Below, piece after piece: positions 1-64,000 of a stretch of 64,000 bases of DNA. Position 1 is the stretch's first letter. Each line of letters opens with the position of its first letter. Made by a program: the position numbers and the translations under genes. Origin of the DNA: Deltaproteobacteria bacterium (GTDB taxonomy: Bacteria > Desulfobacterota > Desulfomonilia > UBA1062); assembly GCA_018434685.1 (NCBI GenBank), contig JAHDOV010000021.1, forward strand, positions 1 through 64,000. Reading direction: 5' to 3'. The notes under the pieces were generated by a model. It was not told the DNA's origin, ran no database searches, and saw nothing but the letters and a program-made list of their open reading frames with translations.

Positions 1-776
1 TTGGTGACCGCACCGGGGACCGCCATGACGGTCTTTCCCTGTTCACCCGCGAACCGGGCGGTAATGAGCGCGCCGGATTTCTGGGCCGCCTCGATCACGA
101 TTACGGCTAAAGAGAGGGCCGAAATGATGCGGTTTCTCCGGGGAAAGTTTCCTGCATCCGGGGGTGTGCCCGGGGGGAATTCCGAGACAATGGCGCCCTT
201 TTGTGCAATGGCCTCGGCCAGCTCCCGGTTTTCCGGCGGATAGATGGTGTCGATCCCGGACCCGAGTACGCCGACCGTCCTGGCAATCCCTTCGAGCGCG
301 CCCTGGTGGGCCTGGGTGTCGACGCCCCGTGCCAGTCCGGACACGATCGAGATGCCGTTTGTGCTGAGATCTCGTGCGAGTCTCAGGGCCAGATCCTTCC
401 CGTAATGTGACGGGGACCGTGTGCCCACGATGGCTACCGAGGGCTGCAGGTCGTCGAGTGATCCCAGCACATAGAGCACGCACGGCGGATCGGTAAGCTG
501 CCGGACCATGTCCGGATATGCGGGATCGGACAGGGGGACGGCATGGCCGCCGAGCTCATCGAGCGTTTCCACTACCACAGAGAGCTGCCCAGGGTCTGGA
601 CCCTTGATGAGGGAGCTCTGCTGCACCCTGTTCAGAAAGCCGAGATTGTGAATTTCTGCCGAGGGCGCATTGAGGATATTCTCCGGCGTGTGATAGATTT
701 CGAGCAGCCTCTGAACGCTTTTGGGCCCGATATTCGGTATGATATCCAGTGCAATCCATGCGGTAGTGCTCTTCAT
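1..776 (-). CDS. dprA: DNA processing protein DprA, C-terminus cut by the window edge
   Basis: DprA (Smf) binds incoming single-stranded DNA and loads RecA during transformation, and is also found in non-competent bacteria. The 258 visible residues start with a helix-hairpin-helix-like N-terminus (DIIPNIGPKSVQRLL, residues 11-25). The Rossmann-like core follows, with VAIVGTRSPSHYGKDLA (114-130), SGLARGVDTQAH (146-157), GSGIDTIYPPENR (172-184) and SEFPPGTPP (198-206), then FPRRNRIISALS (211-222). All are family hallmarks. ATG at 776 is used; a GTG directly before it (779) is equally possible, and neither has a close Shine-Dalgarno. The gene runs off the left edge, so about the last 100 residues expected for the family are not visible. 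Confidence 0.95.
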   Translation of the reverse strand, partial: MKSTTAWIALDIIPNIGPKSVQRLLEIYHTPENILNAPSAEIHNLGFLNRVQQSSLIKGPDPGQLSVVVETLDELGGHAVPLSDPAYPDMVRQLTDPPCVLYVLGSLDDLQPSVAIVGTRSPSHYGKDLALRLARDLSTNGISIVSGLARGVDTQAHQGALEGIARTVGVLGSGIDTIYPPENRELAEAIAQKGAIVSEFPPGTPPDAGNFPRRNRIISALSLAVIVIEAAQKSGALITARFAGEQGKTVMAVPGAVT

Positions 777-806
777 CACAATAAAACTGTCTCCAGGATT
801 TGGGAG

Positions 807-834
807 GCTATAAGAACAGAGCATCGTATGTCAA
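807..834 (-). promoter_or_regulatory. dprA promoter
   Basis: On the minus strand TTGACA (834-829) is followed after a 16-bp spacer by TATAGC (812-807). Transcription would start near 800, about 25 nt before the dprA start. It is back to back with the plus-strand promoter at 873-903. Confidence 0.6.
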
Positions 835-872
835 GAGTGATTATTGCCGTGATTGTGCAGGCAAGAAAAGGC

Positions 873-903
873 TTGACAGCAAAAACCCATATGGGGATAT
901 AAT
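873..903 (+). promoter_or_regulatory. sigma-70 promoter upstream of the iorA leader
   Basis: Both hexamers are consensus: TTGACA at 873-878 and TATAAT at 898-903. The 19-bp spacer is slightly long. Transcription is expected to begin near 910, leaving about 158 nt before iorA. Confidence 0.65.
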
Positions 904-909
904 GCCCGC

Positions 910-1044
910 CATGTCTCAACGTGTAGCGGAAACTCCGGCCTATTATTTTTTTATCTATTTTAGAGGGTATCATCTCTGCCCATAGGCCCGGGTCCTAGCT
1001 GAGGAAGAAAAAGGCCGTGGGGGAAAGACCATGGCCTTTTTTTT
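910..1044 (+). ncRNA. candidate structured leader or small RNA upstream of iorA
   Basis: The segment is bounded by a consensus promoter and an intrinsic terminator. Inside it GGCCTAT (937-943) can pair with ATAGGCC (982-988), enclosing a smaller AGAG/CTCT hairpin (962-965 with 974-977). No convincing ORF is present and it matches no riboswitch class I recognise. It may be a free-standing small RNA of about 135 nt or a cis leader that controls read-through into iorA. Only the structural elements are observed; the function is inferred. Confidence 0.4.
1009..1044 (+). terminator. intrinsic terminator or attenuator before iorA
   Basis: A 12-bp stem pairs AAAAGGCCGTGG (1009-1020) with CCATGGCCTTTT (1029-1040), with one G-U pair and an 8-nt loop. 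A T-run covers 1037-1044. It lies only 23 nt before the iorA start, so it either ends a small RNA or acts as an attenuator. Confidence 0.75.
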
Positions 1045-1067
1045 ATATTCTCACAAGGGGAGTTGGA

Positions 1068-2795
1068 ATGAAGAAGATGTTAAGTGGAAATGAGGCGATT
1101 GCCCGGGGGGCATACGAGGCAGGGGTCTCCTTTGCGTCTGCATACCCCGGCACACCAAGCACCGAGGTGCTCGAGACCATAGCGAGAGAGTATCCCCGGG
1201 TCTATGCCGAGTGGTCACCCAACGAAAAGGTCGCCTTGGAGGTTGCTGCCGGGGCATCGTATGCAGGAGTCCGATCGATCGCGGTGATGAAGCATGTCGG
1301 GGTCAATGTTGCCGCAGACCCTCTCATGACCCTGCCCTATACCCTCATCAGGGGCGGGCTCGTGCTGGTGAGCGCCGATGATCCTGAGCTCTTTTCCTCG
1401 CAGAACGAGCAGGACAACAGACACTATGCGCGTTTTGCAAAGATCCCCATGCTGGAACCGGCGACCTCGCAGGAGGCCAAGGATTTCATGGTCGAGGCGA
1501 TCCGTATGAGCGAGCAGTTCGAAACCCCGGTTCTCCTGAGGACCACGACGAGGATCTCGCACTCCATGGGCATCGTGGAGCTCGGCGACGTGGCGGACCA
1601 GCGAACGCCGAGCGTGGAACGGCATCCTGCCGAGTGGGTGATGCTGCCGGCCAATGCCCGGGTGCGTCACCCTCTCATTGAGGATCGGATCCGCGCCCTT
1701 CGCGACTATTCGAACACCTCTGCGCTCAACCGCGTGGAAATGGCAGATACGTCCCTCGGCATCATCTCCTCGGGCGTTGCATACCAGTATGCCAGGGAGG
1801 CTTTCCCGAAGGCATCGTTCCTCAAGCTCGGGATGCCCTATCCCCTGCCCGATGAGCTGATCAGGGACTTTGCTGCAAAGGTCGACGAGCTCTGGATCGT
1901 CGAGGAGCTCGATGGCTTCATGGAGGAGCAGATCAGGGCGATGGGAATTGCGTGCCATGGCAAGGACGGCCTCCCCTTGTGCGGAGAGTTGAATCCCGAT
2001 ATCGTCAGGCAGGCCATAACAGGGGAAGCTGTTCACTCTCCCGTGCAGCACGCCCTGCCCGGACGGCCGCCGAGCATGTGTCCGGGGTGTCCCCACCGCG
2101 GTCTGCTCTGGGCGCTCAAGAAGAACAAGTGCTTCATCGCAGGGGATATCGGCTGCTATACGCTGGGATTTCTTCCGCCCCTGGATGCCATCGATACGAC
2201 CCTGTGCATGGGCGCAGGGATAAACCATGCGCACGGCATGTCAAAGGTCTTCGGCCCGGGAAAGGAAAAGATCGCTGCAGTGATCGGGGACTCCACCTTT
2301 TTCCATTCCGGGATAACCGGACTCGCCAACCTGGCCTACAACAGGGGGGCTGCCGTGATCGTCATCCTCGACAACCGGACCACGGCCATGACCGGTTCGC
2401 AGAACCATCCGGGAACCGGCATTACCATCCGGGGCGAGCAGACGACCAGCCTTGACCTGGAGCAGTTGGTCAGGGCGCTCGGCATCACGTGGGTGAGAAC
2501 CATCGACCCCTACGATGTCAAAAAGACGAGAAAGGACATCAACGAGGCGGTCGCCTCCGAAGGCCCGGCAGTCATCATCTCGAAGGCGCCCTGTGTCCTG
2601 CTGAAGTCCAGGACCGTATCCGGCAGGCGGCTGAGCGTTGAGACCGAGACGTGTACGGGGTGCAAGGCGTGCATTGGAATCGGGTGCCCTGCTATCGAAT
2701 TCAAGGATGAAAAGGCTTATATCAATGGGATGTGCGTGGGATGCGGCGTATGTGCCGATCTGTGCGGCCCCGGTGCTATCGGAGGTGCTGAATGA
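1068..2795 (+). CDS. iorA: indolepyruvate ferredoxin oxidoreductase, alpha subunit
   Basis: This is the TPP-dependent large subunit that oxidatively decarboxylates aryl pyruvates (indolepyruvate, phenylpyruvate) to aryl-acetyl-CoA with ferredoxin as acceptor. The N-terminal domain shows YPGTPSTEVLE. The TPP-binding region has GDIGCYTLG and AAVIGDSTFFHSG. The C-terminus, from about residue 527, carries two 4Fe-4S motifs, CTGCKACIGIGC and CVGCGVCADLC. The start at 1068 has AGGGGAG upstream and yields 575 residues, near the family length. The stop overlaps iorB by 4 nt. Co-transcription with iorB, a phenylacetate-CoA ligase and an ACT protein points to aromatic amino acid catabolism. Confidence 0.96.
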   Translation: MKKMLSGNEAIARGAYEAGVSFASAYPGTPSTEVLETIAREYPRVYAEWSPNEKVALEVAAGASYAGVRSIAVMKHVGVNVAADPLMTLPYTLIRGGLVLVSADDPELFSSQNEQDNRHYARFAKIPMLEPATSQEAKDFMVEAIRMSEQFETPVLLRTTTRISHSMGIVELGDVADQRTPSVERHPAEWVMLPANARVRHPLIEDRIRALRDYSNTSALNRVEMADTSLGIISSGVAYQYAREAFPKASFLKLGMPYPLPDELIRDFAAKVDELWIVEELDGFMEEQIRAMGIACHGKDGLPLCGELNPDIVRQAITGEAVHSPVQHALPGRPPSMCPGCPHRGLLWALKKNKCFIAGDIGCYTLGFLPPLDAIDTTLCMGAGINHAHGMSKVFGPGKEKIAAVIGDSTFFHSGITGLANLAYNRGAAVIVILDNRTTAMTGSQNHPGTGITIRGEQTTSLDLEQLVRALGITWVRTIDPYDVKKTRKDINEAVASEGPAVIISKAPCVLLKSRTVSGRRLSVETETCTGCKACIGIGCPAIEFKDEKAYINGMCVGCGVCADLCGPGAIGGAE

Positions 2796-3361
2796 ACGTG
2801 TTGATGACCGGTGTGGGCGGGCAGGGTATCATCCTTGCCTCTGACATGCTTTCCGAGGTGATGATGCGCTATGGATACGATGTGAAGAAGTCGGAGATCC
2901 ACGGCATGGCGCAGAGGGGAGGCAGCGTGATGTCGCACGTGAGGTTCTCCGAGCAGGTCGCCTCGCCCCTGATTCCTCTCAAGGGCTGCGATATCCTGCT
3001 CTCCTTCGAGGAACTGGAGACCGCGCGATATGTCCCGTACCTCAAGGACGACGCGCAGGTGATCATCAACCGTTTCAGGCTCGCCCCTCCCTCGGTGATC
3101 TCGGGGGCCCGGCAGTACCCCGATATCATCCCCTTCATTCAGGAGAGGACCCAGCGGATACACCTGGTGGACGGCAGCAGTATAGCAGAGGAGATGGGCA
3201 ATCCTCGCGGGGTGAACATCATCCTGCTCGGGACGCTTTCCACGCTCCTGGAGCCGGATGAGGCGCTCTGGATAGACTGCATCAACACCATGCTCAAGGA
3301 AAAGATCAGGCCCATGAATATCGAGGGGTTCAAAAAAGGACGACAGGTACAGATTCACTGA
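2792..3361 (+). CDS. iorB: indolepyruvate ferredoxin oxidoreductase, beta subunit
   Basis: This is the small gamma-type subunit of the 2-oxoacid:ferredoxin oxidoreductase and partner of IorA. The N-terminus GVGGQGIILASDML is the standard motif of the family, followed by SEIHGMAQRGGSV. Its 189 residues are typical. The start overlaps the iorA stop as ATGA, so translation is probably coupled. paaK follows 18 nt downstream. Confidence 0.95.
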   Translation: MNVLMTGVGGQGIILASDMLSEVMMRYGYDVKKSEIHGMAQRGGSVMSHVRFSEQVASPLIPLKGCDILLSFEELETARYVPYLKDDAQVIINRFRLAPPSVISGARQYPDIIPFIQERTQRIHLVDGSSIAEEMGNPRGVNIILLGTLSTLLEPDEALWIDCINTMLKEKIRPMNIEGFKKGRQVQIH

Positions 3362-3379
3362 TAGAATAAGGAGGTTACC

Positions 3380-4681
3380 ATGATTTATAACGAAGAGTTC
3401 GAAACACTGCCTCGGGAGGCGCTTGAGGCATTGCAGCTCAAACGGCTGCAGCAGGTGGTGAGCAGGGTATACCATACGGTGGGTTTCTACCGGAGATCGT
3501 TTGACAAGGCAGGCGTGCGTCCGGACGATATCAGGAGTCTCGACGACCTGAAGCGTCTTCCCTTCACCGTGAAGCAGGACCTGCGGGACAACTACCCCTT
3601 CGGGCTGTTCACCGTCCCCATGACAAACATCGTCCGGGTCCATGCATCTTCGGGCACCACGGGCAAACCAACGGTCGTGGGCTATACGAAACGGGACATC
3701 GAGACCTGGGCAGAGCTCATGGCGCGGGCCTTTTCCGCCGCGGGGCTCACGAAGAACGATGTCATCCACAATGCCTACGGGTACGGGCTGTTCACCGGGG
3801 GGCTCGGCGCCCATTATGGTGCGGAGAAGCTCGGTGCCAGCGTCATCCCCATGTCGGGCGGGAGCACGAAGAAACAGATCATGATCCTCCAGGACTTCGG
3901 TCCCACTGCCATCTGCTGCACCCCGTCCTACCTGCTCTTCCTCGCCGAGGCCGGTAAAGAGATGGGTGTGGACATGAAGTCTCTGAAACTCAGGGTGGGC
4001 ATCCTCGGCGCAGAGCCGTGGAGCGAGAAGATGCGCGAACAGATAGAAACGGCACTGGACATCACCGCGCTGGATATCTACGGTCTCTCCGAGATCATGG
4101 GTCCCGGGGTCGCCATGGAGTGCATCGAGGGACGCGAGGGTCTGCACGTATTCGAGGACCACTTCATCGTGGAGGTCATCGACCCCGAAACCGGTGAGGT
4201 GCTGCCGTATGGCTCGAAGGGCGAACTGGTTTTCACCACGATCACGAAAGAGGCGTTCCCGCTCATCAGGTACCGGACCAAGGACATCTCCCGCCTCATG
4301 CCTGAGATCTGCAAGTGCGGGAGAACCTTTGTGAGGATGGAGCGTGTCTCGGGCAGGAGTGACGACATGCTCATCATCAGGGGGGTGAATGTTTTCCCGT
4401 CCCAGATCGAGAGCGTCCTCATGGATATCGAAGGTCTGGAGCCGCACTATCAGCTCATCGTGGACAGGGAAGGATCCATGGATACCCTCGAGATCCAGGT
4501 GGAGGTGAGCGAGCAGGTTTTCTCAGACGAAATCAGACAGTTGCAGAAATTGGAAAAACGCATTACAAAGGATATAAAGGATTATCTTGGTGTTACCACC
4601 AAGGTGAAGCTCGTGGAGCCCAAGACCCTGCAGCGGTATGAGGGCAAGGCCCAGCGTGTCATCGACAAGAGGGAGATATAA
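3380..4681 (+). CDS. paaK: phenylacetate-CoA ligase (AMP-forming)
   Basis: The enzyme adenylates an arylacetate and transfers it to CoA; with IorAB next door the reaction could also run towards recovering ATP from aryl-acetyl-CoA. The adenylation P-loop is [12 protein letters not shown] (about 89-100). The motif [12 protein letters not shown] sits near 231-242, YRTKDIS follows, and the C-terminal hinge [18 protein letters not shown] lies near 324-341. At 433 residues it matches PaaK family proteins. AAGGAGG stands just before the ATG at 3380. The exact aryl substrate cannot be read from sequence. Confidence 0.93.
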
Positions 4682-4692
4682 GGAGGTCTTAC

Positions 4693-5124
4693 ATGAAGGT
4701 GGAACAAATATCGATCTTTCTGGAGAACAAACCCGGCGGACTTTCCAGCGTCACCAAGGCTCTTCGGGATGCCGATATCAATATCCGTGCCCTGTCCCTG
4801 GCCGACACCTCGGATTTTGGTATCCTGCGGCTGATCGTCGATAACGTGGCCAAGGCAAAAGAGGTGCTCAACGCCCATGGCTTCGCGGTGGGCAAGACAA
4901 GTGTGGTCGCGGTAGAAGTGCCTGACAGGCCGGGTGGGCTGTACAGCATTCTCGAGGCCCTCAACGAGGTAGGGATCAATGTGGAATACATGTATGCCTT
5001 TGTGGAGCGCAGCGGGGAGAATGCGGTCATCATCTTCCGCTTTGACTCTACGGATGCTGCCATAGAGCTTCTGCTGAAAAAGGGGTTCAAGGTCCTGCCG
5101 GGTAACAAGGTCTACGGCATCTAG
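4693..5124 (+). CDS. tandem ACT-domain protein
   Basis: The 143-residue protein has two ACT domains (about 4-65 and 72-137), with the repeated pattern [12 protein letters not shown] and [12 protein letters not shown] marking the start of each. ACT pairs bind small ligands, usually amino acids. Proteins of this kind commonly sit after paaK in anaerobe ior operons and are thought to sense the aromatic substrate; no catalytic domain is fused to it. AAGGAGG precedes the ATG, 11 nt after paaK. A paralogue of the same build lies at 9311-9766. Confidence 0.9.
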
Positions 5125-5187
5125 CGCGCGAGGGCCCGGGGCTGGCGGAGTGAGCTGCCTCAGGTACAGGGCCTGTGTGCCCGGGTT

Positions 5188-5222
5188 CATGGCTCTTTTC
5201 CAGGTCCCGGTAAAAAGCCATG
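5188..5222 (+). other. hairpin between the ACT gene and the zinc-ribbon gene
   Basis: CATGGCT (5188-5194) pairs with AGCCATG (5216-5222), and adjacent T and A tracts can extend the stem. No T-run follows, so it is not a standard terminator. It may stabilise the end of the ior transcript or regulate the next gene. Confidence 0.35.
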
Positions 5223-5256
5223 AGAACGATGTGCTGCCGGATGGAATGATGGCTGC

Positions 5257-5709
5257 ATGTTTGTGAGCGCTCAGGGGGATACCGCTGTGGCGAAGATTAT
5301 CGAAGAGAGAGTGAAAGACACCGTGGGCCGAGAGGCCGGACTGGCCGTGGCAGGAAGAGTCTTTCTCGTCGCGGGTATTGTCGCCCTGCTCGCAAGCATC
5401 GTCTTTATGATCGTCCGGGGCGAGTTCTCGTGGTTGGCCTGGGGGTCAGCCTGCATGGTCTCCTGCGCTGTGTTGTTCCTGATTTTCAATGCCCTGGCCG
5501 AGATCATTGTCCTGCTCAAACGATTGTGCGGCCTGCCGGTACATGCCGTGATCTCGGGAACGCGGGAAGGCAGGATCTTTCTCTGCTCGGAATGCGGGTC
5601 CATGACCTGGGCCGACAGCGTGAAATGTTGCAGGTGCGGGGCAGCGTTCGAGGCCGGGGAACCTGCCATGACCGATCAGGCGGCCACCGGGGTGCACGCG
5701 GAGATGTAA
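5257..5709 (+). CDS. small membrane protein with C-terminal zinc ribbon
   Basis: I do not recognise a named family. The 150-residue protein has two hydrophobic segments, about 30-50 (VAGRVFLVAGIVALLASIVF) and 62-85, followed by a four-cysteine ribbon CSECG...CCRCG near 109-127. The likely topology is two membrane passes with a cytoplasmic zinc ribbon. The start is uncertain because no strong Shine-Dalgarno precedes ATG 5257; a GTG at 5287 is an alternative. It lies 132 nt after the ACT gene in the same direction. Confidence 0.7.
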   Translation: MFVSAQGDTAVAKIIEERVKDTVGREAGLAVAGRVFLVAGIVALLASIVFMIVRGEFSWLAWGSACMVSCAVLFLIFNALAEIIVLLKRLCGLPVHAVISGTREGRIFLCSECGSMTWADSVKCCRCGAAFEAGEPAMTDQAATGVHAEM

Positions 5710-5857
5710 TGATGTTCCCGGGAGGATCGTGTTCCCTGCCGGGCGAGAGGAACAGCTGTTGTGACGGGGGGTGACGTTGGAACCGTTCAGACCTCGGCCA
5801 GCGGCGCCACTGGCAGGAAATGGGATCGGGGAAGGACCTGAAGGATGAATAATTTCC

Positions 5858-5885
5858 TTGATTTTACCCTGAATCCCACTACAAT
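5858..5885 (+). promoter_or_regulatory. TRAP operon promoter
   Basis: TTGATT (5858-5863), a 16-bp spacer, then TACAAT (5880-5885). The resulting leader to dctP would be about 105 nt. Confidence 0.5.
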
Positions 5886-5996
5886 AGCATCCCATATCTC
5901 TAGGACGGGCCGGGCTTCTCGCAGGTTCGACAAGGGGATGCGCCACGATGGCGTATGCACAGAGTTGCTGGATGTAATTCAATAAAGGGAGGATAC

Positions 5997-7052
5997 ATGA
6001 AAAAGGCAGTCAACTTTATTCTCTGCGGTTTACTTGTATCGTTAATCGCTGTTTCCTGCGGCAAAAAATCTGAAGATACAGCAGCGCCTGAAGAGCAGGC
6101 CGTGAAGACTTCAGCCCCCATCGAGCTTTCGTACAGCATTTTCTTCCCGCCGACCCATGCCCAGTGCAAGGCCGGCACTTCGTGGGCTGAGGAGATCCAG
6201 AAACGTTCAGGCGGTGCCGTGAAGATCAACATCTTCCCCGGGGGGACGCTCACGAGTGCCAATGAATGTTACGACGGGGTCGTCAATGGCATATCCGACC
6301 TCGGGATGTCCTGTTTCGCGTATACCAGGGGGCGTTTCCCGGTCATGGAGGCACTCGACCTGCCCCTGGGATACCCCAGCGGCATGGCGGCCACCCGCAC
6401 GGCAAATGACTACTACGCCCGCATGATACCCGGGGAGCTCGATGACGTTCACGTGCTCTATATCCATGCCCATGGTCCGGGCCTGCTCCATACCAAGAAA
6501 CCGGTGAGAACCCTCGAGGATCTCAAGGGCATGAAGATCCGCTCCACCGGGCTTTCCGCCAAGGTTGTCGAGGCCCTCGGCGGTGTCCCTGTGGCCATGC
6601 CCCAGGGAGGTACCTATGAGGCCCTCCAGAAGGGTGTTGTGGAGGGGACCTTCGCCCCCATAGAAACGCTCAAGGGCTGGAGGCAGGCCGAGGTTGTCGA
6701 TTATACGACCGACTGTCATGTCATCGGGTATACCACGGCCATGTTCGTGGTCATGAACAGACAGAAGTGGGATGCGCTGCCTGAAGATATCCGGAAGATC
6801 TTCGCAGAGGTCAGCCTCGAGTGGATCACGGTGCATGGCAAGGTCTGGGATGAGGCCGACCAGGAAGGCCGGGCATACACCGAGGAACTCGGAAACACCA
6901 TTATCCCGCTGTCCGACGACGAGGGACGGAAATGGGAAAAGGCCGTGGAGACGGTCTTGAATGATTACGTCGATGCCGCACAATCCAAGGGGATCGATGG
7001 TGCACGTTCCGTTGCGCTCCTGAAGGAGCTGGTGAGTACGAACTCGAAGTAG
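5997..7052 (+). CDS. dctP: TRAP transporter solute-binding protein, lipoprotein
   Basis: This is the extracytoplasmic binding protein of a DctPQM TRAP system, a secondary transporter driven by ion gradients, usually for organic acids. The 351-residue protein begins with a lipoprotein signal, IAVSC giving Cys20. The mature chain has the family features FPGGTLTSANECYDGV, LKGMKIRSTGLSAKVVEALG and MPQGGTYEALQKGVVEG. The start at 5997 has GGGAGG at good spacing. dctQ and dctM follow. Its position after the ior-paaK operon suggests an aromatic or other carboxylate as substrate, but this is inference. Confidence 0.93.
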   Translation: MKKAVNFILCGLLVSLIAVSCGKKSEDTAAPEEQAVKTSAPIELSYSIFFPPTHAQCKAGTSWAEEIQKRSGGAVKINIFPGGTLTSANECYDGVVNGISDLGMSCFAYTRGRFPVMEALDLPLGYPSGMAATRTANDYYARMIPGELDDVHVLYIHAHGPGLLHTKKPVRTLEDLKGMKIRSTGLSAKVVEALGGVPVAMPQGGTYEALQKGVVEGTFAPIETLKGWRQAEVVDYTTDCHVIGYTTAMFVVMNRQKWDALPEDIRKIFAEVSLEWITVHGKVWDEADQEGRAYTEELGNTIIPLSDDEGRKWEKAVETVLNDYVDAAQSKGIDGARSVALLKELVSTNSK

Positions 7053-7135
7053 GGGTCCTGTGTTCCGGTCCAGGATGAGGTGATGCGGCGGTGCAGCAGT
7101 GCAGGACCGCCGGCATGCAATTGTGGTGATGGTGT

Positions 7136-7630
7136 ATGTTGTCGTTCTTACGGATAGAGAGATTTGTCGCGCGTCTGAGTGAACGGATCAACTGGATCGC
7201 TGCCGCAGCAGTGGTCTTCATGATGCTGCTGACCACAGCGGATGTGATCCTGAGACTCTTCAGACATCCCATCCCCGGTGCCTACGAGATCGTGGGGTTT
7301 ACCGGGGCGGTGGTGATCGCGTTCTCTCTGCCCTACACCTCCATCCAGAAAGGTCACATAGCCGTTGAATTCCTCGTGCAGCGTCTTCCCTGGCTCGCCC
7401 GGGTGATCATCAATATCATCAATACGCTTGTCTCCATGGGGCTCTTCGGGGTCATTGCCTGGCAGAGTGTGAAGTATGCCGAGGCGCTCAGGGCGAACGG
7501 CGAGGTCTCGGCCACGCTCCAGATGCCGACCTATCCCCTTCTCTACGGCGTAGCACTCGGATGCCTGCTGCTCTGTGTGGTCCTGTTCATAGAGTTTCTG
7601 AGACAGTTCAGGGGGGCAGAGATCGAATGA
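7136..7630 (+). CDS. dctQ: TRAP transporter small permease subunit
   Basis: The 164-residue protein has four predicted membrane helices and the family pattern RLFRHPIPGAYEIVGFTGAV, followed by SLPYTSIQKGHIAVEFL. It partners the large permease. The start ATG at 7136 lacks a strong Shine-Dalgarno. The stop overlaps the dctM start as ATGA (7627-7630), the usual coupling in TRAP operons. The 83-nt gap after dctP contains no gene. Confidence 0.92.
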   Translation: MLSFLRIERFVARLSERINWIAAAAVVFMMLLTTADVILRLFRHPIPGAYEIVGFTGAVVIAFSLPYTSIQKGHIAVEFLVQRLPWLARVIINIINTLVSMGLFGVIAWQSVKYAEALRANGEVSATLQMPTYPLLYGVALGCLLLCVVLFIEFLRQFRGAEIE

Positions 7631-8928
7631 GCCCGACAGTCATCGGCATTATCGGGATCTGTGCGCTCTTTGTCCTGATCTTTTCCAGGATGCCCGTGGG
7701 ATTTCTCATGGCCCTGATCGGCTTTGCCGGGTTCGGCTCTATCGTAAACTTTGATGCAGCGCTCAACCTGCTGGCCAAGGATGTCTTTGCGGTGTTCGGA
7801 TCGTATAACCTCACCGTGATACCCCTGTTTGTCTTCATGGGGCAGCTGGCCTTTCACTCCGGCATCTCGTCTCGGCTCTTCGACTCTGCCTACAAGTTCA
7901 TCGGCCATTTGCCCGGCGGACTGGCCATTGCGACCATCGGCGCCTGTGCGGCCTTTGCGGCCATCTGCGGGTCCACCAATGCAACGGCTGCCACCATGGC
8001 TGCCGCCACGCTTCCCGAAATGAAACGCTACAACTACAAACCCGAGCTTGCCACCGGCGTGGTGGCAGCCGGGGGGAGTCTCGGTATCCTCATCCCGCCG
8101 AGCATCATCTTCATCGTGTACGGGATCCTCACCGAGCAGTCCATCGGCAAGCTCTTCATGGCCGGGATACTCCCGGGAATTCTGCTCACCGTTCTGTTCG
8201 TCGTTGCCATCCTCATCTGGACAACCCTGAGACCGGAGCTGGGGCCCCGGGGGCCAAGGGCGACCTTTCATGAAAAGATCGCCTCACTGTCCGGGGTTGC
8301 CGAGACCCTCGTTATCTTTATCCTCGTGATGGGGGGACTCTTCGGCGGGATCTTCACCCCCACCGAGGCTGGGGCAGTGGGCGCGTTCTCCACCCTGGTG
8401 GTGGCCCTGATCAAGCGGAATCTGACCTGGGAGGGATTCATATCCGCCCTGTTCGAGACCACCAGGACCAGCTGCATGATCCTGGTCATTGTAGCCGGCG
8501 CCACGATCTTCGGACACTTTCTCGCGATCTCCCGCATCCCCTATGATATTGCCGGATGGATCTCGTCGATGCAGCTCCCTCCTGCAGTCATCATGTCATT
8601 GATCATCCTTGTGTATTTCATCGGCGGCTGTTTTATCGATTCTCTGGCGCTCATCATGCTGACCATCCCGATATTCTACCCCGTGGTACTGCAGTTCGGA
8701 TACGACCCCATATGGTTCGGGGTGATCATCGTGCTGATTACCCAGATCGGGGTCATCACACCGCCGGTGGGGGTGAATGTCTACGTGGTCAGCGGCGTTG
8801 CCCGGGACGTCCCCTTGGGCGTCATCTTCAAGGGGGTCATCCCCCTGCTCATTGCCATGATCATCACCACGTTTCTCCTCATCCCGTTTCCCCAGATCGC
8901 ACTCTTTCTGCCGGGGCTCCTGAAATAA
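7627..8928 (+). CDS. dctM: TRAP transporter large permease subunit
   Basis: The 433-residue protein is almost entirely hydrophobic with about 12 membrane segments, and has the DctM motifs GGSLGILIPPSIIFIVYG, FTPTEAGAVGAF and a C-terminal QIGVITPPVGVNVYVV. It is the ion-coupled translocation channel of the dctPQM set. The ATG at 7627 overlaps the dctQ stop; upstream in-frame starts would lie inside dctQ and were rejected. A dispersed repeat starts 4 nt after its stop. Confidence 0.94.
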   Translation: MSPTVIGIIGICALFVLIFSRMPVGFLMALIGFAGFGSIVNFDAALNLLAKDVFAVFGSYNLTVIPLFVFMGQLAFHSGISSRLFDSAYKFIGHLPGGLAIATIGACAAFAAICGSTNATAATMAAATLPEMKRYNYKPELATGVVAAGGSLGILIPPSIIFIVYGILTEQSIGKLFMAGILPGILLTVLFVVAILIWTTLRPELGPRGPRATFHEKIASLSGVAETLVIFILVMGGLFGGIFTPTEAGAVGAFSTLVVALIKRNLTWEGFISALFETTRTSCMILVIVAGATIFGHFLAISRIPYDIAGWISSMQLPPAVIMSLIILVYFIGGCFIDSLALIMLTIPIFYPVVLQFGYDPIWFGVIIVLITQIGVITPPVGVNVYVVSGVARDVPLGVIFKGVIPLLIAMIITTFLLIPFPQIALFLPGLLK

Positions 8929-8931
8929 GGC

Positions 8932-8970
8932 ATAAGGTAGGCGCTGGGCACTAGGCACTGGGCGCTAGGG
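8932..8970 (+). repeat. stop-codon-associated GGCRCTGGGC repeat, copy 1
   Basis: The unit is built from alternating GGCGCTGGGC and ACTAGGCACT blocks. It begins 4 nt after the dctM stop and reads in the direction of dctM. Three further copies lie after the stops of three other genes in the same gene-relative orientation (9251-9281, 33637-33663, 38147-38164). Confidence 0.75.
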
Positions 8971-9250
8971 AAAAGACTGAAAAATAAGCTGGTTATAGGG
9001 TCTAAGGTTTAAGAATTTCGAAGTTTGGATTGCGAATTTCAAAATTATTTCAGGTTAGCTCGGGACGTAAAGCAGTTCGAGCAGGAAAGACCGTGATGAC
9101 AGGCATCCCTCTTCGCCTTGAGCTACGCGGGACAAGGAAGGCAGTCAGTCAAGATAGAACGGGATCCCAGGCAGAAGGACAAAGATCAAAAACCAAGTCG
9201 AGGAATAGGAATACTATCAATAAGTTGAAGCTTGTTGATGTCTGTATTCT
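8971..9250. other. non-coding stretch between convergent genes
   Basis: This 280-bp stretch is flanked by inverted copies of the dispersed repeat. It holds short AT-rich near-repeats around GAATTTCGAA and GCGAATTTCAAAATT (about 9013-9050). A 98-codon open frame crosses it but lacks a Shine-Dalgarno and plausible composition. Nothing else is recognised. Confidence 0.5.
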
Positions 9251-9281
9251 CCAAGCGCCTAATGCCCAGTGCCTACCTTAT
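9251..9281 (-). repeat. stop-codon-associated GGCRCTGGGC repeat, copy 2
   Basis: Read on the minus strand it runs ATAAGGTAGGCACTGGGC then ATTAGGCGCTTGG, closely matching copy 1. It lies 30 nt past the stop of the ACT gene at 9311, separated by a degenerate series of GGTATAAGG-like units. Confidence 0.75.
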
Positions 9282-9310
9282 ACCTTAAACCCCATACCTT
9301 ACACCTTTCT

Positions 9311-9766
9311 TCAGTATTTCAGGTAATGGAAGGGCTCGATGGTGGCCAGGGCCTCGGCGCTGAGCGTCTTGAACTTGTGTTCCTTCAATACCTTCTGGGT
9401 CCCCTCGAGGTCCGAGACATCAATCACGAATACCGCGGTCTTGTTGCTTTCGATGACAAAGCCGTAGGCGTTTTCGATATTGATCTGCTGGTCGGCAAGC
9501 AGTCTGACGAGCCTGTCCATGCTGCCGGGCTTGTCGTCGAGGATGACGGCGATCACCGGGGTGAGGTTTGCCGCGATTCCTTTTCTGGTCAGGATCTTGT
9601 GGGCGAGCTTCGGGTCGTCCACCAGGATGTTGAAGAACCCGTGCTCCCCGAAGGAAGAGATGGTGATGGCACGGATATTGATCTTTTCGCCGGCAAGGAT
9701 TCCGGAGACCTCGGCAAGCTTCCCCGGGGTGTTCTGGGTCGGAATGGTCAGTTGATATGCAATCAT
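9311..9766 (-). CDS. tandem ACT-domain protein (second copy)
   Basis: A 151-residue protein of two ACT domains; the first starts with NTPGKLAEVSGILAGEKINI and the second with DKPGSMDRLVRLLADQQINI. It has the same build as the protein at 4693-5124, although sequence identity is modest. A Shine-Dalgarno-like AAGGTG lies before the ATG. It stands alone on the minus strand, convergent with dctM. A role in amino acid sensing is likely from the family, with the ligand unknown. Confidence 0.88.
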   Translation of the reverse strand: MIAYQLTIPTQNTPGKLAEVSGILAGEKINIRAITISSFGEHGFFNILVDDPKLAHKILTRKGIAANLTPVIAVILDDKPGSMDRLVRLLADQQINIENAYGFVIESNKTAVFVIDVSDLEGTQKVLKEHKFKTLSAEALATIEPFHYLKY

Positions 9767-9992
9767 AATTCACCTTTTACGTGAGTGTTCAGCGTGTAGA
9801 GAATTCCCGCCCAAAGGTGCATACACCATGCAGACATCGGTGATGAGTATTTCATAATCATTTCAGCCTAATGTCAAGGCAATTCTTAGCGTTTCTGCAG
9901 CGGCAGTGCGTCTCCTGGTGCAGTCGCCACTGGGCCCGGACAGGGGCAATGAAGTGCCCTGCAGGTACACCCGGCGGTCATGCCCGAAGAAC

Positions 9993-10763
9993 CTAGCGGG
10001 AGCAGGCGGAGATGAAGCAGTGATCGTCCCGCCATTCTTCCCAGGTGCCTTTTTCTTCCTCGGCGTATTCCGGCGCCCCCCCGTCGTACGAGTAGCCGTT
10101 TATCTCGTCATTCCAGTTATGAGACATGGCGAATACTCCGGAGCCCGGCCTGAGGTATTCGGTGATGGGTCCATCGGTCCAGGGCAGGGAGTCGAACACG
10201 ATGGTGGCGCAGCCCTCGATGTCTCCCACCTGTTTGCCGGTCTCGGCCACCTCCCCGAAGAACACCTCCTGGCCCGGGACCGGGTCTGTGGGATATTTCA
10301 GGGTGGTCTCTCCCTCCGGCAGGTCGGTGTAACTCCAGCCGATGACGCCCCCATCACCGGAGTAGGCTGCCAGGAGGATGTGTATGTTGTCGTCGATGTC
10401 CTTTGCATAGTAGAGATAGATGTCGTGTACATCCACGTCCGGGGATAATCCGCCATATGGCGGGATGGAGACATGCTCGCGGATCACCGCGCAGTCAATG
10501 CCGTCGAGGGTATACTCCTGGTGGTAGGTCTGGGAGAGGGCATAATCGGTGTAGTCGCCGTATCCGATCAGGCTGGTGAGAAAGTCCAGGGTGCGATCGT
10601 ATTCGCTGAAAAAGCTGTTCTCGTAGAGGTTCATGCTGTCGACCGAGAAGGTATATCCGTCTATCGTGGTATCAGCAAATGCCACGTGCGAAACAAAAAC
10701 AAGAAACGACACGAAAAGGGCTGAGAAGAGTATCTTTGATGAACACCGCACAAGACATTTCAT
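9993..10763 (-). CDS. secreted protein of unknown function
   Basis: No family is recognised. The 256-residue protein begins with a basic n-region, a hydrophobic core (ALFVSFLVFVSHV) and a probable cleavage site AFA/DT near residue 30. The mature part is acidic and rich in Tyr, Asp and Gly, has two cysteine-containing patches (GIDCAV and EGCATIV), and ends in CFISACSR. It is probably periplasmic or extracellular. It stands between the ACT gene and the glp transporter terminator. Confidence 0.7.
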   Translation of the reverse strand: MKCLVRCSSKILFSALFVSFLVFVSHVAFADTTIDGYTFSVDSMNLYENSFFSEYDRTLDFLTSLIGYGDYTDYALSQTYHQEYTLDGIDCAVIREHVSIPPYGGLSPDVDVHDIYLYYAKDIDDNIHILLAAYSGDGGVIGWSYTDLPEGETTLKYPTDPVPGQEVFFGEVAETGKQVGDIEGCATIVFDSLPWTDGPITEYLRPGSGVFAMSHNWNDEINGYSYDGGAPEYAEEEKGTWEEWRDDHCFISACSR

Positions 10764-10840
10764 AAGTGCCCTAGAATATCCTGATTTATTTGATTTTGCA
10801 AATAAACTCTTAAAAAGCAGACCATTTTTTGTAATAAATA

Positions 10841-10865
10841 GGGGCAGGCCGAGAAGGCCTGCCCC
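10841..10865 (-). terminator. terminator of the glp transporter operon
   Basis: A perfect 10-bp stem pairs GGGGCAGGCC (10841-10850) with GGCCTGCCCC (10856-10865) around a 5-nt loop. It lies about 40 nt after the glpV stop. On the minus strand an AT-rich tail follows rather than a pure T-run. On the plus strand a T7 run begins about 13 nt after the stem. Confidence 0.7.
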
Positions 10866-10903
10866 GGGAAGGTGTTTTTTTGATCTCTGAGTTAATGGGA
10901 TGC

Positions 10904-12664
10904 TTAACGCACCCGGCCTTCCCTCCAGGCCTGAATGAGCTGATCGTAGTTGATCGTCTCACCCTGCGGTTTCTCATTGGCAAGTTTCGGCTGAGGTGCG
11001 AAGTTGCCCGGCTTATTGAGCCAGGTGGCTTCATCAACGCAGGGATTCAGTTTTGGACCGCGCTCCCCCTGTACACCGGAACGCTCGAGACGTTCCAGCA
11101 CCTTGTCCTGCTCGCGGGCCAGATTGTCCATGGCCTGGTCCGTGGTCACTTCACCGGCAGCCGCTTCGCCGATATTCTGCCACCACAGTTGTGCCATCTT
11201 GGGATAATCAGGTACGTTGGTGCCGGTAGGCGTCCATGCAACACGGGCCGGGCTGCGGTAAAACTCCACCAACCCGCCAAGCTTCGGTGCACGCTCGGTA
11301 AAGGACTTGTCCCGGATGTCGCTGTCGCGCACGAGCGTCAGGCCCACGTGTGCTTTTTTCAGAGACGTGGTCTTGGCAACACAGAACTGGGCATAGAGCC
11401 ATGCGGCCTTGCGACGTTCCAGCGGGGTACTCTTGAACAGTGTCCACGATCCGCAATCCTGATAGCCCAGTTTCATCCCTTCTTTCCAGTAAGGGCCGTG
11501 TGGCGACGGAGCCATACGCCATTTCGGCGTCCCGTCGGCGTTGACTGTCGGGCCCGGAGCGACCATGTCAGGGATAAAGGCAGTGTACCAGAAGATCTGC
11601 TGCGCTACATTCCCTTTCGCCAGAAACGGCAGGTACTGGTAGAAATCCATGCCCTGGGCAGCAGGAGGTGCGTACTTCTTAAGCCACTCCAGATACTTTC
11701 GAAGGGCATACTTGGCTGCAGGGCCGTTGGCGTCGCCGCCCCGGCAAACGCTCGAACCCACCGGACGGTCGTTTTCGTCAACACGGATACCCCATTCATC
11801 AACCGGCTTGCCATTGGGGATACCAACGTCGCCGTTGCCGGCCATCGATAACCATGCATCGGTGAAACGCCAGCCGAGATCCGGGGCCTTCTTGCCGTAG
11901 TCGTTGTGACCGTAAACCTTTACGCCGTCGATTTCCTTGACATGCACGGTAAAGAACTCGGCGATGTCTTCATAGGCCGACCAGTTGATGGGTACGCCCA
12001 GCTCGTAGCCGTAGAGCTCCTTGAACTTCTTTTTGAAATCCTCGCGGTTGAACCAGTCATAGCGGAACCAGTAGAGGTTTGCGAACTGCTGATCCGGGAG
12101 CTGGTAGAGTTTGCCGTCAGGGCCGGTGGTGAAGGATTTACCCATGAAATCGTCAATGTCAAGAGTCGGCAGGGTTACGTCTTTCCCCTCGCCGGCCATG
12201 AAATCGCTCAAGGCAACCACATAAGGGTAACGCCAGTGGGTGCCGATGAGATCTGAGTCGTTTACATAGGCATCGTAAATGTTCTTTCCCGACTGCCACT
12301 GCGTCTGCAGCTTTTCAATGACGTCACCTTCCTGGATAAGATCGTGCGCGACCTTTATGCCGGTAATCTCGTAAAATGCCTTGGCCAGCACTTTGGATTC
12401 ATATTCGTGGGTTGGGATGGTCTCCGAGACCACCTTGATATCCATACCACGGAAGGGTTCCGCTGCCTTGGTAAACCATGCCATCTCTTCCATCTGCTGG
12501 GCTTTTGTCAGTGTAGAGGGTTGGAATTCCGTGTCGATCCATTTCTTGGCAGCATCCGAATACTGCGAAGACCAGCCCGGGACACTGATGAAAATTAACA
12601 GCAAGGCCATGATCCCGCAAAACGCTAAACTTTTCGTAAACCGGTTTGTACACATTTTACTCAT
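10904..12664 (-). CDS. glpV: glycerol ABC transporter solute-binding protein
   Basis: This large extracytoplasmic binding protein (586 residues) has a signal peptide ending near residue 32. The gene order glpS-T-P-Q-U-V is that of the rhizobial glycerol ABC transporter, and GlpV proteins are of this size. Motifs include YEITGIKVAHDLIQEGDVIE, TTGPDGKLYQLPDQQF and KLGYQDCGSWTLFKST. AGGAGGAGG precedes the ATG. It is separated from glpU by 218 nt holding its own promoter candidate and a hairpin (CCGGTT/AACCGG at 12750-12766), so the binding protein may be made in excess. The substrate is assigned by family only. Confidence 0.85.
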   Translation of the reverse strand: MSKMCTNRFTKSLAFCGIMALLLIFISVPGWSSQYSDAAKKWIDTEFQPSTLTKAQQMEEMAWFTKAAEPFRGMDIKVVSETIPTHEYESKVLAKAFYEITGIKVAHDLIQEGDVIEKLQTQWQSGKNIYDAYVNDSDLIGTHWRYPYVVALSDFMAGEGKDVTLPTLDIDDFMGKSFTTGPDGKLYQLPDQQFANLYWFRYDWFNREDFKKKFKELYGYELGVPINWSAYEDIAEFFTVHVKEIDGVKVYGHNDYGKKAPDLGWRFTDAWLSMAGNGDVGIPNGKPVDEWGIRVDENDRPVGSSVCRGGDANGPAAKYALRKYLEWLKKYAPPAAQGMDFYQYLPFLAKGNVAQQIFWYTAFIPDMVAPGPTVNADGTPKWRMAPSPHGPYWKEGMKLGYQDCGSWTLFKSTPLERRKAAWLYAQFCVAKTTSLKKAHVGLTLVRDSDIRDKSFTERAPKLGGLVEFYRSPARVAWTPTGTNVPDYPKMAQLWWQNIGEAAAGEVTTDQAMDNLAREQDKVLERLERSGVQGERGPKLNPCVDEATWLNKPGNFAPQPKLANEKPQGETINYDQLIQAWREGRVR

Positions 12665-12798
12665 TGCCGTTTCCTCCTCCTTTTTTTGGTTAACAGTACC
12701 TACCTTTCCGATCTCGGACTGGCTGTTCGTCTCTCGCTCGAAATTTTACCCGGTTGCCGAAACCGGCATCCTTAAGACATCCCACAAACACGATATCG

Positions 12799-12829
12799 AA
12801 AATACAGGCTGTGCATACCGGCAAGTCAA
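12799..12829 (-). promoter_or_regulatory. possible internal promoter for glpV
   Basis: On the minus strand TTGACT (12829-12824) is followed by TGTATT at 17 bp or TATTTT at 19 bp spacing. It lies in the 218-nt gap between glpU and glpV. Confidence 0.4.
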
Positions 12830-12882
12830 CCCGGGAATGCCAATCAGCCGATCACAGTTCTTTATGTAAAACGCCTTGGGCT

Positions 12883-13161
12883 CTATCCAAAACGCAAAAC
12901 GATGATGAGCCAGACTATGCAGATCGGCATGGCAAACCACAGGCTCCAGCTGGTCAGGCCAAGCCAGGCAATATTGATGTAGGCGCTGGTGAGCAACCCA
13001 ATGAAGAAGCGGTCACCCCGCGTGGTCTTAATCGGCAGGAATCCCTTGCGTTCAATGGTGGGTGAAAGATACTGCCAGATTCCCATCCCCACCAGCATTC
13101 CTCCGATAGCAATAAAAAATCCGGCGGTAACTGGTGTCCAGGCCATCCATTCCAGATCCAT
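12883..13161 (-). CDS. glpU: DUF2160 small membrane protein of the glycerol transporter
   Basis: The 92-residue protein has two to three hydrophobic helices and the DUF2160 features MAWTPVTAGFFI and TTRGDRFFIGLLTSAYINIAW. Proteins of this family sit between the second permease and the binding protein in glpSTPQUV operons, as here; the precise role is unknown. It begins 12 nt after glpQ. Confidence 0.85.
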   Translation of the reverse strand: MDLEWMAWTPVTAGFFIAIGGMLVGMGIWQYLSPTIERKGFLPIKTTRGDRFFIGLLTSAYINIAWLGLTSWSLWFAMPICIVWLIIVLRFG

Positions 13162-13173
13162 AATCGTTCCTCT

Positions 13174-13977
13174 TTACACCCTGCCCAGGGCAAAGCCCTT
13201 GGCCATATGGTTACGTACAAACCAGATCACCAGCGCCCCCGGCACGATCGTGAGCACACCGGCCGCGGCCATCAGGCCCCAGTCAAGGCCCGTAGCGCTG
13301 ATCGTACGGGTCATGATTGCCCCGATAGGTTTCGCATTCGTTACTGTCAGTGTCCGGGCAAACAGCAGTTCAACCCAACTGAACATAAAACAGAAAAACG
13401 CGGTAACTCCCACTCCGGCTCGTATCAGAGGGATAAAAACGGTGATAAAGAAGCGGGGCAGGGAGTACCCGTCAATGAAGGCGGTTTCATCGATTTCCCG
13501 GGGAATGCCGGACATGAATCCCTCTAATATCCAGACAGCTAAAGGTACGTTGAAAAGACAGTGCGCCAGTGCCACCGCAATATGAGTATCGATCAGGCCT
13601 AATGTTGAATAGAGCTGAAAAAACGGCAGCAGGAAAACAGCAGCCGGCGCCATACGGTTGGTGAGCAGCCAGAAAAAGATCTGTTTGTCTCCGACGAACC
13701 GGTACCGTGAAAAGGCATAGGCGGCCGGCAGCGCAACCGTCAGCGAGATTGTGGTATTCATTGCGACGTAGATCATGGAATTGATATAACCGGAGTACCA
13801 GGATGCGTCGGTAAAGATCTTTATGTAGTTTACCAGTGTCGGATCGGTCGGGTAGAGCGTGAGCACACTTAAGATGTCGGCGTTGGTTCTCAGCGACATG
13901 TTGAGCATCCAGTAGATGGGAAGCAGCAGCAGCCCGAAGTAAAACGCCAGCAGGATAGTCCGTTTTTTCGGTATCAT
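13174..13977 (-). CDS. glpQ: glycerol ABC transporter permease 2
   Basis: A MalG-type inner-membrane permease of 267 residues with six predicted helices. The EAA loop is EIDETAFIDGYSLPRFFITV, which contacts the ATPase. The start codon overlaps the glpP stop as ATGA (13974-13977). An open frame extends upstream but lies inside glpP in the wrong frame, so the ATG at 13977 is used. Confidence 0.92.
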   Translation of the reverse strand: MIPKKRTILLAFYFGLLLLPIYWMLNMSLRTNADILSVLTLYPTDPTLVNYIKIFTDASWYSGYINSMIYVAMNTTISLTVALPAAYAFSRYRFVGDKQIFFWLLTNRMAPAAVFLLPFFQLYSTLGLIDTHIAVALAHCLFNVPLAVWILEGFMSGIPREIDETAFIDGYSLPRFFITVFIPLIRAGVGVTAFFCFMFSWVELLFARTLTVTNAKPIGAIMTRTISATGLDWGLMAAAGVLTIVPGALVIWFVRNHMAKGFALGRV

Positions 13978-14846
13978 GCCTTTTCTCCTCTTCCCACATT
14001 CTGGAGTACCTGGTAGAAAACAAAGCACAATGCCAGGACAATCAAAAAGTAAATGATCGAGAAGGCTGCCGCCGGTCCAAGGTCGAACTGTCCGACGGCA
14101 AGCTTCACCAGGTAGATCGACAGGAACGTGGTGGAATTGCCGGGACCTCCTCCGGTGAGGACGAAGGGTTCGGCATAGATCAGGAAACTGTCCATGAAGC
14201 GCAGCAACAAGGCGATGGTCAATACTCCCCGCATCTTCGGGAGCTGTATGTAGCGGAAGGTAGCCCATGCCGACGCGCCGTCAATCTTGGCTGCCTGGTA
14301 GTACACCTCAGGTATCGCCCGCAGCCCGGCATAGGCCAACAGGGCAACGAGAGGGGTCCAATGCCATACCTCCATGAGCATCAGGGTGATCCAGGCATCG
14401 AGCGGGCTCGCCGTATGATCGAATGCGATGCCCATGCTGTTGATGATGGACCCGAACAAACCGATGTCCGGCCGGGTAAAGATGAGCCAGATCGTTCCGA
14501 TCACATTCCATGGGATGAGCAGTGGCAGTGCCAGGGTGACCAGACTGAATGAGACTCCCCAGCCTCGTTTCGGCATTGCAAGGGCAATCATGACACCCAG
14601 CGGCATCTCTATCAACAGTACCAGGCCGGAAAACAGGAATTGACGCCACAAGGCCTCATGGAGGCGACGGTCCGCCAAGGTCGCCTTGAACCATTCAGCG
14701 CCGACAAATACTCGCTGGCCCGGCCCGAAGATGTCCTGTACCGAGTAATTCACCACGGTCATCAGGGGGATTACGGCGCTGAAGGCGACAATAGCAAAGA
14801 CGGGTAATACCAGGAACCATGCCTTATTGTTATCCCATTTCTCCAT
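13974..14846 (-). CDS. glpP: glycerol ABC transporter permease 1
   Basis: A MalF-type permease of 290 residues with six helices and the EAA loop EVYYQAAKIDGASAWATFRY. The ATG at 14846 has AAGGAG upstream; the longer frame to 14921 has a non-membrane basic extension that overlaps glpT and was rejected. It is coupled to glpQ by a 4-nt overlap. Confidence 0.92.
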   Translation of the reverse strand: MEKWDNNKAWFLVLPVFAIVAFSAVIPLMTVVNYSVQDIFGPGQRVFVGAEWFKATLADRRLHEALWRQFLFSGLVLLIEMPLGVMIALAMPKRGWGVSFSLVTLALPLLIPWNVIGTIWLIFTRPDIGLFGSIINSMGIAFDHTASPLDAWITLMLMEVWHWTPLVALLAYAGLRAIPEVYYQAAKIDGASAWATFRYIQLPKMRGVLTIALLLRFMDSFLIYAEPFVLTGGGPGNSTTFLSIYLVKLAVGQFDLGPAAAFSIIYFLIVLALCFVFYQVLQNVGRGEKA

Positions 14847-14860
14847 AATGCCGCTCCTTG

Positions 14861-15946
14861 CTATCTGACGAGCCGCCCGTCGGCAAACAACCTGAGCTTT
14901 TCCTTTGGAAAGACAAGCCATGCCTTTCCTTCAGGGACAGGCCTGCCTTCCGGCACCTTTGCCCACAAGGTTTTGCCGGGCAGGCTCAGTACTACAATCT
15001 TGAAGTTTCCCTGGTCTTCAACCGCACGAATCCTGGCCGGTATGCTGCCCTCCTCCTGTTTTGATCTTAACTGGACATATGATGGCCGTATCCCCAGTTC
15101 CATCTTTCCCTGGGCCTTGTGTCCCAGAGCCGCTGTTTCCTCGTCGAGCGGTATGCCAACATCATCGACCCGGGCAATGTTTCCCTCCAGGGTGCACGGC
15201 AGGAAGTTCATCCCGGGGCTGCCTATGAAATAGCCCACGAAGGTATGCTCAGGGGTTTCGAAGAGGTCCTCGGGGGTACCGATTTGTATGATCTCACCCT
15301 CGCACATGACGACCACTTTATCGGCGAAGGTCAGGGCTTCCACCTGATCGTGCGTGACATAAATAAATGTCAGATTCAACTGTTCGTGGATCTGCTTGAG
15401 CTTGCGCCGCAGTTGCCATTTCATGTGCGGATCGATCACGGTCAGCGGTTCGTCAAAAAGTATGGCCGCCACGTCACTTCGAACCAGCCCCCGGCCTAAT
15501 GAAACCTTCTGCTTGGCGGATGCATCCAAACCGGCAGCCCTGTTTTTCAGAAACGGTGTAAGGTCAAGGATGTCAGCTACCTCATGTACCCGCTGGATGA
15601 TTTCACGGCGGTGAACGCCTCGGTTCCTTAAGGGGAAGGCCAGATTATCAAAAACCGTCATCGTGTCGTACAAAACCGGAAACTGAAAAACCTGTGCGAT
15701 GTTGCGCTGCTCGGGTGGCAGCGAGGTAATATCCTTACCGTTGAAAAGAACGCGACCCTTGGTGGGGGTAATCAGGCCCGAAATGATGTTCAGCAACGTG
15801 GTCTTTCCGCATCCGGAGGGCCCCAGCAGGGCATAAGCGCCCCCGTCATCCCAGATATTGTGGATGCGTTTCAGGGCATAATCCGATTCTCCCTTTGGCT
15901 TGCGCAGGTAGCTGTGTGCTATTTCATGTAACTCGACTTGCGCCAT
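14861..15946 (-). CDS. glpT: glycerol ABC transporter ATPase with degenerate signature motif
   Basis: A CUT1-type ATPase of 361 residues with a C-terminal TOBE-like regulatory part. Walker A is GPSGCGKTT, Walker B is ILFDEPLTVID, and the switch histidine is present in YVTHDQ. The ABC signature is abnormal: LDASAKQKVSLGRG replaces LSGGQ. GlpS, its partner, has the opposite defects, so only one composite site should be fully competent. It lies 9 nt after glpS. Confidence 0.92.
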   Translation of the reverse strand: MAQVELHEIAHSYLRKPKGESDYALKRIHNIWDDGGAYALLGPSGCGKTTLLNIISGLITPTKGRVLFNGKDITSLPPEQRNIAQVFQFPVLYDTMTVFDNLAFPLRNRGVHRREIIQRVHEVADILDLTPFLKNRAAGLDASAKQKVSLGRGLVRSDVAAILFDEPLTVIDPHMKWQLRRKLKQIHEQLNLTFIYVTHDQVEALTFADKVVVMCEGEIIQIGTPEDLFETPEHTFVGYFIGSPGMNFLPCTLEGNIARVDDVGIPLDEETAALGHKAQGKMELGIRPSYVQLRSKQEEGSIPARIRAVEDQGNFKIVVLSLPGKTLWAKVPEGRPVPEGKAWLVFPKEKLRLFADGRLVR

Positions 15947-15955
15947 GACGATCTC

Positions 15956-17098
15956 CTAGCCCGGCATGGGTTGAACGACACCATTGGACGGTGACGCAAC
16001 CAGGTTCCCTTCTTTATTATAAACAAAAAAGCAACTCGGGCTGACATATACCTTTATTTCAGCGCCGATCCGGGCAGACCGGACACCGTCTTCCTGCACC
16101 ACCATCTGACAATAGCCGCAGTCGACATGAATGAAGGTTTCCGAACCGTTTATCTCCGAGAGTTCCACTTTGGCATGCATTTCGAGATCACTCTCGCCTG
16201 TCCTGAGGAGAAAAAGATGACTGGAGCGCACGCCGAATATATACTCCCCGGACAACAAGGAGCTCATGTGAGGGGGCAGAGGAAATTCAATGTCCTGCCC
16301 AAGGCATGCCGTGCCGGCCTGGACCGTGGCGTCAATATAGTTGATGGGCGGGTCGCTGAATATTTCAGCTGCCTTGAGCGCTGCAGGATTGTGGTAGACT
16401 TTCCGGGTAGGGCCGCTTTGAATGACGCACCCCTGGTCGATCAAGACTATGTTCCCCTCCAGCATCAGTGCCTCGGACGGCTCTGTGGTGGTATAGACGA
16501 CGATAGATTTGTGCTGCCTGAAAATCTCCTGAAGCTCAAGCCTGAGCTCTTCGCGGAGTTTATAGTCCAGGTTTACAAGCGGTTCGTCCAGCAAAAGCAG
16601 CTCGGCGTCTTTTACCAGGGCCCTGGCAATGGCCGTACGCTGCTGCTGTCCGCCGGAAAGCTCGGTAGGCAATCGGTCCAGCAGGTCATCTATGTGCAGC
16701 ATTTCAGCAGTCTTACGTACGTGCCGATCGATTTCGGCTTTTTTAAACCCGGCAATCTTTAAAGGCGATGCGATATTTTCGTAGATGCTCAGCGACGGGT
16801 AGTTGATGAACTGCTGATAGACCATGGCTACACTTCTTTTCCGCACGGATACGCCGGTGACATCTTTCCCGTTGATCTCGATGGTGCCGCGTGTAGGACG
16901 ATCCAATCCCGCCAGGATTCTCAGCAGCGATGTTTTACCGGACAGTGTTCGGCCCAGCACTACATTAATAGCGCTGGACTCAAACTCAAGGTTTATGTTT
17001 TCTAGATGAACATCACGCCCTACGACCTTGTCAATATTCCGCAGCAACAGGGTCTCAGGCTTTTCCGGTGTATGCTTGTCTGAACGAATTTCCGACAA
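15956..17098 (-). CDS. glpS: glycerol ABC transporter ATPase lacking the switch histidine
   Basis: A CUT1-type ATPase of 380 residues and first gene of the operon. Walker A is GRTLSGKTS, the signature LSGGQQQRTAIARA is intact, and Walker B is LLLLDEPLVNLD. The switch histidine is replaced: VYTTTEPSEAL instead of a THD motif. The start codon is TTG at 17098, with GAGGTG five bases upstream; no ATG is available. The N-terminus is about 17 residues longer than the ATPase core needs. Confidence 0.9.
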   Translation of the reverse strand: MSEIRSDKHTPEKPETLLLRNIDKVVGRDVHLENINLEFESSAINVVLGRTLSGKTSLLRILAGLDRPTRGTIEINGKDVTGVSVRKRSVAMVYQQFINYPSLSIYENIASPLKIAGFKKAEIDRHVRKTAEMLHIDDLLDRLPTELSGGQQQRTAIARALVKDAELLLLDEPLVNLDYKLREELRLELQEIFRQHKSIVVYTTTEPSEALMLEGNIVLIDQGCVIQSGPTRKVYHNPAALKAAEIFSDPPINYIDATVQAGTACLGQDIEFPLPPHMSSLLSGEYIFGVRSSHLFLLRTGESDLEMHAKVELSEINGSETFIHVDCGYCQMVVQEDGVRSARIGAEIKVYVSPSCFFVYNKEGNLVASPSNGVVQPMPG

Positions 17099-17153
17099 TC
17101 AATCACCTCAATTAATAAGAAACCGACACCTATCAACATATACTGATAATAGA

Positions 17154-17182
17154 ATGATAACACTCTTATATAGCTTGTTCAA
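17154..17182 (-). promoter_or_regulatory. glp operon promoter
   Basis: On the minus strand TTGAAC (17182-17177) and TATCAT (17159-17154) are 17 bp apart. Transcription would begin near 17147, about 50 nt before the TTG start of glpS. Confidence 0.6.
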
Positions 17183-17547
17183 GGGGAAAGCTTGAATAAC
17201 CCGAGAAGGTGCTCTTGCGTTTTCATTTCACAATACCACTGAGATGGGCATTAGTTTGTTTCCAATTTTGTCAGGTGCGGCGAGCCGGGTGCTTCAGGGC
17301 ATTGACAGGTGACCCTGTTGTGGTCTAGATTCTAAGTGATTGAATTCTCTCAGGAGAAAGTCAACGATATTTTACACCGCCAGGCTCTATGAAACGAACC
17401 CCCGTGTCTGACGGGCACCGCATGGGGTTGGGTTTGTTTGAAGGTGATTATGCAATAAGTGGGGGCTCTTAACTCGCTGATTTCATGCCGTATGACATGA
17501 TAAATCGCCAGTGGTTTTGATACAACATCAAGACAAGGAGGGAAAGG
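17183..17547. other. 365-bp divergent intergenic region
   Basis: It separates the glp operon from the XRE-cupin regulator. Apart from the palindrome at 17483-17500 and the Shine-Dalgarno AAGGAGGG before 17548, no gene, repeat or known RNA is recognised. Confidence 0.5.
17483..17500. promoter_or_regulatory. imperfect palindrome, possible operator
   Basis: The 18-mer TCATGCCGTATGACATGA matches its reverse complement at 14 of 18 positions, with perfect TCATG/CATGA outer arms. It sits 48 bp before the XRE-cupin start and is a plausible autoregulatory site. Confidence 0.4.
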
Positions 17548-18096
17548 GTGAAAAAGAAGAGCACGTGGAAGTCATTTGGGCAGAGGATAAAGGCTATACG
17601 CCAAGAGCGGGGGATCTCCCTGGAAGACCTTGCCCTCGAGACCGGCTATTCCGGAGACACTCTCGCAAGGGTAGAGAATGACGAGGTCGTTCCTCCTGTG
17701 GCATTGGTGCTTCAGCTCGGCCACACCTTCAAGATGGATATCGAGGAGGTTGAGGACGAGGCCGAGAAAAAGGCCACGAAGAAACGCGCAAAGAGTCATA
17801 AGAAGCGGGTTGATTCCTATGCGTACATCTCGCTCACCAAGCCGGGACCGCACAAGCACCTGCGGGCCTACCTCGTGACCATCGAGGCGAAAACCGAGCA
17901 CAAGGGTGCCGAATACCACCATGAGGGGGAGGAATTCGTCTACGTGCTCAAGGGCGGGCTCTCCATACAGGTGGGTGAGAATGCCATGAACCTCCAGGAA
18001 GGCGGCAGCCTGCACTTCAATTCAGCCCTGCACCACAGGCTGAGCAATCCGACAGATGAGACCACCGAACTGCTGGTCGTAATCTTTGTTCCATAA
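17548..18096 (+). CDS. XRE-family regulator with C-terminal cupin domain
   Basis: The 182-residue protein joins a helix-turn-helix (about 9-62, RIKAIRQERGISLEDLALET) to a small cupin barrel (about 108-181; HHEGEEFVYVLKGGLSIQVG and LHFNSALHHRLSNP). A lysine-rich linker (84-93) separates them. Proteins of this type bind a ligand in the cupin and control nearby metabolic genes. The start is GTG with AAGGAGGG upstream. An acyl-CoA dehydrogenase follows after 10 nt, so the pair is probably one operon and the ligand may be an organic acid or acyl compound. Confidence 0.9.
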   Translation: MKKKSTWKSFGQRIKAIRQERGISLEDLALETGYSGDTLARVENDEVVPPVALVLQLGHTFKMDIEEVEDEAEKKATKKRAKSHKKRVDSYAYISLTKPGPHKHLRAYLVTIEAKTEHKGAEYHHEGEEFVYVLKGGLSIQVGENAMNLQEGGSLHFNSALHHRLSNPTDETTELLVVIFVP

Positions 18097-18106
18097 GGAG
18101 CGCGAT

Positions 18107-19246
18107 ATGGCATTTCAGATGACCAGCGAACAAGAGATGATTCGGTTGATGGCGAGGGATTTTGCGCGAAAGGAACTGGAACCCCATGCGGGCAGGCGTG
18201 ACCGGGAGGCGATATTCCCTCAGGACTCTATCAGGAAGATGGGCGAGCTCGGGCTCATGGGCATGATGGTCCCTGCCGAGTACGGGGGTTCGAACACCGG
18301 GGCGGTCAGCTACTGCCTGGCCCTCCAGGAGATCGCCTATGCCTGTGCGTCCACCGCGGTCACCATGTCGGTGGCAAACCTCTCTACCGAACCGCTCCTG
18401 CGTTTCGGGAACGAAGAGCAGAAGAACACCTACCTGGTGCCGCTTGCCCAGGGCAGGATGCTCGGTGCCTTTGCCGTCACCGAACCTGAGGCCGGCTCCG
18501 ATGCCGGCAGCATTACCGTGCGGGCAGAGGACAGGGGCGATCATTATCTCATCAACGGCACCAAGATTTTCATAACCCATGGTGCCTATGCCGATGTGAT
18601 CAACCTCATAGCGCGGACCGACCCGAAAAAGGGCAGCAGGGGTCTGTCCGCCTTTATCATCGAGAAGTCGTTCCCGGGATTCTCCATAGGGAGCACCGAG
18701 GAAAAGATGGGGCTGAGGGCCTCCAACACGGTGGAACTGATCTTCGAAGACTGCCGGGTTCCCAAGGAGAACCTCCTGGGCAGGGAAGGGCAGGGCTTCG
18801 CCATAGCCATGAACGCCCTGGACAGCGGGCGCATCGGCATCTCATCGCAGGCCGTGGGCATTGCCAGGGCCTGCCTCGACGAGGCGATCTCCTACGCCAG
18901 GCAGCGCAGGCAGTTCGGCAGGAACATCGGCTCGTTCCAGGCGATCCAGTGGATGATAGCCGATATGGCCACCCAGATCGAGGCGGCAGGATGGCTCGCG
19001 CTGGCCGCCGCAGACCGGAAAGATCAGGGGCTTCCCTTCACCAAGGAGGCGTCCATGGCCAAGCTCTTCGCCTCCGAGGTGGCCAACAAGGCGGCATACA
19101 AGGCCCTGCAGATCCACGGCGGATACGGCTACACCAAGGAGTACAAGGTGGAGAGGCTCTACCGTGATGCCCGGGTTACCACCATCTATGAGGGCACATC
19201 AGAGGTGCAGAGGCTGGTCATTGCGCGGGAGATGCTCAAGGAGTAG
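18107..19246 (+). CDS. acyl-CoA dehydrogenase
   Basis: A FAD enzyme that oxidises acyl-CoA to the 2-enoyl-CoA. The 379 residues show the family motifs FAVTEPEAGSDAGS (FAD and substrate contact), LLGREGQGFAIAMNALDSGR, ARQRRQFGRNIGSFQ, and IHGGYGYTKEYKVERLYRDA followed by IYEGTSEVQ, whose Glu near residue 363 is the expected catalytic base. The ATG at 18107 has AAGGAG upstream. Chain-length preference cannot be inferred. It follows the XRE-cupin gene closely. Confidence 0.94.
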   Translation: MAFQMTSEQEMIRLMARDFARKELEPHAGRRDREAIFPQDSIRKMGELGLMGMMVPAEYGGSNTGAVSYCLALQEIAYACASTAVTMSVANLSTEPLLRFGNEEQKNTYLVPLAQGRMLGAFAVTEPEAGSDAGSITVRAEDRGDHYLINGTKIFITHGAYADVINLIARTDPKKGSRGLSAFIIEKSFPGFSIGSTEEKMGLRASNTVELIFEDCRVPKENLLGREGQGFAIAMNALDSGRIGISSQAVGIARACLDEAISYARQRRQFGRNIGSFQAIQWMIADMATQIEAAGWLALAAADRKDQGLPFTKEASMAKLFASEVANKAAYKALQIHGGYGYTKEYKVERLYRDARVTTIYEGTSEVQRLVIAREMLKE

Positions 19247-19457
19247 CCGGGTCTTTTCAGGCAGGGGATCTTCCGTTTGAGCAACCTTTTTCCCGGCGGC
19301 CTGAACGGCCGCTGCCGGGATACCCGCCCTTGCAGCCGTGAATACGATCCCCATCGGGGTGTGTGCGTTTTCCCGCATCGCGTTTCGCAGCCGTAGGCGG
19401 GCTCTCCATGGCGGCGCAATTCAAGTGCCCCAGCGCCATGCAGGACCATCCGAAGCA

Positions 19458-19487
19458 TTGACAAGGCTTTACCTCATGCGATAGATA
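19458..19487 (+). promoter_or_regulatory. ileS promoter
   Basis: TTGACA (19458-19463) and TAGATA (19482-19487) with an 18-bp spacer. The transcript would begin near 19494, giving a leader of about 24 nt. No T-box or other aminoacylation sensor is visible. Confidence 0.6.
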
Positions 19488-19517
19488 CTGGGCTTGTTAA
19501 TACCGAAGGAGGATAGA

Positions 19518-22307
19518 ATGGATTACAAGGATACGTTATGTCTGCCGAAGACTGATTTCCCCATGAAAGCGAAACTTGTGAACAAAGAGCCCGAGATGCT
19601 CGAGCGTTGGGAGAAGGAAAACCTCTATCAGCAGATCCTGGACAAGTCGGCCGACTGGAAGAAATTCATACTCCACGACGGGCCCCCCTATGCCAACGGG
19701 CACATACACCTGGGCACCGCTCTGAACAAGATTCTCAAGGACATCATTGTCAAATCGCTCTTCATGATGGGGCATAACACGTTCTATCTTCCGGGGTGGG
19801 ATTGCCATGGCCTGCCCATTGAACACCAGGTGGAGATTGAGATGGGCGACGAGAGCGCCACGATGACCAAGGCCGAGATACGCAAGAAGTGCCGGGAATA
19901 TGCAGAGAGATTTCTCGATATCCAGCGAGAGGAATTCAAGCGTCTCGGGGTGCTCGGCGTATGGGATGATCCGTATGTCACGATGAAGTACAGCTATGAG
20001 GCGACCATCATACGGGAACTCGGAAAATTCATCGGCAACAACTCCCTGTACAAGGCGCGCAAACCGGTGTACTGGTGCGCAACCTGCGGCACGGCCCTGG
20101 CAGAGGCCGAGGTGGAATACCACGACCAGAAGACGCCGGCCATCTTTGTCAGGTTCAAGATGATCTCGGATATCTCCGAGAAGATCCCCGAGCTGAAGGA
20201 TTATGCCGATGACACCCATGTGGTCATCTGGACGACCACACCGTGGACCATCCCGGCAAACCTGGCTGTTGCGCTCCATCCGGACCTGGAATATTCCGCC
20301 GTCAAGACCGATAAATACGGCGTGCTCATCTTGGCCACCGACCTCGTGGATGACGTCATGAAGACCATTGGCGTTGCAAACTACAGCACCCTTGCCCTGT
20401 TCAAGGGCGGCGTGCTGGAACGCATGAAGGCAAAACACCCCCTCTACGAGAGGGAATCGCTGCTCATTCTCGCCCCATTCGTCACCCTGGAGGCCGGTTC
20501 GGGCTGCGTGCACATTGCGCCCGGCCACGGCGAGGAAGACTACGAGATCGGCAAGGTCTACGGGCTCGATATCTATGCGCCGGTGGATAACGAGGGCAAA
20601 TTCACCAAGGACGTGGAGGGCTTTGCCGGGAAATTCGTCTTCGATGCAAACGACGATGTGAACAGGGCGCTCGAAGAGGCAGGGACCCTGCTGAACGTGG
20701 ATACGTATGCCCACTCATACCCCTACTGCTGGCGCTGTAAGAGCGCCATCATCTTCCGCTCCACGAACCAGTGGTTCATCTCCATGGAAACCGGGGACCT
20801 GCGCAAAAAGGCACTGGAGGCTATCGGAAAGGTGAGGTGGATCCCCGAGTGGGGAAAGAACAGGATCTATTCCATGCTGGAAAACCGGCCGGACTGGTGC
20901 ATATCCCGGCAGCGGGCATGGGGTGTTCCGATCCCGGTCTTTTACTGCAAGGACTGCGGCGATGTTGTGGCCTCAGAGGCCATCGCCGATCACGTGGCCG
21001 ACATATTCGAAAAGGAAGGCGCAGATGTCTGGTTCCTGCGGTCATCAACCGAACTCCTTCCTGAGGGCACCCGGTGTCCGAAATGCTCCGGTGCGGAATT
21101 CGACAAGGAGACGGATATCGTGGATGTCTGGTTCGACTCCGGGGTGAGCTATGCAGCGGTGTGCGAGAACGACCCGAGGCTCGGCATCCCGGTGGACATG
21201 TACCTCGAGGGTTCGGACCAGCACAGGGGCTGGTTCCACAGCACCCTGCTCGCCTCTGTGGGCACGAGGGGTGAAGCGCCGTACAAGAGCGTGCTCACCC
21301 ATGGTTTTGTCGTGGACGGCGATGGGAAGAAGATGTCAAAGTCTCTCGGCAACACCATCTCCCCTCAGGAGATCATCTCGCACAATGGCGCCGAGATCCT
21401 CAGGCTCTGGGTGAGCGCACAGGATTACAAGAACGATATCAGGATTTCGGATGAGATTATCAAACGTCTCGTGGAGACCTACCGGCGGATACGCAACACC
21501 TGCCGGTTCATGCTGGGCAACCTGCACGATTTCGACCCGAAGGCCGACATGGTCGCCTACACGGACATGCTGGAGCTCGACCGCTTTGCGCTGCACAAGA
21601 CCCAGCTGCTTATCGAGAAGGTGCGCAGGGCATACGAGGAATTCGAACCCTATGTCATCTACCAGCTCGTTCACAACTTCTGTGTCGTGGACATGAGCTC
21701 CTTCTACCTCGATATCCTCAAGGACAGGCTCTACGTGTACCGGAGCGACTCAGTGGAGCGGAAGTCCGCCCAGAGTGCCATATTCACAATCCTCCTGGAC
21801 CTCACCAGGCTCCTCGCCCCGATCCTGGCCTTTACTGCAGAAGAGATCTGGGATTTCATTCCGGATTTCGAGGGCAAGGAGGGGAGTGTCCACCTGAGTG
21901 TCATGCCCCAGTCCGACCCTGCACTCAAGGATCAAACCCTCGAGAGCATGTGGGACCGCATCATCCAGCTGCGGCAGGAGGTATCCAGGGAACTGGAGCA
22001 GGCACGCAGGGATAAGGTGATCGGTCATCCGCTCGATGCAAAGGTCACCCTAGTGGCGGATGGGACCACCCTGGAATTCCTCAAGGAGATCGAGCCTGCC
22101 CTGAGCGACGTGTTCATCTGCTCGGGCGTTACCGTGGAAAAGGGTGCAGGGCCGTATATACAGAGCGAGGCGTTTAGCCAGCTGAAGATCAGGGCGGACA
22201 AGGCCTCCGGCGGAAAATGCCCGAGGTGCTGGCATTACAGCGAGGACATCGGGAAGGATGCGTCGCACCCCGAGATCTGCGGCCGATGCGCCGGGCAGCT
22301 TTCGTAG
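19518..22307 (+). CDS. ileS: isoleucyl-tRNA synthetase
   Basis: A class I synthetase of 929 residues. The HIGH-type motif is PPYANGHIHLG near residue 61, and KKMSKSLGN lies near 605. The C-terminal zinc knuckle is CPRCWHYSED...CGRC, typical of bacterial-type IleRS. AAGGAGG precedes ATG 19518; an in-frame ATG 24 nt earlier has no such signal. A terminator and lspA follow, the common ileS-lspA arrangement. Confidence 0.97.
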   Translation: MDYKDTLCLPKTDFPMKAKLVNKEPEMLERWEKENLYQQILDKSADWKKFILHDGPPYANGHIHLGTALNKILKDIIVKSLFMMGHNTFYLPGWDCHGLPIEHQVEIEMGDESATMTKAEIRKKCREYAERFLDIQREEFKRLGVLGVWDDPYVTMKYSYEATIIRELGKFIGNNSLYKARKPVYWCATCGTALAEAEVEYHDQKTPAIFVRFKMISDISEKIPELKDYADDTHVVIWTTTPWTIPANLAVALHPDLEYSAVKTDKYGVLILATDLVDDVMKTIGVANYSTLALFKGGVLERMKAKHPLYERESLLILAPFVTLEAGSGCVHIAPGHGEEDYEIGKVYGLDIYAPVDNEGKFTKDVEGFAGKFVFDANDDVNRALEEAGTLLNVDTYAHSYPYCWRCKSAIIFRSTNQWFISMETGDLRKKALEAIGKVRWIPEWGKNRIYSMLENRPDWCISRQRAWGVPIPVFYCKDCGDVVASEAIADHVADIFEKEGADVWFLRSSTELLPEGTRCPKCSGAEFDKETDIVDVWFDSGVSYAAVCENDPRLGIPVDMYLEGSDQHRGWFHSTLLASVGTRGEAPYKSVLTHGFVVDGDGKKMSKSLGNTISPQEIISHNGAEILRLWVSAQDYKNDIRISDEIIKRLVETYRRIRNTCRFMLGNLHDFDPKADMVAYTDMLELDRFALHKTQLLIEKVRRAYEEFEPYVIYQLVHNFCVVDMSSFYLDILKDRLYVYRSDSVERKSAQSAIFTILLDLTRLLAPILAFTAEEIWDFIPDFEGKEGSVHLSVMPQSDPALKDQTLESMWDRIIQLRQEVSRELEQARRDKVIGHPLDAKVTLVADGTTLEFLKEIEPALSDVFICSGVTVEKGAGPYIQSEAFSQLKIRADKASGGKCPRCWHYSEDIGKDASHPEICGRCAGQLS

Positions 22308-22325
22308 AAACCGTATTGTCTCATG

Positions 22326-22362
22326 CCCGTCCCTGTTTACCGGCAGGGGCGGGTATGTTTTT
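22326..22362 (+). terminator. terminator between ileS and lspA
   Basis: CCCGTCCCTG (22326-22335) pairs with CAGGGGCGGG (22344-22353), with one G-U pair and an 8-nt loop. TATGTTTTT follows. It probably lowers rather than abolishes lspA expression. Confidence 0.6.
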
Positions 22363-22399
22363 GGGAGAATAGTGTGATGATGATCAGGAGAGGTATTTC

Positions 22400-22918
22400 A
22401 TGACACCAGAGGGGAGACCAGGTAGCGGCAGTGCGGTCGGTTCATTGCTGAGATGGGGGCTGTTTCTCGTTCTCCCGTGTTATGCCCTGGACCAGTGGAC
22501 CAAGTGGCTCATATGCCAGCGCGTCGAGATCGGCACAGGATTCAATGTCGTCCCGGGGTTTTTCGACATCATCCACATGCGCAACACCGGAGCCGCATTC
22601 AGCCTGCTGCAGGGCATCCCTGCAGCGTACAGGACCTATTTCTTCCTGAGCGTAACCATCATCGCCATCGTGGCGATCTTCGTCATATTCTGGAAGGCAC
22701 AGGAGCACTCGTGGATGCTCAAGATCGTCATGAGCCTGATCATTGCAGGGGCTTTAGGCAATCTGACGGACAGGATCGTGCACAACGAGGTGGTGGACTT
22801 CCTGAGCTTTTACCTCGGCCGTTACCGGTGGCCGACATTTAACCTCGCAGATACCTACATATCACTGGGTATGGCAGGCCTTCTCATCAACACGTTCTTC
22901 ATGCAAAAGAAGCCGTAG
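22400..22918 (+). CDS. lspA: lipoprotein signal peptidase
   Basis: An inner-membrane aspartyl protease that cleaves prolipoproteins. The 172-residue protein has four membrane segments and the catalytic aspartates in GNLTDR (Asp124) and FNLADT (Asp151), plus RNTGAAFSLL (61-70). CAGGAGAGG precedes the ATG. Its last 20 bases overlap the 3' end of the convergent HPt-CheW gene. Confidence 0.95.
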   Translation: MTPEGRPGSGSAVGSLLRWGLFLVLPCYALDQWTKWLICQRVEIGTGFNVVPGFFDIIHMRNTGAAFSLLQGIPAAYRTYFFLSVTIIAIVAIFVIFWKAQEHSWMLKIVMSLIIAGALGNLTDRIVHNEVVDFLSFYLGRYRWPTFNLADTYISLGMAGLLINTFFMQKKP

Positions 22919-24260
22919 CCACATAGCCCGGGGCATCCCACTCCTGCGGCTTGATGAGTGCAGGCAGATCGACGAGTATGACCATCTGGTTCTGGGCATC
23001 CTTGTACACACCTTCAATGAAGTCGGTGGAGATGCGTGCGGAAAAAGCCGGTGTCTTCTGAACCCGTCTGGGGTCGATAACGAGGACGTCTGCCACGTTG
23101 TCGACGACCATACCCATGACCCGCTCTTCTACCCGCACGATGAGGAACACGGTCAGCGGGGTGTATTCTTTCTGCTTGAGGCCGAGCTTGAGCCTGAGGT
23201 CCATGATGGGGACCAATTCCCCGCGCAGGTTGATGACTCCCTTGATGAAATCCGGTACGTTGGGCAGAAGGCTTATGTCCTGGAGCCCGATGATCTCCTC
23301 GATCGTCTGGATGGGCACCGCATAGGTTTCATTCTCGAGTGAAAAGGTGATGAAGGAATTGTTTTCTTCCTTTGCCTGCTCCTCGGCCTCGTTTATCGAC
23401 AGGATTTTCCGGTGGACAGGAGGCGCCTGCTCCGCTGCACGCCCGGGCTTCGCACGGGCAGGAGTTTCTGCCGGGGAAGATTTTTGCTGCTGCGGGTTTT
23501 CCTTTTTCGTCTGCGGTTTCTCTTGGCGGGCCTGGGGTTTCTTTTCCTGCGGCTGCAGCATGCCGGCAAGAATCTGGGTTACCGAAGTCTCATCGATCTG
23601 CAGCGCCATGGGGATCATATCCGGTTCCATGATCGAGGCGAACAGGACAGACGTGCTGCCTCCCGTGGTGTGGGCGATCTCGAGGACTTCGCCCAGGTCG
23701 TCCAGGCCGTGTACGAACTCATCGAACCCTGCCTTGTCAAGGTTCAGCGTAATGAGATAGACCTGAGAGTGATCCAGCTTCTTCACAACCTGCTGCCGGT
23801 CGATCTCGAATGCACCGAGGACATCGTCCGATCCGCACTCGGGAGTTTTCCGGGTCTTTGCAGAGGCGGGGGCTCCATCACCATTGAGGATCTTCTCGAG
23901 GGCCTCGACCTGCTCGGTGATGTCCATGTCGTTGCTCGCCATCACATCTTCGAACATGTTCTTGAGCATGTCGGCAGCCTGGAGCAGGGGGCCGGCAATC
24001 TCACTGGTCGGGATGAGTTTTCCTGAACGGATGAGATTGAGGATATCTTCCATCTTGTGGGCCAGGTCGCCGATGTTTCCCAGGTCGAGGAATTTGGCAG
24101 ACCCCTTTATGGAATGAGCAGCTCGGAACACCCTGTTGATGACCTCGTGATCGACATTTTCCATATCGGCTTCTATCTTTATGAGGTCTTCTTCAATATC
24201 GGCAATATGCTCTTTCGATTCAGTTACAAATTCTTCGATAAGATCGTCAAATTCACCCAC
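22899..24260 (-). CDS. HPt-CheW fusion protein without a kinase domain
   Basis: A 453-residue protein. Residues 1-110 form a CheA-type HPt domain with the phosphorylatable His49 in AAHSIKGSAKFL. Residues about 160-235 form a second folded segment of unknown type. A proline/glutamine/lysine-rich linker spans about 236-282. Residues 302-438 form a CheW domain with LPNVPDFIKGVINLRGELVP. The dimerisation and ATPase domains of CheA are missing, so it cannot autophosphorylate. It may accept phosphate from another kinase or act as a coupling protein. The start is GTG 24260 with AGGAGG eight bases upstream. It overlaps the lspA end by 20 nt. Confidence 0.88.
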   Translation of the reverse strand: MGEFDDLIEEFVTESKEHIADIEEDLIKIEADMENVDHEVINRVFRAAHSIKGSAKFLDLGNIGDLAHKMEDILNLIRSGKLIPTSEIAGPLLQAADMLKNMFEDVMASNDMDITEQVEALEKILNGDGAPASAKTRKTPECGSDDVLGAFEIDRQQVVKKLDHSQVYLITLNLDKAGFDEFVHGLDDLGEVLEIAHTTGGSTSVLFASIMEPDMIPMALQIDETSVTQILAGMLQPQEKKPQARQEKPQTKKENPQQQKSSPAETPARAKPGRAAEQAPPVHRKILSINEAEEQAKEENNSFITFSLENETYAVPIQTIEEIIGLQDISLLPNVPDFIKGVINLRGELVPIMDLRLKLGLKQKEYTPLTVFLIVRVEERVMGMVVDNVADVLVIDPRRVQKTPAFSARISTDFIEGVYKDAQNQMVILVDLPALIKPQEWDAPGYVATASFA

Positions 24261-24390
24261 GTGGTGTTCCTCCTGAGATTATGATCTCCCTATCCCATCG
24301 GCATGAACCCGGTGCCGACTTTAAAGGTTGTTGACAGGGAATGCACAATGCGTTTATATAGCTGCATAAATTTGCATGGGAGGCTCTTTT

Positions 24391-24816
24391 GTGCAGAGCG
24401 TCAGGATCTGTCTGCTTGTAATGGTCGTTGTTCTGTCTGTATGCCTGGTGGGATGCGGTGGTGATGACGGGGGCTCGGTGATCACGACGCCGATCCACAT
24501 GGAGATGTCCACGGATAATCTCCATCCAAGGGTAGGCCTCTCGGGGTTCGTCTTCGGCACCTTCGTGCTCCTGAATGCATATCTGATGATCATCTTCAGC
24601 CTCCTCATGCTCGTGGTGAAGGAACAGACCGTGACGAAGCTTGCCGACACGATCCGCATGGTCCTCCAGATGCTCAACCCTGCAAAGGGCGAGGGGGGAA
24701 AGGTGCACGGTTTTCTCGGGCTGCTCTCCCACCATGAAACGAGGATGCAGATCGGCACGGTTGGTTTGATCGCCGGCATTATCCTTGCCTATCTCGGGGC
24801 CTGGATCGCGACCTGA
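24391..24816 (+). CDS. small membrane lipoprotein of unknown function
   Basis: The 141-residue protein starts with a lipoprotein-like signal (VVVLSVCLVGCGGDD, Cys near residue 22) and has two further hydrophobic segments, about 52-75 and at the C-terminus. GTG 24391 is chosen because GGGAGG lies seven bases before it; the ATG at 24376 overlaps that Shine-Dalgarno. No family is recognised. It is divergent from the HPt-CheW gene and 176 nt before hisH. Confidence 0.65.
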   Translation: MQSVRICLLVMVVVLSVCLVGCGGDDGGSVITTPIHMEMSTDNLHPRVGLSGFVFGTFVLLNAYLMIIFSLLMLVVKEQTVTKLADTIRMVLQMLNPAKGEGGKVHGFLGLLSHHETRMQIGTVGLIAGIILAYLGAWIAT

Positions 24817-24992
24817 TCTATGCTCGTCCCGGGGTTCCGGTCCCTGTGCGAGAGCCTCCGGGTTTTCTGGAAAGGCACACGTCTTATAATCCTGCCCATG
24901 TATGCCGGGTGTTGACTGCTTTGCTCCCTGTTTCATTCCCCTTTGATAATCTGTTGACTCGAGGCACATTCTATAGGAAGAGGGAAAGAATC

Positions 24993-25604
24993 ATGATTGC
25001 CATTATCGACTACAATGCGGGAAATCTCCGATCTGTCGAGCGTGCCCTGCGGCACCTCGGCCTCGAATGCCGCATCACCCGGGACCGCTCGGAGATCCTC
25101 GCCGCGGAGCGCGTCATTTTTCCCGGTGTCGGTGCCGCCGGCAGGGCCATGGATACGATTATCGCCTATGGCATCGATACGGTCATAGGCGAGGTGGTTG
25201 AGCTGAAAACCCCGTTTCTCGGTATCTGCCTGGGCACGCAGATCATCCTCGAAAAAAGCGAGGAAGATTCTGCACAGTGCCTCGGCATCATCGGCGGCAT
25301 GGCGCGGAAGTTTCCCAGGATGGGGGAAAAGATACCCCACATGGGCTGGAACACCCTGAAAGTGCGTGCCGATCACCCGGTTCTGCGCGGCCTCGACCCG
25401 GACGCCCAGTTCTATTTTGTCCATTCCTATTACCCCGATCCATCCGAAAAGGGTGATGTCATTGCCGAAACCTTTTACGGCATCTCCTTTGCCTCGGTCC
25501 TAGGCCGGGGCAATGTTGTGGCCACCCAGTTCCATCCGGAAAAGAGCGGAAGGCCCGGGCTCAAGATACTGGAGAATTTCAGCCGCTGGAATGGGAAGAT
25601 GTAA
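24993..25604 (+). CDS. hisH: imidazole glycerol phosphate synthase glutaminase subunit
   Basis: This is the class I glutamine amidotransferase subunit that supplies ammonia to HisF in histidine synthesis. The nucleophile is Cys79 in FLGICLGTQ, and the triad is completed by His181 and Glu183 in TQFHPEKSG. Its 203 residues fit HisH. The N-terminus MIAIIDYNAGNLRSVE is typical. No hisF or other his gene is adjacent, so it is detached from its usual operon, or serves a related amidotransferase pathway. Confidence 0.9.
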   Translation: MIAIIDYNAGNLRSVERALRHLGLECRITRDRSEILAAERVIFPGVGAAGRAMDTIIAYGIDTVIGEVVELKTPFLGICLGTQIILEKSEEDSAQCLGIIGGMARKFPRMGEKIPHMGWNTLKVRADHPVLRGLDPDAQFYFVHSYYPDPSEKGDVIAETFYGISFASVLGRGNVVATQFHPEKSGRPGLKILENFSRWNGKM

Positions 25605-25737
25605 GTTCGGACGGCGTGGTCGAGATCTTGGGGCAAGGGTCTGAAAGGGCCGGAGTTGTAAAGATCAGCGGTGCGAAGGGTTCAAGGCCGTCACCCCTTG
25701 TTTTGCTTCTGGATGCTGCTTCCTGAATTCTGCTCGA

Positions 25738-26382
25738 TCATTTCGCCCAGCCGTTTTTCCCGATGAGCTTTACGAACCTGCATCCGCCCAGAGACTCTTC
25801 CTTGACGGTGTCCTTCGTCCTGGTGAACCGCTTGAGTTCCTGGAGACTTTCGTCTCCCACCGGGATGATGAGCTGTCCTCCTTCGGCGAGCTGAGCGATG
25901 AGGGCTTCCGGCACATGGGGCGCCCCTGCCGTGACCACGATGCCGTCGAACGGCGCCTCCTTGGCGAGACCCAGGGTGCCGTCACCGATCCGGATATGGA
26001 TATTGAAATACCCCAGTTCGTCATGGATCTTCCGGGCCCTGGAGGCAAGGGAGCTGATCCGTTCTATGGAGTGCACGATCCGGCACAGCCTGGATAGAAT
26101 GGCGGCCTGATATCCCGACCCGGTCCCGATCTCGAGGAGCTTGTGACCGGGCTGGGGCATGAGCGCCTGGGTCATCAATGCCACCATGTACGGCTGGGAG
26201 ATGGTCTGCCCAAACCCGATGGAGAGGGGATAGTCATCATAGGCCTTGTACTTGAGGTACTCTTCGACAAACCTGTGACGCGGAACCTCCAGGAATGCAC
26301 TAAGGACCCGCGGATCTTTTATGCCGCGGGCCTTGAGCTGCTCGTTCACCATGGTCTGACGTGCCAGCACCGGATCCATCAT
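25738..26382 (-). CDS. pcm: protein-L-isoaspartate O-methyltransferase
   Basis: The enzyme methylates L-isoaspartyl residues in damaged proteins using S-adenosylmethionine. The 214-residue protein has VPRHRFVEE (34-42), the GQTISQPYMVALMTQAL substrate motif (58-74), the SAM loop LEIGTGSGYQAAILSRL (83-99) and GDGTLGLAKEAPFDGIVVTAGA. The ATG at 26382 or the next one at 26379 may be used. It follows the DUF6485 gene by 7 nt, so the two are probably one transcript. Confidence 0.93.
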   Translation of the reverse strand: MMDPVLARQTMVNEQLKARGIKDPRVLSAFLEVPRHRFVEEYLKYKAYDDYPLSIGFGQTISQPYMVALMTQALMPQPGHKLLEIGTGSGYQAAILSRLCRIVHSIERISSLASRARKIHDELGYFNIHIRIGDGTLGLAKEAPFDGIVVTAGAPHVPEALIAQLAEGGQLIIPVGDESLQELKRFTRTKDTVKEESLGGCRFVKLIGKNGWAK

Positions 26383-26389
26383 TGCCTGC

Positions 26390-26599
26390 TTACCACCACT
26401 TTCCTCTTTCCTGGAAGGTTTTTATGAAGCGTTCAATGGACCTGTCATAGCTCGCTTCTACATCAGAGGGAAAGAAGCATCCAGGGAACTGCCCCTTCTT
26501 CCAGTGGTACTGAATGCACTCGCAGCAGATGCCTTTCCTGCTGCAGGGTTCATAGGAACAGGTACAGCCGTTCCTGTTCTTTTCCTTCTTGCAGTCCAT
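26390..26599 (-). CDS. DUF6485-type cysteine-rich protein
   Basis: A small 69-residue protein with a dense cysteine pattern: [12 protein letters not shown], then [16 protein letters not shown] and PGCFFPSD. It resembles the short cysteine-rich DUF6485 proteins of anaerobes, which probably bind metal; the function is unknown. The start at 26599 is preferred over 26623 because GAGGGG lies upstream and the family begins near MDCKKE. It is the first gene of a likely operon with pcm. Confidence 0.75.
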
Positions 26600-26722
26600 T
26601 CCTGGCCCCTCTGATGAATCCATGATTTTATTCGTGGTATTATACAGTTAGCCGAGGATAATAGCAAGATAAGGAACGCGGGTAATAAAAGAAAGTATGT
26701 GGGGCAGTATCGCCTTATCTCC

Positions 26723-26751
26723 TTGACCCGTCATGAATCATATAGTATTTG
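26723..26751 (+). promoter_or_regulatory. promoter of the GalT-like gene
   Basis: TTGACC (26723-26728), 17-bp spacer, TATTTG (26746-26751). Transcription would begin about 26758, almost at the ATG of 26760. Confidence 0.4.
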
Positions 26752-26759
26752 AATAGGAA

Positions 26760-27776
26760 ATGGAATTCGATAAGGTATTGAAAATATCCCGATATTTAGA
26801 TCCTTTCCAGGAATTCTCAGAAACCAAGAGGTATTCAGAGGTGAGACAGGATCCCCTCACCGGTCACACCACCCGTATCCTGGATTTTCCCATCAGGGAG
26901 ATAGGCAGAACCGATGTGAGCGCAGTGGTGGAGAATTCGAAGCAGTTCTGCCCGTTCTGTCCGGAAGTCGTTGAGCGGGTTACCCCCAAGTTTCATCCCG
27001 ATCTCCTCAGCAAGGAACGCTTCTCGCGGGGTGATGCCCTGTGCGTCCCGAATGCCTTCCCCTATGATGAGAACGGGGCTGTGTGTGTGATGAGCCGGGA
27101 ACACTATCTTCCGTTGCGGGAGTTCACCTCTGAGATCCTGAAGGATGCCCTTTCGTGCTGCTTCGACTATCTCGGTGATGTGGTCGTAAAGCAGCCCGAC
27201 ATGGTATACCAGTCGGTGAACTGGAACTACATGCCCCTGGCGGGCGGGTCCATTATTCACCCCCATCTGCAGGTAACCGCTTCGAGTTCCTCGACGAACT
27301 ACTACAGTGATATGCTCCCTGCCCTGGAGAAATACCAGGGGGAACACGGCACTGATTTCTGGACCGATCTGTGCGCTGAAGAACAGCGGCTGGGCCAACG
27401 CTTCATCGATGATACCGGAAGAATAGCATGGCTCGTGGCTTTCGCGCCCATGGGCATCTTCGATATCCTGGGCATCATTCATCAGGGGCGGACCCCGGGC
27501 GATCTGTATGGGGAGACCCTCGATGATCTGGTCAGGGGCGTTCTCCATGTCTTGTACTATATCGATTCGCTCAACCTCGCGTCTCTGAACATGTCGCTCT
27601 ATTTCTACCTGGGCGAATCAGCCTTCACTCCTCACGTGAGGATATGCCCGAGGGTGAGCCTGCCGCCGTTTGACACCAGCCAGATCAATTACATGAAGAT
27701 GTTGCACAATGAGACCTTGACCACAATGAAGCCTGAGGATATTTGTAATGGTATAAAGGTGATTTGGGATGTATAG
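26760..27776 (+). CDS. GalT-like HIT-superfamily nucleotidyltransferase
   Basis: The 338-residue protein resembles galactose-1-phosphate uridylyltransferase. The active-site motif is GGSIIHPHLQVTASS near residues 162-176 (HPHxQ), and a CPFCPE metal-binding pair lies near 64-69. True sugar specificity is uncertain; related proteins in anaerobes and archaea are only described as GalT-like, and no galactose genes are nearby. No good Shine-Dalgarno precedes the ATG and the promoter abuts it. Confidence 0.8.
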   Translation: MEFDKVLKISRYLDPFQEFSETKRYSEVRQDPLTGHTTRILDFPIREIGRTDVSAVVENSKQFCPFCPEVVERVTPKFHPDLLSKERFSRGDALCVPNAFPYDENGAVCVMSREHYLPLREFTSEILKDALSCCFDYLGDVVVKQPDMVYQSVNWNYMPLAGGSIIHPHLQVTASSSSTNYYSDMLPALEKYQGEHGTDFWTDLCAEEQRLGQRFIDDTGRIAWLVAFAPMGIFDILGIIHQGRTPGDLYGETLDDLVRGVLHVLYYIDSLNLASLNMSLYFYLGESAFTPHVRICPRVSLPPFDTSQINYMKMLHNETLTTMKPEDICNGIKVIWDV

Positions 27777-27825
27777 GCGTGGTATGGATAATGATACGTC
27801 ATCAGTTTTACGGGGAGGTAATATC

Positions 27826-28593
27826 ATGAAAAAAAGCATTCTCTTTGTTCTGTTGAGCCTTATCGGCACAGGGGCTTTCGCGGCCGGGCCTGAAGTGATC
27901 TGGGCAGGCGGCAGCCTGAAGGTATCTGACGAAGCCCGGCCGGGATTTACAGCCGAGACCCTCGTCTCGCTGGGTCAGGCAGATTCCATGTATCTCTTTA
28001 CCGAGCCCATGCTCACCCTGACCCACGCCGAGCTGGGTCTGAATCTCGGTGCGGGCGCACGTGTCCCGATCCTCTCGGGGCAGGCCGTTGCCGGGTACAA
28101 CCTGTTCCTGGATTACACGGGGTATAACAGCCACAAGCGCGTGGGTACAGGGCTGGAGATATTTTATCCGACTGTTTCCGCCCACCTGAATTTCTACCTG
28201 CCGTTTTCCGACGAGCATGGCGGACAGGAAGCCCTGCCGGGCGTCGATCTCACCCTGGGAGTGCCCATTCCGAATGCCGGCTTCATCTCGCTGTGGCCGA
28301 GCATCTACTACTTCGACGGCAAGGATGAAGACAACCTCAAGGGGATCGGTCTCGAGCTGAGGGTCCAGCCCACCAAGGCAGTCGCGGTAAGCCTCGGCGG
28401 GAGGAACGATACGCTGCAGTCCGGCAAAGACGACAACGAGCTGTATGCAAAGATCGAGGTCACCATTCCCATGAAACGCCTCGGCAAGGACCTCTTCGCC
28501 TTCGACAAGGGGCAGTACCCGATGAACATCAATGAGCAGATGGCCCACCGGGTAGTGCGCGAGAGCTTCATCACCTATGAAAAAAAGCGGTAA
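27826..28593 (+). CDS. outer-membrane beta-barrel protein, inverse-autotransporter-like
   Basis: The 255-residue protein has a signal peptide cleaved near residue 19 (TGAFA/AGPEV). The mature part shows alternating hydrophobic strands (LGLNLGAGARVPIL, AVAGYNLFLDYTGYNS, TGLEIFYPTVSAHLNFYLP) as expected for a porin-like barrel. The C-terminal MAHRVVRESFITYEK recalls the end of the barrel of intimin/invasin-type inverse autotransporters, but no passenger domain is attached. GGGGAGG precedes ATG 27826. The family assignment is tentative. Confidence 0.6.
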   Translation: MKKSILFVLLSLIGTGAFAAGPEVIWAGGSLKVSDEARPGFTAETLVSLGQADSMYLFTEPMLTLTHAELGLNLGAGARVPILSGQAVAGYNLFLDYTGYNSHKRVGTGLEIFYPTVSAHLNFYLPFSDEHGGQEALPGVDLTLGVPIPNAGFISLWPSIYYFDGKDEDNLKGIGLELRVQPTKAVAVSLGGRNDTLQSGKDDNELYAKIEVTIPMKRLGKDLFAFDKGQYPMNINEQMAHRVVRESFITYEKKR

Positions 28594-28607
28594 TGATGCA
28601 ATCGTCC

Positions 28608-28637
28608 TTGACTTTATGAGGCAATATTTTCTATAGA
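28608..28637 (+). promoter_or_regulatory. tRNA-Pro promoter
   Basis: TTGACT (28608-28613), 18-bp spacer, TATAGA (28632-28637), 13 nt before the mature 5' end. Confidence 0.55.
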
Positions 28638-28650
28638 GAACAACGTAAAA

Positions 28651-28727
28651 CGGGAAGTGGCTCAGCCTGGTAGAGCACAGCGTTCGGGACGCTGGGGTCC
28701 GGGGTTCAAATCCCCGCTTCCCGACCA
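28651..28727 (+). tRNA. tRNA-Pro (CGG)
   Basis: The full cloverleaf is visible. The acceptor CGGGAAG pairs with CTTCCCG, the D-arm follows, and the anticodon stem CAGCG/CGCTG encloses loop TTCGGGA with anticodon CGG. The T-arm contains GGTTCAAATCC and the 3' CCA is encoded (28725-28727). Confidence 0.97.
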
Positions 28728-28735
28728 TCGATATA

Positions 28736-28763
28736 TGGTCCTTTCTTTCCGGAGGAAGGACCA
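28736..28763 (+). other. hairpin just after tRNA-Pro
   Basis: TGGTCCTT (28736-28743) pairs perfectly with AAGGACCA (28756-28763) around a 12-nt loop. No T-run follows. It may mark the 3' end of the tRNA precursor. Confidence 0.45.
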
Positions 28764-28892
28764 GAATAACATTTTCCCCTGTCTCTGCCCAAGCACGGTA
28801 CGTCCATGCTTCATTCAAATACTACTCTGTATAACAGGAGGCATCAGCAGCGCTGCTCCACAGCGTCACCTGGATGCATTCATATGTCATTA

Positions 28893-29105
28893 TTATTTCA
28901 ATAATTCACCAGGCTTGGCACTTGTAAGTATTTCCAGAAAAAGTGTTCTTGAAATGAATAGATCATGTGATCCGCCTACAATCGTTGAGCTTGAACCATA
29001 AATGGAATGAACAGTCACAACATTGGATTCCAAACAATAAGTAGCTGAAAACTCTTTACCCTCAAATTCAACAGTTACGGGATAATATATTATTTTCTTT
29101 GGCAT
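28893..29105 (-). CDS. small hypothetical protein in an AT-rich patch
   Basis: No family is recognised. The 70-residue protein (IIYYPVTVEFEGKEFSATYC near the N-terminus) looks like a small beta-rich fold. GGAGAT lies eight bases before its ATG, so it is probably translated. Its codon choice and the flanking 600 bp are clearly more AT-rich than the neighbouring genes, and it lies just downstream of a tRNA gene, which suggests acquired DNA. Confidence 0.5.
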   Translation of the reverse strand: MPKKIIYYPVTVEFEGKEFSATYCLESNVVTVHSIYGSSSTIVGGSHDLFISRTLFLEILTSAKPGELLK

Positions 29106-29395
29106 ATGTTTAACATCTCCAATTCTTGTAATATTTGTGCTGCATGATCAGGGTAACACATAGATTTCAGATTTCTATATGCTAAGCCTCAAGTTATCTT
29201 TCTACATTTCCATGAAAAGATTTAGGATGTGTATGCCAAGTTGAATACATTCGATTTATTAACATTGATCGACCTCAAGTATTTAATGCCGAACCAATAT
29301 AATAGGTGCACTGCTATCGTGACAGAGCATGGCCCCCGCGCAGGCTCACCATTCCACGATCCGGACTAAGGAAAGAGACAAACTGAGATTCTCGG
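29106..29395. other. AT-rich region with gene fragments
   Basis: On the minus strand a 23-codon ATG frame (start near 29165, including PDHAAQILQELEML) ends over the start of the 70-residue gene. It looks like the C-terminal tail of a lost protein. A second short frame (MYSTWHTHPKSFHGN) lies upstream of it. No intact gene or mobile-element end is seen. Confidence 0.35.
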
Positions 29396-29424
29396 TTGAC
29401 CTGGAGGCTGTGAGTGTATAGTAT
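29396..29424 (+). promoter_or_regulatory. promoter of the flavoprotein gene
   Basis: TTGACC (29396-29401) with TAGTAT at 17 bp spacing (29419-29424), or TATAGT at 15 bp. It directly precedes the palindrome at 29430-29446. Confidence 0.45.
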
Positions 29425-29429
29425 AAAGT

Positions 29430-29446
29430 TTAAAGTTCAACTTTAA
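29430..29446. promoter_or_regulatory. perfect palindrome, likely operator
   Basis: TTAAAGTT and AACTTTAA are perfect 8-bp arms around one central C. Additional AAGTT/AACTT half-sites flank it (about 29426-29449). It occupies the expected start of transcription of the flavoprotein gene, so a repressor bound here would block it. The TetR protein at 33666 is a possible but unproven binder. Confidence 0.6.
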
Positions 29447-29464
29447 GTTAAAGGGGGCTCCGTC

Positions 29465-31465
29465 ATGATGCTGCTGGATCCAATAACAATCGGAAAGGTT
29501 GCGATACGAAACAGGATTGTCATGCCCGCCATGCATCTCAATTACACGCCTGAATGCGAGGTAACCGATCAGCTCGTTGATTTTTACGAGGAAAGGGCGC
29601 GGGGAGGGGCCGGCCTGATCGTTATCGGCGGGTGCAGGATAGATGAATACAGCGGCGCTCATGGACTGATCGGCCTCGATGACGACAGATATGTCCCGGG
29701 GCTGAAACGGCTGAGTGATGCCGTGCATAAACACGGGGCCCGCATCTCGGCACAGCTGTATCATGCCGGCCGCTACGTCCATTCGTTTCTCATAGGCGGC
29801 AGGCAGGCCCTTGCACCCTCGGCGGTGACGTCCAGGTTTACCCGCGAGGAGCCCCGCGAGATGACACGGCAGGAGATTGCCGAGACCGTGGAGAATTATG
29901 CGCGGGCAGCCCTCAGGGCACAAAAGGCAGGTTTTGACGGTGTCGAGATCCTCTGCAATACCGGATACCTCCTCAACCAGTTTTTATCTGCAATCACCAA
30001 TAAAAGAAAAGATGAATACGGCGGAGACATCTCCGGCAGGATGAGGTTCCCCCTCGAAGTGGTCGAGGCCGTCACCGCTGCGGTGGATACAGGGTTCATG
30101 GTGCAGATGAGGCTTGGCGGCAGTGATTTCATGCCCGATGGCAATACCCTGTATGAGACGAGGATATTTGCCGGGGAGCTCGACAAGAGGGGGATCGATG
30201 CCTTCAGCATCACCGGGGGCTGGCATGAGACCCGAGTACCCCAGTTGCCCATGGAGGTGCCCCGGGGCTGTTATGTGTACCTGGCGCGCGCGGTCAAGGA
30301 GGTTGTGAACAAGCCCGTGATCGCCTGCAACAGGATCAACGACCCCTCTCTGGCAGAGCAAGTCCTTCGGGAGGGGAGCGCCGACATGGTAGGCCTGGCG
30401 CGCGGCCTGATTGCAGACCCCGAGCTGCCGCTGAAGCTGAGCCAGGCCAGGTCGGGTGAAGTCATGCCGTGCATCGGGTGCAATCAGGGATGCTTCGACC
30501 ATATTTTTGCGCTGGAACCGGTGGCGTGCATGGTGAACCCAAGGGCAGGCCGTGAAGGCCAGGTGCCGAGCAGTATGAGTGCGGGCAAATCCAAAAAAGT
30601 GCTCGTGGTCGGCGGCGGGCCGGCAGGCCTGAGTGCTGCCGCAACGGCTGCCGGTTTCGGTCATGAGGTCGCGCTCTATGAAAAATCAGGGGTCCTGGGC
30701 GGCCAGCTCAATCTCGCCGGTGCACTCGATGAAAGAAAAGAGTTCCTTGCGCTGAAAGATGCCCTGATCCATAAGGCCCGGCTCGCCGGCGTGAAGATGC
30801 ATGTCGGTACACAGGCGGATGAAGATCTGATTGAACAATACAACCCCGATGCAGTCATCCTGGCGAGTGGCGGTGCTCCGCTCACACCTGCTATTCCCGG
30901 CATCGACGGGGCACAGGTAGTCCAGGCCTGGGATGTCCTTTCCGGCAGGGTCGATGTCGGCCAAAACGTGGTGATCATCGGCGGAGGGGCAGTGGGCATC
31001 GAGACCGGGGTCTATATTGCCAAGATCGGCACGCTCGATGCGCACAGCCTGCAGTTTCTCTTCCTGAATCAGGCCGAGGACATCGACACGCTCAGAAAAT
31101 TATGCACCAGGGGCAGCAAAAAGGTCACCCTCATCGAGATGCTCCCCCGGTTGGGCAAGGATATCGGGATGTCGACGCGCTGGGTGGAAATGCAGATGCT
31201 TGAGTTGTACGGCGTGCAATCCATGACCGACTCCATTGTCACCGGGATCACCCCCGAGGGCGTCGTGGTGGACCGACAGGGCTCCCTGGAGCATATCTCC
31301 TGTGACACTGTCGTGGTTGCGGTGGGAACAGCCTCATCAAACAGCCTGGAGCACGTACTACTGGGTAGGGCAGGGCAGGTTCTTGTCGTGGGAGATGCCA
31401 GGAAACCGCGCAAGGCATATGAGGCGATCCGGGAGGGATTTGAGGCGGCAATCAGCCTGGGCTGA
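29465..31465 (+). CDS. old-yellow-enzyme family NADH:flavin oxidoreductase with 4Fe-4S cluster
   Basis: A 666-residue enzyme built like 2,4-dienoyl-CoA reductase. An N-terminal FMN TIM barrel (about 1-330) is followed by an iron-sulfur motif CIGCNQGCFD with a fourth Cys in ACMVNP (about 334-356). An FAD domain (VLVVGGGPAGLSAAATAAG, near 380) and an NAD(P) domain (VVIIGGGAVGIETG, near 503) complete it. It reduces an activated C=C bond; the substrate is unknown. A palindromic operator sits at its promoter. AAAGGGGG precedes the ATG pair at 29465/29468. Confidence 0.9.
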   Translation: MMLLDPITIGKVAIRNRIVMPAMHLNYTPECEVTDQLVDFYEERARGGAGLIVIGGCRIDEYSGAHGLIGLDDDRYVPGLKRLSDAVHKHGARISAQLYHAGRYVHSFLIGGRQALAPSAVTSRFTREEPREMTRQEIAETVENYARAALRAQKAGFDGVEILCNTGYLLNQFLSAITNKRKDEYGGDISGRMRFPLEVVEAVTAAVDTGFMVQMRLGGSDFMPDGNTLYETRIFAGELDKRGIDAFSITGGWHETRVPQLPMEVPRGCYVYLARAVKEVVNKPVIACNRINDPSLAEQVLREGSADMVGLARGLIADPELPLKLSQARSGEVMPCIGCNQGCFDHIFALEPVACMVNPRAGREGQVPSSMSAGKSKKVLVVGGGPAGLSAAATAAGFGHEVALYEKSGVLGGQLNLAGALDERKEFLALKDALIHKARLAGVKMHVGTQADEDLIEQYNPDAVILASGGAPLTPAIPGIDGAQVVQAWDVLSGRVDVGQNVVIIGGGAVGIETGVYIAKIGTLDAHSLQFLFLNQAEDIDTLRKLCTRGSKKVTLIEMLPRLGKDIGMSTRWVEMQMLELYGVQSMTDSIVTGITPEGVVVDRQGSLEHISCDTVVVAVGTASSNSLEHVLLGRAGQVLVVGDARKPRKAYEAIREGFEAAISLG

Positions 31466-31530
31466 AAAGCGGCTGCTTTTCGCCTGAATCCCCTGTGTCC
31501 CCAATCACGCCTGCTCCGGTCCCGTAGGCA

Positions 31531-33201
31531 TTACATCCCTGCGCAGAGCTCACGTAGAGCTGTGCCGTCAATGGCCTTGTGCAGCGGGGCGCCCGGGGGA
31601 ACCATGGGCAGGGCCATGGCGCTTTCGTCTACCGGGATGTCGATGACGGCAGGGCCTTTCGTGCGGAGCAATTCAGCCGGGTCTCTGTCCTGACTGAACC
31701 GGGAGGCATTCAGGCCGAAGCCCCTGGCGATGGCAACGAAGTCGGTGGGCATATCGAAGCGGGAGGCTGTGATACGGCCATTGTAGAAGAGCTCCTGCTG
31801 CTGGCGTACCAGGCCGAGATGGCCGTTGTCGAGGATAAAAATCTTGATATCGCACTGCAGTTCGGCCAGCGTGGCGAGCTCCTGGATATTCATGAGCAGC
31901 GAACCGTCGCCGGTAAAGCACAGGACAGTTTTCTCCGGGTGCATGAGGGCAGCGCCGATGGCTGCGGGCAGGCCGAAGCCCATGGTCCCGAACCCGCCGG
32001 AGGTGATAAGCTGGCCCGGATATCTGAAGGGAAAGGCCTGGGCGGTCCACATCTGGTGCTGTCCCACGTCGGTGGTGACTAACGCGCCGCTGCCTGCCGC
32101 CTCACCGATAGCGGCGATGATGTCCAGGGGAGCACGGTCATCAGGCTGGTGCGGATGGGTGCTTCTGATGTTTGCTATCTCGCGCTGCCAGACGCCCCGG
32201 TGAGTAGGGGCAACGAGCGGCAGGAGCATTTCGAGCGCCTCCTTGGCGTCTGCCGTGACCGGGCACGCTGCCGGCCGGATCTTGTTGATCTCGGCCGGGT
32301 CGATATCGATATGAATGACGCTGGCATGGCGGCAGAAAACATCGGCAGGCCCGGTGACCCGGTCGTCGAACCGTGTTCCGATAGCGATGATACAATCGGC
32401 CTTTTCGAGGATCAGGTTGGTGGCGTGTCGGCCGTGCATGCCGGGCATGCCCAGGAAGAGGGTGTCGTGGGCAGGAAAGACCCCCTGGGCCATGAGGCTG
32501 GCCACGGCAGGGATGTCTGCCGTGGCGGCGAGTTCACGCACCAGGGAAGCGGCGCCGGAGTGCGTCACTCCGCCGCCCACATAGAGCACGGGGCGGCTCG
32601 AGGCATTGATCATTGTAGCTGCCCGCGCGATACTCCCGGCATGGGGCCTCGGCGAAGGGGATTTTTTCCCGGGGGCGGGCCAGGCCGCGAAGTCGGCGAA
32701 CTCAAGCTGCACATCCTTCGGGATATCGATGAGCACCGGGCCGGGCCTGTCGGACATGGCGATGGCGAAGGCCTGGGGGATGACATGGAGGAGTTCGGCT
32801 GCGTGACGGACACCAAAGGCATGCTTGGTGAACGGTGCCGCCACCCCGCAGATATCGATCTCCTGAAAGGCATCCGTGCCGATGAGTTTCCGCGAGACCT
32901 GGCCGGTAATGGCGATCAGCGGGACCGAGTCCATGTGCGCATCTGCTATGGCCGTGAGGAGATTGGTGGCCCCCGGGCCCGAGGTGGCAAGGCAGACCGC
33001 CGGTGTCCTGGTGGATCGTGCCATGCCCTGGGCGATAAAGGCCGCGCCCTGTTCGTGCCGCGCTAGGATGTGCCGCAGGCCGCTTTTCCCGAGTTCGTCG
33101 TAGAGAGGCAGATTGGCCCCGCCCGGGATGCCTGCCACCATGTGAATGCCCTGGCGCTCCAAGAGATGTACAATCATTTGAGCTCCCGTCAGTCTCATCA
33201 T
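31531..33201 (-). CDS. ilvB: acetolactate synthase catalytic subunit
   Basis: A TPP enzyme that condenses two pyruvates to acetolactate (or pyruvate with 2-oxobutyrate) in branched-chain amino acid synthesis. The 556 residues show GIPGGANLPLYDEL, the catalytic-Glu segment HEQGAAFIAQGMAR, SGPGATNLLTAIADA, and the TPP motif GDGSLLMNIQEL...ILDNGHLG. AGGAG lies before two consecutive ATGs (33201 and 33198); the second has better spacing. No ilvN regulatory subunit is adjacent. Expression is evidently controlled by the two-leader attenuator upstream, which favours a biosynthetic rather than a degradative role. Confidence 0.92.
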   Translation of the reverse strand: MMRLTGAQMIVHLLERQGIHMVAGIPGGANLPLYDELGKSGLRHILARHEQGAAFIAQGMARSTRTPAVCLATSGPGATNLLTAIADAHMDSVPLIAITGQVSRKLIGTDAFQEIDICGVAAPFTKHAFGVRHAAELLHVIPQAFAIAMSDRPGPVLIDIPKDVQLEFADFAAWPAPGKKSPSPRPHAGSIARAATMINASSRPVLYVGGGVTHSGAASLVRELAATADIPAVASLMAQGVFPAHDTLFLGMPGMHGRHATNLILEKADCIIAIGTRFDDRVTGPADVFCRHASVIHIDIDPAEINKIRPAACPVTADAKEALEMLLPLVAPTHRGVWQREIANIRSTHPHQPDDRAPLDIIAAIGEAAGSGALVTTDVGQHQMWTAQAFPFRYPGQLITSGGFGTMGFGLPAAIGAALMHPEKTVLCFTGDGSLLMNIQELATLAELQCDIKIFILDNGHLGLVRQQQELFYNGRITASRFDMPTDFVAIARGFGLNASRFSQDRDPAELLRTKGPAVIDIPVDESAMALPMVPPGAPLHKAIDGTALRELCAGM

Positions 33202-33223
33202 GTGCTCCTTTCGTGTATGGAAT

Positions 33224-33259
33224 AAAAAAAGGCCCCCGGCGGGATCACCGCCGGGGGCC
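33224..33259 (-). terminator. ilvB attenuator terminator 2
   Basis: A perfect 12-bp GC stem (33231-33242 with 33248-33259) with a 5-nt loop and a T7 tail on the minus strand (33230-33224), 22 nt before the ilvB start. Its 5' arm segment CCGGCGGT (33254-33247) can instead pair with ACCGCCCGG (33314-33306) at the end of leader peptide 2, with one bulged C. Confidence 0.85.
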
Positions 33260-33283
33260 TTGTGCTGGTTGTGCAGCCTTTGC

Positions 33284-33364
33284 CTAGTCCCAGGGGCAAT
33301 CCCGTCCGGGCGGTACGACGACCACCAGGACGACCATAAGGACCAGGACCAGCAACTGCTTCAT
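33284..33364 (-). CDS. Val/Leu-rich leader peptide 2 of ilvB
   Basis: A 26-codon ORF too short for standard gene calls. Residues 4-17 are LLVLVLMVVLVVVV, and 13 of 26 residues are Val or Leu. GAGG lies ten bases before the ATG. It ends 24 nt before the terminator hairpin that precedes ilvB. Ribosome stalling at these codons when Val-tRNA or Leu-tRNA is scarce is the expected control, as in E. coli ivbL-ilvBN. Confidence 0.8.
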   Translation of the reverse strand: MKQLLVLVLMVVLVVVVPPGRDCPWD

Positions 33365-33389
33365 GTTATTCTCGCCTCTTTTCCAAAAT

Positions 33390-33422
33390 AAAAAAGCCCC
33401 CGCCGGTCTTGCCGGCGGGGGC
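33390..33422 (-). terminator. ilvB attenuator terminator 1
   Basis: An 11-bp perfect GC stem (33396-33406 with 33412-33422), 5-nt loop, and T6 tail on the minus strand (33395-33390). Its 5' arm end GCCGGCA (33416-33410) is complementary to TGCCGGC (33457-33451) inside the last codons of leader peptide 1, so terminator and antiterminator are mutually exclusive. Confidence 0.85.
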
Positions 33423-33447
33423 CCTTAGTGCCTGTTTGACCAAGGCT

Positions 33448-33531
33448 TCAGCCGGCAGACGGCATCCTGTTGACAACGACGACCAGGAGCTGCAGGACCA
33501 CGGACTGAAGGTTGGTTGAGTAATGTTCCAT
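33448..33531 (-). CDS. Val/Leu-rich leader peptide 1 of ilvB
   Basis: A 27-codon ORF; residues 11-20 are VVLQLLVVVV, and ten of 27 residues are Val or Leu. It is followed by its own terminator (33390-33422) and then by leader peptide 2. No good Shine-Dalgarno is seen, and the promoter candidate lies right against the ATG, so it may be read from a leaderless mRNA. Neither leader contains isoleucine. Confidence 0.7.
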   Translation of the reverse strand: MEHYSTNLQSVVLQLLVVVVNRMPSAG

Positions 33532-33539
33532 GGGAATAA

Positions 33540-33568
33540 TACCTACCGATAAATCCCCTGTTTGTCAA
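33540..33568 (-). promoter_or_regulatory. ilvB leader promoter
   Basis: On the minus strand TTGACA (33568-33563) is followed at 17 bp by TAGGTA (33545-33540), or at 21 bp by TATTAT (33541-33536). The -35 is perfect and the -10 is weak. Transcription would start close to the leader 1 ATG. Confidence 0.45.
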
Positions 33569-33636
33569 AAGAATAAAACCGGAGCTCGCCAGGAGCGGAT
33601 ACACCGTCTGACGAAAGCCTTTCTGTGACCGGTCCT

Positions 33637-33663
33637 GGTGCCCAGCGCCTGATGCCCGGTGCC
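33637..33663 (-). repeat. stop-codon-associated GGCRCTGGGC repeat, copy 3
   Basis: On the minus strand it reads GGCACCGGGCATCAGGCGCT then GGGCACC, starting 2 nt after the TetR stop. The orientation relative to the gene is the same as in the other copies. Confidence 0.7.
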
Positions 33664-33665
33664 TT

Positions 33666-34310
33666 TTATGTAAATATCCCCGGCTTGCCCTGGGCAAGGG
33701 CCTGCTCGAACAGTCTGGCGATGATGCGTCCGAAACGGTTTGTCTGATCCCGCACCTCTTGTTCGCTCCTGCCGGGATGAAGACCGAAGGTGATGAGGAT
33801 TCCGCTCAGGGCGGCATAGAATGTCTGGGATATCACCCGGGTGTTCTCCTCTACGCCGATTTTCCTGAAGAGTCGGTCGAACATGTCCATCATGGCAGTC
33901 TCGACGGCGTTGAGCTTTTCGATCAGTTCGCTGTTGAGCGCCCCGGTGAGCATGAAATAGGGCATGAGTCTGTAGTACTGCTCGTGTTTCATGGTATAGG
34001 CTATGATCTGGGTTGCGGCATCCTCGATGGAGATCTCTGAAGTCCTGTCGATAAAGGCCTCGAAGGTCTCGATGAACCGCTGCGTGCTCTGCAGAAAGGT
34101 CTCCACATAGAGGTGCTGCTGGTCTGAGAAATACCGGTATATCAATGCAGGGGATATCCCCGCCTCCTGTGCAATGTCGCGCATGTTGACCCTGCTGAAG
34201 GGCCTTGTCGCAAAGACCTCTTCGGCCGCAGCAATGATGATGTTCCTTCGGGTTTCCCGCTCCTGCTCCTTGAGGTCGGAGAAGGCGATCTTCTTCTGTT
34301 TTAACTGCAT
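33666..34310 (-). CDS. TetR-family transcriptional regulator
   Basis: A 214-residue regulator with an N-terminal helix-turn-helix (about 18-66; FSRVNMRDIAQEAGISPALI then YRYFSDQQHLYVE) and an all-helical ligand domain. The start at 34310 has GGGAG at good spacing; the frame is open to 34370 without a better signal. It is divergent from higBA and stands next to the ilvB leader. Target and ligand are unknown. Confidence 0.9.
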   Translation of the reverse strand: MQLKQKKIAFSDLKEQERETRRNIIIAAAEEVFATRPFSRVNMRDIAQEAGISPALIYRYFSDQQHLYVETFLQSTQRFIETFEAFIDRTSEISIEDAATQIIAYTMKHEQYYRLMPYFMLTGALNSELIEKLNAVETAMMDMFDRLFRKIGVEENTRVISQTFYAALSGILITFGLHPGRSEQEVRDQTNRFGRIIARLFEQALAQGKPGIFT

Positions 34311-34434
34311 ATGTGTGCTCCCTGCCGTGAACATCCCAAACATGCCGGTTAGTAAGATTGAACCAAACAATTCAAATAAGCAGGCATAAATTGTAACTCA
34401 TTGCTGCGGAATGTCAAATGGTCTTTTTCTCTAA

Positions 34435-34469
34435 TAACGCTTGACGTTACTAGCGAGGCGCGCTATTAA
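34435..34469 (+). promoter_or_regulatory. higBA promoter with overlapping operator
   Basis: TTGACG (34441-34446), 17-bp spacer, TATTAA (34464-34469). The palindrome TAACG-CTTGA-CGTTA (34435-34449) covers the -35, as expected for autorepression by the HigBA complex. Transcription would start next to the higB ATG. Confidence 0.65.
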
Positions 34470-34476
34470 AAGCTTA

Positions 34477-34758
34477 ATGATAAAATCATTTGCCTGCAGA
34501 GAAACGGAGAAAATATTCAACAGGGAGTTCTCGAGAAAGCTGCCGCGAGACATACAGAGGATTGCCTTACGAAAGCTCGCTTATGTTCATGCTGCAGGGA
34601 ATATGAATGACCTGAGAATTCCACCATCCAACTGCTTGGAGAAATTGAAGAAAGACCGGGAAGGTCAATACAGTATACGCATCAACGATCAATGGCGTAT
34701 CTGCTTTAAATGGGAAGAGAACAACGCCTATGAGGTGGAGATCGTAGACTATCATTGA
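34477..34758 (+). CDS. higB: HigB/RelE-type toxin
   Basis: A 93-residue RelE-superfamily mRNA interferase: KIFNREFSRKLPRDIQRIAL, LRIPPSNCLEKLKKDREG, YSIRINDQWRICFKWE and a terminal EIVDYH. The toxin-first order and the antitoxin with an XRE domain are typical of HigBA. ATG 34477 matches family N-termini. It has no Shine-Dalgarno and lies at the predicted transcription start, so it may be leaderless. higA follows after 12 nt. Confidence 0.93.
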   Translation: MIKSFACRETEKIFNREFSRKLPRDIQRIALRKLAYVHAAGNMNDLRIPPSNCLEKLKKDREGQYSIRINDQWRICFKWEENNAYEVEIVDYH

Positions 34759-34770
34759 AAGGAGTGAGCC

Positions 34771-35076
34771 ATGAGCGCAGAAAAAATGAAACCGATACAC
34801 CCGGGTGAGATCCTCATGGAGGAGTTCTTAAAGCCGATGGGTATCAGCCAGTATCGTTTAGCGAAAGATATCAGTGTGCCCGCGCGGAGAATAAATGAAA
34901 TAGTGCAGGGGAAGAGGTCCATTACAGCAGATACGGCCTTGAGGCTTGCGCGGTTTTTCGGCACCTCCCCGGAGTTGTGGGTAAGCCTGCAGGCCTATTA
35001 TGATCTCGAGATCACCAGGGATCAGTTGAACGGGCGGCTCGAGAGCGAGGTCAGGCCCTATGCAGTAAATGGATAA
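34771..35076 (+). CDS. higA: HigA-type antitoxin
   Basis: A 101-residue XRE-family antitoxin with KPIHPGEILMEEFLKPMGIS, the helix-turn-helix RLAKDISVPARRINEIVQGK and TALRLARFFGTSPELWVSLQ. It binds HigB and represses the operon. AAAGGAG precedes its ATG. The strong Shine-Dalgarno here, against none for the toxin, would give an excess of antitoxin. Confidence 0.94.
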   Translation: MSAEKMKPIHPGEILMEEFLKPMGISQYRLAKDISVPARRINEIVQGKRSITADTALRLARFFGTSPELWVSLQAYYDLEITRDQLNGRLESEVRPYAVNG

Positions 35077-35173
35077 TTTCTCTGGGCGGCATGTCAGCAG
35101 GATCAGATCCGAGGTTACACCCGCTTGTGACGTAATACCCTCATCAACTGGTCAGCAGGTCAATGAGCATGTT

Positions 35174-35185
35174 TTGACATGTCAA
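35174..35185. other. 12-bp perfect palindrome
   Basis: TTGACATGTCAA, extended imperfectly to ATGTT/ACAT on both sides. It lies in the 248-bp gap between higA and tRNA-Leu that otherwise holds nothing recognised. A protein-binding site is possible. Confidence 0.3.
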
Positions 35186-35324
35186 CATATGCCTGGACCA
35201 ACGAACCTTTAAGGCTCCAAAGAGAGTACGAAGAACGCAGAATTTCAGAGAACCCGTCACCCTGACGTATGTCACCCCTGTGTCCAGCAGGCAAATGAAT
35301 GAACTTGTGATAAGTTATGAAAAA

Positions 35325-35411
35325 TGGTGCCGGGAGGGGGACTTGAACCCCCACAGGTCTACACCTACTAGACCCTGAACCTAGCGCGTCTGCCAATTCC
35401 GCCATCCCGGC
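35325..35411 (-). tRNA. tRNA-Leu (CAG)
   Basis: An 87-nt class II tRNA with a long variable arm. The acceptor GCCGGGA pairs with TCCCGGC, the anticodon loop is TTCAGGG with anticodon CAG, and the T-arm contains GGTTCAAGTCC. CCA is encoded (35327-35325). Confidence 0.97.
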
Positions 35412-35444
35412 GCGCTTGCACTTGCATTGCTCAAGTGTTTCACC

Positions 35445-35473
35445 TATATAAATTTGAACCTTTTAAATGTCAA
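35445..35473 (-). promoter_or_regulatory. tRNA-Leu promoter
   Basis: TTGACA (35473-35468), 17-bp spacer, TATATA (35450-35445) on the minus strand. It lies within 40 bp of the divergent ribF start. Confidence 0.7.
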
Positions 35474-35481
35474 GGATGTAA

Positions 35482-36420
35482 ATGATGGAAGTAATTCGAA
35501 ATAATGATGCAATCGATCGGGCCCGATTCATCAGGCCCGTGGTAACCTTCGGGAATTTTGATGGATGTCATATCGGTCACCAGCTCATTTTTCAGAAGAC
35601 ACGCGCCCATGCATCACGCATCGGCGGGGTGTCTGTGGCGTATACCTTTGATCCACACCCGGCATCGGTTGTAAAGGGGGTCACCCCGCAGCTGATCTTT
35701 ACGCTGGAGGAGAAGATAGAGGCAATCCGCTGCATGAACATGGATTTCCTCGTCGTGGAACCGTTCACCCGGGAATTGGCAGACACCAACCCGGAGGACT
35801 TCGTGGAAGAGACCATCGTGAAGCGCCTGGGGGCTCAGGGCGTCGTGGTCGGTCATGACTTTGCGTTCGGGAAACGGGCGGCGGGCAACATCCCCTTCCT
35901 GCAGCGCATGGGTGCCGAGAAGGGTTTCTTCGTGGAGTGCGTGGACCCGGTCAGCTTCGAGGGCACCGTGGTGTCCAGCACGTGCATCAGGAGGATGATC
36001 CTTTCCGGTGATGTCTCGGGCGCGGCCCGGATCATGAAATACCCCTACCGGATCCATGGCCTCGTCGTGCACGGCATGGCCCGCGGCCGGCAGCTCGGCT
36101 TCCCCACCGCAAACGTGCAGCCGGACAAGAAACTCATTCCTGCCTACGGGGTGTATGCGGTGTATGTCCATGTTGGCGGGACACGGCTGGACGGCGTGGT
36201 GAACATCGGGAACAACCCGACCTTCGGCGATGTCGGTACCTCCATCGAGGCCTTTATCTTCGACCTCAATGACGATCTCTACGACAAGGAGATCACCGTG
36301 GAGTTCGTGGAGCATATCCGGGGAGAGATCAAGTTCGCGGATATCGAATATCTCATCGAGCAGATCAGGGCAGACTGTGCCCTTGCGAGGAAGATCCTTG
36401 GCAGAAGGAATGTTTCGTGA
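35482..36420 (+). CDS. ribF: bifunctional riboflavin kinase / FAD synthetase
   Basis: The 312-residue enzyme makes FMN and FAD. The N-terminal adenylyltransferase has FGNFDGCHIGHQ (HxGH motif). The C-terminal riboflavin kinase has GRQLGFPTANV, GVVNIGNNPTFG and IRGEIKF. AAGGA precedes the first of two ATGs (35482, 35485). The stop overlaps the next gene by 4 nt, implying coupling with the phosphoesterase. Confidence 0.95.
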   Translation: MMEVIRNNDAIDRARFIRPVVTFGNFDGCHIGHQLIFQKTRAHASRIGGVSVAYTFDPHPASVVKGVTPQLIFTLEEKIEAIRCMNMDFLVVEPFTRELADTNPEDFVEETIVKRLGAQGVVVGHDFAFGKRAAGNIPFLQRMGAEKGFFVECVDPVSFEGTVVSSTCIRRMILSGDVSGAARIMKYPYRIHGLVVHGMARGRQLGFPTANVQPDKKLIPAYGVYAVYVHVGGTRLDGVVNIGNNPTFGDVGTSIEAFIFDLNDDLYDKEITVEFVEHIRGEIKFADIEYLIEQIRADCALARKILGRRNVS

Positions 36421-37121
36421 GGATCTTTGCCATATCCGACCTGCACCTGTCTTTCGAGACGGACAAGCCCATGGATATCTTCGGGGAGGCCTGGAAGGAT
36501 CACCCCGCGCGTATCCGCCAGTACTGGCATGAGAACGTCAGAGATGACGACGTGGTGCTCATTCCCGGGGATATTTCGTGGGCCTTAAGGCTCGAGGAGG
36601 CGAAAAAGGATATTGCGTTCATCGACGGGCTGCCCGGCAGGAAGGTCATCATAAAGGGCAACCACGATTACTGGTGGTCGAGCCTGAGCAAGGTGAAAAA
36701 ATTCATGCCCGAGTCCATCATCCCGCTGCAGAATTCGGCCATTGTGCTGGGCGGCGTCGGTATCGCCGGCTCCCGGCTCTGGATCGACCCGGACCTCAGC
36801 CTGGAGAAGGCAACCCCGGAAGACAAGAAGATATGGGAGCGGGAGCTCCTGAGGCTGAAACAGTCGCTCGATGTCCTGCCCGGCGGGCTCGATACCAGGA
36901 TCATCATGACCCATTTCCCGCCCATCTCGCTGGAGGGCAGAGCGGGTAAATCCGTAGAAGTTGCCTCCCCCTACGGGTGCGATATCTGGGTGTTCGGCCA
37001 CATGCACCTGGGGAGCCTCGATTACGACGGATTCAATCGAACCATAGCCGATACCCGGTATGAATTCGTGTCGGCAGACTATCTCGGGTTCTGCCCAAAG
37101 CTCATCCTGGACGGGGTGTAG
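36417..37121 (+). CDS. metallophosphoesterase
   Basis: A calcineurin-type phosphoesterase of 234 residues with the full metal set: SDLHL near residue 7, GDISW, KGNHDYWW, THFPP and FGHMHLG. It resembles the stand-alone family found next to various housekeeping genes; the substrate is unknown. The start is GTG, overlapping the ribF stop as GTGA. Confidence 0.9.
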   Translation: MRIFAISDLHLSFETDKPMDIFGEAWKDHPARIRQYWHENVRDDDVVLIPGDISWALRLEEAKKDIAFIDGLPGRKVIIKGNHDYWWSSLSKVKKFMPESIIPLQNSAIVLGGVGIAGSRLWIDPDLSLEKATPEDKKIWERELLRLKQSLDVLPGGLDTRIIMTHFPPISLEGRAGKSVEVASPYGCDIWVFGHMHLGSLDYDGFNRTIADTRYEFVSADYLGFCPKLILDGV

Positions 37122-37199
37122 CGCAATTTTTTTGCTTGTATTGTGTGATGTTGTATGTGTATCTTACCAGCATAATTAATACGAAAACGAGGGAGGAAA

Positions 37200-37949
37200 A
37201 TGATTAAGAAGACGAAATTTTCAGGTTTGTCCCGTATAGAAAAATCGCCTGATATTCCTACGTTGGTCATGAACCAGATCATCGATCTCATTTCACAGGG
37301 CAAGCTGAGAATTGGAGACAAACTTCCCTCCGAACAGGAGATGACCGAGCTCTTCGGCATCAGCCGCATATCCCTGCGCGAGGCAATGAAACTGCTCGAG
37401 GCAAAGGGGTATATCGAATCGCGTGACCGCAAGGGCAAGTATGTCCGTTCGCTCACGGATAATGTCAAGTCCTCCATCGAGGATCTCATCGCCGTGGATC
37501 ATGAAAAGATATGGGAGCTTCTCGCAGTGAGAAGGCTGATAGATTCCGAGGCCGCATACCTGGCCGCGAAAAACGTCTCGAAGGAGCAGAAAAGGCGGTT
37601 CAAGAAACTCATCGACAGCATCGCCGATATCGGGGCAGACAGTGTGCTCACCTCCAAACAGGGCGGCAAGCTCTATTCCGACTTCTTCGACATCCTGGCG
37701 GACTCCACCAAGAACACCATCTTCGTCCACCTGCGCGACACCATCGCGCATGTACTCACCGGCGCGTTTCCCTACAGCCGGAAGAAACTCTCCAAAATCG
37801 ACAAGAGCTCGGGCGATATCGTGAATCAGATCTTCAAGATCTACGATGCCATTGAGCGGATGGATCATGACGCGGCCAAGGCTGCGACCATCGAGCATAT
37901 CGATTATATCGAGAAGTCCCTGCGCAAGGCGCTGAAAGAAGCAGAGTAG
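37200..37949 (+). CDS. GntR/FadR-family transcriptional regulator
   Basis: The 249-residue regulator has a winged helix (about 25-85; GDKLPSEQEMTELFGISRIS followed by LREAMKLLEAKGYI) and an all-helical FCD ligand domain. FCD regulators usually respond to organic acids. GAGGGAGG precedes the ATG. It stands alone with no linked metabolic gene, so the regulon cannot be guessed. Confidence 0.92.
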   Translation: MIKKTKFSGLSRIEKSPDIPTLVMNQIIDLISQGKLRIGDKLPSEQEMTELFGISRISLREAMKLLEAKGYIESRDRKGKYVRSLTDNVKSSIEDLIAVDHEKIWELLAVRRLIDSEAAYLAAKNVSKEQKRRFKKLIDSIADIGADSVLTSKQGGKLYSDFFDILADSTKNTIFVHLRDTIAHVLTGAFPYSRKKLSKIDKSSGDIVNQIFKIYDAIERMDHDAAKAATIEHIDYIEKSLRKALKEAE

Positions 37950-38146
37950 GGTTCTTAAGGGCAGGTTTGCGCCGCGGCTCCTCACGGCCTTGCCTGCAAC
38001 GTTTTCTTCCCGGTCGTTCCCTTACGGGCAGCGATCAGGAACTCATCATTGCCGGGGCATTGGTTGCGGCTGAGAAGCGCTCCTATAAGGGCTTTAACGT
38101 GTGCTCTTTGTTTTCGCAGTTCGGACTACAAAACTGAAGATGTCTT

Positions 38147-38164
38147 TGCCTAGCGCCCAGCGCC
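38147..38164 (-). repeat. stop-codon-associated GGCRCTGGGC repeat, copy 4
   Basis: On the minus strand GGCGCTGGGCGCTAGGCA begins 3 nt after the stop of the HAD gene. It is the shortest copy, in the same orientation relative to its gene as the others. Confidence 0.65.
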
Positions 38165-38167
38165 TCT

Positions 38168-38746
38168 CTACCCGTGATTCCAGTCGATCAATCCCGAGAT
38201 GTCATCCCAGGTTTTCACGACGGTAAAGGGGTGGGGCTGTCTGTTCCACGGCTGATCGAAGACGATGGGGGTGATGCCCTGCTCGGCGAGCAGGTGACAG
38301 GTGTCGAGCCGGTCATCCACAAAGTAGGAGATCTCCCGTTCCTTCAGTATGGGGAGCTTTGCGGCCGTATCTCCGGTGGCCATGATGTCGAGGGAGCCGG
38401 CATCAATCTGGGGCATGTTCTTTTCAAACCACAGTTCGACCGGACCGACCACGGGCCTTGCCGTAACGAGGAGCACTGGTTTGTTCCGGGAAATCCTCAT
38501 CAGGACATCGGCTGCGCCCGCATTGGGTTTCAGGTCGAATTCGTGCAGCGAGTAGGTGACCCGCTCTATGATTTCTTTGGCCTGCTCTGAACGCATGTCC
38601 ATAACCTTGAGGAATTCGTAGGTGGTAATATCCTCATAGTCGATATCCATATTATAGTCCGATCTGGCGATCTCGATGAACAGCCTGAAGGTGTTTGCCA
38701 CCACGCCGTCGAAATCAAAGGCGATCTCGTGAGGTAATATGTCCAT
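38168..38746 (-). CDS. HAD-superfamily hydrolase (5'-nucleotidase-like)
   Basis: The 192-residue protein has the HAD motifs AFDFDGVVANTF (motif I), LLVTARP (motif II), a Lys in KLPILKERE and YFVDDRLDTC (motif IV). It resembles the small NIF-like 5'-nucleotidase group. ATG 38746 starts just before motif I; an ATG at 38782 would add 12 residues, with AGGAG between the two, so the start is uncertain. Confidence 0.85.
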   Translation of the reverse strand: MDILPHEIAFDFDGVVANTFRLFIEIARSDYNMDIDYEDITTYEFLKVMDMRSEQAKEIIERVTYSLHEFDLKPNAGAADVLMRISRNKPVLLVTARPVVGPVELWFEKNMPQIDAGSLDIMATGDTAAKLPILKEREISYFVDDRLDTCHLLAEQGITPIVFDQPWNRQPHPFTVVKTWDDISGLIDWNHG

Positions 38747-38883
38747 GGTGAGTATTGCACTCCTTCCGGTGAAAGTTACCATGTCTTAACACAGGAGGAT
38801 TCAATATGGGAAGGATTCTCTTGAGTGCTGTCATTTAACTCCGAGAAAATTGAGCGCAGCCTGTATTTGTGGTTAAAAACCAG

Positions 38884-38911
38884 TTGACAAAAGGCGGAGA
38901 TAAGAGATAAC
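38884..38911 (+). promoter_or_regulatory. tRNA-Val (and probably thrS) promoter
   Basis: TTGACA (38884-38889) with GATAAC at 16 bp (38906-38911). No other promoter is visible between the tRNA and thrS. Confidence 0.5.
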
Positions 38912-38925
38912 GAGAGGGCAGTTAC

Positions 38926-39000
38926 AGGCACGTAGCTCAGGGGGAGAGCACCACCTTGACGCGGTGGGGGTCCAGGGTTCAAATCCCTGCGTGCCTACCA
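38926..39000 (+). tRNA. tRNA-Val (GAC)
   Basis: A 75-nt tRNA. The acceptor AGGCACG pairs with CGTGCCT, the anticodon stem CCACC/GGTGG encloses TTGACGC with anticodon GAC, and the T-arm has GGTTCAAATCC. CCA is encoded at 38998-39000. Nine T residues follow immediately (39001-39009), then the thrS Shine-Dalgarno. Confidence 0.96.
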
Positions 39001-39020
39001 TTTTTTTTTGTGGAGAACAT

Positions 39021-40907
39021 ATGCCCCAGATAACCGTTACCGTGGATGGAAATACCGCCACCACGGAAGGAACCATCATCAGGGATGTCATCAAGAATAA
39101 ACGTGTGGTTGCAGCCCGGGTAAACGGGGATCTTGTCGACCTCTCGGCACCCCTGTCCGATGGGCAGGCCATAGAAACCATTGATCTGGACTCTGATGAA
39201 GGGGTACACATCATCAGGCACTCCACCTCCCATGTCATGGCGGAGGCGGTCAAGCTCCTGTTCCCCGATGCCAGACCCACCATCGGGCCTTCCACCGAGG
39301 ACGGGTTCTATTACGATTTCGACCGGGCTGAGACATTTTCCTCGGAAGACCTGGAGAAGATAGAAAAGAAGATGGAGGAGCTCGTCTCACAGGATCTGCC
39401 CTTCATCAGGAAAGAGATGACCAGCCAGGACGCCATATCCTTCTTCAGGGAGAAGGGCGAGCCCTACAAGGTAGAGATCATCTCTGATCTCGGTGATGAT
39501 CTCGGCACGGTATCTCTCTACGAGCAGGGTACGTTTGTCGATCTGTGCCGCGGTCCGCATGTGCCCTCCACCGGATACCTCAAGGCGTTCAAGCTCTTGA
39601 GCGTTGCAGGTGCCTACTGGCGGGGTGATGAAAAGAACAAGATGCTCCAGCGGATCTACGGCACTGCGTTCAGTTCACCCAAGGCGCTCAAGCAGTACCT
39701 CAACTTCCTCGAAGAGGCCAGAAAGCGGGATCACCGGAAGCTCGGCAGGGAACTCGAGCTGTTCATGCAGTCCGATGACATCGGCCCGGGCATGATCGTA
39801 TACATGCCCAAGGGCGGCAGGCTTCGGACCCTGATCGAGGATTTCGAAAAGAAGATCCATTTCAAGAGGGGCTACGACATCGTCTACGGCCCAAGCATCC
39901 TCCGGGGGAAGCTCTGGGAGACCTCGGGCCACATGGACAACTACAAGGAAAACATGTACTTCACCGAGGTTGACGGCCAGCTCTACGGCATCAAGCCCAT
40001 GAACTGCCTCTCCCATATCCTCATATACAAGTCCAAGGTGCGCAGCTACCGCGATCTGCCCCTGAGGTATTTCGAACTGGGCAATGTCACCAGACACGAG
40101 AAGTCCGGGGTTATCCACGGCCTGATGCGGACAAGGCAGTTCACCCAGGACGATGCCCATATCTTCTGCCGTCCCGACCAGCTCATAGACGAGATCACCG
40201 CCATCATCAACCTGGTGGAAGAGGTCATGGCCATCTTCAACTTCGAGTATGAGATGGAGATAAGCACCCGGCCGGCGAAGTCGATCGGATCCGACGAGGA
40301 CTGGGAGATGGCGACCAAGGCCCTCATGGACTCGCTCGAGAAGAAGGGCCTGCCGTTCGAAATAAACGAGGGTGACGGGGCCTTCTACGGACCCAAGATC
40401 GATGTAAAGATCAAGGACGCCATCGGCAGGTCATGGCAGTGTGCAACCATACAGTGCGATTTTTCTCTGCCCGAGCGGTTTGATACGCACTATGTGGGCG
40501 CGGACGGGGGAAAGCACCGGCCGGTCATGCTCCACCGGGTCATTCTCGGTTCCATTGAACGGTTCATCGGTGTGCTCATTGAACATTTTGCAGGGGCATT
40601 CCCTGTGTGGATATCTCCGGTGCAGGCCGTAATCATGTGCATCACGGATGCGCAGGCAGGCTATGCGGAACAGGTGGCGGACGAGCTGAGGAAAAACGAT
40701 GTGCGCGTGGAACTCGACGTGCGCAACGAAAAGATCGGCTACAAGATCAGAGAGGCGCGTTTGCAGAAGGTTCCCTATATGATCGTGATTGGAGACAAGG
40801 AAATGGGCGATCAGACGATCACCGTGAGAGAACGCAGCGGCGAGCAGGAGACCATGACACTGGCAGAATTCACGGCAATAGTGAAAAATGCAGAGCCCGT
40901 GATCTAA
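39021..40907 (+). CDS. thrS: threonyl-tRNA synthetase
   Basis: A class II synthetase of 628 residues: N-terminal TGS domain ([19 protein letters not shown]), editing domain with [11 protein letters not shown], catalytic core with [10 protein letters not shown], motif 2 [13 protein letters not shown] and [17 protein letters not shown], and a C-terminal anticodon-binding domain. ATG 39021 has GGAG six bases upstream and lies only 20 nt after tRNA-Val. It leads the thrS-infC-rpmI-rplT-pheST cluster, a common bacterial order. Confidence 0.97.
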
Positions 40908-40963
40908 TCTGTATTGACAACAAGCAAATCTCTAGGGTACATAAGCGCCTAATCTGAATATAT

Positions 40964-40976
40964 GGAGGATGTTATA
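40964..40976 (+). promoter_or_regulatory. infC ribosome binding site that fixes an AUA start
   Basis: GGAGG at 40964-40968 is five bases before ATA at 40974. The upstream ATG (40962) overlaps the Shine-Dalgarno itself and has none of its own. Confidence 0.65.
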
Positions 40977-41516
40977 GCTAAGAGTAGCTTTAGTTACGAT
41001 AATAAAGACAAGGACAAGATCAGGGTAAACAGACAGATCGTCTCGGAGAGCGTCCGGGTCATTTCCCCTGATGGCGAACAGCTTGGAATCATGACCGTTC
41101 CTGTTGCCATCGACAGGGCAAAAGAATACGGCATGGACTTGGTTGAGGTTGCTCCCAAGGCCACACCTCCTGTATGCCGCATCATGGAGTATGGCAAATA
41201 CAAGTACGAGAAGTCGAAAAAAGAGAGCATCGCCAAGAAGAAGCAGACAACGGTAGTCATCAAGGAAATAAAGTTCAGGCCAAAGACGGATGAGCATGAT
41301 TACCAGTTCAAGCTTCGGCATATCGTGAGATTTTTAGAGGAAAAAAACAAGGTTAAGGTCGTAATACGTTTCAGGGGAAGAGAGATCATACACATGGACA
41401 AGGGTCTGCAGATACTCCAGAGGGTGCGCGCAGAGATTGCTGAACTTGGAACTGCCGATAATGAGCCCAAGACTGAAGGTCGGACCATGATAATGATGTT
41501 GTCCCCGAAGGGATAG
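40974..41516 (+). CDS. infC: translation initiation factor IF-3
   Basis: IF-3 proofreads initiation and prevents premature subunit joining. From the AUA start the protein has 180 residues: N-domain with VRVISPDGEQLGIM and MDLVEVAPKATPPVCRIMEY, linker rich in Lys, and C-domain with FRPKTDEHDYQFKLRHIVRF. A non-AUG start is normal for infC, because IF-3 itself discriminates against such codons and so limits its own synthesis. The AUA variant is rarer than AUU. An ATG-based start would add four residues but lacks a Shine-Dalgarno. Confidence 0.92.
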   Translation: MAKSSFSYDNKDKDKIRVNRQIVSESVRVISPDGEQLGIMTVPVAIDRAKEYGMDLVEVAPKATPPVCRIMEYGKYKYEKSKKESIAKKKQTTVVIKEIKFRPKTDEHDYQFKLRHIVRFLEEKNKVKVVIRFRGREIIHMDKGLQILQRVRAEIAELGTADNEPKTEGRTMIMMLSPKG

Positions 41517-41529
41517 TAAGGAGCAGGAC

Positions 41530-41724
41530 ATGAAACTGAAGACGAACAGGAGCGCTGCAAAGAGATTCACGCGCACGGGGAGCGGGAAGGTGAAGAGGAA
41601 CAAGGCCTATGCGAGTCATCTCCTCTCATCGAAGACCACGAAACGCAAGCGGAACTTGAGAAAGTCAACCCTGGTTGATTCTGCGAATCTCAGCGGCGTA
41701 AAACGGATGTTGCCATATCTGTAA
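41530..41724 (+). CDS. rpmI: ribosomal protein L35
   Basis: A 64-residue basic protein with the L35 pattern MKLKTNRSAAKRFTRTGSGK and LRKSTLVDSANLSGVKRMLP. AAGGAG precedes the ATG. It stands between infC and rplT as expected. Confidence 0.97.
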   Translation: MKLKTNRSAAKRFTRTGSGKVKRNKAYASHLLSSKTTKRKRNLRKSTLVDSANLSGVKRMLPYL

Positions 41725-41737
41725 GGGGTAAAGAGAA

Positions 41738-42085
41738 ATGCGAGTTAAAAGAGGTGTAGTAGGTATCAAGAAGCGGAAGAAGCTTCACAAGCTTACAAAG
41801 GGCTTTGTCGGCGGCAGGAGAAATCTTATTCGCGCCGCAAGAGAGACCTTGAATAAAGGACTTGCCTATGCCTTCAGGGACAGGCGCCAGAAAAAGAGAG
41901 AATACAGAAGACTCTGGATTGCCCGGGTCAGCGCTGCCATACGGCAGAGGGGATATTCCTATTCACGGTTTATCCATTCCCTGAAGACCTCGGGTGTGGA
42001 TCTGGACAGAAAGGTTCTCGCCGAGATTGCGATCACCGATCCCGAGGGATTTACCTTCATCGCGAAAACCGTTTCCAAGTCATAG
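41738..42085 (+). CDS. rplT: ribosomal protein L20
   Basis: A 115-residue basic protein with MRVKRGVVGIKKRKKLHKLT, GFVGGRRNLIRAARE and the conserved YAFRDRRQKKREYRRLWIAR. L20 is an early 50S assembly protein and in many bacteria represses this operon by binding its mRNA; no L20-binding leader was recognised here. The stop is directly followed by pheS. Confidence 0.97.
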   Translation: MRVKRGVVGIKKRKKLHKLTKGFVGGRRNLIRAARETLNKGLAYAFRDRRQKKREYRRLWIARVSAAIRQRGYSYSRFIHSLKTSGVDLDRKVLAEIAITDPEGFTFIAKTVSKS

Positions 42086-43090
42086 ATGGAAAAGCAGCTC
42101 GAATCGTTGAAGCTCGCCTTTAGCGAGGAGTTGAATCTCGCAGGCGCACCTGAGGATCTCGAGCCCATGCGGGTCAAGTACCTGGGGAGAAAGGGTGCGC
42201 TCACCGGTATTCTCCGCCAGATGGGCTCTCTCGATCCGGAGGAACGGCCGAGAATCGGTTCTCTTTCCAACGAACTGAAGGTGTTCATGGAAGAGGCCCT
42301 CGCGAAGAAGCTCGAGGGCCTGCAGACCCATTCTGTCTTCAAGGGCATCGACGTGACCCTGCCAGGCAGGGCTCCGAGAAAAGGCAGCATCCATATCATC
42401 AATCAGGTTGTCAGGGAGCTCGAGGATATCTTCCTCAGCCTGGGGTTCAACATTGCCTCCGGTCCCGAGGTGGAAGACGACTACCACAACTTCGAGGCAC
42501 TCAATATACCCGAACACCATCCTGCCCGCGATATGCAGGACACGTTCTATTTCACCAGCGACGTCCTGCTGAGGACCCACACATCCCCGGTTCAGATCAG
42601 GGTGATGGAGTCGAGCGGGCTGCCTGTGCGGATCATTGCGCCGGGCAAGGTGTACCGGTGCGATTCCGACGTGAGCCATACCCCCATGTTCCATCAGATC
42701 GAGGGGCTGTGGGTGGAAGAGGGGATCACCTTCAGACACCTCAAAGGCGTGCTCAATGAATTCATCCGCAAACTGTTCGGCCCGGATATCCCGCTGAGGT
42801 TCCGGCCGTCGTTCTTCCCGTTCACCGAGCCTTCTGCCGAGGTGGATATGGGGTGCATCATCTGCAAGGGAAAAGGCTGCCGGGTGTGCAAGAATTCCGG
42901 CTGGCTGGAGATCCTCGGCTGCGGCATGGTGGACCCGGAGGTATATAAATATGTGGATATCGACCCTGAGACCGTGACCGGCTTTGCCTTCGGCCTCGGA
43001 GTCGAACGCGTTGCCATGCTCAAGTACGGCATCGACGACATCCGCATGTTCTTCGAGAATGACCTGAGATTCCTGAAGCAGTTTTCCTAA
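42086..43090 (+). CDS. pheS: phenylalanyl-tRNA synthetase alpha subunit
   Basis: The catalytic class II subunit, 334 residues. It begins with a coiled-coil tRNA-binding arm, followed by SHTPMFHQIEGLWVEEG, FTEPSAEVDMGC and the motif 3 region GFAFGLGVERVAMLKYGIDD. The ATG follows the rplT stop with no gap, so translation probably depends on upstream ribosomes. pheT begins 11 nt later. Confidence 0.97.
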   Translation: MEKQLESLKLAFSEELNLAGAPEDLEPMRVKYLGRKGALTGILRQMGSLDPEERPRIGSLSNELKVFMEEALAKKLEGLQTHSVFKGIDVTLPGRAPRKGSIHIINQVVRELEDIFLSLGFNIASGPEVEDDYHNFEALNIPEHHPARDMQDTFYFTSDVLLRTHTSPVQIRVMESSGLPVRIIAPGKVYRCDSDVSHTPMFHQIEGLWVEEGITFRHLKGVLNEFIRKLFGPDIPLRFRPSFFPFTEPSAEVDMGCIICKGKGCRVCKNSGWLEILGCGMVDPEVYKYVDIDPETVTGFAFGLGVERVAMLKYGIDDIRMFFENDLRFLKQFS

Positions 43091-43101
43091 AGGGACAGAT
43101 C

Positions 43102-45456
43102 ATGAAAATCGGCTACAAGTGGATTAAGGAATACATTGACATCGATGAAAACGCACGCGCTATCGCCGATGCCCTGACCATGAGCGGAACCGAGGTGGAG
43201 GAGATCATCCACGAGACGATCCTCAGGGAGGTCATCTGCGCACGGATCCTCGAGGTGACGCAGCATCCCGATGCAGACAAGCTCTCGCTCTGCCAGGTCG
43301 ATACCGGCAGCGAGATCCTCAGGGTGGTCTGCGGGGCACCGAACGTTGCACCGGGCATGATCAGCGCGTTCGCGCCGGTGGGCACGGACCTGGGTCCCGG
43401 GATGAAGGTCAAGAAGGCGAAGATCAGGGGCCAGGAATCCTTCGGCGTCCTCCTGTCGGAGCGTGAACTCGGACTGACCGATGACCACACCGGCATCATG
43501 GAGATCGATGCCGATGTGAAGCCGGGCGAGGTGCTCCTCGATGCCCTCGATCTGGAAGACTGGGTCTTCAATATCAATGTAACCCCCAACCGGGGAGACT
43601 GCCTCTCGGCTATCGGCATTGCCCGTGAGCTCTCGGCCCTGTTCCGCAAGAATCTGAAACTTCCTGAATTCGTAATCAGGGAAGACACCACGCCGGTAGA
43701 ATCTGTGCTGGGTGTCGAGATCCTCGCACCGGAGGCGTGCCCGAGATATGCAGCCAGGGTGCTCGAGGACGTGAAGATCGGAAAGAGCCCCTTCACCATG
43801 AGAAGACGCCTGTTCCAGGCCGGGGTGAGGGCGATCAACAACGTGGTGGACATCACCAACTATGTGCTGCTCGAATACGGACAGCCGCTCCATGCGTTTG
43901 ACTATACCCTCGTGGCCGGACACGGCATCGTGGTGAGAAAGGCCCATGAGGGAGAGCTGTTTGTCACCCTCGACTCGGTCCAGCGCACCCTCAGGGCGGA
44001 CGACCTCCTGATCTGCGACCGTGAGAAGCCTGTCGCCTTGGCCGGGGTCATGGGCGGTGAGAATTCCGAGGTGCTCGACACGTCATCGGGCATCGCACTG
44101 GAAAGCGCCTTCTTCGAACCGGTGGGCATCCGTCATACCTCCAAGGGATTGAACCTCTCCACCGAGGCCTCATACCGTTTCGAGCGGGGAATAGACCCCG
44201 GGATCCAGATGGATGCGGCAAACCGCGCGGCATACCTCATGGCGGAGCTCGCAGATGCCCGGGTCTTCAAGGGTGTCATAGATATAAATTACCTCAGCGA
44301 CACGGCCGGTGATATCGTGCTGAGAACTGAATACCTCCACAAGGTGCTCGGCATCGACGAGTTCACGGACGGAGATGTCGAGGATATCCTGACCAGGCTC
44401 GGCTGCAGACTTCAGAAGACCGAGACGGGATGGCTGGTGAAACCGCCGCGGTTCCGCCACGATATTACCCGGGAGATCGACCTCGTCGAGGAGTTCATCA
44501 GGATTTTCGGCATGGAGAAGGTGAGGCCCTTGCTGCCGACCTTCCAGCCCATGCAGATGTCCTCCCTGGAGGAGAGATACCAGGAGCTGCGCACGAGAAT
44601 CGCTGCCATGGGATTCACCGAGGTGGTCACTTACTCGTTTATCTCGCCCAAGTGGAAACAGTTCTTTGGTGAGAACATGATGGAACTCATGAACCCCATC
44701 TCCGACGAGATGAAGCTCATGCGGAACTCGCTCATTCCCGGTCTTGCCGGGGCTGCAGAAAAGAACAAACACCTCCAGAACCGGGATCTTGCCCTCTTCG
44801 AGATGGGGAAATGTTTCGATCCGACATCGCAGGGGAACCTGCCCGAAGAAGAGTACCGGCTCGGCATTGCCATCTCAGGCCAGAGAACCCCAAGCCACTG
44901 GTCCGAACGGGCCGTCGAGGTGGACTTTTTCGACCTCAAGGGAATCATCGAGGTCATCCTGCCCGATGCTGCGGCCGTGCCGTCTGCCCATGGTTTCTAC
45001 AAGCCCGGGAATCAGGCGGATATCATGGTGGGAGAAAGGCCTGTCGGGCACATGGGCGCACTCCACCCGGATATCCTCAAGATGCTCGATATCGAAGACG
45101 ACGTGTATGTCATGGAAATCGCGGTCGACCCGATCTTTGCACGGGTGTGGAGGGGCATGCAGGAGATTCCGAAGTTCCCCATGACCTGGAGAGATCTCTC
45201 CATGGTCGTTAAAGATGACACCTCGTACCAGGATATCGTCAGGATTATTGAGTCCAAGGGAATCAGGGAACTGAGAAATGTGGTTCCCATAGACCTCTAC
45301 GTGGGAGAGAAGCTGCCCGAAGGCCTCAAGGGGATCACGATCCGCATCACCTACCAGTCGGACAGCAGAACCCTCGAGGATAAGATTATCAATAAATGGC
45401 AGGAATCAATCTTAGGATCACTCCAGAAGGATCTCGGGATATCCCTGCGGCAGTAG
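43102..45456 (+). CDS. pheT: phenylalanyl-tRNA synthetase beta subunit
   Basis: The 784-residue structural and editing subunit. Its N-terminal OB-fold tRNA-binding domain contains EVTQHPDADKLSLCQVDTG; then come the B3/B4 editing domain, the B5 domain (PRFRHDITREIDLVEEFIRI) and the C-terminal anticodon-binding domain (PKFPMTWRDLSMVV). It forms the alpha2-beta2 enzyme with PheS. Its last 61 bases overlap the start of the next gene. Confidence 0.97.
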   Translation: MKIGYKWIKEYIDIDENARAIADALTMSGTEVEEIIHETILREVICARILEVTQHPDADKLSLCQVDTGSEILRVVCGAPNVAPGMISAFAPVGTDLGPGMKVKKAKIRGQESFGVLLSERELGLTDDHTGIMEIDADVKPGEVLLDALDLEDWVFNINVTPNRGDCLSAIGIARELSALFRKNLKLPEFVIREDTTPVESVLGVEILAPEACPRYAARVLEDVKIGKSPFTMRRRLFQAGVRAINNVVDITNYVLLEYGQPLHAFDYTLVAGHGIVVRKAHEGELFVTLDSVQRTLRADDLLICDREKPVALAGVMGGENSEVLDTSSGIALESAFFEPVGIRHTSKGLNLSTEASYRFERGIDPGIQMDAANRAAYLMAELADARVFKGVIDINYLSDTAGDIVLRTEYLHKVLGIDEFTDGDVEDILTRLGCRLQKTETGWLVKPPRFRHDITREIDLVEEFIRIFGMEKVRPLLPTFQPMQMSSLEERYQELRTRIAAMGFTEVVTYSFISPKWKQFFGENMMELMNPISDEMKLMRNSLIPGLAGAAEKNKHLQNRDLALFEMGKCFDPTSQGNLPEEEYRLGIAISGQRTPSHWSERAVEVDFFDLKGIIEVILPDAAAVPSAHGFYKPGNQADIMVGERPVGHMGALHPDILKMLDIEDDVYVMEIAVDPIFARVWRGMQEIPKFPMTWRDLSMVVKDDTSYQDIVRIIESKGIRELRNVVPIDLYVGEKLPEGLKGITIRITYQSDSRTLEDKIINKWQESILGSLQKDLGISLRQ

Positions 45457-46103
45457 TCATCAGCCTTTTAATGTCTCTGCTGGTGGTTTCTCCCCGGGGG
45501 GCATCAGCGGAGAGCATCGTTTCGACCCCTGAGGGTGAGATCGTCACCACCGGGTACTGGATAGAGGGTGACAGCCTCTACCTGGTCGACAGCCCCGAGC
45601 CGGTCAGGCTTTCCGACGTACAGTCCATCAGCGTGAACGCACAGACTGCGCTCGAAGTGCAGATGAACAAAGATGCCCTGAAGCGATTCTACCGGAACAC
45701 CGCGTGGCTTCTCCAGGAAGGGCAGGAACTGCGGGAGAGGCAACAGCAAAACCTCGAGTGCATGGAAGTCATCGACGCGCTCCGCTCGTCTGAGGGATCG
45801 GGAGCCGGGCTGAAAAAGGCGGTGAAGGCCTGCCAGGCACAACTGGAAGACCTCGAGGACGGGATCTCCCGGTTGATCTCCCGGTGGGACCACTCGCGCA
45901 TCCCTGAGCGTTCCCTTGTGCAGGCCAGAGAGATAAAGTCCCTTGAGCTGCTCTGTTTGAAGTCGTCGGTCCAGCAGGCCCGCAGGTACCTCAGGACCTG
46001 GGACCCTACATACCGGGAATATGCCCGGGAGCAGTACCGGCAGGCACTGTCCTTCGAGGGGATTTTTTCCGAGAGCATCGACGATCAGCCCCCGGCATCA
46101 TGA
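45396..46103 (+). CDS. secreted coiled-coil protein of unknown function
   Basis: The 235-residue protein has a signal peptide (core AAVVISLLMSLLVV, cleavage near GASA/ES, residue 38) followed by a short beta-rich part and a long charged helical region (about 80-220) likely to form a coiled coil. No family is recognised. The start at 45396 lies inside pheT and overlaps it by 61 nt. A later ATG at 45471 would cut the signal core, so the longer form is preferred. It is the last gene of the pheST transcript. Confidence 0.65.
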   Translation: MAGINLRITPEGSRDIPAAVVISLLMSLLVVSPRGASAESIVSTPEGEIVTTGYWIEGDSLYLVDSPEPVRLSDVQSISVNAQTALEVQMNKDALKRFYRNTAWLLQEGQELRERQQQNLECMEVIDALRSSEGSGAGLKKAVKACQAQLEDLEDGISRLISRWDHSRIPERSLVQAREIKSLELLCLKSSVQQARRYLRTWDPTYREYAREQYRQALSFEGIFSESIDDQPPAS

Positions 46104-46146
46104 ACAAGGCTGCGGGGGCAGGGCGGTTCGAGGTGTGAGCCCTTGT

Positions 46147-46602
46147 TTACGTGCCCGGCTTGGGGAAGGCCTTCCATAAGCCCAGCTCCAGGCTATGGTT
46201 GTTCAGCGAAGAATCCACCCGGTAGTAGAATGCCATGGTCTTTGCAGCGGAAGAGCCTGATCCGGTCGGAGGGGTACCGGTGCGGCGGAGCGTCATCCCG
46301 ATATCGGCACCGTCAACGATGCTCCCGGCGGGCATCCGGTCGGAAACATCCACCCGGGTATCTTCCGTCCAGGTAGAGCCGCTCATGATACTGTCGAACT
46401 GGGGGATGATCAGTTCCCCCGCGCTCTCGGCAAGGTAGAAATCCTGGTTGTGCACCCGCTCGTTTCCCGTGATCTTCGTGCCGATGATTGTAGACCTCAT
46501 CAACGTCACACCAAGGGTAATTGTGGCCAGTAAAAATATCAAAACCAGTATGAGGACCATTCCCTCGTTCCCGTTTCCTGTTCTCATGCGCTGTCTGCCC
46601 AT
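46147..46602 (-). CDS. PilX-like minor pilin
   Basis: A 151-residue protein with a PilX-type N-terminus, NEGMVLILVLIFLLATITLG, i.e. a hydrophobic helix after a Gly, without the Glu5 of major pilins. PilX family proteins help prime type IV pilus assembly. It is the last gene of the pilY1 cluster, 19 nt after pilV. Confidence 0.75.
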   Translation of the reverse strand: MGRQRMRTGNGNEGMVLILVLIFLLATITLGVTLMRSTIIGTKITGNERVHNQDFYLAESAGELIIPQFDSIMSGSTWTEDTRVDVSDRMPAGSIVDGADIGMTLRRTGTPPTGSGSSAAKTMAFYYRVDSSLNNHSLELGLWKAFPKPGT

Positions 46603-46621
46603 TGTTTCACCTTCGATTTCG

Positions 46622-47020
46622 CTACTGCGTGTTTGACCGCAGAAGATTCATGGTTGTACTGTGACTCTTGTTCTTTTCCATCCACGAGACCGTGATCTGC
46701 ACTTGACGGGCATTGGCACTCGCTCCCAGGGCGGTGGTGCTGACGGTCCAGGCAAGGCCGTAGTCTATGCCCTGGTGCGTGGAAGCGCCTCCGTCATGAT
46801 CCCCGATCGACAGATCTGCATCACTGACTGTGATCCCTCTGAGGTATTCCTCATGACTGTCGATAATGTTGAGCGAGTTGTTCATCTGCATGTTGAAGCT
46901 GTTCCCCATGATTGCATACTGCTGCATCTTGGCGACGCCCAGGAAGCCCAGTGCGAAGATCAGGATTGAAACGGCCAGTTCAATGAGGGTAAAACCCTTG
47001 TTGTTGCGGAATTCATCCAT
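46622..47020 (-). CDS. pilV: PilV-like minor pilin
   Basis: A 132-residue prepilin. The type III signal is NKG/FTLIELAVSILIFALG, with Gly9 at the cleavage site and Glu at mature position 5. The globular domain has an MVTT-like beta pattern. It matches the PilV group of minor pilins that sit with PilW, PilX and PilY1. Confidence 0.82.
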   Translation of the reverse strand: MDEFRNNKGFTLIELAVSILIFALGFLGVAKMQQYAIMGNSFNMQMNNSLNIIDSHEEYLRGITVSDADLSIGDHDGGASTHQGIDYGLAWTVSTTALGASANARQVQITVSWMEKNKSHSTTMNLLRSNTQ

Positions 47021-47042
47021 ATGGTTACCTCGAGGGTCCTCC

Positions 47043-47666
47043 TTAGATGCCCTGATTTCTCATCTTGACCCGTTTTGTCATGGTGCGGGAGATAAACTGG
47101 TTCGTCTCCGGGTCTCTCTTGTCGCTGCGCAGCTGCACCTGTATCTCGACAAACACTACATCTTCTGCCTCACCGCTGGTGAGGAATGCACCACCGCCGC
47201 CCGTCGGGGGTATGACCGCATTGTTCTCATCGTAGTACGTCAACCCGAACGTGGTTACATTCTGAACAAGTTCCCGAACAACTCCGCCCCCGTTTCTCAG
47301 GATGCCCGATCCGTTGAAGGTGAAGACAACCTGCTCGTCCGGGTTCGTGTCCGATGTGTCGCCGTCTTCGTTGAGGTCCATGGTGATGGAGAGCGACGTC
47401 GGGCCGGTCTCATCCGGCATGATGCCGGCCGTTGTCTGAAGGGTGGGGTCGCAGCCGGCATTGCGGATGTCCCTGGCCATGATATCCAGGACAGCACTGA
47501 GGTCCTGCTGCACGGCCGACACCTCGTGCTGGATGGTGCTCGTTGCGTGCTGGGTCTGGTAGGTCAGGTACACCGCGGCCATGAGCAGCAGGGACAAGAC
47601 GAGCACGATCATCAGTTCGATCAGGGTGAGCCCTTTTGTATCCTGTATAATCTTATATATTCTCAT
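47043..47666 (-). CDS. pilW: PilW-like minor pilin
   Basis: A 207-residue prepilin with the cleavage motif TKG/LTLIELMIVLVLSLLLMA (Gly12) and the PilW-type region AVLDIMARDIRNAGCDP. It belongs to the tip complex of type IV pili. It lies between the secreted protein and pilV, all on the minus strand with short gaps. Confidence 0.85.
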   Translation of the reverse strand: MRIYKIIQDTKGLTLIELMIVLVLSLLLMAAVYLTYQTQHATSTIQHEVSAVQQDLSAVLDIMARDIRNAGCDPTLQTTAGIMPDETGPTSLSITMDLNEDGDTSDTNPDEQVVFTFNGSGILRNGGGVVRELVQNVTTFGLTYYDENNAVIPPTGGGGAFLTSGEAEDVVFVEIQVQLRSDKRDPETNQFISRTMTKRVKMRNQGI

Positions 47667-47691
47667 CGTTCGTAACCCTGTCGTTCACAGT

Positions 47692-48144
47692 TCAGTACAA
47701 GCTCTTCTGGTACGCGAATCTCTTTCTCTCCAGCAGTACCGGGTAGTTCGCCATCTCTGTTCTCAACATCTTTCCGGGCAGCACAACAATGTCCCTGGCC
47801 CCTATGGTATGATCGATGAGCACTCCGCCCCAGACATAGACCCACTGCCCGGCCTTGAGGGATTCAAAGGCGATCTCCTCACCGGCAACATTTCTTATGC
47901 CTGTGCACAGGGTCTCACCTTCATGTTCGGCCTCGACCAGGAAGACCTTCCTCTTGTCCGTGACGATATAATCCTTGAGAGGGCTCACATAGGTGATCCT
48001 GCTCTGGAAGTAGGTGTATTCCCAGTAGGGGATCCCGTCATATTCAGAGATCCTGCCTGCGCTGCCGGGCGCGGACAGGCATAAAATGATCATGAGCGAA
48101 AGGAATGAACCGGCCATTATTTTTGTTAAGATAGGAAACCTCAT
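47692..48144 (-). CDS. secreted protein within the pilY1 cluster
   Basis: A 150-residue protein with a signal peptide (FLSLMIILCLSAPGSA/GR, cleavage near residue 29). The mature part is beta-rich with several aromatic residues (IPYWEYTYFQSRITYV). No family is recognised. Its place between pilY1 and pilW suggests a role at the pilus base or tip, similar in position to PilY2-type proteins; this is inference. Confidence 0.65.
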   Translation of the reverse strand: MRFPILTKIMAGSFLSLMIILCLSAPGSAGRISEYDGIPYWEYTYFQSRITYVSPLKDYIVTDKRKVFLVEAEHEGETLCTGIRNVAGEEIAFESLKAGQWVYVWGGVLIDHTIGARDIVVLPGKMLRTEMANYPVLLERKRFAYQKSLY

Positions 48145-48167
48145 ACGCCAACTCCTGTTTTATCTTC

Positions 48168-51100
48168 TCAGTTCTGCTTCCAATAGTACATTTCCACATC
48201 ACTGCCGTCCGGGATATCGATGACCTCGGGCTTGATATCGCCATCCGGCCCTGCCGTACCTATGATGAGTTTTGCACCGCCGTCCTGGGTAACGATGAGG
48301 GTGGGGGGAGACGGGATACCCACGCCCAGGGACAGGCTCCTGTCTGACTTGGCGAGCACCTGGGCACTCTCCGTGTCATTGGTGGTGTCAAAATTCAATG
48401 CAGCCTCGCCGGTGAGGTAGTTCAAGGCATAGAGCCTCCCCCCCCCGAGGCTCTCGAGCGAACACTTGTCTACCAGTGCGCTGGCTTGCTCAGGAGCATA
48501 GGTGGTGAAGAATACGATCTTGTTGAACACCAGGGGCGAGGACATGACCTTCTCCCCTGCACGCTCGTTGAGCCTGATGAACCACCCATTCCCGGTCAGG
48601 AGGTTTCCATACGTGTCAGTGGTATAGGCATAGCTGGTGACATCAACGAGGTCTGCCTCGGTCAGCGCGGACCAGGGTGATGCCCAGGAATTCTTGATGG
48701 CATAGAACCGGTCAACGGTGGTTGTCTGCGCCGGGTGTGCCCTGTCGCCAGTGCCGATGAAGACATGGTCCCCGAAGGTCTCCAGGGTGACGTCGGCTGC
48801 CGAGAAGAATTTCAGCAGGCTGCCGGCGGTGCCCGCTGCATCGGAGCGTGCCTGGAACAGGTGCACCTTGGTCCAGGTACCATCCCCGTTTCTGTCCGAG
48901 AAGGCAAAGAGATTGCCGCCGAGGGATCCGGCATAGATGGTATCGTCCGTGCCGTTGTTGTTGTAGTCGAAGGCCACCAGTTCGACGATGCAGTAGTCCA
49001 TATCTCCGTTGTTGCTGTGGTTGAAGTTCAGGCCGTTGTCGAGCGCGCCGGTTGTGGCATCCACGGCAAAGATCGCCCGGCCCTTGGAGTCTCCTTCCAC
49101 GGGCAGGTCCAGATCCTCGTTGTCGGCATCGTAGCCCCCGGTGAGGAGGAGCACCTTGTTCGTACCGCCCCCGTTCTTTGCAATAGTACTCTCCCAGGGC
49201 TTGCACCAGGACTGGCCCAGCTCCTCGGAGCCAGATCCGAGTATGGTCGGGGCGATCTGCCACGCAAATTCCGGCGAGGTATAGCCGTTTTCGTACGTGC
49301 CGTTCTCATCCACGGTCCCGATTTTGATGGTGTAGTATTTACTGCCGCCCCGCCTGAGGCCGAAGGTGACGTACTGGTAACCCCCGTCGTGGTACAGGAG
49401 CGGGGACCCGTCCACAAAATAGCCGTGCTCGGAGCTGTCCCTGAGAAGCTGGAGGTTGGGCAGGAGATCCCATGGCACGAAGCACCATGCCTCGCTCAGG
49501 CTGTCGTTGCTCAGATCGTCGGGGGTATTGCCGTCATTGTCCACGAAGACGTGGAAAAAGCCGTCGTTGGCACCCACGAAGATGAGGGTATCGCTCGTGC
49601 CATGGAACAGGGTCGCGGGCTTTGAATGGAGAATATCTCCGAGGACCCATTCACGCTCGAGTGCTCCACCCTTTGCATAGTCATTCTGAGCCGTTATGAA
49701 ATCGACGAGACCTCCCGGGTCAGCCACGCCGAGCGCTGCAGTTATGGCTGCAATACCGGAACTGTCGCTGGTGAATTCATTGTCCGGGTGTGTCAGGCCC
49801 GTGTTGATGCCTCCCCCGTAGGTGTAGAACTTCCGCGAAGTGGAAGTAGGGGTGGAGCTGCCATAGAGGACCGCACCGGCTCCACCGAGTTCTGTGGTGC
49901 TGCCGTCCTCAATGTCATTCCAGCACGATTTCGCATCATCACGGATCTGTCCGGTGCTGTCGAGTGCTGAAGAGCCATCTTTCTGGAGGAGATACCCGTT
50001 TGCGTCGAGGCCGAATTTTTTGAGGTTGCCAAACCAGAACGCAGATGAGTCGTTCGGTTTGAACAGTGAAAGGTACACGCTGTTGCCGGAATAGACCTTG
50101 TTGATCTTGTTGACCGGTACAACCGGTGCGATGAAACTCGAATTTGCGGCCAGGATCATGCCGACGATGGAGAGGAATGCACTCTCCAACTCGGTGCTGC
50201 TATCGGCATTGATGAATTCCCCCCCCCCTTGGGCAGCGGCTTTGGTCAGCAGCTCATCAGCCGGGCTGATCGTCTCGGTACCTGAGGCGGTCATGAAACC
50301 GACAGTATAGGTGATAAGGTTCTGCCTCTCGAAGTATTCATCATCGAACGATTTCCCTGCGGCGTCTGTTGCAGGGCTGGTCAGGATGTCTTCGTTATAG
50401 AGAAATGCAGCCACGTCATCGAGGAGGTGGGTGCCACCGCCTGGATACACCGTGTCGATGACGTCTGTTCCGTCCTCGGTCAGGTCATTACCGTCGTTGT
50501 CATAATCCCCGATGATATTATTGTTGATATAGGGCAGGAGGAACTCGGAGGTGTCATTGGTGGAGACCTTGCCGTTGTCATTGTACGACAGGCCGTCGCT
50601 GACCACGACGACATAATTCTTCTGGCACCGCCACTGGACCGGGGATATGTACGCCCCGCCGGAGAGTATCCCGGTGGTGTCGTCGCTGCCGAGATAGGTC
50701 GTCCAGTTGGGTGTGCCGGCCATATACCGTCCTGCCTCTGCCAGGGCCTCTGCTACCGGGGTTGTCCCCTTTGCCTCCAGTTTGTCCTTGTTCGGATCTG
50801 CGGGGTAGAGGACGGCATCGAACTGACTGTCTGTGGCGCCGATGGGCAGGAGCACCTTGCCGCCATCGTCTTTCTCGTCATCGAACCTCATGAGACCGAT
50901 ATTTGCGGCAGAATCGTCGAGTGCGTTGACCAAGTTCATGATGGCCCGTTTGGCAATGGTCATCCGGTATTCACTCTCCGTGGTGGGCGATTCGAGGAAG
51001 TTCCGGTAATTCCCGACAGACAGCTTCATCAGGGTGTCGTCACCGCACTGGTATAAACCCTCTGCGTCTGGCTCGGGGCTCATGTATCCCATCCAGTAGC

Positions 51101-51470
51101 CGTACGTGTCGAGGGCGGTTTTCGCCTCGGTACAACCGATGTATGCGGTGCTGTCGCAGAGCTCGGTGAAGAGAGATTTCTCCCACTCCTTGTTCGGCTC
51201 TTTCCTGATGTAGTAGACGGTCAACTGCTCAGGGGTACCACCGGTAATGTGCGCCAGGTCGTCACGGTAATTATGGCTGGGATCGTACACGCTGCTCGGT
51301 ACCTTCTTGTCGTCCTCCTGCATGGAGCCCGATGTGTCGAGGATAATGAGGATGCTCGGCGGTACACTGATGCTGGTGCCCGAGAAGATATCCGTATCGT
51401 CCGCGAGGGCCGGGGTGGTCAGGACAATGCCCCAGATAATGAGAGAGAGTATAGCCTGTTGTCTTTTCAT
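48168..51470 (-). CDS. pilY1: PilY1-like type IV pilus tip adhesin
   Basis: The 1100-residue protein has a signal peptide (cleavage near TPALA/DD). An N-terminal von Willebrand A domain carries the MIDAS motif DTSGS (45-49) and VVVVSDGLS. The C-terminal half is a beta-propeller with FVDGSPLLYHDGGYQYVTFG and a calcium-loop-like DYNNNGTDD. A second Asp-rich loop, GDYDNDGNDLTEDGTD, lies in the vWA half. PilY1 proteins sit at the pilus tip and control retraction, adhesion and surface sensing. GGAGAG precedes the ATG. It is the first gene of a five-gene minus-strand cluster. Confidence 0.9.
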   Translation of the reverse strand: MKRQQAILSLIIWGIVLTTPALADDTDIFSGTSISVPPSILIILDTSGSMQEDDKKVPSSVYDPSHNYRDDLAHITGGTPEQLTVYYIRKEPNKEWEKSLFTELCDSTAYIGCTEAKTALDTYGYWMGYMSPEPDAEGLYQCGDDTLMKLSVGNYRNFLESPTTESEYRMTIAKRAIMNLVNALDDSAANIGLMRFDDEKDDGGKVLLPIGATDSQFDAVLYPADPNKDKLEAKGTTPVAEALAEAGRYMAGTPNWTTYLGSDDTTGILSGGAYISPVQWRCQKNYVVVVSDGLSYNDNGKVSTNDTSEFLLPYINNNIIGDYDNDGNDLTEDGTDVIDTVYPGGGTHLLDDVAAFLYNEDILTSPATDAAGKSFDDEYFERQNLITYTVGFMTASGTETISPADELLTKAAAQGGGEFINADSSTELESAFLSIVGMILAANSSFIAPVVPVNKINKVYSGNSVYLSLFKPNDSSAFWFGNLKKFGLDANGYLLQKDGSSALDSTGQIRDDAKSCWNDIEDGSTTELGGAGAVLYGSSTPTSTSRKFYTYGGGINTGLTHPDNEFTSDSSGIAAITAALGVADPGGLVDFITAQNDYAKGGALEREWVLGDILHSKPATLFHGTSDTLIFVGANDGFFHVFVDNDGNTPDDLSNDSLSEAWCFVPWDLLPNLQLLRDSSEHGYFVDGSPLLYHDGGYQYVTFGLRRGGSKYYTIKIGTVDENGTYENGYTSPEFAWQIAPTILGSGSEELGQSWCKPWESTIAKNGGGTNKVLLLTGGYDADNEDLDLPVEGDSKGRAIFAVDATTGALDNGLNFNHSNNGDMDYCIVELVAFDYNNNGTDDTIYAGSLGGNLFAFSDRNGDGTWTKVHLFQARSDAAGTAGSLLKFFSAADVTLETFGDHVFIGTGDRAHPAQTTTVDRFYAIKNSWASPWSALTEADLVDVTSYAYTTDTYGNLLTGNGWFIRLNERAGEKVMSSPLVFNKIVFFTTYAPEQASALVDKCSLESLGGGRLYALNYLTGEAALNFDTTNDTESAQVLAKSDRSLSLGVGIPSPPTLIVTQDGGAKLIIGTAGPDGDIKPEVIDIPDGSDVEMYYWKQN

Positions 51471-51727
51471 GATGTCTCTCCTGATGAATCATATGTCAAT
51501 GTTGATCGCTTAACTTATCGGTAAAAATCAGAAAAAAACTGAGTATAAAAATGATAAATATCGAGAGGGAAATCATAATATTTCCAGGTAGAACGAGTAA
51601 ATATGTATAATCAGATATAAAGAAATCATATCTCGTTGAGAATAAGTAATGATTACAAAGAGTGTTAGCTTGTTGATATGATCACTTGATATTTTTTGCT
51701 GTTTTATCGAACCTCTGGTGCATTGAT
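51471..51727. other. AT-rich divergent intergenic region
   Basis: This 257-bp AT-rich stretch between pilY1 and the thiolase-like gene holds no ORF of note. The pilY1 promoter is probably here but no confident hexamer pair was found. Confidence 0.5.
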
Positions 51728-51756
51728 TTGACAGGAATAGTGAGATCTTCTATAAT
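51728..51756 (+). promoter_or_regulatory. perfect consensus promoter of the thiolase-like gene
   Basis: TTGACA (51728-51733), exactly 17 bp, TATAAT (51751-51756). Transcription should start near 51763, two bases before the ATG. Confidence 0.85.
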
Positions 51757-51764
51757 CATCGATA

Positions 51765-53276
51765 ATGAAAGGACCTTATGTCCCAATCCTCGTCGGTGTT
51801 GCCCAGTACACCCAGCCCAGGGATGCCCAGAGCCCCCTCGACCCGCTCGGTATGATGGCGCACGTCTGCACACGGGCAGTGGCGGACACGGGTGTTCAGC
51901 GGCTCAGAGACCTCATCGACACCCTCTACGTGGTGAACCTGTTCCAGTGGACCTACCGGGATGCGCCGGGCATGCTCTCCAGCGCGCTCGGGATACGTCC
52001 GCAGCGGTCCTTCTATACCCCCATCGGCGGCAACACCCCGGAGCTTCTCGTGCACCGGGCCGCCAAGGCCCTTGCCTGCGGAGAAAGCCGGGCTGTCCTG
52101 ATGACCGGCGCAGAGGCCATCTACTCCCTCAGGCGGGCACTCAAGGGTGATATCGTCCTGGGCTGGCCGGCGAGCGAGCCGCCGGAGAGGATAGACGGGG
52201 AGGACCTCCCGGGTGTGAACGACCTCGAGGCGGCCTACGACCTCTACCTGCCCTCATACGTGTATCCGCTCTTCGAGACGGCGCTTCGTGCCGCAGCAGG
52301 CAGGGGCCCGGAGGAGCACCGGCACTTCATGGCAGGGCTCTGGGCGAGGCTGTCCGAGGTTGCATCCTCAAATCCCCACGCCTGGAGCAGGGAGAAGCAG
52401 AGCGCGGAGCAGATCGCCGAGGTCAGTGCGGCCAACCGGTACATCGGCTACCCCTACACCAGGGGCATGAACGCCAACATCAATGTGGACCAGAGTGCAG
52501 CGCTCATCATGACGACCGAGGACGTGGCCAGAGACCTGGGGATCAGCCCGTCGAAGTGGGTCTATCCCCTGGGCGGTGCCGATTTCCACGATATCTGGCA
52601 TTTCTCCAGACGGCCCAGGCTCGACGAATCGCCCGCCATCAGAAATGCCTCGCGGATTGCCCTTGACCAGGCAGCAATCACGCTCGACGATATCGATATC
52701 TTCGACCTCTACAGCTGCTTCCCCTCTGCGGTGGAGATCGCCAGGAACGAGATCGGCATCCCCGAAGACGACCCGAGAGACCTGAGCGTCACCGGCGGGC
52801 TCGCCTACTTCGGGGGTCCGGGGAATAACTACTCCATGCACGCCATTGCGAGCGTTGCAGAGAGGATCAGGCACGACCGCTCCGTGCGCGCCATGGTCAC
52901 GGCCAACGGGTGGTATGTCACCAAGCACTCCATCGGCATCTACGGGGGAAGGCCGGCCGGAAATCCCTGGACCGAGCGGGACGATTCCGCCGTGCAGGAG
53001 GCGATCGACGCGCAGGTCCTGCCCGAGCTCGTGGTGCAGGCCGGGGGGAACCTCACGGTGGAGGCGTACGTGATCCGCCATGACCGGGACGGACGACCTG
53101 AAAAGGGAACGGTCGTTGGCAGGCTCTCCGACGGCACGAGGGCCTTCGCCCACATCGGCGCCCCGGTCGAAGACCTCTACCGGATGGAAGAGGCAGAGCT
53201 CGTGGGGAGTACCGGCAAGGTGAGTTTCCACCAGGATATCTCGCGTAACATCGTTACCTTCCCGGGACTACCCTGA
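51765..53276 (+). CDS. thiolase-like acetyl-CoA acetyltransferase family protein
   Basis: The 503-residue protein belongs to the large SCP2-thiolase-like group annotated as acetyl-CoA acetyltransferase. N-terminal YVPILVGVAQYTQ is typical, followed by LLVHRAAKALACGESRAVLM, DIDIFDLYSCFPSAVEIARN with the conserved Cys, and VTANGWYVTKHSIGIYGGRP. The C-terminal 100 residues form an OB-like extension. The true substrate is unknown. It has no Shine-Dalgarno and its promoter abuts the ATG, so it is probably translated from a leaderless mRNA. Confidence 0.85.
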   Translation: MKGPYVPILVGVAQYTQPRDAQSPLDPLGMMAHVCTRAVADTGVQRLRDLIDTLYVVNLFQWTYRDAPGMLSSALGIRPQRSFYTPIGGNTPELLVHRAAKALACGESRAVLMTGAEAIYSLRRALKGDIVLGWPASEPPERIDGEDLPGVNDLEAAYDLYLPSYVYPLFETALRAAAGRGPEEHRHFMAGLWARLSEVASSNPHAWSREKQSAEQIAEVSAANRYIGYPYTRGMNANINVDQSAALIMTTEDVARDLGISPSKWVYPLGGADFHDIWHFSRRPRLDESPAIRNASRIALDQAAITLDDIDIFDLYSCFPSAVEIARNEIGIPEDDPRDLSVTGGLAYFGGPGNNYSMHAIASVAERIRHDRSVRAMVTANGWYVTKHSIGIYGGRPAGNPWTERDDSAVQEAIDAQVLPELVVQAGGNLTVEAYVIRHDRDGRPEKGTVVGRLSDGTRAFAHIGAPVEDLYRMEEAELVGSTGKVSFHQDISRNIVTFPGLP

Positions 53277-53499
53277 GAGGTCCATCTCCAAGAAGGCATG
53301 CCCTCTCTTCTCGCGGAAACACCACAGTCCTTCAAGACCGGCTCGGTCTTGACTCCAGGCCGTCACGGGTTACTATAAAAAATAGACCGCACAATCCATG
53401 CTCATAAACCGTTTCTTGTTTTGCGATACAGAGGGTGACTGAGCCGCACTGGTATCATGGGCTCAAAACAGAGAAGCAGTACATGCAAGGAGGTGTGTG

Positions 53500-53736
53500 A
53501 TGCCGGGGAGCATTTATAAGGTGATCGAGCTTGTGGGGACGAGTGAGAACTCCTGGGAAGAGGCTGCACGACACGCCGTTGATACTGCCTGCAAGAGCCT
53601 GAAGGACCTGCGGGTGGCCGAGGTGAAACAGCTGGACATGAAGGTGGAGAACGGCAAGGTCGTGGCATACCGCGCGCGGGTTTCTCTCTCGTTCAAGTAT
53701 GATGCCTCCTACCAGAAAAGCTGGTCTGAATTCTGA
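53500..53736 (+). CDS. dodecin flavin-binding protein
   Basis: Dodecins form dodecamers that store or buffer flavins. The 78-residue chain contains YKVIELVGTSENSWEEAARH and KDLRVAEVKQLDMKVENGKV, then AYRARVSLSFKY. It is slightly longer than usual, with a C-terminal tail DASYQKSWSEF. AGGAGG lies six bases before ATG 53500; a GTG at 53497 directly precedes it. Confidence 0.93.
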   Translation: MPGSIYKVIELVGTSENSWEEAARHAVDTACKSLKDLRVAEVKQLDMKVENGKVVAYRARVSLSFKYDASYQKSWSEF

Positions 53737-53809
53737 CATATGCCCGGGCAGTGATTTCTGGTGATACCTGGGCCAGGGGGGTGCATTCCTGCTGTGCTGG
53801 GAGCCGGGG

Positions 53810-54733
53810 CTAGGTCCCTGTCTGCTCCCGGTCGGCGTCCGTATGGCGGATGGCGCTCGTCGCCACAAGCACTCTGCCCGTGTCCAGGCTCTCACCCGGG
53901 ATCATCTCTTTGAGACGCTCTTTTGTGATGGTGCCGCGTGAATACCCGTATGCGGCCTCCATCATGCCGAGGGCCTTTTCTCGAGCCTCTTTCATGAGGT
54001 CTTTCACGGACGATGTCCGGGGTGCCCCGGAAATGATATCCCTGTAGGTGAAGGGGTCTGATATGCAGCTGCCCTGTGCCGCGACATCGCCGTAGAACAG
54101 TCCGAGATACCCATAGTCCTTCATGATCCCACAGCTGAAGAGCATCCGGGCAAGCCGGTAGGCAAGGGTGCTCGTGAAGAGCCGGTTGGAATGCAGCTGC
54201 TTTCTGAGGGAGCGGAGCATGTCCTCGGCAGAGACGGAAAAATCATGGCCGATGATCTCCTCAAAGACCAGGCCGCCAAGCAGCGAGGTGCGGACCAGAT
54301 CGTATATCCTCAGTGAGTTGCCGAGATAGCCGTCCAGGCAGGTCTCGATATGCCGGTGCAGATAGACCGCGTGCTGTTTCTTTGCCGGTTCCGGGTCGTA
54401 GTAGTTGCCGGAGAGATAATACACGAGGGGGTGCAGCGTGATATCCAGGGCGCAGTGGGTGATGTATCCGAGGATGAAGGCGATATCCCTCGGGCTGGCG
54501 GCCCTGTCGAGCACAGAGAAGATGATCTCGTTGGTGGGGTTGCCGGTTTTTCCGTGAAGGCTCTCGGAGACGACCTCCACGGATCTGTCTGAGCTGTAGT
54601 AGAACGTATCCGGGATGATGGAACCCAGGTAGTAGTAGTCGATGTGCTTCGATATGTCCCGGGTGATGTCCATGTCACCGAGATGCTCCAGGATCGTATG
54701 CGCGAAGAAGAGGTGGGTGTTTTCTTTTGCCAT
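53810..54733 (-). CDS. zinc-dependent phospholipase C-like protein
   Basis: The 307-residue protein matches the zinc-dependent phospholipase C / S1-P1 nuclease-like fold: NTHLFFAHTIL at the N-terminus, YYLGSIIPDTFYY and GYITHCALDITLHPLVYYLS, which hold metal-binding His and Asp. There is no signal peptide, so it is probably cytoplasmic. The function of such intracellular forms is unknown. It is convergent with dodecin. Confidence 0.75.
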   Translation of the reverse strand: MAKENTHLFFAHTILEHLGDMDITRDISKHIDYYYLGSIIPDTFYYSSDRSVEVVSESLHGKTGNPTNEIIFSVLDRAASPRDIAFILGYITHCALDITLHPLVYYLSGNYYDPEPAKKQHAVYLHRHIETCLDGYLGNSLRIYDLVRTSLLGGLVFEEIIGHDFSVSAEDMLRSLRKQLHSNRLFTSTLAYRLARMLFSCGIMKDYGYLGLFYGDVAAQGSCISDPFTYRDIISGAPRTSSVKDLMKEAREKALGMMEAAYGYSRGTITKERLKEMIPGESLDTGRVLVATSAIRHTDADREQTGT

Positions 54734-54900
54734 GGCTCCCTGCCCGTTCTCTTAATGGAGGTGATTATAGATGGTTGCCGCCGTGCTGTAAAGCGAAGCG
54801 CTCGAAGAGAAGATGAAAAGCCATTGACAACCCCGGTTTAAACAGGAACAATGGGACATAACATATGTAGATACTTGAATGTTTTTAAGGGGGACGTGGC

Positions 54901-56385
54901 ATGACCTGTGAAGAGACCCAGCGTAGGGAACGGCCTGAGTTCGAGAGGATCTTTCATCCCGGCAATATCGCCATCATCGGTGTTTCTGCCAGGGGAAGCA
55001 TGTTCGGCAGCGGCATCCTCAACGCCCTGCGGGCCATCGGCTTCGAGGGCGGCATCTATCCGGTAAACCCCAAAGGCGGGGAATATAACGGTCTGAAGAT
55101 CTATGCGAGTGTCGATGAGATACCCGCCGCCATAGACTTTGCCATCATTGCCGTGCCGGCCGAATTTGTACCTGCAGCCCTCGAGGAATGCAGGCGGAAC
55201 AACGTTGCCGGCGCCGAGATCCTCTCTGCCGGATTCTCCGAGGCCGATACCCCGCGGGGCAGGGAACTGGAAGACGAGGTGAAGAGGATAGCGGCCCGGG
55301 GGATCCGGGTTGTGGGGCCCAACTGTTTCGGCATCTACTGTCCGGCAAGCGGCCTGACCCTCCTGCCCGGGCCGGATCTGTCCAGACAGAGCGGGCCCGT
55401 GGCGTTCATTTCCCAGAGCGGGGGCATGTCTATTGACTTTGCCCATATCGGGAAGTGGATGGGGATCAGGTTCTCCAAGGTCATCAGCTTCGGCAACGGG
55501 GCAGACCTCAGGGAGACCGAACTGCTCCGATACCTGGGAGACGATCCCGAGACCAGGGTGATAGCCATGTATATCGAGGGGGTTCAGGATGGAAGGGAAT
55601 TCTTCGAGGCGCTGAGGGAGGTTGCAGCAAAGAAGCCTGTGATCATCAACAAGGGGGGGCTCAGCCAGGCAGGCAGGAGGGCGGTTGCGAGCCACACCGC
55701 ATCGATGGGCGGCAGCAGGGTGATCTGGGAGTCGCTCATCTCTCAGGCCGGGGCTGTCCAGGTGGGTGATCTCTGGGAACTGGCACATACGTGTCTTGCG
55801 TTCTCCATGCTTCCGCCGCGGGTATACCAGGGCATATCGGTTGCCGGAGGAGGCGGTGCCCTGGGGGTGAACGCCTGTGATGCAGCCGAACAGTTCGACT
55901 TCACCCTGCCGGTATTTGAAGCGGATATTCGTGAGGCCATCATGAAAGTGCTCCCGAAGCCGGGATCGAGCGCACACAATCCCATAGATGCAGCGAATCC
56001 GTTTGTCCATCCGCAGGCATATCGGGAAGTATTCCTCAATGCGGCCAGAGATGAACGGGTCGATGCACAGATCCTTATTCAGCTCTTTCACCACTACAAG
56101 TCCCTTTCTCTGGGGATGGGGGTCCCGGTCAAGGATATCACGCCCTACAGGGAACTGGCAGACGTAGTGAGCGGGGTAGTCGCCAGTACCGGCAAGCCGA
56201 TCATGCTCGTATTGCCCAATTTCAAACAGGGCATCGACTCGCTGGACATCGAGGAGGTGATGCGGGATGCCAGGAGTGTCTTCCTTGACAGGGGTATCCC
56301 GGTATTCGACGACCTGAACAATGCCCTGCGTGTCCTGAACCATGTGAGCGGATACTACAGCAGATGTTCGGAAAGATCGGGGTGA
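54901..56385 (+). CDS. ADP-forming acyl-CoA synthetase, alpha (CoA-binding) subunit
   Basis: A 494-residue protein with CoA-binding (IAIIGVSARGSMFGSGILNA, near 24), succinyl-CoA ligase-like (VGPNCFGIY, GPVAFISQSGGMS) and flavodoxin-like domains. The expected phosphorylated His lies in ASHTASMGG. In anaerobes this enzyme forms ATP from acyl-CoA, which would fit the ior pathway. The ATP-grasp beta subunit is not downstream: threonine aldolase follows. A second alpha subunit is at 58575. Confidence 0.88.
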   Translation: MTCEETQRRERPEFERIFHPGNIAIIGVSARGSMFGSGILNALRAIGFEGGIYPVNPKGGEYNGLKIYASVDEIPAAIDFAIIAVPAEFVPAALEECRRNNVAGAEILSAGFSEADTPRGRELEDEVKRIAARGIRVVGPNCFGIYCPASGLTLLPGPDLSRQSGPVAFISQSGGMSIDFAHIGKWMGIRFSKVISFGNGADLRETELLRYLGDDPETRVIAMYIEGVQDGREFFEALREVAAKKPVIINKGGLSQAGRRAVASHTASMGGSRVIWESLISQAGAVQVGDLWELAHTCLAFSMLPPRVYQGISVAGGGGALGVNACDAAEQFDFTLPVFEADIREAIMKVLPKPGSSAHNPIDAANPFVHPQAYREVFLNAARDERVDAQILIQLFHHYKSLSLGMGVPVKDITPYRELADVVSGVVASTGKPIMLVLPNFKQGIDSLDIEEVMRDARSVFLDRGIPVFDDLNNALRVLNHVSGYYSRCSERSG

Positions 56386-56480
56386 TGCCCGCTATGATCG
56401 AGGCGGCTCCTGTCAAGGGCTGACTGCGGCCGCAGGGGGCTTTCGCCGCAGGACCCGTGGGGAAAATGGGTCATAACGCA

Positions 56481-56508
56481 TTGAGCCTCTAGCATTGCGC
56501 ATTATAAT
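56481..56508 (+). promoter_or_regulatory. promoter of the threonine aldolase gene
   Basis: TTGAGC (56481-56486), 16-bp spacer, consensus TATAAT (56503-56508). The leader would be about 47 nt. Confidence 0.6.
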
Positions 56509-56561
56509 AGTCTATGTAATGCCCTGTCTGCAGGATAAATACAGCCATTGGGAGAGCGGTC

Positions 56562-57614
56562 ATGATAGAGAATACCCTGGGTCACCAGTTTGCAAGCGAC
56601 AACTATTCCGGCATATGCCCTGAGGCGTGGGAGGCCATGTGCGCCGCCAACTGCGGGCATGCCCTGCCGTACGGCGATGACGAGTATACGGAAAAGGCGT
56701 GCAACATGCTGCGTGACGTGTTCGAGACGGATTGCGAGGTGTTCTTCGTCTTCAACGGCACTGCTGCAAATTCGCTGGCCCTGGCATCTCTGTGCCAGTC
56801 GTATCACAGTATTATCGGTCACACCTCGGCGCATGTGGAAACCGATGAGTGCGGCGCACCGGAGTTCTTCTCCAACGGCACCAAGATACTCCTTGCCGGG
56901 GGGGGACACGGGAAGATCGATCTTGGCGATGTGGATCAGATCGCGAACAGGCGCAGCGACATCCACTACCCGAAACCCAAGGTGCTGACCATCACGCAGG
57001 CCACTGAACTGGGCACGGTCTATTCCCTTGACGAGATCCACGCAGCGGGCGAGACCGCGAAGCGACTGGGCCTGAAATTCCACATGGACGGCGCGAGATT
57101 CGCCAATGCAGTGGTGAGCCTCGGTGCATCACCCAAGGACATGACCTGGAAGGCAGGGGTGGATGTGCTCTGCTTCGGGGGGGTGAAGAACGGACTCGCC
57201 GTGGGCGAGGCAGTGGTGTTCTTTTCAAAGGAGCTCGCCTTCGAGTTTGATTACCGCTGCAAGCAGTCAGGTCAGCTCTCCTCAAAGATGCGGTTCCTCT
57301 CTGCCCCGTGGATCGGCATGCTCGAGGGCGATGCCTGGCTCAGACATGCAGCTCACGCAAACCGCTGCGCACAGCTCCTCGAGGAGCGGCTGCGCGATAT
57401 CGAAGGCGTACGGATCATGTTCCCGTGCCAGGCAAACTCGGTGTTCGTGGAGATGCCGGTGAAACTGGGCGATGCGCTCAGGGAAAGGGGCTGGCACTTC
57501 TATACGTTTATCGGCACCGGGGGTGTACGGCTCATGTGTTCGTGGGACACTGCCAGGGAGGATATCGATGCCTTGGTGCAGGATATCCAGGAGCTCTGCG
57601 GGGAGTATGTTTAG
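56562..57614 (+). CDS. ltaE: low-specificity L-threonine aldolase
   Basis: A PLP enzyme of 350 residues that cleaves threonine or allo-threonine to glycine and acetaldehyde. Motifs include FASDNYSGICPEAWEAM, FVFNGTAANSLALA, FHMDGARFANAV (the Asp that binds PLP) and CFGGVKNGLAVGEAV with the Schiff-base Lys. GGGAG precedes the ATG. A strong terminator follows, so it is a single-gene transcript. Confidence 0.92.
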   Translation: MIENTLGHQFASDNYSGICPEAWEAMCAANCGHALPYGDDEYTEKACNMLRDVFETDCEVFFVFNGTAANSLALASLCQSYHSIIGHTSAHVETDECGAPEFFSNGTKILLAGGGHGKIDLGDVDQIANRRSDIHYPKPKVLTITQATELGTVYSLDEIHAAGETAKRLGLKFHMDGARFANAVVSLGASPKDMTWKAGVDVLCFGGVKNGLAVGEAVVFFSKELAFEFDYRCKQSGQLSSKMRFLSAPWIGMLEGDAWLRHAAHANRCAQLLEERLRDIEGVRIMFPCQANSVFVEMPVKLGDALRERGWHFYTFIGTGGVRLMCSWDTAREDIDALVQDIQELCGEYV

Positions 57615-57652
57615 CAGGCGGCTTTAAGAAGCTGTCCCGGGAATAAAATGAT

Positions 57653-57680
57653 GGCCCGGCAGCCTGTGGGCTGCCGGGCC
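57653..57680 (+). terminator. terminator after threonine aldolase
   Basis: A perfect 12-bp stem pairs GGCCCGGCAGCC (57653-57664) with GGCTGCCGGGCC (57669-57680) around TGTG. TCTCTATGTT follows. Confidence 0.8.
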
Positions 57681-57895
57681 TCTCTATGTTGAAGTCTCAT
57701 GGGTGGTGAGTCTTCGTTGTCTGTAATCCTTATCGTCATATCCCGAAATGTCTGAAGTAAAAAAATGAGCATTCACGAAAAACAGAGCAGATTCACGTGA
57801 AGAATCCAGGTTGATAGAATCCTGAGTGCCCCGCCGGGCGTCTGCAGGATTTTCTCGGCGGGCTGGAAAACAAGGTCTGAGGAGCGAGTGATATC
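57681..57895. other. non-coding stretch before padR
   Basis: About 215 bp with no ORF, repeat or RNA structure that I recognise. Confidence 0.5.
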
Positions 57896-57924
57896 TTGAC
57901 AGGTATTTGGAAACATGATATTTT
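57896..57924 (+). promoter_or_regulatory. padR promoter
   Basis: TTGACA (57896-57901), 17-bp spacer, TATTTT (57919-57924). The -10 lies inside the palindrome at 57918-57936. Confidence 0.65.
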
Positions 57925-57936
57925 ATAAGAAAATAT
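57918..57936. promoter_or_regulatory. palindromic operator over the padR -10
   Basis: Perfect 7-bp arms ATATTTT and AAAATAT around ATAAG. Binding of a dimer here would block the promoter, consistent with PadR autorepression. Confidence 0.6.
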
Positions 57937-57984
57937 AGCAGTAGAAACTAGTTGATGCTAAAGTAATGAATGGGGTTGATTGTC

Positions 57985-58497
57985 ATGGACAGTGACCATA
58001 TGATCTTGGGCTTTCTCATGTCGGGTCCCAAGTCCGGGTACAAGATAAAACATATTACGGGCAAGCTCATGATGGCATACAATCTGAGCCTCAACCAGAT
58101 TTATCCGGCACTGAGAAAGCTCGAGGCAGCAGACCTGGTGAAAAAAGAGGTGGTGTTTCAGACCGGCAAGCCCAACAAGCATGTGTACTCGGTCACCGAC
58201 AAGGGGAGAGAGGTGTTTCTCAAGTCCCTCTCGGCACCGCCCACCCCCATCGATTACGAGCTGGATTTTCTCACGAGGGTCTTTTTCTTCAGGTTCCTGC
58301 CGCAGGACAAGGTGGCCGAGCAGTTCGAACACGAGATCGGCTCGCTCGAGGAACAGCTGGAAGACCTGGAACACATGAAGGACGATGCCGCGCAGTTCGG
58401 TGATGAAAACGGGCAGTTTGTGTACCAAACCATCGTCAAGCTCATCCAGATGCTCAGGGACACCTATACCGCTGAGCTGGAAAGAAGGAAGGCATAA
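57985..58497 (+). CDS. PadR-family transcriptional regulator
   Basis: A 170-residue regulator with the PadR winged helix (MILGFLMSGPKSGYKIKHIT, LNQIYPALRKLEAADLVKKE, YSVTDKGREVF) and a C-terminal dimerisation helix pair. PadR repressors often respond to phenolic acids. The start may be 57985 or an ATG 15 nt earlier; neither has a strong Shine-Dalgarno. The acyl-CoA synthetase alpha gene follows 77 nt later in the same direction and may be its target. Confidence 0.9.
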   Translation: MDSDHMILGFLMSGPKSGYKIKHITGKLMMAYNLSLNQIYPALRKLEAADLVKKEVVFQTGKPNKHVYSVTDKGREVFLKSLSAPPTPIDYELDFLTRVFFFRFLPQDKVAEQFEHEIGSLEEQLEDLEHMKDDAAQFGDENGQFVYQTIVKLIQMLRDTYTAELERRKA

Positions 58498-58574
58498 CGC
58501 CGCCGGCGATAGTGCTGTTGAAGTGAAATACCACAGAGAAATGTATTGTACAACAACATGGGAGGTGCATCTCA

Positions 58575-60020
58575 ATGGAGACTTTTTTCAATCCTCGGTC
58601 CGTGGCAGTTATCGGGGCATCGAATTCCCCTTTTAATCTCGGTTCCACCATCTGCAGGGCGCTCAGCGAATTCTCTCCCTATGATGGACAGGTCTATGCC
58701 GTGAACCGCAAGGGTGAATCCGTCCATGGCTGCCAGGGGTATGTGGCGGTGACGGATATCCCGGAGGAAGTCGATCTGGGCGTCATCATAACACCGGCGA
58801 AGGTCGTTCCTGCCTTCGTCAGACAGTGCGGCGAAAAGGGAATACGGCATATCGTCATCGAGAGCTCGGGGTTTTCCGAGGGCGGCCAAGAAGGCAGCGC
58901 CATGCAGGAAGAGATCGACGAGGCCGCCAGGACCTATGGCATGAGGATCATGGGACCCAACTGTCTGGGGGTGCTCAACACCCGGAACAAGTTCTGCTGT
59001 TTTTACGGGATCCAGAAGGATAATTTCGACTCATTCATCCAGGATAACGGGACCATATCCTATGTTATCCAGAGCGGCGGGATCGTGGTGATCGTGCTCG
59101 AATCCTTTGTTGCGGATGTGGTCAGGGCGAACAAGATCGTCAGCATCGGCAACAAGTCAGATATCGATGAGGCGGACATGCTCGAATACTTCAACAGGGA
59201 CGACAGCACCGAGGTCATCGGCATGTACCTGGAGAACATCAAGGACGGCAGGAAGTTCTTAGAGACAGCCAAGCGGATGACCAAGCCGGTCATTGCCTTC
59301 AAGGTGGGCCGGACAAGCGAGGGTTCAAGGGCCGCCCAGTCGCATACCGCGGGTATGGCGAACAATGACCTCATCTTCGACAACGCGTGCAAGCAGGGAG
59401 GCATCATCAGGGCGCAGTCCATCTCCGAACTCCACTCCCTGCCGAAGATCTTCACCCACATGCCGCCGCTGAAAGGCAAGAGGATAGCGGTATTCACGAA
59501 CTCAGGTGCCTTCGGCGGAATCACGGCAGACCTTCTCGTGGAGGCAGGCCTCGAAATGGCCAGGCTTTCGCCCGAGACCCAGGAGAAACTGAGCAGGACC
59601 GGCCAGATCTTCAATGTCGCAAATCCCATCGACCTGGGGCCTGCGCTTTCGATGCAGACCTTCCTGGAGATATTCGATATCCTCCTGTCTTCGGATGAGG
59701 TCGACGGGCTTCTTCCCGTACCCAGTCTCTGGCACCCCATGGTCATCGATGCGATTATCGAGCTGACCAAGAAATGTCAGGTCTATAAGAAGCCGGCTGC
59801 GATATACACCCCCAATGCCGTACACAAGACCGTGGCATACCGGCAACAGTACCATGTCCCGTTGTTCGAATCGCCGGAAGAGGCGGTGCGGGCATTATCG
59901 GTCTCGTACCAATACTGGCACCACATGGCCATGAAGGAGGAAAGCTCATGCAGGAGATCTTACGAGATGCAGCGGCACGGGGAGTCAGGGCTCTATCAGA
60001 GTATGATTCAAAGCGCGTAA
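58575..60020 (+). CDS. ADP-forming acyl-CoA synthetase, alpha subunit (second copy)
   Basis: A 481-residue protein of the same build as the one at 54901: CoA-binding N-terminus (VAVIGASNSPFNLGSTICRA), MGPNCLGVLN, YVIQSGGI and the phospho-His motif QSHTAGMANND. The last 24 residues (from ESSCRR) are read over the start of a beta-subunit gene in another frame and look non-native, so the original stop may have been lost. GGGAGG precedes the ATG. It is probably in one operon with padR. Confidence 0.85.
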   Translation: METFFNPRSVAVIGASNSPFNLGSTICRALSEFSPYDGQVYAVNRKGESVHGCQGYVAVTDIPEEVDLGVIITPAKVVPAFVRQCGEKGIRHIVIESSGFSEGGQEGSAMQEEIDEAARTYGMRIMGPNCLGVLNTRNKFCCFYGIQKDNFDSFIQDNGTISYVIQSGGIVVIVLESFVADVVRANKIVSIGNKSDIDEADMLEYFNRDDSTEVIGMYLENIKDGRKFLETAKRMTKPVIAFKVGRTSEGSRAAQSHTAGMANNDLIFDNACKQGGIIRAQSISELHSLPKIFTHMPPLKGKRIAVFTNSGAFGGITADLLVEAGLEMARLSPETQEKLSRTGQIFNVANPIDLGPALSMQTFLEIFDILLSSDEVDGLLPVPSLWHPMVIDAIIELTKKCQVYKKPAAIYTPNAVHKTVAYRQQYHVPLFESPEEAVRALSVSYQYWHHMAMKEESSCRRSYEMQRHGESGLYQSMIQSA

Positions 60021-60046
60021 TAGCAGCTGCCGGGGTATCCGGGATC
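59948..60046 (+). pseudogene. truncated ATP-grasp (beta) subunit remnant
   Basis: From ATG 59948, with GGAGG upstream, about 32 codons read as the N-terminus of an ADP-forming acyl-CoA synthetase beta subunit (ILRDAAARGVRALSEYDSKR then VIAAAGVSG). The similarity stops near 60046. Beyond that the frame runs antisense through the CBS gene. A deletion or replacement with its junction close to 60046 is the simplest reading. Confidence 0.55.
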
Positions 60047-60049
60047 GAT

Positions 60050-60508
60050 TCATTTCCTGGGAATGAGCGTCCTGAGGATATCCTCCTTGCCCACGATCCC
60101 CACGAGGCATCCGTCTTCATCCTGAACCGGAATGGTGTGGATCTTCCTGTCGACCATGATGCTGGCGACCTCTTCGATCAGGGTATCGGGCGAAACCGTT
60201 ATGGGATCAGGTGTCATGGCCTGTGCGACCGTGGTGGCTGCGATCTTTGCCATCTCCTTTTCCAGGTGTTTTGTCGAGGTAAGCGGGATCAGGCCATCGA
60301 GCACAATGAAAAAAGAGGGCAGCGGGAGCTTTTTCTGCTGGGAGATCAGGTCATCCCGGCAGAGTATTCCCACGAGGGTGCCCTCTTCATCGACAACCGG
60401 GGCCCCGTTGATGTGGTTGTCCATGAGGATCTTCGCCGCTGCCACGATCTCCATGTCCGGTGTAACCGTTATGATGTCCTGGGTCATGATATCTTTTACC
60501 TTCTGCAT
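60050..60508 (-). CDS. CBS-domain pair protein
   Basis: A 152-residue protein of two CBS domains, the first with VKDIMTQDIITVTPDMEI and GAPVVDEEGTLVGILCRDDL, the second with AMTPDPITVSPDT and IHTIPVQDEDGCLVGIVGKE. CBS pairs bind adenine nucleotides; the target is unknown. GGAGG precedes the ATG. Its 3' end abuts the truncated beta-subunit remnant. Confidence 0.9.
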   Translation of the reverse strand: MQKVKDIMTQDIITVTPDMEIVAAAKILMDNHINGAPVVDEEGTLVGILCRDDLISQQKKLPLPSFFIVLDGLIPLTSTKHLEKEMAKIAATTVAQAMTPDPITVSPDTLIEEVASIMVDRKIHTIPVQDEDGCLVGIVGKEDILRTLIPRK

Positions 60509-60698
60509 GCAGGCTCCTCCTGAGACCGGGTTCTAAATGGTTCTCTCTGGTAATGATAATGTGTAGCGCTCAAAAGTGCAAAAGACCAGGTCATATTTCG
60601 TCAGACCCGGTGAGAGGTTTTCTCCGGCATCTTTACAAGCTCTTGTCCGTGGTGCTATAAGCACGCAACCGAAAAACAAGACAGACAGGGGAGATGAT

Positions 60699-61778
60699 AT
60701 GCGTATCGGGCTTATAGGACTTGAAAAATCGGGAAAGACAACGATCTTCAACGCACTGACCGGCTCCCAGATCGATACGGGAACCTTTTCCCAGGCAAAG
60801 CCGGAGCCGAACATGGCAGTGGTGGAGGTTACAGACCCCCGCGTGATACGGCTCAAGGATATGTACAGCCCGAAGAAGACCACCTTTGCCACGATCGAAT
60901 GTGTTGATTTCGGAGGCTTTTCATCGAGTGAAGAAAAGAAACAGATCTTTTCCCCTGCCGAGCTTGCCCTGATCAAGAACATGGATGCCCTTGCGCTCGT
61001 GCTGAGAAACTTTCAGGACGATGTCATCGACGAAACCCATGGCAGGCCGGACCCCCTCTCGGATCTGGACACGATCATGACCGAACTCATCATCTCCGAC
61101 CTGATCATTGCAGAAAACAGGATGGAGCGGATCGAGCATGCAGTGAAGCGGGGTGCAATGACCCCGGAGATGGGCCTCGAGAAAAAGGCCCTGGAAAAGA
61201 TACTCGAGTGCCTGAACGAAAACAGGCCCATAAGCACCATCGATCTTTCACCGGACGAGACCAGGCAGCTGCGGGGGTTCCAGTTCCTCACGCGCAAGCC
61301 CCTGATGGTGGTGCTGAACTCGGATGAAGACCGTTTTGGCCACCACGCTGAGTTGATTGCAGAGATCGAGAAGCACGCGCAGGCAATCGAGTTCGCGGGC
61401 AGGTTCGAGATGGAATTGAGCGGGCTCAGCCAGGAGGAGGCTCAGGAGTTCATGGAAGACATGAACATCGAGGCCTCGGCAAAAGACCGGCTCACCATGC
61501 TGGCCTATACCGTGCTCGGGTACATCACCTTCTTCACTGTGGGCGCGGACGAGGTGAGGGCCTGGACCATCATGAAAGGCGATACGGCAGTGGACGCCGC
61601 AGGAGCGATCCATTCGGATCTTGCCAGGGGCTTTATCCGGGCGGAGTGCTTCAGCTACGGCGACCTCATGAACCTCGGCAGCGAGAAGGCCGTGAAGGAC
61701 AAGGGCCTGTTCCGCCTCGAGGGAAAGAACTATCTTGTCCAGGACGGCGATATCCTCAACATCCGCTTCAGTGTGTAG
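60699..61778 (+). CDS. YchF/Obg-type GTPase
   Basis: A 359-residue P-loop protein. The P-loop is GLIGLEKSGKTTIFNAL, a G4-like NSDED replaces the usual NKxD as in YchF, and the C-terminal TGS-like domain has GADEVRAWTIMKGDTAVDAA and LEGKNYLVQDGDILNIRF. YchF-type proteins hydrolyse ATP or GTP and bind ribosomes. GGGGAG lies before ATG 60699. It is about 360 residues as expected. Confidence 0.88.
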   Translation: MRIGLIGLEKSGKTTIFNALTGSQIDTGTFSQAKPEPNMAVVEVTDPRVIRLKDMYSPKKTTFATIECVDFGGFSSSEEKKQIFSPAELALIKNMDALALVLRNFQDDVIDETHGRPDPLSDLDTIMTELIISDLIIAENRMERIEHAVKRGAMTPEMGLEKKALEKILECLNENRPISTIDLSPDETRQLRGFQFLTRKPLMVVLNSDEDRFGHHAELIAEIEKHAQAIEFAGRFEMELSGLSQEEAQEFMEDMNIEASAKDRLTMLAYTVLGYITFFTVGADEVRAWTIMKGDTAVDAAGAIHSDLARGFIRAECFSYGDLMNLGSEKAVKDKGLFRLEGKNYLVQDGDILNIRFSV

Positions 61779-61867
61779 GTCCTGCACATGAGCATGGATT
61801 GCCCCGGGGCGCAGTGTTTGCCCGAAGGCTTTCGCTGCAGGGATTTCTGTGGTACGCTTGTCCGGCT

Positions 61868-62254
61868 ATGAAATCCCCCATGAAGACCCCGACTTTTCAC
61901 ATCCGGGCATACGTTACCAAAGACGGGTCCGAGATCCGTGAGCTCATCCACCCGGACAAAGATCCCCATGCGGAAATGAGCCTGGCAGAGGCAACCATCC
62001 TGCCCGGCAGGAAGACAGCGCTCCACGTCCACGAACGAAGCCAGGAGATCTACTATGTTATCCGGGGCAGGGCGGTCATGAGACTCGGGAGTGAAACCAT
62101 GGAGATCGAAGCGGGCGACAGCATCCTGATTCTGCCCGGTACGGAGCATGCCGTGCACAATACCGGCTCTGTTGCCCTGAAGATCCTCTGCTGCTGCTCT
62201 CCTGCGTATTCTCACGAAGACACCCGGCTGCTCGACGAGGAACAGGAACCCTGA
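61868..62254 (+). CDS. small cupin-domain protein
   Basis: A single-domain cupin of 128 residues with the metal motif TALHVHERSQEIYYVIRGRA and the second motif PGTEHAVHNTG. The three His and one Glu could bind a metal. Function is unknown. A CCC triplet sits near the C-terminus (KILCCCSPAYS). No clear Shine-Dalgarno is found; ATG 61868 or 61880 may be used. Confidence 0.8.
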   Translation: MKSPMKTPTFHIRAYVTKDGSEIRELIHPDKDPHAEMSLAEATILPGRKTALHVHERSQEIYYVIRGRAVMRLGSETMEIEAGDSILILPGTEHAVHNTGSVALKILCCCSPAYSHEDTRLLDEEQEP

Positions 62255-62342
62255 GCATGCAGCGGGATTCCGTGCAGAAGGGCTCATGTCCACAGCCATG
62301 ACTGACGAAGAATAGAGTAGTGTTGAGGTGAGGTGAACGTCA

Positions 62343-62954
62343 GTGAAAAAGGTCATACTCTCTTTGCTTGCCCTCGTCGTTATCGGGGCTGTATATCTTC
62401 TGTACCCCTCTGTCCCGGACATCAGGAATGCGCATCCGGGCGGTGAAAACATCATCTGCTTCGGGGACAGCCTCACGTACGGGACCGGGGCGTCGCAGGG
62501 CATGGACTATCCGTCGCAGCTGGCCGGCCTGACCGGTTCACGTGTCGTCAATGCCGGTGTGCCGGGTGATACGACCCGTGATGCCCTGAGGCGGCTTGAA
62601 AAGGATGTGCTGTCCCGGTCACCCAGGATCGTGCTGATCACCCTCGGCGGTAACGACCTCAAGAACCGTGTTCCCCGTGAAGAGGCCTTCGACAATCTCA
62701 GGATCATCATCCAGGCGATCCAGGACCAGGGGGGTCTCGTCGTTGTCGGCGGGATAGACCTGCCCCTGCTTGGCAGGGGATTCGATGAGGAGTACGAGCG
62801 GGTGTGCCGGGAAACCGGGGCGCTGCTCATCCCGAATATCTACCAGGACATCCTCGGCCGCGAGGACCTCATGAGCGACCCCATCCACCCCAATGACCGG
62901 GGCTATCAGCTCATGGCCGAGCGGTTCTACGAGGCGATCAGGCCGTATCTGTAG
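62343..62954 (+). CDS. SGNH-hydrolase esterase (TesA-like), membrane-anchored or secreted
   Basis: A 203-residue GDSL/SGNH hydrolase. The nucleophile Ser lies in CFGDSLTYGTG, the oxyanion residues in AGVPGDT and LGGND, and the Asp/His pair in SDPIHPNDRGY. It resembles the arylesterase/lysophospholipase TesA. The N-terminus has an uncleaved-looking signal anchor (VILSLLALVVIGAVYLLYP). The start is GTG with GAGGTGA upstream. Confidence 0.88.
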   Translation: MKKVILSLLALVVIGAVYLLYPSVPDIRNAHPGGENIICFGDSLTYGTGASQGMDYPSQLAGLTGSRVVNAGVPGDTTRDALRRLEKDVLSRSPRIVLITLGGNDLKNRVPREEAFDNLRIIIQAIQDQGGLVVVGGIDLPLLGRGFDEEYERVCRETGALLIPNIYQDILGREDLMSDPIHPNDRGYQLMAERFYEAIRPYL

Positions 62955-62989
62955 TCCTGTCGGCAAAGACCGGCATTGCAGGCCTCTGA

Positions 62990-63661
62990 TTATCCCCGGA
63001 GAAAACCGGCCACTTCATCGGCGAGCCATTTCGCCCAGGTCTCGATGCCGGCGCCGGTCCTGCACGAAACCTCGATGATGGTAATGTCCGGATTGAGCCT
63101 GGTTACCCGCTCTTTCAGTGCCTGCATGTTGAAGTCACTCATCCCGAGGTAGTCGATCTTGTTCACGATAAGCACGTCGCAGATGCTGAACATGAGGGGG
63201 TACTTGAGCGGCTTGTCGTCGCCTTCGGGAACGCTCAGGATCATGGCGTTGCGTACGGCCCCGGTATCGAATTCGGCAGGGCACACGAGGTTGCCCACGT
63301 TCTCTATGATCACGAGGTCGAGCATCGTCAGGTCGAAGGCCTCGAGCCCCCTGGTCACCATGGGTGCATCGAGGTGGCAGAATCCCCCGGTGCGAAGCTG
63401 GACCGCCTGGATACCGGTGGATGCGACCTTCTCGGAATCCACAATAGAGTCGATGTCCGCCTCCAGCACGCCGATGCGGAAACGGACCCTGAGCGCTGCG
63501 ATGGTCCTCAGGATCAGGCTGGTCTTTCCTGAGCCGGGTGAGGACATGAGGTTCAGGAGGAAGGTCTTTTCCTGTCTCAGCCTGATTCGCAGTTCATCGG
63601 CAAGGTTCTTGTTGTCGGAGAGGATCTCCTCCTTTATCTCGATGAGCTTGATCTCTTCCAT
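62990..63661 (-). CDS. hypB: hydrogenase nickel incorporation GTPase HypB
   Basis: A SIMIBI GTPase of 223 residues that delivers nickel to [NiFe] hydrogenases. P-loop SSPGSGKTSL near residue 40, ENVGNLVCPAEFD and the guanine motif VNKIDYLG are present. The N-terminal His-rich region of some HypB proteins is absent. The start overlaps the hypA stop as TAATG. Confidence 0.95.
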   Translation of the reverse strand: MEEIKLIEIKEEILSDNKNLADELRIRLRQEKTFLLNLMSSPGSGKTSLILRTIAALRVRFRIGVLEADIDSIVDSEKVASTGIQAVQLRTGGFCHLDAPMVTRGLEAFDLTMLDLVIIENVGNLVCPAEFDTGAVRNAMILSVPEGDDKPLKYPLMFSICDVLIVNKIDYLGMSDFNMQALKERVTRLNPDITIIEVSCRTGAGIETWAKWLADEVAGFLRG

Positions 63662-64000
63662 TATTCAGCCTCCATGTTCCTGATATAGTATTCTCTGCCC
63701 GAGATGAGCGCGAACTTCTTTTCACCGCATGACGGGCACACGATGTCCTCCATCTGCTTGATATCGACCTGAAAACTCTCTGCACAGGCTTCGCACCTGA
63801 GGACCACCGGGATCCTTTCGATTTTGAGCCTGGCGCCCTGGGCCACCGTATCTTTGCTGAGGTAATCGAAGTAGCGTTGTATCCACTCGTCTTCCAGGTC
63901 GCTCATCTCGCCGACTGCCAGGTTGATGGTATGGATCTTTGTTACGTTATTGGCGCTTGCGTGCCGTAAGACAACATCGAGGATGCTCTGGGTTACCGGG
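63661..64000 (-). CDS. hypA: hydrogenase nickel incorporation protein HypA, first residues cut by the window edge
   Basis: HypA binds nickel and zinc and works with HypB. The visible 113 residues start at PVTQSILDVVLRHAS, so only about four N-terminal residues (including the nickel-binding His2) are beyond the edge. The zinc site is CEACAES...CPSCGEK. The short MSDLEDEW frame starting at 63906 is only an internal Met. hypB overlaps downstream. Confidence 0.93.
   Translation of the reverse strand, partial: PVTQSILDVVLRHASANNVTKIHTINLAVGEMSDLEDEWIQRYFDYLSKDTVAQGARLKIERIPVVLRCEACAESFQVDIKQMEDIVCPSCGEKKFALISGREYYIRNMEAE

Follow-up and report, generated by a model that had tools for sequence, protein, structure and literature searches.

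Two putative ivbL-type attenuators in series upstream of a solitary ilvB gene in a Deltaproteobacteria bacterium

Textbook schemes of attenuation usually show a single leader peptide and a single terminator. The locus described here resembles ivbL-ilvBN of E. coli in its leader peptide with a Val/Leu run, its predicted antiterminator, its terminator, its IlvB family gene and a similar spacing from stop codon to stem, but differs from that single unit with ilvN in having two apparent units in series before an ilvB gene without ilvN. Serial sensors are known from T-boxes, which commonly occur in tandem in Bacillota, with ilvB and trpE among the genes that they precede, and for which a pseudo-cooperative, digital-like output has been proposed (PMC12452182). 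As in tandem T-boxes, two series sensors of one tRNA-charging signal would each have their own expression platform; T-boxes bind tRNA directly, whereas the proposed sensor here is the ribosome translating a leader peptide, and a search of the leader against Rfam gave no T-box match at gathering score, nor any with E values of up to 1. The tandem attenuators mgtM/mgtP of Salmonella mgtCBR, termed a singular example, respond to different signals (ATP and proline) in an additive manner, and their stem-loops are unlike intrinsic terminators (PMC3641672). The present locus shares with mgtM/mgtP the two leader ORFs and, as proposed, two attenuation steps within one leader, but both of its leaders are Val-dominated and each has an intrinsic terminator. 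Two leader peptides before one gene are also shared with ermBL/ermBL2, where attenuation is translational and antibiotic-induced, without a tRNA-charging sensor (PMC8274638). The initial annotation knew of no described tandem version, and same-signal tandem leader-peptide attenuators were likewise not found in the full-text literature, in which older comparative work on attenuation is thinly covered, so the novelty is provisional.

The window, which is the whole 64,000-nucleotide stretch of DNA that was analysed, carries the following features in the order tetR, ORF1, T1, ORF2, T2, ilvB on the minus strand.

33666..34370, minus strand: TetR-family regulator gene, upstream of the leader and on the same strand as ilvB
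33568-33563, minus strand: TTGACA, a perfect hexamer, candidate -35
33531-33448, minus strand: leader ORF1, MEHYSTNLQSVVLQLLVVVVNRMPSAG followed by a stop, 27 codons with a Val/Leu run
33451..33460, minus strand: segment 2 of unit 1, GTCTGCCGGC, predicted antiterminator strand, with GCCGGC-A-AGAC in the 5' arm and loop of T1 as its partner
33426-33392, minus strand: terminator T1, 15 bp stem with 11 GC pairs, T6, -30.4 kcal/mol
33364-33284, minus strand: leader ORF2, MKQLLVLVLMVVLVVVVPPGRDCPWD followed by a stop, 26 codons with a Val/Leu run
33288..33316, minus strand: segment 2 of unit 2, GTACCGCCCGGACGGGATTGCCCCTGGGA, predicted to form a 1:2 hairpin or an antiterminator with the 5' arm of T2
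33261-33229, minus strand: terminator T2, 14 bp stem with 12 GC pairs, T7, -32.5 kcal/mol
31531..33201, minus strand: ilvB, acetohydroxyacid synthase large subunit, 556 aa, E. coli IlvB type

The coordinates, peptide runs, stem lengths and T tracts initially annotated for both units were all correct on re-examination, and the complementarities between leader ORF and terminator arm were found as claimed (33457-33451 with 33416-33410; 33314-33306 with 33254-33247). The gap between stop codon and terminator is 21-22 nt in both units, and the ATG of ORF2 lies 27 nt from the T1 stem. Both leader ORFs contain a Val/Leu run of 9/10 (also 9/10 in ORF1 when counted as Ile/Leu/Val) and are Val-dominated at ~1.5:1, with 6 Val/4 Leu in ORF1 and 8 Val/5 Leu in ORF2. 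Both runs finish with VVVV ahead of segment 2, and ORF2 has extra Leu codons before its Val run. The Shine-Dalgarno sequence of ORF1 is weak (AGGT, 9 nt upstream of the start); ORF2 has a better one, GAGG. In the 128 kb that the two strands of the window make up, there are exactly two Val-rich short ORFs; both lie in this leader and both precede a strong terminator, and none of 500 dinucleotide shuffles of the leader region contained a Val-rich leader ORF. Rfam gave nothing in the leader at gathering score, with only weak His_leader-like matches (28.5 and 22.4 bits vs 49), and the leader DNA had no match in the phage collection. Genes for tRNA-Leu (CAG; 35325-35411, minus strand), tRNA-Val (GAC; 38926-39000, plus strand) and tRNA-Pro (CGG; 28651-28727, plus strand) lie near the leader; CUG and GUC, the codons recognised by the nearby Leu and Val tRNAs, are also those used most often for these amino acids in the two leader ORFs, a match that is possibly a coincidence.

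The window IlvB matches TIGR00118 with 632 bits (cutoff 538) and has PRK08155 (E. coli IlvB) as its best profile, which makes it a biosynthetic enzyme for valine and leucine, the amino acids that the leaders would sense, as an ivbL-type attenuator requires. No ilvN was found downstream of it, and the convergent neighbour at 29465-31465 (plus strand) encodes a BaiCD/OYE-like flavoenzyme. The second ilvB of the genome (L002, G000:C22:49062-50747) is part of an ilvB-ilvN-ilvC cluster, for which neither a leader peptide nor a terminator was found, so the solitary ilvB of the window would be the attenuated acetohydroxyacid synthase.

Antiterminators were predicted by folding RNA that starts just past a ribosome stalled at the final Val codon and stops where the terminator loop ends. 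The predicted structures have energies of -25.8 kcal/mol in unit 1 and -28.6 kcal/mol in unit 2 and capture the 5' arm of the terminator with 15-16 pairs (15 in unit 1). In unit 1, GTCTGCCGGC is predicted to pair with GCCGGC-A-AGAC, and in unit 2, GGATTGCC and CTGGG with the arm and loop of T2; the alternative 1:2 hairpin of unit 2 would pair its Val codons with segment 2. The antiterminator energies were better than those obtained with shuffles of the upstream segment (p 0.0065 for unit 1, 0.012 for unit 2), and the arm-pair counts by themselves were not significant (p 0.09 and 0.055, respectively). When the stall position was moved codon by codon, pairing of the arm was at least 15 up to the last Val codon and 0-3 at the stop in both units, and the controls, E. 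coli ivbL and one single-leader ortholog, gave the same pattern. The alternative terminator and antiterminator states that a fold of the leader was expected to reveal are thus predicted for both units, in dependence on the position of the ribosome. At equilibrium the full-length RNA preferred the terminator in every case, so antitermination would have to be kinetic, as in classical cases. Naked RNA likewise pairs as the antiterminator until the 3' arm of the terminator is made, so folding alone is no proof of regulation. Each unit has the sequence hallmarks of an attenuator, namely a codon run, a terminator and a predicted antiterminator that depends on ribosome position.

This anatomy, together with the ortholog comparison below, supports the original reading of the leader as two ribosome-mediated Val/Leu attenuators in series, and two complete ivbL-type transcription attenuators before the solitary ilvB are what the locus probably contains. 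With Val-tRNA (and Leu-tRNA) charged, a ribosome would reach the leader stop and mask segment 2, and the terminator would form. If charged Val and Leu tRNAs were scarce, it would stall on the Val run and leave segment 2 free to capture the terminator's 5' arm and loop; RNA polymerase would then read past, and ilvB would be transcribed only by polymerase that passes both T1 and T2. We infer that both leader ORFs are translated, that one transcript runs through both and that termination is real.

Applied to 143 ilvB loci, an automatic rule for recognising units assigned one unit to 69 loci and two to 6, the window included. A seventh double (L113, single by the rule), whose unit 1 ORF has no ATG, was recognised by reading the sequence, bringing the totals to ~68 orthologous loci with a single ivbL-like unit and 7 with a doubled one, i.e., the window and six others. 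The median stop-to-stem spacing of the single-unit orthologs is 23 nt, much the same as the 21-22 nt of the window units. As to the conservation of two leader ORFs in relatives, on which the tandem proposal was to be judged, orthologous genes typically have one unit, and the doubled form is present in six other genomes. As tests of chance occurrence of units, control stretches were run alongside the shuffles: the same rule found a unit in 5/425 controls, a rate that predicts ~1 spurious second unit in 75 leaders, vs the seven observed, and nearly all second units, checked one by one, have both a terminator and a predicted antiterminator. The other doubled loci are from Breznakibacter xylanolyticus of the Bacteroidota (L029, leaders MTMHFFNNLLSVVVVVVSLRIIRRIVA and MNIHLSTIVLSVVVVVVCQPPQG), a cultured species (DSM 6779), from a member of the same order (L113), and from the phyla to which a Spirochaetes MAG (Spirochaetota set; L118 and L134) and a Fibrobacteres MAG (Fibrobacterota set; L144 and L145) belong. 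An ilvN-like match lies just downstream at L144 and L145, and none at L029, L113, L118 and L134. At L118, the stretch that separates T1 from ORF2 (about -205 to -175, counted from ilvB) contains a third perfect hairpin, AAGGCGACAATAATTATTGTCGCCTT. At another locus (L149), a single Val leader precedes a pair of successive terminators (about -155 to -65, counted from ilvB), of which the second has no ORF; this is perhaps an intermediate in the gain or loss of doubling. Within the class of the source organism, an ortholog was found in 3/42 genomes searched, the window included, the other two being single-leader; this ilvB was missing from two genomes of the same genus and from the other genomes of the family that were searched, so these genomes offer no close copy of the doubled leader by which to judge its conservation.

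The gene upstream of the leader offers another explanation, in which unit 2 alone is the ilvB attenuator, T1 is a terminator or insulator for tetR, and ORF1 is a relic or a chance ORF. The tetR gene is read in the same direction, T1 is the first terminator that follows it, and the signals before unit 1 are poor: the TTGACA has no good -10 at 16-18 nt (a spacing of 17 nt gives TAGGTA), and the TATTAT at 21 nt would place the start at about the ATG of ORF1. The promoter candidate of the initial annotation, with a candidate -35 hexamer and no good -10 at consensus spacing, is not supported as a clear promoter; this weak promoter and the weaker Shine-Dalgarno sequence of ORF1 both favour unit 2 alone. 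However, T1 lies ~240 nt past the tetR stop and 21 nt past that of ORF1, the usual spacing of a unit; ORF1 has its Ile/Leu/Val run and a predicted antiterminator of its own that responds to ribosome position; ORFs like it were absent from the shuffles; and doubling recurs in the six other genomes. On spacing, run and antiterminator, and recurrence, T1 as the tetR terminator was ranked lower, and we consider this explanation unlikely. Farther upstream of tetR, a HigB-like toxin and HTH antitoxin pair is located at 34441-35076 (plus strand).

Slightly less probable again is that the two units sense different signals, e.g., Val and Leu, with a graded or combinatorial response as in Salmonella mgtCBR. 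The larger number of Leu codons before the Val run of ORF2 would fit, but the Val and Leu contents are near-identical (6:4 and 8:5), VVVV precedes segment 2 in both units, and Val runs are present in both leaders of the other doubled loci. The idea of graded sensing by peptides with differing Val/Leu ratios, put forward in the initial annotation, is not borne out by these nearly equal compositions. A separate promoter for each unit, which would place the units in parallel on different transcripts and is favoured by the lack of a clear promoter before unit 1 of the window, is highly improbable, since the gap between T1 and ORF2 is just 27 nt, its top promoter score (3.9) falls short of the 4.5 that is the median for random stretches, and even with two promoters, transcripts from the first would still cross both terminators. 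At L118 and L134, clear sigma-70-like promoters precede unit 1 (TTGACA-N17-TATAAT and TTGACA-N17-TAAGAT, respectively) and the promoter score between the units never exceeds chance level, so that at these two loci a single transcript has to cross the two terminators in series.

Similar codon runs had been taken to suggest that the two units of the window arose by duplication. Compared with units of other genomes, their similarity to each other ranks 4th and 2nd of 81; they align well, yet neither is the other's best match. From these sequence similarities, duplication is plausible and weakly favoured, without being established. None of the orthologs found is more than 58% identical to the window IlvB, which branches by itself within the part of the tree that contains E. 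coli IlvB. By parsimony on the IlvB tree the doubled label needs 6 changes, and the strongly supported branches alone are compatible with a single origin of doubling. On balance, we lean slightly towards several bacterial groups having doubled the ivbL switch of ilvB, perhaps independently, as a recurrent and undescribed same-signal series with multiplicative, low-leak output.

Multiplicative output would be the logical consequence of terminators in series: polymerase must pass both, so read-through should roughly equal the product of the two units. In an illustrative model with one unit at 0.1 basal and 0.9 maximal read-through, doubling takes the fold change from 9 to 81 and the basal level from 10% to 1%, with the effective Hill coefficient going from 1.0 to 1.13. 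With so large a change in fold and basal level and so small a change in the Hill coefficient, the modelled gain would be mostly a tighter shut-off and a wider range, not a sharper threshold.

The doubled ivbL-type layout is apparently a real, undescribed tightening of a well-known switch. Either unit can be inactivated on its own, which would make the multiplication rule directly testable, and the recurrent series form may serve as a natural test of how range and leak are tuned in a switch that couples transcription to translation. If true, it would be the ribosome-based counterpart of tandem T-boxes, a convergence at the same gene, ilvB.
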